This document shows, piece after piece, positions 1-41,385 of a stretch of DNA of 41,385 bases (positions within the stretch are counted from its first letter, which is position 1; each line of letters opens with the position of its first letter). The stretch covers positions 1-41,385 of the forward strand of contig CAIUWR010000072.1 in assembly GCA_903902915.1 (NCBI GenBank). The letters run 5' to 3'. A model generated the notes under the pieces. It saw only the letters and a list, made by a program, of their open reading frames with translations. It did not search any database and was not told where the DNA came from. The stretch is from an uncultured Hyphomicrobiales bacterium (GTDB lineage: Bacteria > Pseudomonadota > Alphaproteobacteria > Rhizobiales > Beijerinckiaceae). A program made the position numbers and the translations under genes.

Positions 1-764
1 TCAGGATTGGCGATGGTATAGGCGAGGCTCTCGAAAACCGCATCCGTCATGGCGGCGGCAAGCTCTGGGTCGGACTCGACCGCCTTCGTGGAGCCAACCA
101 GCGCATTGCCATAGGTAGGAATGCCGACGCTGGAATAAAGCATCCAGCGCGCGGGCTTGTTGGAGGACAGAAGCACAGGAAGGCTGGAGGAGGCGATGCC
201 GGTCATGGCGTCGGTCTGTCCGCTTTCCATGGTCCGTTCGACAACCTTGGCGTCCACATTCATCATCTCGACTTTAGAGGCGTCGATCTGCGCGAGCTTG
301 GCGTAGGCGGCGAAGAAGGGTGATTCAGCTGACGTGGCGACGGTGGCGACTTTTTTGCCGATGAGGTCGGATGGCTTCCTGATGGGGCTGTCGGCGAGCA
401 CGCCAACGCCCATCATGGCGTCATAATCAATCGTGCCGAGCCCCTTCAGCGGCAGACCTTTGGCGACCATCAGCACGAGCGGCGCCGAAATGACGATGCC
501 ATAATCGAACTGCCCACTGGCGATGGCTTGCGCGGCGGCGAGCGACCCAAAGCCGCGGCTGATTTCAAGATTGATGCCGCGCTTGCTGAAGAAGCCCTTC
601 TCCTTGCCCACGAAGGGAAACAGGCTGGTGCCCTGGGCAAGCCATGCGAGGGTGAATTTCACGTCCCAGGTTTTCGCAAGCGCGGGACGGGCGATCAATG
701 ATGAAGCGCCAACGGCGGCTGCGGATTTCAGGATCTGTCGGCGGGTTGTATTGAAATGGCTCAT
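1..764 (-). CDS. ABC transporter substrate-binding protein (NMT1/SsuA type), 3' end outside window
   Basis: Periplasmic solute-binding protein; 254 codons are visible and the C-terminus lies beyond the left edge. It begins MSHFNTTRRQILKS, a twin-arginine-like motif followed by a hydrophobic stretch ending PALA, so export is expected. The mature part opens KFTLAWLAQGTSLFPF and contains RGFGS and a YDAMMGVGVL segment, the NMT1/THI5-SsuA fold signature. It is clearly paralogous to the protein at 2422-3501: both share the RGFGS motif, the DSPI..P.DL.G.K segment and the MLYS segment. It is the last visible gene of a leftward operon SBP-ATPase-permease-SBP, 62 bp after the permease stop. Ligand unknown; the neighbouring UbiD genes suggest an aromatic or heteroaromatic acid (inference). 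Confidence 0.9.
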   Translation of the reverse strand, partial: MSHFNTTRRQILKSAAAVGASSLIARPALAKTWDVKFTLAWLAQGTSLFPFVGKEKGFFSKRGINLEISRGFGSLAAAQAIASGQFDYGIVISAPLVLMVAKGLPLKGLGTIDYDAMMGVGVLADSPIRKPSDLIGKKVATVATSAESPFFAAYAKLAQIDASKVEMMNVDAKVVERTMESGQTDAMTGIASSSLPVLLSSNKPARWMLYSSVGIPTYGNALVGSTKAVESDPELAAAMTDAVFESLAYTIANP

Positions 765-826
765 GTCAAAACCTCACTTCGCTGGGTAAATCCTGCACGC
801 CATCGCTGGACGAATCATCAAACGCC

Positions 827-1618
827 TCACCCGTTGCCGCCGCGCCACCATCGCCGCGCCATGGCCTCGGCGCGTACGGGAAGAATGTAGACAAGCAGGC
901 CAAGCACGCAGAGCGCGACGATGGCGCAGAAGACTTTCGGCGTCTGGCCAAGGGACTGTGCGCGGATGATGTAGAAGCCAAGGCCCGCATTGGCCGAGAT
1001 GAGCTCCCCCGTCACCACGCCGATGGTGGCCATGGTGGCGGCCACCTTCGCGCCGCTGAAGAAATAAGGCAGCGCATAGGGAATCTGCACATGCAGCAGT
1101 GTCTGCCACTTACTGGCGCCGACCGAGCGGCACAGGCGCAACGTATTGGCGTCCGCCCGCTTGAGGCCGCTCATGGTGGAGAGCATGACGGGGAAGAAGC
1201 TGATGAGGATCGCATAGGAAATGCGCGAGGTCGAGGCGATCCCCAGCCAGAAGGTGAACATGGGCGCCAGCGCGATTTTCGGCACGATCTGGAACACCAC
1301 GAGATTAGGATAGAAGGCCTCGAACACCGCATCGGAGACCGTCAGCATCAGCGCCAGCGCGACGCCGATGAGGCAGGACAACACAAAGGCCAGCAGCGCC
1401 TCGCCGCCCGTGATGCCGGCGTGATGAAAGAGATCACCGATGATCCCGGGCGCTGCCATCGCCATGTCCAGCGGCGCAGGAAAGATCACGGGCGATATCT
1501 GAAACGAAGTCACCGCATATTGCCAACCCCCGACCACCATGATGGCGGCGAGGCTCGGCAAGACGACCGCATAGACATTTTCGGGCAGCCAGCCGGCTTT
1601 CATGCGATCCGGGCTCAT
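827..1618 (-). CDS. ABC transporter permease (SsuC/TauC type)
   Basis: Inner-membrane permease of 263 residues from the chosen start, normal for the BPD_transp_1 family of nitrate/sulfonate/taurine-type importers. Several hydrophobic segments are visible and the cytoplasmic coupling loop lies around [20 protein letters not shown], the EAA-like region that docks on the ATPase. The ATG at 1618 overlaps the TGA of the upstream ATPase gene as ATGA, indicating translational coupling. An upstream in-frame GTG at 1645 would add nine residues but would lie deeper inside the ATPase gene, so 1618 is preferred. It should form the membrane channel with the ATPase at 1615-2412, fed by one or both flanking binding proteins. 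Confidence 0.93.
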
Positions 1619-2412
1619 CCCGCCCTCGCCATTTGTCCGGTCCACCCGGGGGTGCGCTCATGCTCGATGAGGCCGCGCAGATGGGCGCAGATTTCGTTGA
1701 ACTTGGCTGTATCCCCTACGTCACGGCCGCGCGGGCGCTGGAAGGGAATCCTGATGTCGGCCACCACAGTCGCGGGCCTCCGCGTCATCACCAGCACGCG
1801 GTCGGAGAGATAGACCGCTTCGCGAATGGAGTGGGTGACGAAGAGGGAGGTCTTCTTGTAGCGGTCGGAGATGTCGAGCAGCGCATCGTTCATCTCGTCA
1901 CGCGTCATGGCGTCAAGCGCCGAGAAGGGCTCGTCCATGAGCAGAATGTCGGGATCGGTGACGAGCGCCCGGCAGATGGAGACGCGTTGTTTCATGCCGC
2001 CGGAGAGTTGATGGGGTTTCTTGTCCGCGAAACCGCGCAGCCCCACCATCTCGATAAGTTCTTCGGCGCGGGCGCGATAATGCTCCATCGGCTTCTTCTG
2101 GATACGCACGGGGAACAGAATGTTCTCAAGCACCGTCTTCCACGGGAGCAGCGTATTGTCCTGGAACATGATGCCCACACTCTGACGCGGGCCCTCCACC
2201 TTTGTCCCCGCGACATTGATATGCCCGGACGTAAGTCCCTCCAGCCCCGCGCACATCATCAAAAGCGTCGATTTTCCGCACCCAGAAGGGCCAAGGATCG
2301 ACACGAATTCGCCCTGCTCAACATTGAACGAAGCGCCGGAAACCGCCTCGATGGTGTCCTTGCGGGTGCGGTAGATCTTGCGGACAGTGTCGACGCTGAT
2401 GAAGCCGCTCAT
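1615..2412 (-). CDS. ABC transporter ATP-binding protein (SsuB/TauB type)
   Basis: Cytoplasmic ATPase of 265 residues. Walker [10 protein letters not shown] is at residues 41-49, the Q-loop at IMFQDN (about 81-86), the signature LSGGMKQR at 136-143, Walker B ILLMDEP at about 156-162 and the H-loop histidine in FVTHS near 194. The sequence is of the nitrate/sulfonate/taurine importer class, which fits the permease type. The gene follows the binding-protein gene by 9 bp and overlaps the permease start by 4 bp, so the three are one transcription unit. All catalytic motifs are intact; no sign of decay. Confidence 0.95.
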
Positions 2413-2421
2413 GGTCCGCCC

Positions 2422-3501
2422 CTAGGAAATATATTTGCGGTAAGGCTCAGACGATTTCGCGGCGGCCTCCCACTCGGCGGGACTCAGCGACACCTTGCCC
2501 AGCAGCTTGTTCGTGAAGAGAAGCGATTGCTCGGGCCGCTTGTCCGTCGGCTCCGCCACATATTCCATGACCAGATCAGTCATCTCTTCGAAATCAGCTG
2601 GCTTCGAATAGCCAAGTCCGTTTTCAATAGCCTGTTTACGGATCATGGAGAGGTTGGACAGATGCACGCCAATGCGTGTGCTGGTGAGGCCGGAGGCGGA
2701 GAGCGCTGTTTCAGGGACTTCCTTCAGGAAGATCTGCACCGCTTCTTCCGGCGCATTGAGGGTGAAACGCAGGGCCTCCATCAACCCGTCCGTAATGTCG
2801 GCGCAGAGCTGCGGCTCCTTTTCGAGCGTGGAAGCCTGAGTGATGAGGCAGTTATTATAAAGTGTCAGACCAGCAGCGCTATAAAGCATGTTGCGCACTT
2901 CCACCTTCTCGGCGGCGAAAACCGGCGCGAAGCTGCTGGCGAAGCCGGAGACGGCGTCCACTTCCTTCGTTATCAAAAGCCTTTGCCGCACATTGGGCTC
3001 GGCTTGCAGGCGATTGATCCTGGATAAGTCGAAGCCGGCCCGCTTGGCGTAGACGCCAAGGAATGGATAATCGCCGGAACTTACGGTGGAGGCCATCTTG
3101 CGGCCTTCCAGATCCTTCGGCGTCTTGATGGGGCTGTCCATGAGCACGCACACGCCCATGGTGGCGTCATATCCCGCGCAGCCCAGCGTTGTGATCTGCA
3201 ATCCCTTTGCGGCGGCCTGAATGGCTGACGACGCCGCCGCAAGACCGAACTGGAATCGCCCGCCGCCGACTGCCTGAGCGGAAGCGTTGGAGCCAAAGCC
3301 GCGACTGATCTGCACATCAAGGCCTCGCTTGGCCCAGTATCCATTGGCCTTGGCGACATAGGTATAAGCGTTGGAGCCTTCCGCCAGCCATGGCAGCGTG
3401 AACGTGATTGGACGCAACTCAGCAGCTCTGGCTCTGCCGGTGATGATGAAAGGCGCCGATATCGCGCCCAACGTCAGGGCTCTGCGGGAGATGTCGACCA
3501 T
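2422..3501 (-). CDS. ABC transporter substrate-binding protein (NMT1/SsuA type)
   Basis: Periplasmic binding protein of 359 residues, first gene of the leftward operon. The ATG at 3501 is chosen because AAGGAG lies just upstream and the protein then opens MVDISRRALTLGAI, a twin-arginine-like signal ending near ARAAEL; an upstream alternative start would add 31 poorly composed residues. The mature domain starts FTLPWLAEGSN and carries RGFGSNASAQAVGGGRFQFG, typical of the family. It is a paralogue of the partial binding protein at 1-764, so one ABC core appears to be served by two receptors. Divergent from the hydrolase/UbiD operon starting at 3767, with which it shares a 265-bp intergenic region. 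Ligand not deducible from sequence. Confidence 0.92.
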   Translation of the reverse strand: MVDISRRALTLGAISAPFIITGRARAAELRPITFTLPWLAEGSNAYTYVAKANGYWAKRGLDVQISRGFGSNASAQAVGGGRFQFGLAAASSAIQAAAKGLQITTLGCAGYDATMGVCVLMDSPIKTPKDLEGRKMASTVSSGDYPFLGVYAKRAGFDLSRINRLQAEPNVRQRLLITKEVDAVSGFASSFAPVFAAEKVEVRNMLYSAAGLTLYNNCLITQASTLEKEPQLCADITDGLMEALRFTLNAPEEAVQIFLKEVPETALSASGLTSTRIGVHLSNLSMIRKQAIENGLGYSKPADFEEMTDLVMEYVAEPTDKRPEQSLLFTNKLLGKVSLSPAEWEAAAKSSEPYRKYIS

Positions 3502-3766
3502 GGGAGGCTCCTTGTGTTTTGCTGGATTGACCAAAGCAAGGGGTGTGCCGGAGTGAAGTTCGCCGCTTTGCGCAGCAAGCGCCCGCCGCTGCACAAAGCG
3601 TGGGCGAAAACCTTCGGCGCCTGCCTGTCGCGGCGTCTATTGTCGATAACTCCCAACGAATAGGCGGGGCTGATGCTTCCCCGCGCAAGCTTTGGGCGCA
3701 AGGCGCCGCCAAAGAGGCGGGTTGCCTGCAATAGGGCCTTGGCACACCGTTTGCCTTGAGCGGTTC
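3502..3766. promoter_or_regulatory. Divergent intergenic region between SBP operon and hydrolase/UbiD operon
   Basis: 265 bp separating the leftward ABC operon from the rightward hydrolase-UbiD operon. Promoters for both should lie here by position. I could not identify a convincing -35/-10 pair or a strong dyad, so the call rests on gene arrangement only. Confidence 0.4.
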
Positions 3767-4624
3767 ATGACACTCAAACCGGTAAGCGCCATGAATTGGG
3801 GCAAGATGTCGCGTGAAGCGCGGGACGCCGCCTATAACAATGCGGCGGGCGTCGCCAACAGCGCGGTGCTGAACGCCGAACGCGCCAAGGCTTCGGAGGC
3901 CTGGCGCCTCGCCCACCCGGCAAGGCTCGACTTGCCCTATGGGCCGAAGGAGAGATGCAAATGGGACCTCTATCCAGCGGCTGATCCCAAGGCGCCCTGT
4001 CTCGTGTTCCTGCATGGCGGCTACTGGATCATGAACGGGCGCGAGAACTTCGCCTGCATCGCCGAAGGCTTCGCGCCCCATGGTTGGTCCGTCGCCATGC
4101 CCGGCTATTCGCTTGCACCGGGCGCGACCCTTGCAGAGATCTGCGCGGAGATTCGCCTCGCGCTGGACTGGCTCGTGGCGGAAGGTCCCGCCCATGGCAT
4201 AGAGGGCCAGATCATTCTGTCAGGCTGGTCCGCGGGCGCGCATATGACGGCGCTGATGCTTGACCATCCCGCCGTTGTCGCGGGACTCGCCGTCTCCGGC
4301 CTGTATGAACTTGGCCCGCTGCGCGATACCTACCTTCAGGAAAAGCTCTCGCTCAGCGAGGACGAGATCGCCTCGCTCTCGCCGCTTCGGCTGCCCGCCA
4401 CGCACAAGCCTTTGCTAATCTCCTATGGAACCGCAGAACTCCCGGTCTTCGTGCAGGAGTCCCGGGCGCTGCATGAGCAACGGGCGGCCGCCCATGCGCC
4501 AGGTTCCCTCGCTCCGGTCGCAGCCGCCGATCACTTCACCATTCTTTACGAACTACGCAATCCCGGCAGCCAACTCATTCAGCAAACGCTGCTGCTCTCA
4601 AGCGCATCCAGCCAAACGCGCTGA
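3767..4624 (+). CDS. Alpha/beta hydrolase, kynurenine-formamidase/esterase-like (HGGYW)
   Basis: Cytoplasmic alpha/beta hydrolase of 285 residues. The oxyanion motif HGGYW is at 83-87, the nucleophile elbow GWSAGAH places Ser155, GTAELPVF supplies a likely acid at Glu224, and AADHF supplies His256; the triad is complete. The N-terminal pattern MSREARDAAYNN resembles arylformamidase-like hydrolases. The second in-frame ATG at 3791 (277 residues) is an equally good start; neither has a strong ribosome site. It is the first gene of the rightward operon with two UbiD genes and a small protein. Kynurenine formamidase activity is not implied by the context; cleavage of an amide or ester precursor of the UbiD substrate is an inference. 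Confidence 0.85.
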   Translation: MTLKPVSAMNWGKMSREARDAAYNNAAGVANSAVLNAERAKASEAWRLAHPARLDLPYGPKERCKWDLYPAADPKAPCLVFLHGGYWIMNGRENFACIAEGFAPHGWSVAMPGYSLAPGATLAEICAEIRLALDWLVAEGPAHGIEGQIILSGWSAGAHMTALMLDHPAVVAGLAVSGLYELGPLRDTYLQEKLSLSEDEIASLSPLRLPATHKPLLISYGTAELPVFVQESRALHEQRAAAHAPGSLAPVAAADHFTILYELRNPGSQLIQQTLLLSSASSQTR

Positions 4625-4670
4625 TCTCCCTGATCGGCATCACCACATATGAAAACCAGCGAGAAGAACA

Positions 4671-6077
4671 ATGACGGGTTTTGACGCCTCCTCCGACAGC
4701 CAGTCCCTGCGCGGATTTCTGTCCATGGTGGAAAGCAAGTTTCCTTCGGAAATGCTGCGGGTAAACCAGCCTGTCTCTCGCGAGTTCGACACGACGGCCA
4801 TCGTCTTCGAACTGGAGCGCGCGGGCAAGAGCCCCGTGGTCGTGTTCGAGAATGTCGGCGGTTCCACGACACCTGTCGTCACCAACATCGCCGCCAACCG
4901 CGCGATCCTGGCCGCCTGCATCGGCGTCGGCGTGGATGATCTGCCCACCGCCTTCCGCGAACGTTGCCAGAAGCCCATCCCCTCCCAGCTTGTCGAACAC
5001 GCCGCATGGAACGAGGTGGTCATCGAGGGCGATGATGTGGATCTCACCACGCTTCCCATTCCCTCGCAATTCTCAGTGGACGCTGCGCCCTATATCACGG
5101 CGGGGCAGATCACCGCGCGCGATCCGGTCTCAGGGGTCGATACCTCGGGCTTTCATCGCCTGATGCTGAAGGGTCGCAATCGCCTTGGCGTCTCGCTGCA
5201 CTCGCGCCGCCGCATGTACGAGTTCCACCGTCGCGCCGAAGAGCGCGGCGAGAACCTGCCAGCGGCCATCACGCTGGGCGTGCATCCCCTGCACTACATG
5301 GGGTCGATGACCTATGCCTATGCGCCGTCGGTGCGCAAGTTCGACATCATCGGCGGGCTGTTTCAGGAGCCCTATCGGCTCGCGGCTTGCGGCGACAAGG
5401 GGCTGCAGGTGCCCGCAGGCGCCGAGATCGTCATCGAAGGCGAGATTCTCGCGGGGGTGCGCGAGCCCGAAGGCCCCTTCGGCGAATTCACCGGCTACGC
5501 CTCGCACCGCAGCACCCAGAACGTCTTTGTGGCGCATCGCGTGCGCATGCGGCGCGACGCTTATTTTCACAGCGTCGTCTCCGGCATGTCCAAGGATCAT
5601 ATCCTGATCTCCTGCATCACCCGCGAGGGCGAGATCCTGAACGCCTTGAAGCGCAATCTGCCCAATGTGATCGCGGTGCATGTGCCTCACACCACCTGCG
5701 GCGCCTTCATGGCTATCATCTCCATGAAGAAGACCGCTGCGGGCGAGCCGCAGATGGCCATCATGAGCGCGCTCAGCACTGAACTCTATACGAAATATGT
5801 CATCGTGGTGGACGAGGATGTCGATATCTTCGACATGAACGACGTCATGTGGGCCATCGCCACGCGCGTACATGCGGAAAAAGATGTCGTGATGATTCCG
5901 GGCGTGAAGAGCGCCATCATCGACCCCACCTCAGACCCCAAATTGTTCACGGTAACGAAGATGGGCATCGATGCCACGCGACCTTCGGGCGTCGATTTCG
6001 CCGAGCGTCTGGTTATCCCCGAGGAGCACCGCGCAACAGCGCGCGACATCCTCGCAGCCGCTGGCGTGCAACTGTGA
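4671..6077 (+). CDS. UbiD family decarboxylase (first of a pair)
   Basis: 468-residue UbiD-type decarboxylase, a prenylated-FMN enzyme family acting on (hetero)aromatic or unsaturated acids. The catalytic block EGPFGEF is at 267-273, giving Glu267 and Glu272, and the conserved Arg is Arg163. In the metal/prFMN segment, where most family members read N-x-x-x-Y-R, this protein reads TSGFHR (158-163): Thr158 replaces the metal-ligand Asn, while the downstream His (His177 in SLHSRRR) is present. EIVIEGE, which carries a family Glu ligand, is kept. It starts at ATG 4671, 46 bp after the hydrolase, and is followed by a second, different UbiD gene. Whether it is catalytically independent or half of a heteromer is open. 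Confidence 0.92.
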   Translation: MTGFDASSDSQSLRGFLSMVESKFPSEMLRVNQPVSREFDTTAIVFELERAGKSPVVVFENVGGSTTPVVTNIAANRAILAACIGVGVDDLPTAFRERCQKPIPSQLVEHAAWNEVVIEGDDVDLTTLPIPSQFSVDAAPYITAGQITARDPVSGVDTSGFHRLMLKGRNRLGVSLHSRRRMYEFHRRAEERGENLPAAITLGVHPLHYMGSMTYAYAPSVRKFDIIGGLFQEPYRLAACGDKGLQVPAGAEIVIEGEILAGVREPEGPFGEFTGYASHRSTQNVFVAHRVRMRRDAYFHSVVSGMSKDHILISCITREGEILNALKRNLPNVIAVHVPHTTCGAFMAIISMKKTAAGEPQMAIMSALSTELYTKYVIVVDEDVDIFDMNDVMWAIATRVHAEKDVVMIPGVKSAIIDPTSDPKLFTVTKMGIDATRPSGVDFAERLVIPEEHRATARDILAAAGVQL

Positions 6078-6092
6078 AGCGGAAGATGCAAC

Positions 6093-6098
6093 AGGAGG
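6093..6098 (+). promoter_or_regulatory. Shine-Dalgarno site deciding a GTG start
   Basis: A perfect AGGAGG lies 8 bp before the GTG at 6107. It sits after an in-frame ATG at 6086, so that ATG is unlikely to be the start of the second UbiD protein. Confidence 0.8.
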
Positions 6099-6106
6099 AC
6101 AACAAC

Positions 6107-7468
6107 GTGAGCCCTGTAACGCCCGGCGAGGATTTTCGCGCCATGCTGTCGCGGATGGAGGCGGCTGGACATGTCAAGCGCACCTCCAGGCCCGTCAAGC
6201 CGCAACATTTCAGCGCGCTCTGCACACAGTCGCCCGGCGTCTTTCTGGCGGAGAAGGTCGAGGGCTATGACTTCAGCATGGTCGGCGGCGTCTTCTGGAC
6301 GCGCGCGCGCACCGCAGCCTCCATGGGGTGGCCGGAAGCTGAGCTTGGGCGCAAATTCGCCGCAGGCGTTTCCCGCCCGCTCGCGCCAGTGGAGGTGAGC
6401 GATGCGCCCTGTCAGGAAAATATCGTCACCCATGACGACGTCGACCTCAGCGCGATCCCCATACCCCTGATGCACGAAAAGGACGGCGGCCCCTATCTGT
6501 CGTCCGGCATCGTTTTCGCCGACGAGCCTGGGGTGGGCGTCAATGTAGGCTGCTATCGCCTGATGTATCGCACGCGGCGCGAGATGGCGATTGATCTATT
6601 CACGGCGTCAGATCTGCGGCGCATCTATGGAAAGGCCTTCGAGCAGGGCAAGCCGCTACCCATCGCGGTCGCCTTCGGCGTGCATGCGTTCGAACATATG
6701 GCCGCAGCCTACAAGGCGCCCGCTGGCGTCAACGAAATGGAGATTGCGGGCGGATTGCGCGGCGCGCCCACGCGAATGGTCCGCTGCAAGACCGTGGATC
6801 TGATGGTTCCCGCCGATGCGGAGATGGTGCTGGAAGGCGAACTCCTGCCGAATGGCTGGACCGCTGACGAAGGCCCCTTCGGCGAATTTGCGGGCATGCA
6901 GGGCGACCTCAAACACAATCCCATCTTCCGCGTCACCGCGATCACCCATCGCAATAATCCCATTCTCTACTCGTTGCAGATGCCTTGGGAAAACGACTGG
7001 CTGAACGGCCCTGCGACGGAAGCCGCCTGCATGCGCATCCTCAGCATCGCGGGCATTCAGGTGACCAATGTGCGCGCCACCGAGGGCGGCTGCTGCGGCT
7101 GGTCCATGGTCGTCGCCATTCGCAAACGGGCGGGCGAGGGCAAGAATGTCATTGCTGCGCTGCTGTCTCTGCCTGTCGTCAAACAGGTGATCGTGACCGA
7201 CGACGACATTAACATCTACGATCCCAACGAAGTCGAATGGGCCGTCACCTTCCGCTGTCAGGCCGACAAGGACATCGTCATCCTCTCGGGCATGAAGGCC
7301 AAGCACGTGGACCCCAGCGTGCGGCCCTGGGAGATGAAGCCCGGCGAATTGCCGCTGACTTCCAAATTTGGAATCGACGCCACAATTCCCGAAGGCATTC
7401 CCGCCTTCCGATACGAGCGCATCGCCTCAGCCTATCTGGATCAGGTGCGACTGGAGGATTACATATGA
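6107..7468 (+). CDS. UbiD family decarboxylase (second of a pair)
   Basis: 453-residue UbiD-family protein read from GTG 6107, which has a perfect AGGAGG in front; ATG 6086 would add seven residues. The motif NVGCYR (146-151) supplies the metal-ligand Asn146 and Arg151, EMVLEGEL is present, and EGPFGEF gives Glu255 and Glu260. At the position aligned with the metal-ligand His, however, it reads IDLFTASDLR, so Phe165 replaces His. This is the complement of the first UbiD, which has the His but lacks the Asn. The sequences are clearly distinct, not a recent duplication. Its stop overlaps the start of the 71-aa gene as ATGA. It starts 29 bp after the first UbiD stop. Probable partner of the first UbiD (inference). 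Confidence 0.9.
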   Translation: MSPVTPGEDFRAMLSRMEAAGHVKRTSRPVKPQHFSALCTQSPGVFLAEKVEGYDFSMVGGVFWTRARTAASMGWPEAELGRKFAAGVSRPLAPVEVSDAPCQENIVTHDDVDLSAIPIPLMHEKDGGPYLSSGIVFADEPGVGVNVGCYRLMYRTRREMAIDLFTASDLRRIYGKAFEQGKPLPIAVAFGVHAFEHMAAAYKAPAGVNEMEIAGGLRGAPTRMVRCKTVDLMVPADAEMVLEGELLPNGWTADEGPFGEFAGMQGDLKHNPIFRVTAITHRNNPILYSLQMPWENDWLNGPATEAACMRILSIAGIQVTNVRATEGGCCGWSMVVAIRKRAGEGKNVIAALLSLPVVKQVIVTDDDINIYDPNEVEWAVTFRCQADKDIVILSGMKAKHVDPSVRPWEMKPGELPLTSKFGIDATIPEGIPAFRYERIASAYLDQVRLEDYI

Positions 7469-7680
7469 TCGCAATCACCACAGCCGACCAGACGCTTGTC
7501 GCAGAGATCGAGCGACTGCTCGCTAGCCCCGCGTATTTCAAACAAGTTCTGGATTGCGGCGCTGATCATGCCTATCGCGAGGTGCTCATTGCCTGGAGTG
7601 ACGTGCGCGAAAAGCACGCATTGCAACGTGACGAGTTAGGGCGATACTTTCTCGTCGCTTGTCAAACTGAACCAGTCTGA
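7465..7680 (+). CDS. 71-residue protein coupled to UbiD pair, unknown family
   Basis: Small acidic-to-neutral cytoplasmic protein of 71 residues that I do not recognise. The start is well supported: a GGAGG at 7453-7457 and an ATGA overlap with the second UbiD stop. It has no signal peptide, membrane segment or CxxC zinc motif, so it does not look like the small VdcD/ShdD-type subunits of other hydroxyarylic acid decarboxylases. Predicted features are an N-terminal helix (ADQTLVAEIERLLAS) and a core VLDCGADHAYREVLIAWSD. A frame-broken relative of the same core occurs at 29052-29173. Tight coupling suggests a subunit or assembly factor for the UbiD pair; this is inference. Confidence 0.82.
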   Translation: MIAITTADQTLVAEIERLLASPAYFKQVLDCGADHAYREVLIAWSDVREKHALQRDELGRYFLVACQTEPV

Positions 7681-7707
7681 CCAACGACATGTCTGCAGAT
7701 CGATCGA

Positions 7708-8682
7708 TCATGACTTCCCGCCAGCCAGCAAACGGTAGTGCGTGATACGTCCTATTGTGTTCATCAGGATCTGAGCCGCGAGGATCGCAGTGCTACCTGA
7801 ATGATCGTACTCCGGCGCGACCTCGACGAGGTCCAGGCCAATGATCTGACCTCGTTTGGCCAAACCATCTATGAGTTCCAGGACCTCATAATAGAGGAAC
7901 CCACCATGGCTGGGCGTCCCGGTGCCAGGGGCGATTGAAGGGTCGAATGCGTCTATGTCGATGGTGAGGTAATAGCGCACACCAGCTGGAATGCGTTCCA
8001 GCATGGCGTCGATACCCATCTTCCGCACCTGGCGAACCGACTGGATATCGGAAGCCATGTTGCGCGCATCTACATATCCCTCGCGGGCCGTCGAAGACAC
8101 GTTGCGGATCCCGATCTGGCTGAGCCCGGTCACGTAGGTTTTCTCTGCCGCGCGACGCATTGGATTGCCGTGGCCAAAACGAACGCCATGTCGTTCATCG
8201 ACAAAGTCCAGATGTGCGTCAATTTGGACGAGGTGAAACGGCCCCTGTTTGTCAAAAGCGTTAATACAGGGAATATTGACGGAATGATCGCCGCCAATGA
8301 CGACCGGCAAGGCGCCGGCGGCCAGTATTTTACGCACTCCATATTCGATACTGGCATGGCTTTGCATTGTGTCAGTATGGATAATGTCAGCGTCGCCAAG
8401 GTCAACGATAGTCACTTTCCCGTGCTCGAGATAGACCACATCGTCCTCGTGATCATAGGCGCCTGAATGTCCGAACGCAAAGAGCGTCGACGCCTCACGA
8501 ATGGCCCGCGGCCCCATCCTTGCACCTGACCGCCATTGCGAACCAAAATCATACGGAGCGCCCAAGATGGCGACATCCGCTTTTAAGGAATCCCAATCCG
8601 CTACATATGGATATTTTCCAAATGTACAAATTCCGACGAAGGGCAGGTTCAGACGCCCCTTTTCATAGCCATGATTGGTCAT
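7708..8682 (-). CDS. Arginase/agmatinase-family ureohydrolase
   Basis: 324-residue metallohydrolase of the ureohydrolase superfamily, which releases urea from guanidino compounds using a dinuclear Mn2+ centre. The metal ligands are visible: GGDHS (His133), DAHLD (Asp155, His157, Asp159) and DIDAFDPSIAPGTGTP (Asp242, Asp244). Start ATG 8682 is preferred because AAGGA precedes it at normal spacing; an upstream start would add 25 basic residues unlike the family. The gene converges on the 71-aa gene with a 27-bp gap and stands alone. Agmatinase is the commonest annotation for this layout, but guanidinobutyrase, guanidinopropionase or another guanidine-releasing activity cannot be separated by eye. 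Confidence 0.9.
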   Translation of the reverse strand: MTNHGYEKGRLNLPFVGICTFGKYPYVADWDSLKADVAILGAPYDFGSQWRSGARMGPRAIREASTLFAFGHSGAYDHEDDVVYLEHGKVTIVDLGDADIIHTDTMQSHASIEYGVRKILAAGALPVVIGGDHSVNIPCINAFDKQGPFHLVQIDAHLDFVDERHGVRFGHGNPMRRAAEKTYVTGLSQIGIRNVSSTAREGYVDARNMASDIQSVRQVRKMGIDAMLERIPAGVRYYLTIDIDAFDPSIAPGTGTPSHGGFLYYEVLELIDGLAKRGQIIGLDLVEVAPEYDHSGSTAILAAQILMNTIGRITHYRLLAGGKS

Positions 8683-8977
8683 TTGTCTTTTCCTTGAAAT
8701 TCCGGGGCCTTTCGTTCGGATAGTGGCAACAACCGAGCGCTGAAGGCTTGTTTTCAAAAGTCTCGCATGGCTTATTTTCTACTGCAATGCCGTTCAGCGC
8801 AATTTATTCTGCTTGGTCCCTCCGCCCTGCAAGTTCAGTTCAAGCCCCCTTCCCTCCGCCGATTTTTATTCCTAACTTCCACAATCTCCGCTGAAACTTT
8901 TATATTCCAGGCTTCGGAAAAAGGCATTTTCTAAGCCAAAATTCGACTGGACTCCGCCCCCACGCATACGCAAGGCT

Positions 8978-9316
8978 ATGGTCGCTCTGGCACAAGGAGA
9001 TAGCCGTCCACTTCAACGGATTAAAGTTGGCTCAGTGCTGGTGAGGGAGCACGAAGGTAAGTTGCATGAGGCCTATGTCGTTCCCGATGGATTTAGCTGG
9101 CAAGGAAAGACCTATGCAAGCCTGTCGACCATCGCCCGTAAGATCACTGGCACGAAGTGGAATGGACCGCGATTCTTCGGGTTGCGGGATAACCGAGCTG
9201 ATCCGGCCGAGACTGAAAAGCCTTCCTTGGATCGAACTGTCGCTCAGAAAGGCGTTCAAGCACTGTCATCGCTCCGGCCCCGCCCGTCAAAAGCATCCAT
9301 TAGGGGCACGAAATGA
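8978..9316 (+). CDS. DUF2924 domain protein, N-terminally short
   Basis: 112-residue protein carrying the C-terminal DUF2924 core: GSVLVREHEGKLHEAYVV, then GFSWQGKTYASLSTIA and ITGTKWNGPRFFGL. Such proteins usually sit directly before large serine recombinases, as here: its TGA overlaps the recombinase ATG as ATGA. Family members are commonly about 150 residues with an additional N-terminal helical part. Here the frame is open back to about 8876 but offers no ATG before 8978, so the gene is probably 5'-truncated or uses a non-standard upstream start. Function unknown; probably an accessory of the recombinase (inference from linkage). Confidence 0.8.
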   Translation: MVALAQGDSRPLQRIKVGSVLVREHEGKLHEAYVVPDGFSWQGKTYASLSTIARKITGTKWNGPRFFGLRDNRADPAETEKPSLDRTVAQKGVQALSSLRPRPSKASIRGTK

Positions 9317-10866
9317 AGCCACCCATTATGAAGCCGATGCGCTACGCCATCTACACACGCAAGTCCACCGATCATAACCTCGATCTCGCCTTCAACTCCC
9401 TCGACGCTCAACGCGAGGCCTGCGAGGCCTATATCAAGAGCCAGGCCCATGAGGGCTGGACGCTCATTCCCGGTCACTTCGATGATGGAGCCTTCTCGGG
9501 CGCCTCCCTCGTCAGGCCAGCCCTTCAATCGCTTCTGGACCAAGTGCGCGCCCGAAAGATCGACATCATCGTCGTCTACAAGGTCGACCGCCTCACCCGT
9601 TCGCTGGCCGACTTCGCGAAACTGGTCCAACTTTTCGACGCACATGACGTCTCTTTCGTATCCGTCACCCAATCCTTCAACACGACTTCCAGCATGGGAC
9701 GACTGACCCTGAATGTGCTCCTTTCCTTCGCTCAGTTCGAACGAGAAGTCATTGGCGAGCGCGTCAGGGACAAGATCGCGGCGTCCAAGCGCCGAGGCAT
9801 TTGGGTGGGCGGCCCCGTCCCGCTTGGCTACCGAAGCGTCGACAAGAAGCTTGAGATCGTCCCGGAAGAAGCCGCACTCGTGCGCAAGATCTTCGCCGAC
9901 TACCTGCGACTGGGATCGATTGCCGAACTGGCTTCTTCTCTTGAACAGGAGGGGATCAAGCCGCGACCAAGGCTCCTTTCAAATGGCAGGACCATCGCCG
10001 CAGACCGCTTTATGGTGGGACCACTGGCGCATCTGCTGAAGAACCGGTTCTACATCGGCGATGTCGTCTTTCAGGGAGAAACACATCAAGGCGAGCACCA
10101 ACCCATTCTGGATCGCGACCTGTTCGATGCCGTACAAGCGCAACTGGCGAATGTGGCCGTGAAGCGCAGGCTCGCCAGATCGCCATCTCCCGCCATGCTC
10201 ACTGGCCTGATCTTCGATGATCGCGGCAATCCCATGACCCCAAGCCACGCGAGCAAGAAGGGGGTCCGCTACCGGTATTACGTATCTCACGCACTGCTGC
10301 AGGGGCGCAAAAACGCCGCCGGATCCATCGCCCGCGTGTCCGCGCCGGACATGGAAAGTCTGGTCATCGAGGCAGTTCGCGAACAGTTCCCTTCAGATCT
10401 GGAGAACTCTGATCACGACCTATTCCGGAAACATGTCCGGCGGATCGTCGTTCATAGACAGCTGTTGGAGATCTTCACGGGTTCGGACGACCCAAACCAG
10501 CTTACTCGACTGACAACCCCCTTCATTCCAAATGGTCCCAGACGCAAGGGGATTACAAGCTCGCCAAGCGGGCACGAATTCATCGACGCTGAAACCCGCG
10601 ACATCCTGCTCAAGGCTATTAGCCGATCACATCGCTGGATGCGATCCATCCTAGACGGCAAGATGACCTCCTTCGACGAGATCGCTGCTGCTGAAAATCT
10701 TGGCGAACGGTACGTGAGGCGTCTCGCTGTATTGGCATACCTCTCGCCAAAGATCATCCAGGCGATCGCCGATGGCGTCGCGCCGAACGGCATGAGTGTA
10801 TCGGGCCTGACGATGGCCTTGCCTCATGCTTGGGCCGAGCAGGAAGCTATGCTCGGGCTGAACTGA
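9313..10866 (+). CDS. Large serine recombinase (resolvase/recombinase family)
   Basis: 517-residue site-specific recombinase. The resolvase domain starts YAIYTRKST, placing the catalytic serine at Ser18, followed by SLDAQREACEAYI, GASLVRPAL and YKVDRLTRSLADF, all conserved catalytic-domain segments. FEREVIGERVRDK is the long E helix, and the following RRGIWVGGPVPLGY and KNRFYIGDVVFQGETH belong to the recombinase and zinc-ribbon-type C-terminal region. Length is full for the family. Translationally coupled to the DUF2924 gene. A frame-broken partial paralogue with about 90% visible identity lies at 29200-29885. It should integrate/excise the element it belongs to; att sites are not established. 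Confidence 0.93.
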   Translation: MKPPIMKPMRYAIYTRKSTDHNLDLAFNSLDAQREACEAYIKSQAHEGWTLIPGHFDDGAFSGASLVRPALQSLLDQVRARKIDIIVVYKVDRLTRSLADFAKLVQLFDAHDVSFVSVTQSFNTTSSMGRLTLNVLLSFAQFEREVIGERVRDKIAASKRRGIWVGGPVPLGYRSVDKKLEIVPEEAALVRKIFADYLRLGSIAELASSLEQEGIKPRPRLLSNGRTIAADRFMVGPLAHLLKNRFYIGDVVFQGETHQGEHQPILDRDLFDAVQAQLANVAVKRRLARSPSPAMLTGLIFDDRGNPMTPSHASKKGVRYRYYVSHALLQGRKNAAGSIARVSAPDMESLVIEAVREQFPSDLENSDHDLFRKHVRRIVVHRQLLEIFTGSDDPNQLTRLTTPFIPNGPRRKGITSSPSGHEFIDAETRDILLKAISRSHRWMRSILDGKMTSFDEIAAAENLGERYVRRLAVLAYLSPKIIQAIADGVAPNGMSVSGLTMALPHAWAEQEAMLGLN

Positions 10867-11587
10867 ACGCAGCCCAATACCCAATACTCAAACTTGATCG
10901 GGCATGTGCATGTCATCCTTGGCGGGCGCAAACCAAGCTTGTCGACAAAACCAAACCGGTCTCCGCGCGAATCGAACCAGTCTCCACAGACCCCAATTTG
11001 AAATTCCGGAAATCTGAATTTGGCGACCGGAGACCGGGGCCTAAAATCAGGCTCCGCAGCCCCTATTTCCAGTCTCCATATGTCCGGGAGACGCACAACC
11101 ACGCGAAAATCCCCCGCAAACACGGGCTTTTCAGCGGAGACCAATAGTTGGGCCAAATTACGAGAATGCGTGGCTGACGAGGAAGTCCCGCCAAACCGGT
11201 CTCCGTGACGCCCGCGCATTTACAGGGAAAATACAGGGAAATTTGCCAAAAACCGGCTCAGGACACGAGTCCGAACGGTCGCTTCGCGCCCTAAAAGGCC
11301 CGGAAATACGGGAGGTGCGTGACACCTTCCCTAGTGGCACGAACAGGGAACCAGCTGCTCGCTATCAAGGAATACGGAAGACCTCAACAGGCCACAGCAG
11401 GCATTACATTGAATCACGCATCAACATCGGATTAAGGGGGCAGGCAAGGATGGAGCCCCATCGTTTAGACCCGACCAGTCTTCCACAGGCATGGCTTTAT
11501 AGTATCCGCTATCGAGGTGACCTATAGGCAAATTACTAAGATCGTTACGTCACATAGTCTCCTGCACGACCCCGGTGTGCGCTTAGA
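10867..11587. other. Gene-free stretch downstream of recombinase, short repeats
   Basis: No convincing coding sequence. It holds two exact copies of ccaaaccggtctccg (10951-10965, 11191-11205), an inverted core cggagaccgg at 11028-11037, and a tandem tacagggaaa-type motif at 11221-11240. Similar AT-poor, repeat-bearing DNA follows recombinases of this type in rhizobial genomes (recollection, not checked). Towards its right end it merges into the diverged repeat at 11551-11594. Confidence 0.6.
10951..11205. repeat. 15-bp direct repeats plus inverted core
   Basis: ccaaaccggtctccg occurs exactly at 10951-10965 and 11191-11205. The inverted 10-bp core cggagaccgg is at 11028-11037, and a degenerate form (aaccagtctcc) lies near 10976. 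The spacing between exact copies is 240 bp. Location just downstream of the recombinase makes recombinase binding or a transcriptional site possible. Confidence 0.6.
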
Positions 11588-11594
11588 TTGAAAC
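11551..11594 (+). repeat. Diverged 44-bp repeat, copy 1
   Basis: cacatagtctcctgcacgac and the following 24 bases match 20831-20874 at about 37 of 44 positions, in the same orientation. Weaker similarity extends some 90 bp to the left of both copies. The two copies bracket the Dpp/asparaginase region. Confidence 0.55.
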
Positions 11595-11838
11595 GGGAAG
11601 CCAACAACCCCAATCGAAGCCTCTACGACAACAACAAAGAGGTCTACAGGCTCCTGCGCTATGGTGTGAACGTGAAAGTGGAGGCCAGTGTCGTCACTGA
11701 CAACATCAAGCTCATCAACTGAACGCAGCCGGACAAGAACGACTTCGCCATAGCGGAGGAGGTGATGCTGCATGGGAATCAGGAACGCCGCCCTGGTCCT
11801 CTACATCAACGGCATCGCGGTCGGCGTGATCGAGCCTC
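11588..11838 (+). pseudogene. HsdR (type I restriction endonuclease R subunit) N-terminal fragment
   Basis: Translation from 11588 gives REANNPNRSLYDNNKEVYRL, then LRYGVNVKV, and after a TGA at 11720-11722 continues TQPDKNDFAIAEEV. After a further frame change near 11790 it reads LVLYINGIAVGVIE. This matches the conserved N-terminal nuclease region of type I R subunits (LYD.N..VY.LLRYGV, KNDF.IAEEV, D.VLYVNGI..GV.ELK). The TGA stands where Trp is usual. The fragment is about 80 codons with one nonsense change and one small deletion and ends abruptly 12 bp before the neighbouring hydrolase stop. No HsdM or HsdS is present. A clear relic of a lost restriction system. Confidence 0.75.
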
Positions 11839-11850
11839 CCGGAAGTCCAT

Positions 11851-12555
11851 CTATTCTGCGGCCATCTTCAACGCGTTTCTCTCAAGACAGGAAACAGCGA
11901 GGTCAGTCGACATGATATCCCCGAACGTCAAATAGAATCCGATCAAAGCACCGTTGTGATCGAAATCCGTAGCGGCGGCATTGCCATCTGTTATCATGAC
12001 GGTCTTGAAGTTCAGCATCATGGCGTCGCGCGCTGTGGACTCACAACATACGCTGGTCACGGTGCCGGTGATGAGCACCGTGTCGATCCCATGCGAGCGG
12101 AGCACCTGTTCAAGATTCGACGATCCCTGAATAAAGGCGCTGAAGCGCAGTTTCTCGACAAAGATGTCATCCGGCTTGGCGTCAAGCTCCGCCCAAAGTT
12201 CGTAGCCCTTCGACCCCGGCGTAAGTGCTTCTATGCGCTTGCTCGTGCGATCCGGCAGTGACATTCCATGCAAGACGGACCAATCCTCAAGCGACTCTTC
12301 CCTGAACGCCGTCTGGATCCACACAACTTTGCCGCCTGTCGCACGCACCGCTTTTGCAAGCTGGTTGACGTTGGGGACGACTTCCCGCGCCATGGCGCAA
12401 GGCGAGTGGGCGACGCCCTGCAGCATGAAAGCGTTTTGCAGATCAACGACGACCAGCGCAGTCTTGGCCGGAACTAGGTCGCCATAGATATGCTCTTTGC
12501 CGCGACGTGCGATGACGCGATCAACGACAGATTGGGGAATGGAAAGCTTATGCAT
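11851..12555 (-). CDS. Isochorismatase-family cysteine hydrolase
   Basis: 234-residue cytoplasmic hydrolase of the isochorismatase superfamily. The catalytic triad is visible: Asp38 in VVVDLQNAF, Lys135 in VEKLRFSAF, and the nucleophile Cys170 in GTVTSVCCESTARDA, with the usual cis-peptide region before it. An AGGAGGTGG ribosome site stands just before ATG 12555. It is the last gene of the leftward Dpp-type operon, 27 bp after the DppD-type ATPase. Family members of this kind hydrolyse amides such as ureido, biuret-like or N-carbamoyl compounds; co-transcription with a peptide-type importer suggests it works on the imported compound. The exact substrate is unknown. Confidence 0.9.
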   Translation of the reverse strand: MHKLSIPQSVVDRVIARRGKEHIYGDLVPAKTALVVVDLQNAFMLQGVAHSPCAMAREVVPNVNQLAKAVRATGGKVVWIQTAFREESLEDWSVLHGMSLPDRTSKRIEALTPGSKGYELWAELDAKPDDIFVEKLRFSAFIQGSSNLEQVLRSHGIDTVLITGTVTSVCCESTARDAMMLNFKTVMITDGNAAATDFDHNGALIGFYLTFGDIMSTDLAVSCLERNALKMAAE

Positions 12556-12582
12556 TGAACCACCTCCTGTGCGCGTTCTTCA

Positions 12583-13584
12583 TTAGTCCTGCAAAATGCA
12601 ACAAGCCACGTGATTTGAGGACATGTGGATCGGTCGCGGTATGCTCGTCAGGCAGGCGTCAACATGCTTGCTGCAACGGGGTGCGAAGCTACAACCCGGG
12701 AGCAGGATCGAAGGGTCTGGCGGCTGGCCTGGTATAGCGTCAAGCATTGCGCCCGCTGGCTTGTCGCCAACGGAGGACGCCATGAGGCCCTTTGTGTAGG
12801 GGTGCGAGGGATTGCGCAGGACCGAATGTGCCGACCCCGTCTCAACAAATCTCCCAGCATACATAACCGCCACGTCATCGGCGATTTGAGCGCCAACCGC
12901 AAGGTCATGCGTGACGAAAATCATCGCCATTCCAAGCTCGCGCTGTAGCCGTCGTAATAGCAAAAGCACTTGTATTTGCACAGTCGCGTCAAGCGCAGTC
13001 GTGGGCTCATCCGCAAGCAGCAATTTCGGTCCGCAGGCAAGCGCAAGCGCAATCATGGCGCGCTGCCGCAAGCCGCCTGAAAGTTCGTGTGGATAGGCGC
13101 TCAACCGCTCGGCGGCACGTGGCACCTGAACCAGATCCAGCAGTTCCCTCGCCCGCAGGTTAGCGGCCTTCGAATCCATGCCCTCATGGTGTCGAAGCGT
13201 TTCGGTAATCTGCTCGCCGACCGAATAGACCGGGTCAAAGGCGTTCATGGGCTCCTGGAAAACCATCGAAACAACCGGGCCACGCAATTTCGCGAGGCGT
13301 CGCTCTGGAAGAGCGGTCATCTCATGCCCATCAAGAACGATGCGACCTTCAACCCGTGTGGATCTCTGCAAAAGGCGCATGATGGACCGAAGGGTCACGC
13401 TCTTGCCCGACCCCGATTCACCAATGATGCAGAGCACTTTTCCCGCCTCGAGCGAAAGGCTGACATCACGCACGACTTGAATATCGCGTCCCTCACGCGG
13501 GAAGGCGACGCTTAATCCTTCAACCGAGAGAAGCGGCCTCGTGACCTCTGAATGGCGTGGGAGCGACGGCCCGAAGTTCATCAT
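12583..13584 (-). CDS. Dipeptide/oligopeptide ABC transporter ATPase (DppD/OppD type)
   Basis: 333-residue ATPase. Walker A GESGSGKS is at 55-62, the signature is LSGGLRQR, Walker B is LLLADEPTTALD, and the H-loop is FVTHD. The C-terminal oligopeptide/dipeptide extension is present: NPSHPYTKGLM, then a cysteine cluster of the form PGCSFAPRC...C, characteristic of DppD/OppD proteins and thought to carry an Fe-S cluster in some. Its start overlaps the stop of the second ATPase by 4 bp, so the two ATPases are co-translated and expected to act as a heterodimer. Substrate specificity is set by the binding protein at 16482. Confidence 0.93.
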   Translation of the reverse strand: MMNFGPSLPRHSEVTRPLLSVEGLSVAFPREGRDIQVVRDVSLSLEAGKVLCIIGESGSGKSVTLRSIMRLLQRSTRVEGRIVLDGHEMTALPERRLAKLRGPVVSMVFQEPMNAFDPVYSVGEQITETLRHHEGMDSKAANLRARELLDLVQVPRAAERLSAYPHELSGGLRQRAMIALALACGPKLLLADEPTTALDATVQIQVLLLLRRLQRELGMAMIFVTHDLAVGAQIADDVAVMYAGRFVETGSAHSVLRNPSHPYTKGLMASSVGDKPAGAMLDAIPGQPPDPSILLPGCSFAPRCSKHVDACLTSIPRPIHMSSNHVACCILQD

Positions 13585-14624
13585 GCCTGCGCCGCCTTGC
13601 TGTGGCCGGAGCCAATATCCACCATATGACAGGCGGTGCTATGGCCATCGTCTGACGCCTGCTGCGTAAGGACCGGTGTCCGCACATGACAAACGCCTTC
13701 AGTGAAAGCGCAGCGGCTCGCGAAACGACAGCCCAATGGTGGATTGATGGGACTTGGTGGATCGCCGCTCAGGGGTGCGGAATCAATGCGCCTGTCAGGA
13801 TCTGTGCTCAGCCGCGAGGCGAGAAGCCCCAACGTATATGGATGTTTCGGGCGATTGAAAACAGCATCCACCGGACCGATTTCGACGATCTTCCCAAGAT
13901 ACATCACCATAACGCGATCAGACAGAAACCTCACCACATTCAAATCGTGAGAAATGAAGACATAGGTGAGAGACATGCGCTGGCGCAGTTCAATTAGCAG
14001 ATTGAGAACCTGCGCTTCGACAGATTTGTCCAGCGCTGATACCGGCTCGTCCATCACGACCAGACGAGGATCAAGACTTAGAGCGCGCGCAATATTGACC
14101 CGCTGGCGTTGCCCGCCTGACAATTCGTGCGGATAGGCGGCCGCATAACGGCGAGGTTCAAGACCGACCATATGCAGCAAGTCATTCGCGCGCGTCACCG
14201 CCTCGGCGCGTTTGACGCCATGATAAACTGGGCCGAACGTAAGAGTCTCCTCGAGGGTCAAGCGCGGATTAAGCGAAGCATAGGAGTCCTGAAACACCAT
14301 TTGAGCAGATTTGCGGAATTCGCTTCGGCTGATACCGTCGAACGTACCTACCGCCTCGCCGTCGAAGATCAGTTCGCCTGCGTCACGGCGCATAAGATCA
14401 AGAAGCACCCTCGCAAGTGTGGACTTGCCGCAACCGGATTCGCCGACCACGCCCAGGGTTTCGCGTTTGCCGATGGAGAAAGACACATCATCTACGGCGT
14501 GGAGATAGGAGCGCTTCCCCAACAGGCTGCGCCCCATGGGGAAATATTTTTTCAGCGAGCGGGCGATCAGCAGAGGCTGAACCTTGCCCCCCCTGTCCCG
14601 AGGATCAAGAGCGACGCTTTCCAT
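13581..14624 (-). CDS. Dipeptide/oligopeptide ABC transporter ATPase (DppF/OppF type)
   Basis: 347-residue ATPase. Walker A GESGCGKST is at 61-69; signature LSGGQRQR, Walker B LVVMDEPVSALD and H-loop FISHD follow. The DppF-type C-terminal region RPKHPYTLGLLAS and the cysteine-containing GCRFASRCAF are present. Start ATG 14624 overlaps the permease stop as TGATG; an upstream frame extension of 49 residues would lie inside the permease gene and lacks family character. Second ATPase of the Dpp-type importer. Confidence 0.93.
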   Translation of the reverse strand: MESVALDPRDRGGKVQPLLIARSLKKYFPMGRSLLGKRSYLHAVDDVSFSIGKRETLGVVGESGCGKSTLARVLLDLMRRDAGELIFDGEAVGTFDGISRSEFRKSAQMVFQDSYASLNPRLTLEETLTFGPVYHGVKRAEAVTRANDLLHMVGLEPRRYAAAYPHELSGGQRQRVNIARALSLDPRLVVMDEPVSALDKSVEAQVLNLLIELRQRMSLTYVFISHDLNVVRFLSDRVMVMYLGKIVEIGPVDAVFNRPKHPYTLGLLASRLSTDPDRRIDSAPLSGDPPSPINPPLGCRFASRCAFTEGVCHVRTPVLTQQASDDGHSTACHMVDIGSGHSKAAQA

Positions 14625-15529
14625 CAACGTTTCACCATCATGGCGCGTCTCAGCGCATCGCTGAGAAGATTGAGACACAGGGATGCGATGAAGATAAGCA
14701 AGCCGGGCAGGGCGACGACGAGGGGCTGCACATAAACGGACTGACGCAACGTTGAAAGCATGAGCCCCCAATCCGGCTTTGGCGGGGTGACGCCAAGGCC
14801 AAGAAAACTAAGCCCCGCCGCAAGAACGATGCTGAGACTTGTTAGGCTGCTGGCGTAAACAATCACAGGCCCAAGCACATGACCCAGCACATGAACGCGC
14901 AGAACGGCCGAAGCCGAAGCGCCGCTGGCGCGAGCCGCGTCAACAAAATCGAGGTGACGCACCTCCGTCGCTGCGGTCTCAGCGACCCGCGCGATGGGCG
15001 CGATGAAGACAAGTGTCAATGAGAAGATGGCGTTCCCCGTACCGCTACCCAGCGCTCCGGAGAGGGCGACAGCCAGCAGGACAGATGGAAACGCATAAAA
15101 CACATCCATGGTGCGCATGATGATCATGTTCACCGCGCCCCCGGCAAACCCGGCGACGAGGCCAAGCGCGCCACCAATCATCAACGCCACGAGAACCGGC
15201 GTGATCCCCATCACGAATGTCGTCTGCCCACCATAAAGCAGGCGGCTCAGCATGTCGCGGCCTAGCTCATCAGTGCCAAGAAGATGGCCAGCCGCGCCAA
15301 TCGGCTTCAATCGAGCAAGAATGCTAGCATGGTAGGGATCTGCCGGGGATATCCATGGCGCAGCGACCACGCTGGCGAGCAACACAATCAGGATCAGGCC
15401 GCAAATCACAGCCCGCCTATCGCGCAAGAGCCTGCGAGCGACCTTGGTCCAATACCCGAGCACACGAGCTTGCGCTTCTCCTTGCGAATGCGGCTGGCCC
15501 ATGTTGCTCTTGGTGATGGCGTGGGACAT
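14624..15529 (-). CDS. Dipeptide/oligopeptide ABC transporter permease (DppC/OppC type)
   Basis: 301-residue permease. An N-terminal cytoplasmic stretch precedes a first membrane segment (AVICGLILIVLLASVVAA), then the DppC signature HLLGTDELGRDMLSRLLYGG, further membrane segments, and the EAA loop FVDAARASGASASAVLRVHV. It partners the DppB-type permease whose stop lies 8 bp before its ATG at 15529. Length and motif order are normal. Confidence 0.94.
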   Translation of the reverse strand: MSHAITKSNMGQPHSQGEAQARVLGYWTKVARRLLRDRRAVICGLILIVLLASVVAAPWISPADPYHASILARLKPIGAAGHLLGTDELGRDMLSRLLYGGQTTFVMGITPVLVALMIGGALGLVAGFAGGAVNMIIMRTMDVFYAFPSVLLAVALSGALGSGTGNAIFSLTLVFIAPIARVAETAATEVRHLDFVDAARASGASASAVLRVHVLGHVLGPVIVYASSLTSLSIVLAAGLSFLGLGVTPPKPDWGLMLSTLRQSVYVQPLVVALPGLLIFIASLCLNLLSDALRRAMMVKR

Positions 15530-15537
15530 TAACGACC

Positions 15538-16485
15538 TCAGTTGCGACGGCGAATTCGCGGATCAATGGCCGTCTGGAGCAGATCGACACACAGGTTTAC
15601 TGTCACAAACAGCATTGAGAGGAGAAGGATGGATCCTTGCAGCATGGGCATATCGCGCCGCAGAATAGCGTTGCTCATCAGGAAGCCGATCCCCGGCCAG
15701 TTAAACACCGTCTCGATGAGGATCGAGCCGCCGAACAAATATCCGAGCTGTAACCCCATGACCGCCATGACTCCGGGCGCGGCATTCCTTGCAACGTGTC
15801 GCAGAACACCCGGAAAACCCAACCCTTTCGCGCGCAGCGTCTGGACGAATTCCATCGCCATAAGCTCCGCGACACGCCCACGCACCGTACGCGCGACAAT
15901 TCCCATCGGGACCAGCGACAGCGTCAGCACTGGCAGAATCAGATGTCGCAAGTCCTCCCAATTCAGGGTTATGCCACCCGGCCCCGTCCCCACGGCTGGC
16001 AGCCAGCCAAGCTGCACCGAAAACACGATCGTCATCATGATCGCGAGCCAGTAATGCGGGATGCTGATCGCGGCGATTGCAAACGTCATCGCAACACGGT
16101 CCACCAGTGTCTCGGCAAGCACACCCGAGACCAAACCCAACGCGATGCCGAGCGAAAAACCAAGCACTGCGCCACCAACAGCGATCGCCGCCGTTTTGCC
16201 CAGACCGGCTGACAGCTCATCAGCCACCGACCTTCCCGTGCTGATTGACGTACCCAGATCGCCGCTGGCGACATGTTGGAGCCAGACGAGGTATTGCACC
16301 GGCAACGGCTTGTCCAGACCATAGCTCGCACGCAACTCCATAATAGCCTCTGGCGAAGCATTATCAGGCAGCATCATCTGCAGAGGATCCCCCGGCGCAA
16401 TATGCACGAGGAGAAAGCAAATCACCGTCACGCTGAGTGCGATGGGCAAAGTGTAGAGGATGCGGCGCAGAAAATAGGCGATCAA
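15538..16485 (-). CDS. Dipeptide/oligopeptide ABC transporter permease (DppB/OppB type), TTG start
   Basis: 315-residue permease read from TTG 16485. The opening (L/M)IAYFLRRILYTLPIAL aligns directly with the usual DppB N-terminus, followed by FLLVHIAPGDPL, the Asp-containing signature. The EAA loop is FVQTLRAKGLGFPGVL. The TTG overlaps the TGA of the binding-protein gene as TTGA, a coupled arrangement like the common ATGA. A longer reading from TTG 16521 adds 12 residues inside the binding-protein gene. No in-frame ATG exists near the N-terminus, so a TTG start is required either way. Confidence 0.9.
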   Translation of the reverse strand: MIAYFLRRILYTLPIALSVTVICFLLVHIAPGDPLQMMLPDNASPEAIMELRASYGLDKPLPVQYLVWLQHVASGDLGTSISTGRSVADELSAGLGKTAAIAVGGAVLGFSLGIALGLVSGVLAETLVDRVAMTFAIAAISIPHYWLAIMMTIVFSVQLGWLPAVGTGPGGITLNWEDLRHLILPVLTLSLVPMGIVARTVRGRVAELMAMEFVQTLRAKGLGFPGVLRHVARNAAPGVMAVMGLQLGYLFGGSILIETVFNWPGIGFLMSNAILRRDMPMLQGSILLLSMLFVTVNLCVDLLQTAIDPRIRRRN

Positions 16486-18086
16486 GGCGACACGACGACT
16501 GGCGTGAGGTCCTGAAACCAATTTTTAGCCTGCACAAATCCTTTTAACTTCGGGCTAAGCGCGCGCGGATTGACGTCATGCGCAATCCAGATCATCTGCG
16601 CCTGATCAACCATCATGGCATGCGCCTTGGCGAAAAGGGCGGACTGCCTGGCTGGGTCGAACTCCTGCATGGCCGCCTCACAAACCGCGTCAACGTCCGG
16701 CTTGCTGAAGGCGCCCCAGTTGGAGCCCTTGGGCGTGATTTGACTCGTAAGCGAGAAGCGGCAGATCGCGCTATATGGATCCTGCGTCGTTCGGCTGAAA
16801 TTGATGCCGTTGATGCCCTCCTTCACTGCTGCGGGATCGCTGACGCCCTTACGCATCACCCCAATGAGCGCATTCCAGTCCTTCACCGCGAACTGCACGT
16901 CAAACCCGACGTCCTTGAGGTTTTGTTGAACGAATTCGTTCATGGGCAAGGGCTGCATCTGCCCGGATCCTGCTGGCGAGATCGCAATGGTGACCTTGGC
17001 CGGGTGGTCAGGACCAAAGCCCGCTTCAGCCATCAATTTTCGAGCGGCCGCAGGGTCATATTTGATTTGAAACGTCGGCTCACCATACCAAGGATTGTCC
17101 TTCGCAACGACGCCGTATGATTCAATCATCATCCCGCCGAGCAGCGACTTCAGACCGGCACGGTCGACTGCAAGATTGGCCGCCTTGCGCAAGCGAATGT
17201 CACTCCATGGCGAGTCTTCGCGGAAGCTCACCTCATAGGCCCAAAAATGAGGATAAGCGTTGGTGACGACATTGAAGCCAGATGATTTCAATTTTGGCAC
17301 CATGTCTGGAGGCGGCGCCTCGATCCAGTTGACCTGACCCGACAGCAAAGCTGATGCGCGTGTCGTCGCCTCCGGCATCGGGTAAAGAACAAGGCGGTCG
17401 TGTTTTGGAATGCGGTCCTTGTTCCAGTAACCAGCATTCTTGATGAGCTCCATCCGTTCCCCGGCGACGATCTTGTCGAAGCGGTACGGACCGGTGCCAA
17501 TTGGCGCCCTTGAATAAGCCGGCCAACCACCCGACTTTTCAAACTGGTGGCGGCTGACCATGGCGATATAGGCAAGATTGAAGGGAACCAACGCTGAACC
17601 GTCGGTGGTGTGGATCCCCACGGTATAGTCGTCGATCTTCTCAATCTTCTTGAAGTCCACAAACCGCGACGCTGCGTCTGTATGCTGTTGCGCATTATAT
17701 TGCGGAGAATCCGTCTTCCAAAGACGATCAAAGTTCCAGACGATATCGTCAGCGTTGAGCTCTTCGCCGTCGTGCCACAGCACGCCCTTGCGAAGGTGGA
17801 TGACCCAGCGCGTATGGTCCGCTGGATCAACCTCCCAGGAACTGGCCAAACCCGGCAGGATTCCCGCAGGCTTTTCAGCCGAGGAGAGATCCCATGCGAC
17901 AAGACAATCATAAAGGCTCAGGCTGACGAAACGAAACCCTTCATAACCTTGATCCGCCTGACCAATGGTGATGGGAATGTCGCCCGCAGTCATCGCGACT
18001 CGGAGCACGGATTCTGCGGCGCCTGCACGGGATGCGATCAACATTGCGCCAGCAAGCAACAGTGTCGAGAGGTTTCGAGTAGACAT
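16482..18086 (-). CDS. Peptide/nickel-type ABC transporter substrate-binding protein (SBP_bac_5)
   Basis: 534-residue periplasmic receptor of the DppA/OppA/NikA family. From ATG 18086 (GAGGTGC upstream) the protein starts MSTRNLSTLLLAGAM, a Sec signal ending near RAGAAE. An ATG at 18113 would add nine residues without a ribosome site. Family landmarks: SLYDCLVAWDL, WVIHLRKGVLWHDGEELNAD, APIGTGPYRFDKIVAGERME and NPWYGEPTF. First gene of the leftward operon SBP-DppB-DppC-DppF-DppD-hydrolase. The family takes up peptides, nickel, glutathione, opines and glycosides; the downstream isochorismatase-type hydrolase suggests an amide-bearing solute (inference). Confidence 0.93.
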   Translation of the reverse strand: MSTRNLSTLLLAGAMLIASRAGAAESVLRVAMTAGDIPITIGQADQGYEGFRFVSLSLYDCLVAWDLSSAEKPAGILPGLASSWEVDPADHTRWVIHLRKGVLWHDGEELNADDIVWNFDRLWKTDSPQYNAQQHTDAASRFVDFKKIEKIDDYTVGIHTTDGSALVPFNLAYIAMVSRHQFEKSGGWPAYSRAPIGTGPYRFDKIVAGERMELIKNAGYWNKDRIPKHDRLVLYPMPEATTRASALLSGQVNWIEAPPPDMVPKLKSSGFNVVTNAYPHFWAYEVSFREDSPWSDIRLRKAANLAVDRAGLKSLLGGMMIESYGVVAKDNPWYGEPTFQIKYDPAAARKLMAEAGFGPDHPAKVTIAISPAGSGQMQPLPMNEFVQQNLKDVGFDVQFAVKDWNALIGVMRKGVSDPAAVKEGINGINFSRTTQDPYSAICRFSLTSQITPKGSNWGAFSKPDVDAVCEAAMQEFDPARQSALFAKAHAMMVDQAQMIWIAHDVNPRALSPKLKGFVQAKNWFQDLTPVVVSP

Positions 18087-18459
18087 CAAAGCACCTCGCA
18101 GAAGGATTTCCATGGAGATAAAAAAGCAAGGATCATACCAGCGTAATCATTAGAAAATGACAGGGGCGGCTTCTACAGATGAATGATCAACTTAACGCCA
18201 AACAAGCTTAAGGAAAGCGCATCCACCACCCGCAATCTCAAATGGCACATGAATTGCGTGCGCAGGGACGGCGACGATCCCCAGCTTAATCAACGAGAAT
18301 TGAACCGTGGCTGAATCTTAATAATAGCGCCCATCCCCGGGAGCTGTCTGGATCACTGGCCAGCGACTATTTTTTCAGCTCAGGCGCCAACTGAGCATTG
18401 TTTGGGCGCCAGCGAGGCGCCTGCGCCTTGCAACATCAACCTAACGAGCGGAGACATCA
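18087..18459. promoter_or_regulatory. Divergent intergenic region, Dpp operon / asparaginase-like gene
   Basis: 373 bp without a gene between two divergent units. It contains a 6-bp inverted repeat GCTCAG/CTGAGC with a 7-nt loop at 18378-18396 and a TATGAT hexamer on the minus strand about 45 bp before the SBP start that could be a -10 element, but its -35 match is poor. Promoters for both genes should lie here by position. Confidence 0.4.
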
Positions 18460-20157
18460 GTGACCGGAAAAATGCGCATCGCCCATCTGGCCGGGCCCAC
18501 GGCGACGATCCAGAACACGCCGCCGCTCGTCACCTCCAACAAGGCGCGCGCCATGCACGGCTTGCCCCCGCGTCTCGCCGAAGATGGCGATACGCCCAAA
18601 TTCGACGCCCTGCGCGCCCAGCGTATTGCAGCGCCCGTGAAAGTCTATGTGGAGCAATTCTCCGCCCATCCGCTGGAGAGCGACGCTGCCGACCTCTATG
18701 GCGCGCCGGACGGCTATCTGGCGCCCGACGGCAGCTTCTCGCCCACACGGCGCTCCGAGGCCGACAAGGCGGTCTATGAAATGGAACTGCGCCCGGAGGA
18801 TGGGCTCTATCCCCTGCCCTATATGGCGCGCCAGAGCGACGGGCAGCCTTGGGAGGAGGAATGCGCCTCCCCCATGGCCGAGCGCGCCCGCGCGCGGCAG
18901 GGGTTCTTCCCGGACGGCTCGCGCAGCTTCGAGGAGATTGACAGGCTGGGCATTGGCGCCGATGGGCTCGCAGGCATGATCACTTCGCTGGCGGATGTGG
19001 ATTTTCACAGAATCCTGCCGCCCGCCGGCTTCATGAAGGGTCTGCCCGCCGACCAGCGCAAGGATCAGGGCGAGGGCGACATTGCGCCCGAAGGGTCTGG
19101 CCAGAACTTCTTTCCCTACAAGCCCTATCATCTGGGCTCGCCCCCGCCTCGCCCCGCGCTGGCGCGGCTGACCAACCGGGTGCAGGCGATCATGGACAGC
19201 GGCCTCTATCACGGCGCCATCTGGACCCAGGGCAGCCCTAACATCGAGGAGAGCAGCTACTGGTTCAATCTGCTCATCGACACGAAGCTCCCCATCGCCT
19301 GCAATGCCGCGCAGCGTCCGCAGGGGCAACTCAGCAACGACGGGCCGCATAATATCATTGACTCCCTGCGCTACATCCAATCGCGCGTCTGGGCTGACGA
19401 CGAGGGGCGCAACCGGCTCGGCACGCTGCTGGTGCAGGAGCAACAGTTCTTCGCGGCCCGCGAAGTCGCCAAGGCGGACGCGCGCCCCGGCGGCTATGTG
19501 GCGACCGGCGGGCACGGCGGCATTCTGGGCCAGATCAGCCATGCAGGCCGCGTGGCCGTGACCTATCTGCCCGCCTATAAACACACTTGGCGTTCGGAAG
19601 TGCGCGTCACCCTGCTCCCCGACGCTGTGGAGGCGGTGCGCTTGGGCGCGCAAGGTCTGGAACGTATTTCCATCGCCATCAAGGATGCAGACGGGCAATT
19701 GCTCGAAGGCGCCATCCCCGTCGTGTCGATCATCAAGGATGGCGGCTATTGCGGGATCGACTGGGGCGAAGACCCATCCCTCGAACTCGACCTCATCGCC
19801 TCCATCGACCACAAGCTGTCGCTGGGGCTTCTGTCGGGCTTCATCATCGAAGGCCTCGTGCCCTATGGCAACATGACCTCCACCGCTCGCTTGCGGCTGG
19901 TGCAAAAGGCCGTCTTCTCCGGCATCCCGGTGGCGCGCGTTGGGCGGGGGGCGCCGGAGGGATTTGCGGATCTGCATCCCTTCCTGATCGCGGGCTCGAA
20001 CCTCACCGCGACCAAGGCACGCCTGCTACTCATGGCGTGCCTGATGAAGTTCGGCTCCCTCCCCACCGCTAAGGATCCGGAGCGGCCGACGCCTGACGAG
20101 CGCGCCGCGACCACGAAGGCCATGGAGGCTTGGCAGAGCGTGTTCGAGAGCCATTGA
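18460..20157 (+). CDS. Asparaginase-like protein with altered catalytic motif
   Basis: 565-residue protein resembling type I/II asparaginases in two parts. The N-terminus reads IAHLAGPTATIQNT, matching the TGGTIA-type first catalytic strand. Around 256-300 it reads TQGSPNIEESSYWFNLLI followed by LPIACNAAQRPQGQLSNDGP, collinear with THGTDTMEETA.FL and the AMRP..A.S.DGP.N block. The second catalytic pair T-D of THGTD is therefore replaced by S-P. A C-terminal block SNLTATKARLLLMACLMKFG matches the asparaginase C-domain helix. The protein is much longer than the usual 330 residues. GTG 18460 has GGAG upstream; ATG 18472 is possible. Divergent from the Dpp operon; activity on a bulkier amide or loss of activity are both possible. 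Confidence 0.72.
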   Translation: MTGKMRIAHLAGPTATIQNTPPLVTSNKARAMHGLPPRLAEDGDTPKFDALRAQRIAAPVKVYVEQFSAHPLESDAADLYGAPDGYLAPDGSFSPTRRSEADKAVYEMELRPEDGLYPLPYMARQSDGQPWEEECASPMAERARARQGFFPDGSRSFEEIDRLGIGADGLAGMITSLADVDFHRILPPAGFMKGLPADQRKDQGEGDIAPEGSGQNFFPYKPYHLGSPPPRPALARLTNRVQAIMDSGLYHGAIWTQGSPNIEESSYWFNLLIDTKLPIACNAAQRPQGQLSNDGPHNIIDSLRYIQSRVWADDEGRNRLGTLLVQEQQFFAAREVAKADARPGGYVATGGHGGILGQISHAGRVAVTYLPAYKHTWRSEVRVTLLPDAVEAVRLGAQGLERISIAIKDADGQLLEGAIPVVSIIKDGGYCGIDWGEDPSLELDLIASIDHKLSLGLLSGFIIEGLVPYGNMTSTARLRLVQKAVFSGIPVARVGRGAPEGFADLHPFLIAGSNLTATKARLLLMACLMKFGSLPTAKDPERPTPDERAATTKAMEAWQSVFESH

Positions 20158-20989
20158 AACGGTCGCGGTCGCCTACGGAACCCCTATGCTCCGCCGACCG
20201 CACCAGCGCCAAAAACAGATGTTGGCCATTGGTCGGGCGCCCGCTCTGTCTTCGTCGAGAAAGAGGGGCTTTGGCCGCCCCTATCATCGTAGAGCAGTTG
20301 TTCGATTGCATTCTGGAGCTCAACAAATCGACGGGCCTTTTCGCCTTCGCGAAAGACAATCCCGAGAAACCTAGCTGTGCGGTAGATGCAACGGCTGGCT
20401 CCGTCGGCTAATCCGCGCAGTCCTGAAGCAGCGCGGCGGCGTCGAGATCGCCGAAGTCGCCAATCGTTCTACCGCTGAGATGTTGCATGGTGGTGGAGCG
20501 CATTTCTGTGGTGGTCAGCTCCATTTCGGCGGCGCGGCCCGTCATCGAACCAAGCCTGCCGCACAGGCCTACCCCAGTGCGACATCACGCGGTTCTGGCG
20601 CACAAGGTGACGCCGGAACCGCAGCAGTGGACAGGGGCAATGTTCGCGTTGTTGTTGATGCTAGAGGGAATGGCCCCCTCGCGATGAACGAAATAACGCC
20701 AGCACATTGAGCTGGGCGGTCTGCCAAGAGAACGTACTCATGGGTTGGACCGCCTAATGCATCCACAAGGATCGCTTCATCGCCTGCCCTATCCAGTTGA
20801 CTTATCGATAGATTACCCGAATACTTGCATCATATAGTCTCTTGCACGGCCCCGGAGTGCGCGTGGATCGAAAGATCCAGGTAAAGGGCAAGGGACCTCG
20901 CGGCCATCCCCCCGGTGTGGGACTGGGCAGCAACCTCAACCTGACCCTCGCTTTCTTTTGCGGCGATGGTCTGTGCTTGGAGCTGCCCT
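20158..20989. other. Gene-free stretch upstream of ParB/methyltransferase gene
   Basis: About 830 bp with no gene I can support. Short open frames exist on both strands but none has family character or a good start. It contains copy 2 of the diverged 44-bp repeat (20831-20874). Likely a patchwork of degraded sequence. Confidence 0.55.
20831..20874 (+). repeat. Diverged 44-bp repeat, copy 2
   Basis: catatagtctcttgcacggc and the next 24 bases match 11551-11594 at about 37 of 44 positions, same orientation. The sequences to the right are unrelated (an HsdR relic in copy 1, the ParB/methyltransferase gene here), whereas weak similarity continues to the left of both. Confidence 0.55.
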
Positions 20990-22426
20990 ATGAAGGCCAG
21001 ATCGCATACCCAACTCCAGAATTCCACCGCTGTCACCTCGCAACATTCTTCGGTCCCGAGGAAACATGATCTGCAGATCATCCAGGTCGCGCCCCAATCC
21101 CTGAGGCCCCACCCGCGGAATGCGCGGACCCACTCGAAAAAGCAGATCACCCAAGTCCGCAAAAGCATCCGTACATTTGGATTTGTGACGCCAATCCTGA
21201 CGGACAAGGATGGCGTCATTATCGCGGGCCATGCCCGCGTCCAGGCAGCCATCGCGGAGGGGCTGCCGAGCATTCCCTGCGTGCGGGTAGACCACCTCAC
21301 CACGGACGAAATCCGAGCCTACATGCTGGCCGACAACAAGCATGCGGAGAATGCGGGTTGGGATCAGGAACTGCTTGCGCAGGAACTGAAGGACCTCAAT
21401 CTGACGATGCCTGACCTCGACTTCGACGCCATCGGGTTCACGATCGCTGAAACCGACAACCTCATAGCCGAGATGTCGCAAGTCGAGGACGGAGACCCGG
21501 CGGACGATCTTCTGCCGAACGCCGCAGAGGGCCCTCCCCGGACCAACCCCGGAGACATATGGGCTCTCGGCGATCACCGACTTGTCTGCGGCGACTCCCG
21601 CGACCACTCAACCATCGCGGCGCTTCTGGACGGCGAGCGCGCACAAATGGTCTTCACCGACCCACCTTATAATGTGAGCATTGGCGGAAACGTCGGGGGG
21701 CTCGGTAAAATCCAGCACGAAGAGTTCGCCATGGCGTCAGGCGAAATGTCTGTAAGCGAATTCACTGACTTCCTGAGGCAGATATTCGGTGTCCTAGTCG
21801 CCTTCAGCGTGGATGGGTCAATCCACTTCATCTGCATGGACTGGCGCCACATGCTGGAGGTCCAGACGGCGGCGCAGGGCCTTTATACCGAACTGAAGAA
21901 TGTCATCGCCTGGGTGAAGGACAATGGCGGAATGGGAACCTTCTACCGTTCCCGGCATGAGTTGATCTTCGCCTTCAAGAACGGGACTGCCCCGCATATC
22001 AACACATTCGAACTTGGGCAGCATGGACGCTACCGGACCAATGTTTGGGAATATCGGGGCGTCAACACCCTCAAACGCAACCGTATGGACGAACTTGCTC
22101 TTCATCCCACTGTGAAGCCCGTCCAGATGATCGCGGACGCCATCAAGGACGTCTCCAGCCGGGGTGGGTTGGTTCTGGATCTCTTCGGCGGTTCCGGCTC
22201 GACGCTCATCGCCGCCCACAAGACCGGGCGCAAAGGGGGCCAAGAACAAGTCCGAGCCAATCCAGCGCCAGAGCCTTCAAGATATCATCCTCACCGAGGC
22301 CTACCGCACGATCAAAGCGAACGAAGGCGACAAACAGGTCTCCATCCCAATGGCGACCGCCGTAATGCGGTCGATCGCCCTCAATGCCGCCAAGGGCCAG
22401 ACCCGCTCACAGAAGCTCTTCACTGA
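20990..22426 (+). CDS. ParB-like/N6-adenine-type DNA methyltransferase, C-terminus replaced
   Basis: 478-residue reading frame with two domains. The N-terminal ParB-like domain has LRPHPRNARTHSKKQI, IRTFGFVTPIL and GHARVQAA. The methyltransferase domain carries motif IV DPPY at 224-227 and motif I FGGSGST at about 399-405; motif IV before motif I is the beta-class order. Start ATG 20990 has GGAG upstream; ATG 20966 is an alternative. After LIAAHKTGR (about 22231) the normal family C-terminus is missing; the frame runs out of phase through a DUF5681 gene to an accidental stop at 22426. Typical of phage-like or integrative elements. The catalytic motifs are intact, but the lost tail may abolish function. 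Confidence 0.82.
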   Translation: MKARSHTQLQNSTAVTSQHSSVPRKHDLQIIQVAPQSLRPHPRNARTHSKKQITQVRKSIRTFGFVTPILTDKDGVIIAGHARVQAAIAEGLPSIPCVRVDHLTTDEIRAYMLADNKHAENAGWDQELLAQELKDLNLTMPDLDFDAIGFTIAETDNLIAEMSQVEDGDPADDLLPNAAEGPPRTNPGDIWALGDHRLVCGDSRDHSTIAALLDGERAQMVFTDPPYNVSIGGNVGGLGKIQHEEFAMASGEMSVSEFTDFLRQIFGVLVAFSVDGSIHFICMDWRHMLEVQTAAQGLYTELKNVIAWVKDNGGMGTFYRSRHELIFAFKNGTAPHINTFELGQHGRYRTNVWEYRGVNTLKRNRMDELALHPTVKPVQMIADAIKDVSSRGGLVLDLFGGSGSTLIAAHKTGRKGGQEQVRANPAPEPSRYHPHRGLPHDQSERRRQTGLHPNGDRRNAVDRPQCRQGPDPLTEALH

Positions 22427-22826
22427 CTTACTGACCAAAACGGAAGCCCAAAAGCGTCAGGAATACGAACACAATGGAGAAGCCGTTGCGAATTACCAGA
22501 TGTTCTGGGACCAGATTTTCTACGAACACCGCATCAAGGGCCTGCCGCTACCAAACCCGGCGCCCCACCCCGATGATGTCAAATTCGACACGGCAACTGG
22601 TCAAATAATATTCACAGGCCCCACCACGGAATCGGAAAAGGTAAAGTGGGAAAACCTTTCGGATCGGCTTCAGGCCTTCGAAGAATCAATCGCCGAATTG
22701 GAGAAGCTCCTGGCTGACCCCAAGAACGAGAAGATCAAGTACCTGATCAAAGAGGATATCGCATTCGAAACCGACATCTGTGGTCGGCTGCAGACTACGC
22801 TCGGAGGTTGGCGGAAGAGGGCGTAG
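22232..22826 (+). pseudogene. DUF5681-type protein, 5'-truncated at a deletion junction
   Basis: Starting in the frame after the junction the translation reads KGAKNKSEPIQRQSLQDII, then VSIPMATAVMRSIALNAAKG, ending GGWRKRA at 22826. This is the DUF5681 pattern, whose intact N-terminus normally ends ..GNPKGRPKGAKN. The gene has lost its start and first 20-odd codons; GGGCGC, which would encode the GR of both KTGR in the methyltransferase and GRPKG here, sits at 22226-22231 and probably marks a short-homology deletion. The remaining frame is open to a stop. DUF5681 genes commonly neighbour ParB/methyltransferase genes in mobile elements. Confidence 0.75.
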
Positions 22827-22834
22827 CGATTGAA

Positions 22835-23108
22835 GCGTCGTCATAACAACCAACCTGAGCTTCAGCGAATGGGCCTGGGTCTTCGGCGACGCAAAGATAA
22901 CGAAGCGCTCCTCGACCGCCTAACTCATCACTGCCACATCCTTGAAACCGGTATCGACAGCTTCCGTTCCAAGGCGAGCACCGACACGGCCACCACTAAA
23001 ACCCGGAAGGAGAAATCGAATGCCTTGACTTAAAACTGACCTAAGGAACATAAAAAAGGCGGGTCACTTCTCAGTGAAAATTCCGGGTCAGTTCTTCGTG
23101 AAAATCTA
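22835..23108 (+). mobile_element. IS21-family right-end remnant A (istB 3' fragment plus terminus)
   Basis: VVITTNLSFSEWAWVFGDAKIT starting near 22838, then after a one-base loss near 22903 ALLDRLTHHCHILETG..SF, is the C-terminal end of an IstB-like ATP-binding protein, stop at 23033. The IS terminus follows: two tandem gggtcannttcnnngtgaaaat units ending gaaaatctaca at 23108. Neither istA nor the istB N-terminus is present. It begins 8 bp after the DUF5681 stop. A second copy of the same end is at 38674-38842. Confidence 0.8.
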
Positions 23109-23161
23109 CAACGAATCCCTCGATTGCCCGTCCATGCGAATAAATCATGATATCTAAGCTG

Positions 23162-23198
23162 AAGCTGGTGGATTTTTCAGCAGCCTGCTAACCAGCTT
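23162..23198. repeat. Inverted repeat, 8-bp arms
   Basis: AAGCTGGT at 23162-23169 and ACCAGCTT at 23191-23198 form perfect arms around a 21-nt loop. It lies 46 bp beyond the stop of the leftward AtzH-like gene, so it could fold at the 3' end of that operon's transcript. It lacks a T-run, so a simple intrinsic terminator is not supported. The loop sequence ttttcagcagcctgcta resembles some IS ends (recollection). Confidence 0.4.
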
Positions 23199-23244
23199 TG
23201 CGAAGGCCTGGAAGATCTGCGGCGGCCGCAGCCTCGCCGCGCGC

Positions 23245-23631
23245 CTATGTGCCCGGCTGGTCCGACACATGGGCGGAAGCGATGCGCCAGCCCTCGTCCG
23301 TCCTGATCCATGCCTGGCTCTGGCGCCCGACCACGCTGGAGCCCTCCTTCATCGTTTCGGTATTAGTCGCGGCGAAGTCCCTGCCAAAGGTCGTGATGAC
23401 CGTATTGCGCAGGGCGCGTTCGCTGCTCACATGCCCCACCCGACCGCGCCGGTAGGAGGCGATCATGTCATGCCCGATCAGGGTGCCCACGGGCCCGAAG
23501 CGGACGGTTTGCGGGCTCTTCCAGAACAACTTGTTCATGGTCTCGAAATCGTTCGTGTCGACCGCTTTCTGATATTCCAAATAGGACGGCATGAAGTCCG
23601 CAAGAACTTCGGGACGATTGATCTCCAGCAT
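23245..23631 (-). CDS. AtzH-like / DUF3225 SnoaL-fold protein
   Basis: 128-residue protein of the NTF2/SnoaL-like fold, closest in pattern to AtzH/HpxZ-type proteins: MLEINRPEVLADF, YQKAVDTNDFETMNKLFW, VRFGPVGTLIGHDMIASYRR and an ending AWIRTDEGWRIASAHVS. ATG 23631 is preferred (GGAGAG upstream); an earlier in-frame start adds seven residues. Last gene of the leftward ABC/DUF3891 operon. Homologues often accompany amidases in s-triazine, allantoin-type or amide catabolism, where they are accessory proteins. Here no amidase is in the operon. Confidence 0.85.
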   Translation of the reverse strand: MLEINRPEVLADFMPSYLEYQKAVDTNDFETMNKLFWKSPQTVRFGPVGTLIGHDMIASYRRGRVGHVSSERALRNTVITTFGRDFAATNTETMKEGSSVVGRQSQAWIRTDEGWRIASAHVSDQPGT

Positions 23632-23667
23632 TTGCGCTCTCCAGCATGCCAATACGGCGGCGTTCCA

Positions 23668-24453
23668 TCAGACGAAGGTGAAGGTCATCACTTTGGGCGC
23701 AGCGCCGAAGTAGGCGAGGCGGAAGGCCTCCTGCGAGGCGAAGGTCTGCGCGGGCAGATGGCGGTAGACGAAGGCCGTCTCCACCGCCAGACGATTAAAG
23801 GGGAACGGCGTCACCTTCACGCGCCCGTCGCCCTGGGGCGCAAGGGTCAAGACAACACCGTCCCGACCATCGCCCCCATAGGATACTGGCACATGCTCTA
23901 ACCGGTCTTCCTTGGGATCGGAGGTGCAGACGAAGAGGGACATGAGGTCCAGCATCTGCAGCAGTTGGTAATTCACCAGAAACTGGGCGCGATCGAGAGA
24001 TGCAAGAGCAGTCTCCTGCTTGTGCTCGTTAAATGCGATGAAGGCCTCTACCTCCGGCGTCAGCACGCGCGCCGACCCGCTCGCAGGATAGGCCACAGAA
24101 TCATAGCGATTGCGCCACAGGCCCGTGCGATGACGGCTGACCAACAGGCCCGCATAGGCGTCAATCCCCCAAAGCCAATCCAGCCCGCCCTGGAAGGCCG
24201 CCAACTGCTGCGTATCCAGAGGCACCTGCGGGAAATTCGGCGGGGACTTTCGCTCCAGATCATAATTAGGGCGCGTCTCGTAACTGTACCATCCGCAATC
24301 ATGGAAGGTCGCGGCCCTAATAAAGGATTCGCGGGGCTGCGGAACCATGAACTGCGCATTGCCCCAGTGAGCCGCAAGAATTCCGGAAAGCTTGGCGTGA
24401 TCGCTCTGGTTCACTAGGATGAGCGAGCCGTCAGGAAGGTTACGAACGATCAT
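23668..24453 (-). CDS. DUF3891 family protein
   Basis: 261-residue cytoplasmic protein. MIVRNLPDGSLILVNQSDHAKLSGILAAHW is the DUF3891 opening, followed by AATFHDCGWYSYE, an His-Asp pair reminiscent of HD-type metal sites, and YAGLLVSRHRTGLW. ATG 24453 is chosen because it gives the family N-terminus; an upstream start would add 16 residues. It sits between an 84-aa exported protein and the AtzH-like gene in one leftward operon. Function is not established for the family; a hydrolase role is only an inference from the His/Asp residues. Confidence 0.82.
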   Translation of the reverse strand: MIVRNLPDGSLILVNQSDHAKLSGILAAHWGNAQFMVPQPRESFIRAATFHDCGWYSYETRPNYDLERKSPPNFPQVPLDTQQLAAFQGGLDWLWGIDAYAGLLVSRHRTGLWRNRYDSVAYPASGSARVLTPEVEAFIAFNEHKQETALASLDRAQFLVNYQLLQMLDLMSLFVCTSDPKEDRLEHVPVSYGGDGRDGVVLTLAPQGDGRVKVTPFPFNRLAVETAFVYRHLPAQTFASQEAFRLAYFGAAPKVMTFTFV

Positions 24454-24535
24454 GGGCTTGGCCTCTGGATGGAGGGCGTCTTGTGGGCGGATATGGCGCA
24501 TATAGAGACACTGATTTCGTCGTCCCGCAATCGCT

Positions 24536-24790
24536 TCACTTCACACCATCGAGGATGGCGGCGATCTGCGGATCGATGAAACGAGCGAGGTCGGGCGAAC
24601 CGTCCAGCTCCCCCACCTCCTGCAGCGCCTTGATGATCGTGGCGATCTGGCCATCGACCAGCGAGCCCTCCCCCATGGAGATGGTTTCGGCCGCATGAGC
24701 GTCCCGAGGCACAGCAACGGCGGCGAGGCTCGCGGCCAGCATCGCCATCCCGACAAAGCGAGAACTGCGAAAGGCATGCATCCTGGTCAT
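24536..24790 (-). CDS. 84-residue exported protein, possible remnant of a binding protein
   Basis: Small protein with a clear Sec signal (FVGMAMLAASLAAVAV.RDAHAAE) and a mature part of about 50 residues: VDGQIATIIKALQEVGELDG then SPDLARFIDPQIAAIL. The mature part looks like the C-terminal tail of NMT1-type binding proteins, which often end in a helix followed by x-x-P-D-x-x-x-x-x-D-x-x-x. One explanation is an internal in-frame deletion of a former SBP; another is a genuine small periplasmic protein. ATG 24790 has GGAG upstream. It lies between the SBP and DUF3891 genes in the same operon. Confidence 0.6.
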   Translation of the reverse strand: MTRMHAFRSSRFVGMAMLAASLAAVAVPRDAHAAETISMGEGSLVDGQIATIIKALQEVGELDGSPDLARFIDPQIAAILDGVK

Positions 24791-24898
24791 ATGTTCGTCT
24801 CCATGCGAGGAAGCTCGGCCCATCCATCTCTGTCGAAGCAGCAAGAAAGCCGAATAGCCTGGGCCACGAGAGAGCGGCGCCCCGGCTGTGTCCGCTGA

Positions 24899-25969
24899 CT
24901 ATTTCGAAGCCTTGGCGAGGCTCTCTACGGCGCCACGATCAAAGCGGTTGCAGTCATCAAGATAAGACTGCGTATATCCTTCCGCCGCCGCCTTGCTGCC
25001 CTTCAGAAGCCCCGCCTCCTTGTAGAAGCTGAGGGTCTTCTCCCAGTTGCCTGAGAGGAATGCGCCGGTCTCCTTTCCGGGCTCCACGCCCTGTTCCGCC
25101 ATTTCGAACCAGCGCGTCAGGATATGCACTTGGTTGCGCAAGGCGACGTCCGTATCCACATTGACGGGCTTCGTCGTCGGGAACTCTTCCCAGAAGATCT
25201 TGATGGCCGCTTCCGGGTTGGTGAGCGCGAAGCGAAGCCCCTTGGCGACGGCCCGGCACATGCCCTTGACCACCTGCGGATTGGCCTTGGCGAAACGCTC
25301 GGTCGTCGCCAGCGTCATCGCTGCAAAATCATTCTGGATGGGGATTTCTACCGCCCGAAGCGCCATCCCCGTATTCTCCGCCGCGCCGCGCATGGCGTCC
25401 CAAAGGACGACGGCGTCGATCTGTCCCGATTGCATGGCGGTCAGCGCCGAGGGGCCAACGCCGGTCGTCACGAGGCTGTATTGATCGGGCTGAAGTCCGA
25501 TCAGCGCGAGGTTGTTCTTGAGCGCGAGCCCCCCGCCAGACCCGAAGGACATGCCGCCAACGGTCTTACCCTTCAGATCTCTCAGTTCTCGAATGGAGGA
25601 TGTTTCCGGAGTGATCAGAATCGTTCCGTTGTTGCGCTTGAGGCCGTAGAAAGCGACGAGATCGCCGCCCTGCTCGCGCACCTGAAGGATGGACTCCGGC
25701 ATAGTGGTCCCAAAATCAGCGCCGCCGCTTTGCAGAACCTGCGCTGCAGGCCCCCCGCCGGCGACGCCCTGAATCGCGACCTCAAGCCCCTCCTCCTTGA
25801 AGAACCCCAGGCGCTTGGGCACGGCGTACATGAAGACCTCTTCACCCACGCCAATGGCCGGATGCATCTGAATGATCGAGACCTTGGTGAGGTCAGCAGC
25901 CCCCGCTGCCGGGCTTGAGAGAGCCGCGGCCGTGATTGCGGCAAGCGCCAGAAAGCGGTTGGACTTCAT
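24899..25969 (-). CDS. ABC transporter substrate-binding protein (NMT1/SsuA type)
   Basis: 356-residue periplasmic receptor. The Sec signal is MKSNRFLALAAITAAAL ending near AGAADLT. The mature protein has QMHPAIGVGEEVFMYAVPKR then LGFFKEEGLEV, a hinge region GKTVGGMSFGSGGG, and VVLWDAMRGAAE, all usual for NMT1/SsuA proteins. It follows the permease gene by 47 bp in the leftward operon ATPase-permease-SBP. It is not closely similar to the SBPs at 1-764 and 2422-3501. Ligand unknown. Confidence 0.92.
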   Translation of the reverse strand: MKSNRFLALAAITAAALSSPAAGAADLTKVSIIQMHPAIGVGEEVFMYAVPKRLGFFKEEGLEVAIQGVAGGGPAAQVLQSGGADFGTTMPESILQVREQGGDLVAFYGLKRNNGTILITPETSSIRELRDLKGKTVGGMSFGSGGGLALKNNLALIGLQPDQYSLVTTGVGPSALTAMQSGQIDAVVLWDAMRGAAENTGMALRAVEIPIQNDFAAMTLATTERFAKANPQVVKGMCRAVAKGLRFALTNPEAAIKIFWEEFPTTKPVNVDTDVALRNQVHILTRWFEMAEQGVEPGKETGAFLSGNWEKTLSFYKEAGLLKGSKAAAEGYTQSYLDDCNRFDRGAVESLAKASK

Positions 25970-26016
25970 GATGACAACTCCGCAGTTTGTGATGACATGT
26001 CAGAACGGCCCGGAAT

Positions 26017-26895
26017 TCAGCTGCCGGCACGCAGCGTGTGGCGCCGCCTCTGCGCCCAGAAACAATAGTGTTGCTCGGCCACCTTCACCGCATAATTGAA
26101 CAGGAAACCGATCAACCCTAGCACGATGAGCACAGCAAAAACCGGGGCTGTCTGCATGGCCTGATTATACTGGATCAGCAGCATCCCGAGCCCCGCCCGC
26201 GCGCCCACGAACTCACCGACGATCGCGCCAAGGACCGCAAGGCTCGAGGCGACGTTGAGACCGGCGAAGAGGTAAGGCATGGCCGAGGGTATGATGATCT
26301 TGCGCAGGATCTGCATGGGCCGCGCATTGCAGGAGCGCGCCAGATCAATCCGATCAGACTCCACCGAATGGGTGCCGGCCATGGCGCTCACCAGCAGGGG
26401 GAAGAACGTTATGATGGCCGTGATATAGATCTTGCCATTGTAGCCAAGACCAAACCAGATGATCAGCAATGGCGCCAGAGCCACCTTGGGCAGCGCCTGA
26501 AACGCCACCAGCACGGGATAGGCGACCCGGTCCAGTGCGGGAAAGGACGCGAGCGCGAAGCCGAGCAATGTTCCCACAACGGCGCCCAGCACCAGGCCGC
26601 AAAGGGATTCGTAGATGGTGATGCCCGCATGAAACCAGAGGCCGCCCTGATCCATGGGAGCCCGCGCCAGACCATCCCGGAGCGCATCCAGCACAGCCTC
26701 GGGAGAGGGCAGGATATAGGCGGGCGCGCCAAACTGATGACAGGCAAGGCTCCATGCGGCAAGCATGACCAACGGAAGCAATGGGGTAAGGGTCCACTGC
26801 ATGTGGGCCCGGACCCAGCGCAGGGGACTCCCCCCGCTGTCAACCGGCGCCCGCGAGGCGCCGGAACCGCCGGCGATTGGACTACACGCGCTCAT
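26017..26895 (-). CDS. ABC transporter permease (SsuC/TauC type)
   Basis: 292-residue inner-membrane permease. A polar N-terminal tail precedes LLPLVMLAAWSLACHQFG, then GLVLGAVVGTLLGFALASFP and further membrane segments; the coupling loop is SCNARPMQILRKIIIPSAMPY. ATG 26895 overlaps the ATPase TGA as ATGA. The C-terminus NYAVKVAEQHYCFWAQRRR is positively charged and probably cytoplasmic. Pairs with the ATPase at 26892 and the SBP at 24899. Confidence 0.93.
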   Translation of the reverse strand: MSACSPIAGGSGASRAPVDSGGSPLRWVRAHMQWTLTPLLPLVMLAAWSLACHQFGAPAYILPSPEAVLDALRDGLARAPMDQGGLWFHAGITIYESLCGLVLGAVVGTLLGFALASFPALDRVAYPVLVAFQALPKVALAPLLIIWFGLGYNGKIYITAIITFFPLLVSAMAGTHSVESDRIDLARSCNARPMQILRKIIIPSAMPYLFAGLNVASSLAVLGAIVGEFVGARAGLGMLLIQYNQAMQTAPVFAVLIVLGLIGFLFNYAVKVAEQHYCFWAQRRRHTLRAGS

Positions 26896-27707
26896 GAGAG
26901 ATCCCCCGATACCTGCAGACAGGCGCGCACGCGCCCGACATAGTCGCCAAAGACGGGTGTGTTGATGAGGTCCAGCGAGCGCGGAAAGGGCAAATCCACA
27001 TCGATGATGTCAGCGATCTTTCCTGGACGCGAGGTCATTACGAAGACGCGATTGGAGAGGAAGATAGATTCCGTGATCGAATGGGTCACGAAGACGATGG
27101 TCTTGCGGCTTTTCTCCCATATGCGCAGCACATCGAGATTCATGCGCTCGCGCGTCATGGCGTCCAGCGCGCCAAAGGGCTCGTCCATCAACAGGATCTG
27201 AGGGTCCTGAATCAAGGCGCGCACAATGCCGGCGCGTTGCTGCATGCCGCCGGAGAGCTCGTGTGGATAGCTGTTTGCAAAATCAGCCAAGCCCACCGTG
27301 TCGAGGAGTTCGAACGCACGCTCGCGATAGTCCTGCAGCGGCCACTCGCGAAATTCCACGGGCAGCAGGACATTTTGCAGGATTGTCCGCCAAGGCAACA
27401 AGATCGGGGCCTGAAAAACAACCGCAACCTTCGGGCCGGGTCCTCGCACCTGCTCGCCACCCAACAGAAGGCTCCCCTCGCTGGAGGTGATCAAACCGGA
27501 CATCAAGCGCAGCAAGGTTGACTTGCCGCAACCGCTGGGCCCCACGAGCGACACAAGCTCGCCGTGCCGAATATCGAAGTTGACGCCAGTCAGGGCGACC
27601 ACATCGCCGAACTTACCCGTCCGATAGGTCATGCCAAGGCCGCAAGCCGCCAGCACCACAGGCGACACCGCCTCGGCCTGGATCGCCTGCGTCGATAATG
27701 ACAGCAT
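26892..27707 (-). CDS. ABC transporter ATP-binding protein (SsuB/TauB type)
   Basis: 271-residue ATPase read from ATG 27707, which has AAAAGG 8 bp upstream; ATG 27728 would add seven residues but has no ribosome site. Walker [10 protein letters not shown] at 56-64, signature LSGGMQQR, Walker [13 protein letters not shown] and H-loop FVTHS are all intact. First gene of the leftward six-gene operon ATPase-permease-SBP-84aa-DUF3891-AtzH-like. Divergent from the binding protein at 28041. Confidence 0.93.
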   Translation of the reverse strand: MLSLSTQAIQAEAVSPVVLAACGLGMTYRTGKFGDVVALTGVNFDIRHGELVSLVGPSGCGKSTLLRLMSGLITSSEGSLLLGGEQVRGPGPKVAVVFQAPILLPWRTILQNVLLPVEFREWPLQDYRERAFELLDTVGLADFANSYPHELSGGMQQRAGIVRALIQDPQILLMDEPFGALDAMTRERMNLDVLRIWEKSRKTIVFVTHSITESIFLSNRVFVMTSRPGKIADIIDVDLPFPRSLDLINTPVFGDYVGRVRACLQVSGDLS

Positions 27708-28040
27708 GTGCAAAACCTTTTGATCCATCTACAGAAAGCAAGAGGGGCGCCACTAGCCGCGATGGAAACCGCTTTCATTTCTGCCATGACTCGTCCCCTC
27801 ATCGGCGCGCTGGGATCAAGCTGCCATTATAAAATGCAGGGAGCCCTCGAATTGCGCAGACTGCCGGTCCTCGGCATACGCTCCAATTTATGATGCGCGC
27901 TGCCGGTGGATGGCCCGATGGATTGACGAATGCCGCTTTCTGGCTCAGGCTTGCAACGATCGTGATCGTGCGTCCGGATGCTGTGTCACCCTCAGGCCCA
28001 TGTCCGCTTCGCTCAGTCGCCAGACGCAGGTTCTCACCAG
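27708..28040. promoter_or_regulatory. Divergent intergenic region, ABC operon / orphan binding protein
   Basis: 333 bp without a gene between divergent units. A perfect dyad with 6-bp arms, ACGATC-GT-GATCGT, lies at 27956-27969 and could be an operator. No confident -35/-10 pair was found. Confidence 0.4.
27956..27969. promoter_or_regulatory. Candidate operator dyad
   Basis: ACGATCGTGATCGT: perfect 6-bp arms around GT, 71 bp upstream of the start at 28041 and about 250 bp from the divergent ATPase. A short dyad can arise by chance; no regulator gene is adjacent. Confidence 0.3.
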
Positions 28041-28991
28041 ATGACAAAACTCCAGCTCACCATCGCCTGCGATCCCTTTGAAGCCGTGCGCGCGCTTGAG
28101 GAAAAGCACATTTCGCCGGAGGGGATCGAGCTTATGTTCCAACCGGAAATGAGCAATCCCGTGCGCCATCGCGCCATGGCACGCGATCTGGCCTTCGATG
28201 TCTGCGAGATGAATGTCAGCACCTATCTCATCGCACGCGACCAGGGCGTGCCGATCACCGCGCTGCCGGTTTTCCTGTTCAGAAAATTCCGCCACGGCAA
28301 CATATTTGTTGATACACGCTCCGGCATAAAGTCACCCGCCGACCTCGTTGGCCAGCGGATAGGCTGCCCCAACCTGCAGCCCGCCAGCAATGTCTGGATC
28401 AACGGCATCTTGCACGACTTTCATGGCGTCGACCATCGCGATCTCACGTGGATGGTGGAGCGCGATGAAGATGTTCCGTTCGACATCCCCGAAAGCCTGC
28501 GCGTCGAGCGCATTAGCGGCGGACGCAGCGCCATCGATCTGATGCTGGCTGGCGAAGTCGCCGCCGTCTACACGCCCCAGACGCCGCCAGCGATGATCGC
28601 TGGCGACACGCGCATTGGGCGACTCTTTCCCGATTATGTCGAACGGGAGTTGACCTATTTTCAGGACACGGGCCTCTTTCCGATCATGCATGTGACAGCT
28701 GTTTCGACGGATCTGTTAAAGCGTGAGCCTTGGGTGGCCGCCAGCCTCATGCAGGCATTCGAGGCGGCGAAACGCGAGGCCTATCTCAGGCTCTCCAATG
28801 TGCGGCTTGTGCCGCTGGTCTGGTTCGGCGCGCAATATGAGGAAGACCGGCGGATTTTTGGCGACGACCCATGGCCCTATGGACTTGGGGAATTGAACCG
28901 CCGAAATCTGGAAACCATCATTCGCTACACGCACGAACAAGGACTGACGCGCCAGTTGAGAAGCGTGGACGAATTGTTTGTCGATTCATGA
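28041..28991 (+). CDS. 4,5-dihydroxyphthalate decarboxylase-like / binding-protein-fold protein
   Basis: 316-residue protein without a signal peptide, starting MTKLQLTIACDPFEAVRAL. The segments ISPEGIELMF, AFDVCEMNVSTYLIARDQG, PVFLFRKFRHGNIFV and LVGQRIGCPNLQPASNVWING match the Pht5-like family, which has the periplasmic-binding-protein fold and includes annotated 4,5-dihydroxyphthalate decarboxylases alongside many putative binding proteins. DPFEA near the N-terminus and DLTWMVERDEDV in the middle also fit. The GTG-free ATG 28041 has only a weak ribosome site. No transport genes follow; instead there is a decayed copy of the 71-aa gene. Enzyme versus solute receptor cannot be decided by eye, though absence of a signal favours a cytoplasmic role. 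Confidence 0.8.
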   Translation: MTKLQLTIACDPFEAVRALEEKHISPEGIELMFQPEMSNPVRHRAMARDLAFDVCEMNVSTYLIARDQGVPITALPVFLFRKFRHGNIFVDTRSGIKSPADLVGQRIGCPNLQPASNVWINGILHDFHGVDHRDLTWMVERDEDVPFDIPESLRVERISGGRSAIDLMLAGEVAAVYTPQTPPAMIAGDTRIGRLFPDYVERELTYFQDTGLFPIMHVTAVSTDLLKREPWVAASLMQAFEAAKREAYLRLSNVRLVPLVWFGAQYEEDRRIFGDDPWPYGLGELNRRNLETIIRYTHEQGLTRQLRSVDELFVDS

Positions 28992-29051
28992 GGCGCGCCT
29001 GTTGCAGATCTCAGGCAGCTTAGGTTGCCCCCCCGTCATGGCGCCAGGCTC

Positions 29052-29173
29052 ATGCTCGCTCGCCCGGTCCGTTTCAATGATGTGCTGGATTGCGGCGCGG
29101 CCTATCGAGACGTTCTGGTGGCATGAAGCGATATACGCGAGCAGCTCGCCCTGGCGGGTCACCTTGTCACTCG
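29052..29173 (+). pseudogene. Decayed homologue of the 71-aa UbiD-linked protein
   Basis: Translation from 29052 reads MLARPVRFNDVLDCGAAYRD, then VLVA, a TGA, and SDIREQLALAGHLV. The intact protein at 7465-7680 has LLASPAYFKQVLDCGADHAY then REVLIAWSDVREKHAL at the same place. Two codons are missing after GA, and the conserved Trp codon (TGG) is TGA here. No intact start or end is present. It lies just downstream of the Pht5-like gene and 27 bp before the truncated recombinase, so the 3' part was probably lost when that fragment arrived. Confidence 0.7.
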
Positions 29174-29199
29174 ACCGGCAGATAGGCGATCGAGACCAC

Positions 29200-29885
29200 A
29201 TCGACAGGCTCACTCGTTCGCTTGCCGACTTCGCCAAACTTGTCGAACTCTTCGACGCCCATGACGTCTCTTTGTATCAGTCACCCAATCGTTCAACACG
29301 ACGTCAAGGATGGGGAGACTTACCCTGAATGTCCTGCTATCCTTTACCCAATTCGAGCGTGAGGTCATTGGCGAGCGCGTCAGGGACAAGATCGCAGCAT
29401 CAAAGCGCCGGGGCATTTGGGTGGGTGGCCCTGTCCCGCTTGGTTACCGCAGCGTCGACAAGAAGCTTGAGACTGTGCCGGAGGACGCTGCGCTCGTTCG
29501 CAAGATCTTCGCTGACCACCTTCGGCTAGGATCTATTGGAGAACTGGCATCCTCTCTTGAGCAGGAGGGGATCAAGCCGCGTCCGAGGCTGCTTGCAAAT
29601 GGCACAACCATTGCCGCAGACCGCTTTATGGTCGGCCCCTTGGCGCATCTGCTGAAGAACCGCTTCTACATCGGCGATGTAGTCTTTCAGGGGGAAACGC
29701 ATCAAAGCGAGCACCAACCCATTCTGGATCGCGACCTGTTCGATGCCGTACAAGCGCAACTGGCGGATGTGGCCGTGAAGCGCAGGCTCGCCAGATCGCC
29801 ATCTCCGGCCATGCTGACTGGCCTGATCTTCGATGATCGCGGCAATCCAATGACACCAAGCCACGCGAACAAGAAGGGGGTTCGC
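29200..29885 (+). pseudogene. Serine recombinase fragment, both ends missing
   Basis: From 29200 the translation reads IDRLTRSLADFAKLVELFDA, then shifts frame after a one-base loss near 29270, and from 29310 resumes MGRLTLNVLLSFTQFEREVI through RRGIWVGGPVPLGY, KNRFYIGDVVFQGETH and MTPSHANKKGVR at 29885. It corresponds to the region from about residue 91 to 316 of the recombinase at 9313-10866, with mostly synonymous differences. The catalytic serine part and the C-terminal DNA-binding third are absent. At its 3' end it runs in frame into a binding-protein C-terminus. Confidence 0.85.
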
Positions 29886-30620
29886 GTGATGCGCACCATC
29901 TCCACAACCAAGCCGCCTCTGATCTCGGTCGGCACCATGTATCAGGCCTCAACCTTCCATATGGTGAGCCTGAAGAGCAAACCGATCAGCAAGGCGGAGG
30001 ATCTCAAGGACAAGATCGTGGGCATTGTCTCGGTCGGAGGCACGACGGAGGTCTATCTCGATCTCGATCTCATTCTAGCCAAGGGCGGCATTGCGAAGCA
30101 TTCCGTGAAGCACGAAGTGACGGGCAACTCCCCCGGCGCCCTGCAGATGGTGAAGCAGGGCCGCGTGGATTGCTTCATCGCCTCCATTCAGGTGGTTGTT
30201 GCTCTGCAGCAGCGCATGAAGGAGGAGGTGGAGGTCTGGTCCACCGACCGCTACGCCCCCATGCCCGACCAGTGCTGTGTTTCGAGCCGCGACATGATCA
30301 ATGTCAAATCCGAGGTTTTCACTAGGGCCCTGCGCGCCATACGGGCCTCGGCGCAGGACATCATGATGCAACCGCTCCCGCCCATCTTCGAACGCGCGAC
30401 GAAGGATTACGAGATTCCCAACATCCGCAACAGCAATGAGCTTGTTGAGGTCGAGGAGGCCTCGGCGGATCGTCTGCGGCTGTCGGAAGGGCGCGAAAAC
30501 CTGCTGCGCAATGTGCCGCATCTCTGGACATCCGGCGTCGACGCCCTGCGCGACAACAAGATCGCCGATCCCGGCGAACCAGAGACGCTGTATACAAACC
30601 AGTTCGTAGACACTGGGTAG
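29886..30620 (+). pseudogene. NMT1-type substrate-binding protein, 5'-truncated, fused in frame to recombinase fragment
   Basis: After GVR of the recombinase fragment the same frame continues VMRTISTTKPPLISVGTMYQ, FHMVSLKSKPISKAEDLKDK, QMVKQGRVDCFIAS and ends ETLYTNQFVDTG. This is the C-terminal two thirds of an NMT1/SsuA-type periplasmic receptor. Signal peptide and N-terminal lobe start are lost. The open frame from 29310 therefore encodes a 436-residue chimera with no export signal, so a transport role is impossible as is. Codon composition matches neighbouring host genes. A perfect 7-bp-arm hairpin overlaps the stop. Confidence 0.8.
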
Positions 30621-30625
30621 TGTCT
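30608..30625 (+). terminator. Hairpin at the stop of the chimeric frame
   Basis: AGACACT-GGGT-AGTGTCT, 7-bp perfect arms with a 4-nt loop, overlapping the TAG stop at 30618-30620. No T-run follows, so intrinsic termination is doubtful; it may instead be a small-element end. Confidence 0.35.
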
Positions 30626-30924
30626 GCCGATGAGAAACGTTATCACTAGAAAAAACATAGACATCTTAGCTCTCTTCTAAACAAATTGCATTTCGAAACT
30701 CAGAGGTAGTTCCATCAGGGACTGCCAGGCAAACCTTTGCCATTGAGAAATTGAGGGTTTCTGGTCCATCGGCTCCGCAACCCCGACCACCTCCGCAGAC
30801 CGCGCTAAGCGCCAAAACCCGTTTTGCACTAACATTCTATTTGCACCAGTCGACGAGGGCCGAGCAAGGCGACAGGTGTGTCGGTGACATTTCTTTATTC
30901 ATGGCGACGCCATTTCGCCTGACT
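30621..30924. other. Gene-free stretch between chimeric frame and DctM
   Basis: 304 bp between convergent units. No gene, RNA or terminator with a T-run was recognised. Confidence 0.6.
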
Positions 30925-32208
30925 TCATCGGCCGACGCCAGGGCCGAGCAGGAACAAAGTGATCGTCGGCACATAAGTGATCAGCAGGAGCACGAGAAAA
31001 TTCAGCCCCACGAAGGGGATCGCGCCGCGATAGACTGCTCCCATGTCGATCTTCAGGACGGCCTGGCTCGCCAAAAGGTTCAATCCAAACGGCGGCGTAT
31101 ACATGCCGATGCTGAGGTTGACGGCGAGAACGATGCCGAAATGAATCGGATCCATCCCGATCGTTTTCACTATCGGCAGAAGCAGAGGCGTCAGGATCAC
31201 AATCGCCGCAGGCGGTTCAAGAAAACTCCCCATGACAAGAAGCAGGATATTGATCGCCAAAAGCAGGCTCCATGGCTGGAAATGGAGGCCATTGATTAAT
31301 TCCACAATGTCCTGAGGGATGCCGCTCGTGGTCAGAAGGAAAGCATAGACGCCCGCAGACATCACGATCAGCATCACCTGTGAAACAAGGATCACGGTGC
31401 TGCGCAAAATTTTCCAAAGGTCGCGAAAGTTGATCACCCGATGGATCGCCATCGTCACCACAAGCGCGTAGACGACGGCGACGCCCGCCGCTTCCGTAGG
31501 TGTGAACACGCCGCCATAGATGCCGCCGAAAATGACCGCTATCGTTCCGAGCGACCAACTTGCCTCCTTCGTCGTCTTCCAGAAATTGCCAGGTTTTGAT
31601 GCTGGGTGGCGCGGAAGTTTTTTAACCTTCGCATAGACCATCACATAAACCGCATCGATGATCCCGATCAAAAGGCTCGGCAGAATACCCGCTGTGAAAA
31701 GCGCGATCGCCGATTGCTGCGCCACCGTCGCGTAGATGATCATCGAGATGGAAGGCGGAATGACGACAGCGATGGCTCCTGACGACGCGATCAATCCGAC
31801 CGCGAAATCTTCATTGTAGCGGTTCTCGCGCAAGGATGGATGCATCATGCGTCCAACAGCGACGACGGTGCCGACAGCGGTGTGGGTCATGGCCCCGAAC
31901 ACTTCCGACGCAGCAACGGTGGTCACACCCAACGACCCCGGCACATTGCCAACCATGCTCATTATCCAGACAACGATCCTGCGTGCTACGCCGCCTTGCG
32001 CCATGATCTCGCCCGCGAGGACAAAAAACGGCAGCGCCAATAGCGGGAAATTATCGAGACTGCCAAACATGTAGACTTGCAAACCGCCCATCGGAAGGCC
32101 GTTGACGAAGGCGACGACGATGGACGTCAGGAGTAGCGCCACAAAAACTGGCACGCCGATGATAAGAAGCGCCGCCGGCAAACCCAGAAACATGATCGTG
32201 TTCAACAT
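30925..32208 (-). CDS. dctM: TRAP transporter large permease (DctM type)
   Basis: 427-residue polytopic inner-membrane protein of the ion-coupled TRAP family, about 11-12 hydrophobic segments. Signature stretches: FPLLALPFFVLAGEIMAQGG, GSLGVTTVAASEVFGAMTHT, AVVIPPSISMIIYA, GVFTPTEAAGVAVVYAL and NLSIGMYTPPFGLNLLASQA. Full family length. ATG 32208 is 18 bp after the DctQ stop. It forms the translocating unit with DctQ and the DctP receptor encoded earlier in the operon. Last gene of the unit. Substrate by context is probably an aromatic acid (inference). Confidence 0.95.
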   Translation of the reverse strand: MLNTIMFLGLPAALLIIGVPVFVALLLTSIVVAFVNGLPMGGLQVYMFGSLDNFPLLALPFFVLAGEIMAQGGVARRIVVWIMSMVGNVPGSLGVTTVAASEVFGAMTHTAVGTVVAVGRMMHPSLRENRYNEDFAVGLIASSGAIAVVIPPSISMIIYATVAQQSAIALFTAGILPSLLIGIIDAVYVMVYAKVKKLPRHPASKPGNFWKTTKEASWSLGTIAVIFGGIYGGVFTPTEAAGVAVVYALVVTMAIHRVINFRDLWKILRSTVILVSQVMLIVMSAGVYAFLLTTSGIPQDIVELINGLHFQPWSLLLAINILLLVMGSFLEPPAAIVILTPLLLPIVKTIGMDPIHFGIVLAVNLSIGMYTPPFGLNLLASQAVLKIDMGAVYRGAIPFVGLNFLVLLLITYVPTITLFLLGPGVGR

Positions 32209-32226
32209 CGCGACAGGCCTTTCGCG

Positions 32227-32727
32227 TCAATGTTCAGAAGGCGCCGGAGCGTCGCGCCATTGCCCGGTGATCAGTCGCATTGCGACAAAGAAGGCCATCG
32301 CGAACAGACCGAAGGGTATAATGAATTGCGGGATGAACATCGGAATGTCCGCAGCGAGACTGCGTTGGTCGAATCGGTAGAGTTGAAAGACTGTCGGCGC
32401 ACCGAAAAAGACGAGCGCGAGGGCGGTGAAGAAAAAGATCGCCTCGCAAATCAATTGCAGTCTTGATCGCCACCATGCCGGCATGAGCCGCACCAGCACA
32501 TCCATCTTGATATGCCGATCGTCCCACGCGGCGGTCGTTCCGCCCAGCAAAACAACACCTATCATGAAAAACAGCATCACCTCTTCGGCCCATTCGATGG
32601 GAACGTGGAGCACATAGCGCCCTAAGATATTGGAGAAATTGATTATCACACCGAACGCCAGCAGCAACGACGACACGATGCCGAAACCAGTGAGAAGAAG
32701 GTTGATGATCTTATGGGGCCTCTGCAT
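32227..32727 (-). CDS. dctQ: TRAP transporter small permease (DctQ type)
   Basis: 166-residue protein with four hydrophobic segments, the normal DctQ layout; IEWAEEVMLFFMIGVVLLGG and the RHIKMDVL motif on the following loop are family hallmarks. ATG 32727 is chosen over a GTG at 32769 that adds 14 residues; the ATG has AGGA about 11 bp upstream. Placed between the UbiD gene and DctM in the same leftward operon. Needed for assembly with DctM. Confidence 0.92.
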   Translation of the reverse strand: MQRPHKIINLLLTGFGIVSSLLLAFGVIINFSNILGRYVLHVPIEWAEEVMLFFMIGVVLLGGTTAAWDDRHIKMDVLVRLMPAWWRSRLQLICEAIFFFTALALVFFGAPTVFQLYRFDQRSLAADIPMFIPQFIIPFGLFAMAFFVAMRLITGQWRDAPAPSEH

Positions 32728-32811
32728 TACAATCGCATCCTGTTGGCGTCCGTAGCATGTGCGCTTCACGCACCGAACAGACTTTGCATTGCCTCGTCGA
32801 GTTGCGCTTAA

Positions 32812-34239
32812 CTAGCCAGACAGCGCCGCGCCCCATTTTCGTTCAATCTCCAGCGCCTCTTCGATGGAAAGAGCCGAGCTTGGCGGGAACTCCTTGCGCC
32901 AGGCGAAGGGTTTGCAAGCGTTGATGATCATCTTGGAATGCGAAGTCGTCCCACGCGCCTTGTCTTGCGGGGGAATGCGCGGATCCAGCCCCGAACTCCA
33001 GGCCTCGCGGATGATGTCGACGGACTCGCAGGGCTCCGAGCGCGTCGTGACGGCCCACATCACATCCGCCAGATTCGACGGGTCGATATCTTCATCAACA
33101 ATCACCACCAAACGGCCCATGTAGCTGTTGGCGGCTGCGATGAGGCCTGCGCGCTTGGCATGGCCAGCGTAACGCTGCTCTAACGAGACCACCGTCATTA
33201 GCTGCGACACATGCTGCCAGCAGCCCACGACATCGGTTACGCCGCCCGCTTCAAGATCTCCCCAGATGCTGGCGGCGCGGAAGGGCAAGCCGAAGTGGAA
33301 GCGCGGCGGCTTCATGGGCGGCGAGCCGAGCAACACCGGATCATTGCGATAATGCACCGCCTCCACATCCATCACGGGCGCGGGGCGCGCATCGGCGGCG
33401 TAATAGCCGGTGAATTCGCCGAACGGCCCCTCGGGCAGCGTCATCTGCTCGGGGGGCAGAAGGTGGCCTTCGAGGATGATTTCTGCGCGCGCAGGCAATG
33501 GCAGGCCGGTGAGCGGACCATTATAAATCTCGATTGGGCGGCCCTTGATGGCACCAGCGAAGGCATATTCCGATCTGCCTTCGGGCAGATATTCGAAGCC
33601 CGCGATAAACAGCGCCGGGTCTTCGCCATTAACCACCGCGACGGGGCATGATTGGCCGCGATCCCAATATTTGCGAGCGATCATGTTGCCGTGGCGCCCG
33701 CTGTGATCGAACTGGATCGTGACACGCCTAGGGCCATGCACCTGCACCCGGTAGATGGAGGCGTTGATCCAGCCCGTGTCAGGATCGCGCATGATGACAA
33801 GGCTGCCGGAACCTATATAGGGGCCGCCGTCTTTCTTGTGCCAATGGGGCGTGGGAAATATCGACAAATCGACATCGGCGCCGCGCTGGCTGTTCTGCAT
33901 GTAGAGCGCTTCGCTCACCTCGACCGGATCGATGGGCGTCAGTTTGGAGCGTTTCGCTTTCCACCCTTTCAGGGCTTCAAGCGGGGAAAGCTTGGGGTCG
34001 ATGCCAAGGGCTAACGCCGCGCGGCGCGCCTGCACCGTCGCATTGGTGAAAATGCGAAAGCCCTTGGGGAAGCCCGGCATCTCGTCGAACAACAACGCCG
34101 GCCCCTCCGTTCGGCCTGCGGCGACCTCGGTGATGGCGCCGATTTCGATATGAGGGTCTGCCCCGCGGATATGCCGCAGGGCGCCCATTTGCTCGACCTT
34201 AGCGATGAAAGCACGAAGATCATCATAGTCGGCGGGCAT
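32812..34239 (-). CDS. UbiD family decarboxylase (third copy, in TRAP operon)
   Basis: 475-residue UbiD-family prFMN-dependent decarboxylase with all main residues: NASIYR gives Asn159 and Arg164, FDHSGRHGN gives His179, AEIILEG is present, and EGPFGEF gives Glu270 and Glu275. In contrast to the pair at 4671-7468, neither the metal Asn nor the His is replaced. HKKDGGPYIGSGS matches the family's substrate-side loop. ATG 34239 has AAAGGAG upstream. It is inserted between TRAP P and Q genes, so its substrate is very probably what the transporter brings in. No UbiX is in the window; the prFMN cofactor must come from elsewhere. Confidence 0.93.
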   Translation of the reverse strand: MPADYDDLRAFIAKVEQMGALRHIRGADPHIEIGAITEVAAGRTEGPALLFDEMPGFPKGFRIFTNATVQARRAALALGIDPKLSPLEALKGWKAKRSKLTPIDPVEVSEALYMQNSQRGADVDLSIFPTPHWHKKDGGPYIGSGSLVIMRDPDTGWINASIYRVQVHGPRRVTIQFDHSGRHGNMIARKYWDRGQSCPVAVVNGEDPALFIAGFEYLPEGRSEYAFAGAIKGRPIEIYNGPLTGLPLPARAEIILEGHLLPPEQMTLPEGPFGEFTGYYAADARPAPVMDVEAVHYRNDPVLLGSPPMKPPRFHFGLPFRAASIWGDLEAGGVTDVVGCWQHVSQLMTVVSLEQRYAGHAKRAGLIAAANSYMGRLVVIVDEDIDPSNLADVMWAVTTRSEPCESVDIIREAWSSGLDPRIPPQDKARGTTSHSKMIINACKPFAWRKEFPPSSALSIEEALEIERKWGAALSG

Positions 34240-34286
34240 TCATCACTCCTTTCACGACGTTGGGGATCACCGCATTGTCCAAAGAC

Positions 34287-35318
34287 TCAGGCGGTGGTCT
34301 CAGCCGTCTTGAGGAGAAGCTGGAACAGCTCCATTTCGGCAGGCTTGCGCGCGGAAACTTCGGCGCCGATTGGCAACATCTGCTTCAGCAACGCCTCTTG
34401 ATCCGCCTTTGACAGCGACACGATTTCACCGCCATTCTTGAGCCAAGTCTTGCGTTGCTGATCATTGAAGTCAACGATCCAGGGGTAAATGTCGGCGCTG
34501 GCCTTGGCTCCCGCTTCGTCGATCAGCGCCTGGAAATCCTTGGGCAGCTTGTCATACCATACCTTGCTGACGACTGACATGACCGTGATGGTCGCATGTC
34601 CGGTCTCGAGCACATACTTGACGGAATCATAATAACGCATCGCGGTGATAACAGGCAGACTGCCCAGAATACCGTCAATGGTGCCTTGCTGCAATGCCGG
34701 TAGAACCTCACCCAGCGACATGGGAATCCCCGTCGCCTTCATGCGCTTCACCTGCTCGATCTGCATGGCCGACCCGAGCACGCGCAGCTTTTTGCCGGCT
34801 ACATCGGCGATCCCGCCAAGCGGCGTGCGGCAATTGACGATCATGTCGGCGTTTGCGAACAGCCCAACGCCCCGAAGACCCTTGCTGTCGCCAATCGACA
34901 GGAAAGCCTTGTTGAACGCGGGTGATTGCAGGCATCGCTGCCCATGGGCGACGTCCTTAAAAAGGCCAGGCGCCCCGAGCGTTTCGTAGCGCGTGTCGAC
35001 GCCGCTCACGAACTCGGGCGGCAGGCAGATCAACTGAACGGACCCAAGCTGCGCGCCTTCGATCATGCGAGGCGCAGAGCCGAGCTGACTGGCGGGGTAG
35101 ATCTCCACCTTGATAGCGCCCTTGCTGCCCGCCTCGACCATGGCACCAAACATCCTGAGCCACTCGTGCTGGCTGTCATTGATGGTTGGCGTGCCCATCT
35201 TCATGACGATAGGTGCCTGCGCGCGCACGATGGATGGCATGGCGACTGCGCCCGCCATAGCGCCCATTCCGCGCAAGATATGACGACGGCTGGTTGTCTG
35301 CCTTGAAACTACGCTCAT
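34287..35318 (-). CDS. dctP: TRAP transporter substrate-binding protein (DctP type)
   Basis: 343-residue periplasmic receptor. The N-terminus TTSRRHILRGMGAMAGAVAM is a twin-arginine-type signal ending near VRAQA. The mature domain shows QHEWLRMFGAMVEAGSKGAI then KVEIYPASQLGS, KLRVLGSAMQIEQVKRMKA with the substrate-carboxylate Arg region, and ALQQGTIDGILG, all DctP landmarks. ATG 35318 has GAGGGG at 8 bp. The binding arginine typical of DctP implies a carboxylate ligand, which fits the following UbiD gene. The UbiD gene starts 47 bp downstream. Confidence 0.94.
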   Translation of the reverse strand: MSVVSRQTTSRRHILRGMGAMAGAVAMPSIVRAQAPIVMKMGTPTINDSQHEWLRMFGAMVEAGSKGAIKVEIYPASQLGSAPRMIEGAQLGSVQLICLPPEFVSGVDTRYETLGAPGLFKDVAHGQRCLQSPAFNKAFLSIGDSKGLRGVGLFANADMIVNCRTPLGGIADVAGKKLRVLGSAMQIEQVKRMKATGIPMSLGEVLPALQQGTIDGILGSLPVITAMRYYDSVKYVLETGHATITVMSVVSKVWYDKLPKDFQALIDEAGAKASADIYPWIVDFNDQQRKTWLKNGGEIVSLSKADQEALLKQMLPIGAEVSARKPAEMELFQLLLKTAETTA

Positions 35319-35385
35319 CAGTCGATCCCCTCTTTATTGACCGGCAAGTCGCGTTTCCACCGCATAAGTGCGACTGACCCCTGTC

Positions 35386-35997
35386 TTACGCCAAGCCTTC
35401 CATAAGCAAGGCGCGGGCCACTGCTGGCCGCTGGTACATGCGCGCGTAATGGGCACCGACATTAGATGGCGTATTCTGTTTCATCCGATTGACCTTCCAG
35501 AAGGTGACGGAGAACAGCGCGGCGTCGGCGATGCTCGGGCTTTCTCCGCCCCGATAATTGCGCCCCTCCAATTGCTCGTTCAAATGCGCGAGGACCTTGT
35601 CGAAGATCTGGCAACATTTTTTCGGCGATGATCGGCCTCATCGGGGGAGAAGTCAATGGGTAACCACAACCGAGTGAAGCCCAGAATATGAATCGATGCG
35701 ACGATGTAGTCCACCGCTTCCAGGGCGCGCGATCCCTTCTGGATCCGTCGGCAGAAGGTACTTGTCCGGGTTGGTCAGGGCGAGCCACATCGCAATGGTC
35801 GGCCATTCGGTCAAGAGCAATCAATCTGCGCGCTGAAGGGCTGGCACCTTCGCTTTCGGATTGACGGCGACATAGTCGGGCCGGTGCTGCTTGCCCTTTG
35901 TCACATCAACAAGCGCCAGTTCATAGGGCGCGCCGATTTCCTCCAGTAGAACATGAACGCCAAGGCAGTATGTACCCGGTGAATGAAACAATTTCAT
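35386..35997 (-). pseudogene. Glutathione S-transferase pseudogene
   Basis: Reading leftward from ATG 35997 (GGGAG upstream) gives MKLFHSPGTYCLGVHVLLEE and VNPKAKVPALQRAD, then an in-frame TGA at 35821-35823 followed in the same frame by LLLTEWPTIAMWLALTNPDK. A frame change near 35735 continues EAVDYIVASIHILGFTRLWL. Another near 35615 continues IFDKVLAHLNEQLEG through PSIADAALFSVTFW and ends MEGLA at 35386. This is a complete GST of about 203 codons with one nonsense change (probably GGA to TGA) and two frameshifts. It sits inside the otherwise intact monooxygenase-TRAP-UbiD operon. Confidence 0.88.
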
Positions 35998-36056
35998 TGC
36001 GATCTCCCTGTGTGCGTAATTGGGCACCAGGCACCATATGAAAAAATAATAACGGT

Positions 36057-36572
36057 CTAACCGTTTTCCGCAATCCTTGCATAACGGCTCGCGGAAAAGA
36101 TCAGCGGACGTCCATCGAGCGCCCGGGCGCACGCAAAGAGTTCGCCCACGATGATGAGATGATCACCGCCGTCATAGTGCGCCCACGTACGGCATTGCAG
36201 AGCGCAAAGGGCGCCGGGGATGAGCGGAAGGCCAGATTCTGCGGCGACGATCGGCGTCACGCCCAGCCATTTGTCGCTCTCAGATCTGGCGAATTGCGAC
36301 GAGAGGCCCTGCTGGTCTTCGCACAGGATGTTGACCGCAAAGGCGCCCGCAGCCCGCCATGCCTCGAAGGACTTGGCAGAACGCGCCATGCTGAACAGGA
36401 CTAACGGAGGATCCAGCGAAACGGAGTTGAAGGAACTGACCGTCGCGCCAAGATGCGCGCCATCTTCGGCAACCGCCGTGACGATGACCACGCCGGTAGG
36501 AAACAGGGCGAATATGTCGCGCAGATCGCGGGGCGAGAAGGCGCCGTCCCACGCTGGACTATTCAGCGGCAA
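36057..36572 (-). CDS. Flavin reductase, HpaC-like component
   Basis: 171-residue flavin reductase-like (FMN-binding split barrel) protein. FPTGVVIVTAVAEDGAHLGA, TVSSFNSVSLDPPLVLFSMA and YDGGDHLIIVGEL are the family blocks. It supplies reduced flavin to the oxygenase encoded just upstream. The frame has no N-terminal ATG; the likely start is TTG 36572, which overlaps the oxygenase stop by 14 bp, implying translational coupling. Next gene is the GST pseudogene, 59 bp on. Confidence 0.9.
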   Translation of the reverse strand: MPLNSPAWDGAFSPRDLRDIFALFPTGVVIVTAVAEDGAHLGATVSSFNSVSLDPPLVLFSMARSAKSFEAWRAAGAFAVNILCEDQQGLSSQFARSESDKWLGVTPIVAAESGLPLIPGALCALQCRTWAHYDGGDHLIIVGELFACARALDGRPLIFSASRYARIAENG

Positions 36573-38019
36573 GTTGTTGGGACTCGTTGATCATGTCGTC
36601 GAGGATATGGCGCACACCCTCGCGGCGTTCGGCCCAAGGCGCATGCCAGAAGCTGTAGAGGTCCATGATGTGGGGCGGCCCGCCATAGAAGCGTTCATAT
36701 TGCTGATGGCGGCCAGCGAAGTCCGACGCCAGCAGATCCCAAGCCATGCGCACGAAGCGATAACGCTCGCTCGCGGTGACTGAGGGGAGCTTCCAGTTCT
36801 CCTCGAACACATCATGCGCCTCCCCCTCTTCGAGGATCGAGTCGTCGGCAGGCATCATGAACGGCCCTGCGCCGAGCAAAAGACGCACCTCTTCGGCGAT
36901 CTGGAAGTAGTTGTGCGCGCACCATTGCAGACCGGCGTAGAGATACCGATAGTTCACATGAACGTGACCAGAGGGGAGTTGCTGGGATTGCTCGATCTGC
37001 GCGCAGAGCAGGCCAAGCAAGGTCGCTTCCCCGGCCGCCAGACGACCCAACGTCTGTTGGATCGCTGGAACGCTGAGCAGATTGCCGTAGTCCGCCGCCT
37101 GATGTGCGATGCCACTGATCAGCTTCAGCTTCTCAGAGAAGCGCCAGTTGGACTGGTGGTTGCCCAGCACATGGCCCGGCGTCTTGAAATACATGTCGCG
37201 CATGAGCGGAATGTCGCGATAGCAGAACACGCGATCCCAGGGAATCTTCACATCGTTGAAAATCATCACCGCATCGCTCTCATCGAACTGCGATGAAAAA
37301 TAATTGTCGATACGGCTCTTTGCGTTCAGCTCAAAGGACTTGCGCACCCATAGTTCAACGCCCGGCGCATTGATGGGAACCGCGAAAGTCACCGCCTCCT
37401 CGACCTGATCGGGACCGAGCGGAATCATGCTTCCGATCCACGCCTCATCCGAGAAAACGGCGGAGGTGCCAAGCATCTTCTGGCCCGAGACGATGATGCC
37501 GCCATCATATTCGCCGACGATGCGGAAATTCGCCTTGGAGGGACCGACGACGCCGCGCGATGTCTGCGGGGTCAGCACCAGATAGCAGGCGAAGAGATCA
37601 CCTTTGCGCAGGTAATCAAGATAGTTGATAATGTTTTGTCCGAAGCCGCAGCGATTCGCGTCGAAGAGTTCGGGCTTCATGCTCATGCCAACGATGAAGG
37701 ACGGCACATGGTCCATGGAGCGGCCCATGAGGCCGCAGCTCCATTGCGCCACGCGGCGATGCGCTTCGGCGCGATGGCGCAAATCCTCACGCGTATGCGG
37801 TGCTTGGAACCACGCGGAACAGCTTTCGCCATTCTCCTGATAGGACATGGCCTCGATGTTTTCGGGGCTTCGCTTGAGATCATAGATGCGCGCGAAGGAT
37901 TGAGCGGTGTTCCTGAACGCAGGATGCGTGGTAACGTCGCTCACCAGTTCCTTGCCGAGCCGAATGCGGCGGCCATCGCGCAGGGAAGCGAGGTAATCTT
38001 TGCCTGTTCGGAGCATCAT
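36559..38019 (-). CDS. 4-hydroxyphenylacetate 3-hydroxylase-family oxygenase (HpaB-like)
   Basis: 486-residue FADH2-dependent monooxygenase of the HpaB/HsaA-related family. RTGKDYLASLRDGRRIRLG, VSDVTTHPAFRN, AWFQAPHTREDLRHRAEAHR and PQTSRGVVGPSK are characteristic. ATG 38019 is preferred to the upstream in-frame TTG 38043, which would overlap the predicted promoter. First gene of the leftward operon oxygenase-reductase-GST pseudogene-DctP-UbiD-DctQ-DctM. Family substrates are phenols (4-hydroxyphenylacetate, chlorophenols, related phenolics); a phenol made by the UbiD decarboxylase is a reasonable candidate (inference). Confidence 0.92.
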   Translation of the reverse strand: MMLRTGKDYLASLRDGRRIRLGKELVSDVTTHPAFRNTAQSFARIYDLKRSPENIEAMSYQENGESCSAWFQAPHTREDLRHRAEAHRRVAQWSCGLMGRSMDHVPSFIVGMSMKPELFDANRCGFGQNIINYLDYLRKGDLFACYLVLTPQTSRGVVGPSKANFRIVGEYDGGIIVSGQKMLGTSAVFSDEAWIGSMIPLGPDQVEEAVTFAVPINAPGVELWVRKSFELNAKSRIDNYFSSQFDESDAVMIFNDVKIPWDRVFCYRDIPLMRDMYFKTPGHVLGNHQSNWRFSEKLKLISGIAHQAADYGNLLSVPAIQQTLGRLAAGEATLLGLLCAQIEQSQQLPSGHVHVNYRYLYAGLQWCAHNYFQIAEEVRLLLGAGPFMMPADDSILEEGEAHDVFEENWKLPSVTASERYRFVRMAWDLLASDFAGRHQQYERFYGGPPHIMDLYSFWHAPWAERREGVRHILDDMINESQQLAAE

Positions 38020-38039
38020 GACCCCCAGAGTGAATGTAG

Positions 38040-38061
38040 ACAAATATTAGCTATGTTTTGT
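38040..38061. promoter_or_regulatory. Candidate MarR operator
   Basis: 22-bp interrupted dyad centred between 38050 and 38051: outer arms ACAAA/TTTGT and a central TAGCTA. It covers the -10 element and most of the spacer of the minus-strand promoter for the oxygenase operon, in the gap shared with the divergent MarR gene. This is the usual placement for MarR autoregulation and repression. Confidence 0.55.
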
Positions 38062-38073
38062 AGGTACTGTCAA
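38044..38073 (-). promoter_or_regulatory. Sigma-70-type promoter for the oxygenase/TRAP/UbiD operon
   Basis: On the minus strand a perfect -35 TTGACA (38073-38068) and a -10 TAATAT (38049-38044) are separated by 18 bp. The predicted transcription start near 38037 leaves a leader of about 18 bp before ATG 38019. The MarR-type dyad overlaps it. Confidence 0.6.
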
Positions 38074-38125
38074 CAGGTGCCCCAGGCAGCAGGCACCGGG
38101 GTGAAATGCAGGATGCAGGGGTGAT

Positions 38126-38614
38126 ATGAGCAAGGCGAACATCGAGCAGGACGCCGACTTCCGCGATTTCATCGCGGATCTTTTCGCAATGTCGGCGGGC
38201 ATGCAGTCTCTGCGCCGGGCGATTGGGCGCCGCATCGGCCTTGGTGGGACGGAGCTGGGCGTCTTGTTGTCAGTTGGCCGTCTCGCGCCGCAAGGGGCAG
38301 TGAATGTGCGGCAGGTGGCCGATCATCTCCACGTCGCAGCCACCCACATCACCACGGAGGTGAACACGCTGGTCGCCAAGGGGCTGCTGGAGAAACAGGC
38401 GAGCGAGCAGGACTGCCGCGCCGTGGAATTGAGCGTCTCGCGCGCGGGAACGGAGCTGCTCGCCTCTGTCGGCCCGAATTTGCAGATGATCAACGAGGCC
38501 CTGTTCGATAACCCAAGCCCGGATGCCATAGCCGAACAGCGACGTTTCTTCAAACGTCTGCTGGCGGGCCTACCCGAGGCGCTCGCGCGCTTGCCCGCGC
38601 CTCGCAAGTCCTAA
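38126..38614 (+). CDS. MarR family transcriptional regulator
   Basis: 162-residue winged helix-turn-helix protein. The DNA-binding core is VNVRQVADHLHVAATHITTE then VNTLVAKGLLEKQASEQDCR, including the wing DCRAVELSVSRAG. N- and C-terminal helices for dimerisation are present and length is normal. ATG 38126 has AGGGG upstream. Divergent from the HpaB-like oxygenase with a 106-bp gap holding a dyad over a strong promoter. Expected to repress that operon and respond to an aromatic ligand (inference from family and placement). Confidence 0.92.
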   Translation: MSKANIEQDADFRDFIADLFAMSAGMQSLRRAIGRRIGLGGTELGVLLSVGRLAPQGAVNVRQVADHLHVAATHITTEVNTLVAKGLLEKQASEQDCRAVELSVSRAGTELLASVGPNLQMINEALFDNPSPDAIAEQRRFFKRLLAGLPEALARLPAPRKS

Positions 38615-38673
38615 CTCCTCCACACACGCGGCATGCTGATTGGGTAACATCGGCAGCACAGAAGCTGTTTCAA

Positions 38674-38842
38674 CGCATAACTCACCACTGCCACATCCTT
38701 GAAACCGGTATCGACAGCTTCCGTTTCAAGGCGAGCACTGACGCCGCCACCACTAAAAACCAGAAGGCAAAATCGAAGGCCTTGACTTAAACCTGACCTA
38801 AGGAACATAAAAGGGCGGGTCACTTCTCAGTGAAAATCTACA
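38674..38842 (+). mobile_element. IS21-family right-end remnant B
   Basis: Close copy of remnant A: the istB C-terminal codons from the LTHHCHILETG region, a stop, then aacataaa.gggcgggtcac and terminus gtgaaaatctaca at 38842. It is shorter on the left (no VVITTNLSF part) and has only one of the two terminal gggtca units, as expected from recombination between them. Orientation is the same as copy A. No transposase gene. Its last bases form the 3' end of the neighbouring phosphatase-family reading frame. Confidence 0.8.
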
Positions 38843-40311
38843 GCTAACGCTTCTTCAAGACCGGGCAATACCCGCGTTGCTTCGGCACGAACTGCGTCGA
38901 GTTTCAGCGGATCGAGGCCAAGCGCACGCAACATGCTCGGCGCGACCTGCTTTGTATCGACAGGCAAATCAATCTTCAGCTCCTTCAGCACCGGACTTGA
39001 TGCTAAAAGCGCGACGTGGCGATCATCAAGAGAAGCGCCGCCGTGCTCTGCGAGCTTCGTCGCTGTCGGCTTCGTGTAGATTACACCGACTTCTGGCTCA
39101 ATAATGATGTCGGGCACTCGCAGGTCAGTAGCGGGATCGCCAAAATCGCGAACCATCTCTGCTCCATAAATCACTTTGTCTATCGCCAAGTCGGAATGAG
39201 CCTTACCCAGATTGACCGCAACCTCCGCCGTCTTAGCTTTGTCCTTCAGCCATATCAGCGCAGCTGAGTCCGTCGTGATATGCGCAACCACACCTGGCGT
39301 CGCTGTCTCTATGAGCGTTTTGATACTTTTTCCATCAATGATACGCCGCTTGGCAGGGTCAATCGGCGATTGGCCATGCTTCGCTGTTATGATGATCAAT
39401 GTGGTCGTGTTCAGTTTTTCGGCAACCAACGCAGATTCAATAGAGTTGATCGCTAGGTCGGTGGCGTCGAGCGCTTTCGCGAGTCCGGGCGAAGGGGTTG
39501 CGTCGGCATTCAGATAGCCGTTGCCTGCGTTTTTTTGTGCGACGCTGACTGCCTGAAAATTCATGCCAAAGATTGCAGGAACGCCAACTTTTTCCTTACC
39601 GGCGTGATCATACCCCTTGATCTGTTTGACAATGACGGCTGCCTTGTCTGCATCGTAAGCGATGGTCTTATCAACGCTGTCGGAGATCCCCTCTCCGTTA
39701 ATTTCAGGGGTGTAGAGATCATCGACAGCCGCACCAGTAGGGCCCTGAACAAGGTCATAAGCTGGATGCTTGTCAGCCCAGGCAGTTCGCTTGCCCGCCG
39801 CCTTCACGACGTCGAACACATTGTTCACCCGCACAAGCGAGTGCGGATAAACCGGGACGCAGTTTCTCGCGGGATCAGCGGCAAGCTTCGAAGGATCGAT
39901 CTTCGTGACTACCGATTCTTCGTCTACGTCGATAGCTTCAGAATAATCATAATGGACACCCATGGCTTTAGCGCCCGGCTGGCAACTTTTCGGAGAGGAC
40001 AGATCATTTGCGAAGGCGTCATCGTACCAGACCCCTGTTGTCCGCGCTGTTCCTCCGGTGAGCAGCGCGAGGAGGCCCGGAAAACTGTCAGATGGCATTG
40101 AAGACATCGCGTTAGAGTAGTTCACGCCAGTTCGAGACAAGCGAGCGAGCGCGGACCCTTTATGACCTTCCACGTAACGCGACAGGTCAAGAGCATGCAG
40201 TCCATCCACACTCATTAAAAGCACGCGCTCGATCTTGGACTGAGCGAACACGCTAGGAGCGAGCAAACATAGTGAGCCGCAGAGTGCGGCGGCAATTCCA
40301 TACGATTTCAT
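38827..40311 (-). CDS. Alkaline phosphatase/type I phosphodiesterase-nucleotide pyrophosphatase family, 3' end clipped by IS
   Basis: 494-residue exported metalloenzyme. Signal MKSYGIAAALCGSLCLLAPS ends near VFAQ. The metal Asp is in VLLMSVDGLHALDL (about Asp36), the nucleophile region is SSMPSDSFPGLLALLTGG, and IITAKHGQSPIDP carries the later metal His. ATG 40311 has GGAGA upstream. The last codons VDFH and the TGA lie inside the IS21 terminus (38827-38842), so the natural stop has been replaced; only a few residues are likely lost. Composition is lower in GC than the catabolic operons. Substrate not predictable. Confidence 0.88.
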   Translation of the reverse strand: MKSYGIAAALCGSLCLLAPSVFAQSKIERVLLMSVDGLHALDLSRYVEGHKGSALARLSRTGVNYSNAMSSMPSDSFPGLLALLTGGTARTTGVWYDDAFANDLSSPKSCQPGAKAMGVHYDYSEAIDVDEESVVTKIDPSKLAADPARNCVPVYPHSLVRVNNVFDVVKAAGKRTAWADKHPAYDLVQGPTGAAVDDLYTPEINGEGISDSVDKTIAYDADKAAVIVKQIKGYDHAGKEKVGVPAIFGMNFQAVSVAQKNAGNGYLNADATPSPGLAKALDATDLAINSIESALVAEKLNTTTLIIITAKHGQSPIDPAKRRIIDGKSIKTLIETATPGVVAHITTDSAALIWLKDKAKTAEVAVNLGKAHSDLAIDKVIYGAEMVRDFGDPATDLRVPDIIIEPEVGVIYTKPTATKLAEHGGASLDDRHVALLASSPVLKELKIDLPVDTKQVAPSMLRALGLDPLKLDAVRAEATRVLPGLEEALAVDFH

Positions 40312-40551
40312 ACACTCGATCTCCGACAAGGCATTTCCAAATCAACGCAAAAGATGACAATGGCATGACAGTCAACTCCCGAAATTTCCGGTGCTCACAA
40401 GATATCGTTTCAATAGCCTACCTTGAACTGGTCCACCTGAAAGTTTTTTATAGACCTATCAAATGGTGCAACTGGATCGGGCTCCATCAATCTGCATCAC
40501 CGCAAATAAGGCTTCAAAGCGCTCTCAAAGAACCATTTGGAGCTCACCGCC
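40312..40551. other. Intergenic region upstream of the phosphatase-family gene
   Basis: 240 bp, comparatively AT-rich. It should hold the promoter of the leftward phosphatase-family gene; no clear element could be fixed. Confidence 0.4.
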
Positions 40552-40977
40552 CTAGCCCAATTCCAGGGTCCCAACGAGAAGCTGCGGCTGAAAATAACTG
40601 GGCTTGTTCGTGCCAGAGGAACCAAATACTGCCAAGCTTCTGCCAGAATCATGGAAAAACCCGCAACCGGGGCAAAGACCCCCAGAAAACTCGGTAAGGG
40701 TATAAAGGACGCTTTTTATCCCTGTAGGCGATGGAACACCCCTCACTTTGATGACGGTGTCCAAAGCCTGCGACACAACCTCTGTTGCCTTGTTATCCGC
40801 ATCCAACAGCTGTGACAGCCTGAATAAGCCATCATCAGGCATCCGATCAAATTGTCCCCGGCAAACCAAGCCAAGCGTAGCAAATGAGGAGAGACCGGCT
40901 GCAGCTCCAAGGATGGACCCCCGTGAGAAGAAAGTCGGTTTCTTGAGGTCAAAGCCTGAATCAAGCTGTCGAGCCAT
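40552..40977 (-). CDS. Hypothetical 141-residue protein with N-terminal hydrophobic segment
   Basis: I do not recognise this protein. From ATG 40977 (GGGGAG at 8 bp upstream) it starts MARQLDSGFDLKKPTFFSRG then SILGAAAGLSSFATLGLV, a possible signal or anchor, followed by MPDDGLFRLSQLLDADNKAT and a cysteine-containing C-terminal part (GGLCPGCGFF). The last 40 residues have a composition unlike the rest and may be read-through of a frameshifted end. It points the same way as the phosphatase-family gene, 240 bp upstream of it. Confidence 0.5.
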   Translation of the reverse strand: MARQLDSGFDLKKPTFFSRGSILGAAAGLSSFATLGLVCRGQFDRMPDDGLFRLSQLLDADNKATEVVSQALDTVIKVRGVPSPTGIKSVLYTLTEFSGGLCPGCGFFHDSGRSLAVFGSSGTNKPSYFQPQLLVGTLELG

Positions 40978-41245
40978 CGTAATTCTCCCCAAGGGTCAAA
41001 TCTTGACGCGGATTTATTCCACGGATCGCAAAATCAAGCTATCTCCAAAGTGAACCAGCACATGCCATTCATTCAACTTGGAACACCTCCGCAGTCCCAA
41101 CGCCATTGATGTGCAGAAAGACCATGATCACCGAAACAATCTACTACTCAGTCCAAGCGTCCGTAATTCGCTTGGCGCGCACGGCTCCTATCCCGGTCAC
41201 TTCCTGCAAACGGCTGGGCTCAAGCTCGATGATGTCGAAAAAATT

Positions 41246-41385
41246 GGCTCATTTGAATTTTGAGTGGGTTACAGAGCCTGGGGTTTGATTTGGGCGAAGT
41301 CGAGTTTTCCGGCGATTAGGAACAGAACGGTGCGCATTGTTGCGAAACGCTTGTAGCCGCGGGCCTTGCGCTTGGCGGCCTGGAA
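41246..41385 (-). mobile_element. ISL3-like element end, runs off the window
   Basis: A terminal sequence ggctcatttgaattttgagt at 41246-41265, continuing gggtta, resembles ISL3-family inverted repeats, which begin GGCTCTTC. It is followed directly by the 3' end of a leftward transposase gene. The other end is beyond 41385. Confidence 0.6.
41269..41385 (-). CDS. ISL3-like transposase, C-terminal 38 codons
   Basis: The minus strand reads FQAAKRKARGYKRFATMRTV then LFLIAGKLDFAQIKPQAL and stops TAA at 41271-41269. The pattern (I)QAAKxxARGYxxxxxxxxxxFLIAGKL is the C-terminal end of ISL3-family transposases. Only the last part is inside the window; intactness cannot be judged. Confidence 0.7.
   Translation of the reverse strand, partial: FQAAKRKARGYKRFATMRTVLFLIAGKLDFAQIKPQAL

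Follow-up and report, generated by a model that had tools for sequence, protein, structure and literature searches.

Phenylphosphate carboxylase contains two proteins of the UbiD family, alpha and beta, which are encoded in one operon and form a two-UbiD complex. HmfF, which we take to be a UbiD-class furan-2,5-dicarboxylate decarboxylase, is the best match among solved structures (PDB 6h6v and 6h6x) for both proteins described here. The protein ligands of the Mn2+ site are Asn, His and Glu, presumably N168, H191 and E233 in Fdc1. Fdc1, E. coli UbiD, AroY and PA0254/HudA are Mn2+/K+ prFMN enzymes with the UbiD fold and the motif RXnEX4(E/D). PMC10176493 and PMC5818171 describe this motif as the catalytic motif of the family. 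Mn2+ and K+ anchor the phosphate of prFMN in the UbiD enzymes that have been studied (PMC10176493 and PMC7976604), and PA0254 binds both ions, its activity peaking when the two are present together (PMC7976604). Mn2+ is termed required for prFMN binding in PMC10865409. The UbiD metal site is treated as needed for this binding. VdcCD vanillate decarboxylase consists of the UbiD-type VdcC and the small VdcD, which binds zinc via two CXXC motifs (PMC8379154). The literature searched, which was covered in part, yielded no report of a UbiD protein devoid of its metal ligands.

The window, a stretch of 41,385 nucleotides, contains two adjoining UbiD-family genes arranged head to tail, as a preliminary description of this DNA had stated. 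Both are on the forward strand, as are the neighbouring genes and the codons given below. The first gene encodes UbiD1 (468 aa, positions 4671-6077) and the second UbiD2 (453 aa, 6107-7468), the GTG start of which lies eight bases past AGGAGG, a likely ribosome-binding site (6093-6098). A small ORF of 71 aa (7465-7680) overlaps the UbiD2 stop by the four bases ATGA. An alpha/beta hydrolase gene (3692-4624), which is also present beside the UbiD1-UbiD2 pair of another locus, L019, lies 5' of UbiD1. In a Pfam domain search, UbiD1, UbiD2 and a third UbiD of the window (at 32812) match PF20695, PF01977 and PF20696, all above the cut-offs. Like the four characterized enzymes, UbiD1 and UbiD2 combine the UbiD fold with the RXnEX4(E/D) motif, which is formed by R163, E267 and E272 in UbiD1 and by R151, E255 and E260 in UbiD2; the Arg and both Glu of EGPFGE had been correctly recognized in both proteins. 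The codon of the invariant catalytic Arg163 of UbiD1 is at 5157-5159 and the segment Glu267-Glu272 at 5469-5486. The genome carries eight UbiD genes and one UbiX gene, the latter on a separate contig. UbiD1 and UbiD2 do not reach the cut-off for VdcC (NF041204, 650 bits), scoring 294.1 and 242.7 bits. Compared with the phenylphosphate carboxylase cut-offs of TIGR02723/TIGR02724 (564.6 / 468.95 bits), they fall far short, at 161.2 and 137.5 bits at most. No match to the beta subunit of phenylphosphate carboxylase was found in 398 genomes of the phylum, a search that carries no weight since no control genome matched either.

Two repeats are present elsewhere in the window. A site-specific recombinase gene occurs in two copies (9584-10269 and 29201-29885) that are 88.6% identical over 686 bases. 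The second copy is truncated, and its frame, ORF 29310-30620, continues into what, judged by eye, is probably the latter part (second half) of a gene for a transporter-binding protein. A 165-base repeat (22917-23081 and 38674-38837) is 91.5% identical.

The metal-ligand columns of the two proteins were placed by HMMER alignment to HmfF (6h6v/6h6x), by MAFFT alignment with relatives and by a survey alignment of 156 rows, all of which agree. HmfF has Asn/His/Glu in these columns, compared with Thr/Arg/Lys in UbiD1 and Asn/Asp/Glu in UbiD2. The Asn column is occupied by Thr158 of UbiD1 (in TSGFHR, codon 5142-5144) and Asn146 of UbiD2 (in NVGCYR, 6542-6544), both as previously assigned. The His column is occupied by Arg181 (5211-5213) and Asp169 (6611-6613), and the Glu column by Lys223 (5337-5339) and Glu210 (6734-6736). 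Thus, none of the three Mn2+ ligands is found in UbiD1 (T158/R181/K223), and a single His to Asp replacement is found in UbiD2 (N146/D169/E210). The spacing in UbiD1 is that of Fdc1: residues 158, 181 and 223 correspond to R163-5, R163+18 and E267-44, and the Fdc1 ligands to R173-5, R173+18 and E277-44, with R173 and E277 positioned as in PMC10176493. AlphaFold models with a mean pLDDT of 93.4 (UbiD1) and 90.3 (UbiD2), which gave the fold and secondary structure and no side-chain distances, have helices that start with Arg181 and Lys223 in UbiD1 and with their counterparts, Asp169 and Glu210, in UbiD2; the UbiD2 model begins at 6110, so that its residue numbers are one lower. By its domains and catalytic motif UbiD1 is assigned to the UbiD family, of which the loss of ligands marks it as a variant. 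The third UbiD retains Asn and His, as had been noted, and Glu as well.

The preliminary description had placed His177 of UbiD1 (5199-5201) and Phe165 of UbiD2 in the His column by eye and had overlooked the ligand Glu. This alignment is rejected by the HmfF, MAFFT and survey alignments, and the helix starts of the models likewise give Arg181 and Asp169. His177 and Phe165 lie four residues ahead of the column. Four of the five sister-clade proteins (L012, L135, L039 and L142) have a counterpart of His177, which is part of 'SLHS', and each has the normal ligand His four residues further on; L012, for example, reads SLHSRGH, with both together. The fifth, L193, has neither. The claim that each member of the pair lacks a different ligand is not supported, since UbiD1 lacks all three and UbiD2 has an N/D/E set with Asp, a common residue in the His column. 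The two sites are, therefore, not complementary. Of two altered cofactor sites, also proposed, the one in UbiD1 is supported and extends to all three columns; the one in UbiD2 is not supported. A further altered, histidine-rich metal site was seen in the UbiDs of two other loci (L041 and L042, about 8001-9380), which read N/H/H, with His in the Glu column and DGPFGE in place of EGPFGE.

A scan for UbiD1 orthologues with one genome per species, in which the best 80 matches were listed, found 21 loci at 66-81% identity, followed by a gap down to 40%. Adding the genes of the window, of G193 and of another two genomes, and counting duplicates once (L197 and L168 are L034, L172 is L146, G304 is G611), gives 25 genes. 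Thr158, Arg181 and Lys223 are present in 25 of the 25 (approximately 66-81% identity), and so are Arg163, Glu267 and Glu272. Because it occurs in every orthologue found, the T/R/K substitution is judged not to be due to chance. Within the window's own order, the T/R/K gene is carried by 3 of 297 genomes, including that of the window; a fourth match (G261) has normal ligands. The hosts of the 21 non-redundant survey rows described next are mostly Alphaproteobacteria; the others are a Burkholderiaceae MAG, a Nitrospinota MAG and two MAGs labelled only 'Proteobacteria' and 'bacterium'.

The survey started from 213 ORFs, of which 158 remained after dropping those of at least 95% identity and 156 had more than 250 residues. 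A quick tree and a test of conserved columns were made with 121 rows, after removal of 32 rows of the E. coli UbiD type (from L044-L098) and of three odd ones, L132_2181, L182 and L183. The 21 non-redundant T/R/K rows form one clade (SH-aLRT 100, stem 0.68). At 34 columns that are at least 85% conserved in the 100 other UbiDs of this thinned set, the T/R/K clade is the same at 32 and differs only at 158, which is Asn in 99 of the 100, and at 223, which is Glu in 98. When 45 overlapping clades were taken as a control, one clade of 15 rows likewise exchanged two near-invariant columns, G257 and P269, so the count of exchanged columns by itself is not unique to T/R/K. What is special to this clade is that both are metal-ligand columns and that Glu is replaced by Lys. 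Neither Arg in the His column nor Lys in the Glu column occurs in any of the 135 other rows of the survey. The Asn column is evidently of little weight on its own because it is Asp in AroY and Ser in PA0254/HudA, and PA0254 binds Mn2+ and K+. Both of these enzymes, unlike UbiD1, retain His and Glu, and the case would rest on Arg181 and, above all, on Lys223. Adjoining columns are altered too: Asp157 (Arg in the sisters), Arg222 (Asp in the sisters) and His208. The 15-row clade of the control consists of UbiD2 relatives, among them L017, L085 and L147-L154, and reads EGRFGE, with P269 changed to Arg and G257 to Ala.

The metal site of UbiD2, judged by its residues, would be an ordinary one. The His column holds Asp, Asn or Gln in 35 of the 135 rows outside the T/R/K clade (17, 14 and 4, respectively, UbiD2 included; the Asp rows L117 and L119, which have a His immediately before, are not counted). 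These rows take in the entire 25-row clade of UbiD2 as well as L003 and L004, two other UbiDs from the genome that encodes UbiD2. Another 56 rows with Gly in this column are counted neither way. In 45 of these the sequence is HRGG, so that a His stands two residues earlier, as in E. coli UbiD; the other 11 may truly lack the ligand His. Since such replacements are common among UbiDs, the N/D/E set is expected to be usable and UbiD2 to bind metal. UbiD1 and UbiD2 fall into different well-supported clades of the quick tree, and a recent tandem duplication is rejected on this ground.

Orthologues of UbiD2 were found at eight loci (52-76% identity), and a relative of the 71-aa ORF follows UbiD2 in 8/8, an arrangement that resembles the VdcC-VdcD pair. 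VdcD has two CXXC motifs; the 71-aa ORF contains two cysteines and no CXXC and thus differs in the zinc motif. The ORF matched no Pfam or NCBIfam family, and its relatives gave no name either. It is probably UbiD2's own small partner.

In five genomes, G034, G193, G300, G302 and G303, no UbiD other than the T/R/K protein was found; completeness is given as 100% for the first two and is not given for the last three. A cross-check with UbiD2 as the query matched the T/R/K gene alone in each of the five. A UbiX gene lies 0.6-5 kb from the T/R/K gene in all of them, and in four it is the single UbiX gene that the genome has. UbiX is present in 13 of the 13 T/R/K genomes searched, out of the 25 known, and 3 of the 13 have two. 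As the sole UbiD found in five genomes, with UbiX within about 5 kb, the UbiD1-type protein seems to need no UbiD partner.

UbiD1 retains the UbiD fold and the Arg-Glu-Glu triad, and its Mn2+-site columns are invariably T158/R181/K223 throughout the clade. The explanation we prefer, with a probability slightly above even, is that UbiD1, as a member of this clade, is a metal-free, prFMN-dependent variant, and that UbiD2 is a separate enzyme, perhaps of the same pathway. The retained triad and the neighbouring UbiX argue for prFMN use by UbiD1. In the models, Arg181 and Lys223 stand in the opening turns of the helices that in UbiD2 begin with Asp169 and Glu210, which suggests that the positive charge may be supplied by the protein itself. 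The mechanism would then be as follows. UbiD1 would still bind prFMN, but its phosphate would be neutralised by the guanidinium group of Arg181 and the Lys223 amine, beside which Arg222 lies, instead of by Mn2+ and K+. With protein cations at the phosphate, the holo-enzyme would not need a divalent metal. That these three residues replace both ions, and that the clade is a natural metal-free branch of UbiD with a working, manganese-independent prFMN decarboxylase, is a more tentative proposal, to which we give somewhat less than an even chance. UbiD2, from another clade, would have its usable N/D/E site, and the two enzymes would probably catalyse different steps in the catabolism of one imported carboxylate rather than share an active site. 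If this is true, UbiD1 would be a UbiD enzyme independent of manganese, and the T/R/K clade would reveal the real jobs of the metal, be it cofactor anchoring, oxidative maturation or both. The question could be addressed by one gene deletion in those genomes that have just one UbiD gene, G034 among them. UbiD1 is a variant of a known family, and no earlier description of a UbiD without its metal ligands was found in that part of the literature covered by the search.

A divalent metal might instead be held by relocated, clade-specific ligands such as His208, Asp157 or His186, leaving Arg181 and Lys223 for other tasks such as holding the substrate; this is unlikely, although it is the most serious of the alternatives. 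Asp157 and His208 are found in 21/21 T/R/K rows, compared with 2% and 1% of the other 135 rows and none of the five sister proteins, and they could therefore form such a site; His186 is present in 20/21. The retention of Mn2+ by PA0254 in spite of its Ser indicates that the site tolerates change in the Asn column. However, two cationic side chains in the former ligand columns would repel a cation, and His177 and His162, which the clade also has, are shared with proteins whose metal site is normal.

We consider it improbable that UbiD1 has no prFMN at all and works with plain FMN or without a flavin, either as a pseudoenzyme or as an enzyme turned to another use. All members of the clade retain the catalytic triad, and in the four genomes in which the sole UbiD found lies beside the sole UbiX found there is, for that reason, no other visible client for the cofactor.

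The genomic association of UbiD1 with UbiD2 is suggestive only. A T/R/K gene accompanies the UbiD2 orthologue in all eight genomes; however, the window and four others (L019, L021, L033 and L038) were found via the T/R/K gene, and the remaining three, which belong to one genus, came from a UbiD2 search of 385 genomes. The two genes adjoin on one strand in 4/8 UbiD2 loci (the window, L019, L033 and L038) and are near each other, not adjoining, in a fifth (L021). In G304 (= G611), G522 and G688 they are either widely separated or carried by different contigs, the distance in the single-contig genome G304 being approximately 0.84 Mb. Among the readings offered in the preliminary description were an obligate heteromer and a catalytic plus a structural subunit; an obligate heteromer with complementing sites, for which the adjoining genes, the co-occurrence and the precedent of phenylphosphate carboxylase could be cited, is very improbable and is rejected on the five sole-UbiD genomes, with the separated genes, the different clades and the loss of all three ligands from UbiD1 beside a usable set in UbiD2 also against it, and the same five genomes and the 0.84 Mb separation speak against a division into a catalytic and a structural subunit.

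The neighbours of these genes, some of them named by eye, encode TAXI/TRAP-like, ABC and tripartite-like transporters, hydrolases, amidohydrolases, a cyclase, AllG and a Mo-hydroxylase. They suggest that a small carboxylate, perhaps one containing nitrogen, is taken up and degraded; naming the substrate from them was given up, as the gene neighbourhoods are too variable. In L033, genes for AllG, a subunit of oxamate carbamoyltransferase, flank the UbiD1-UbiD2 pair on both sides (3804-5084 and 8392-9657), hinting at a carbamoyl-containing intermediate. The genomes of L034 (G304), L033 (G311) and L035 (G312), each of about 4 Mb, contain 37, 34 and 36 UbiD-family matches, respectively, an unusually large number, which suggests that their hosts specialise in aromatic or recalcitrant carboxylates.
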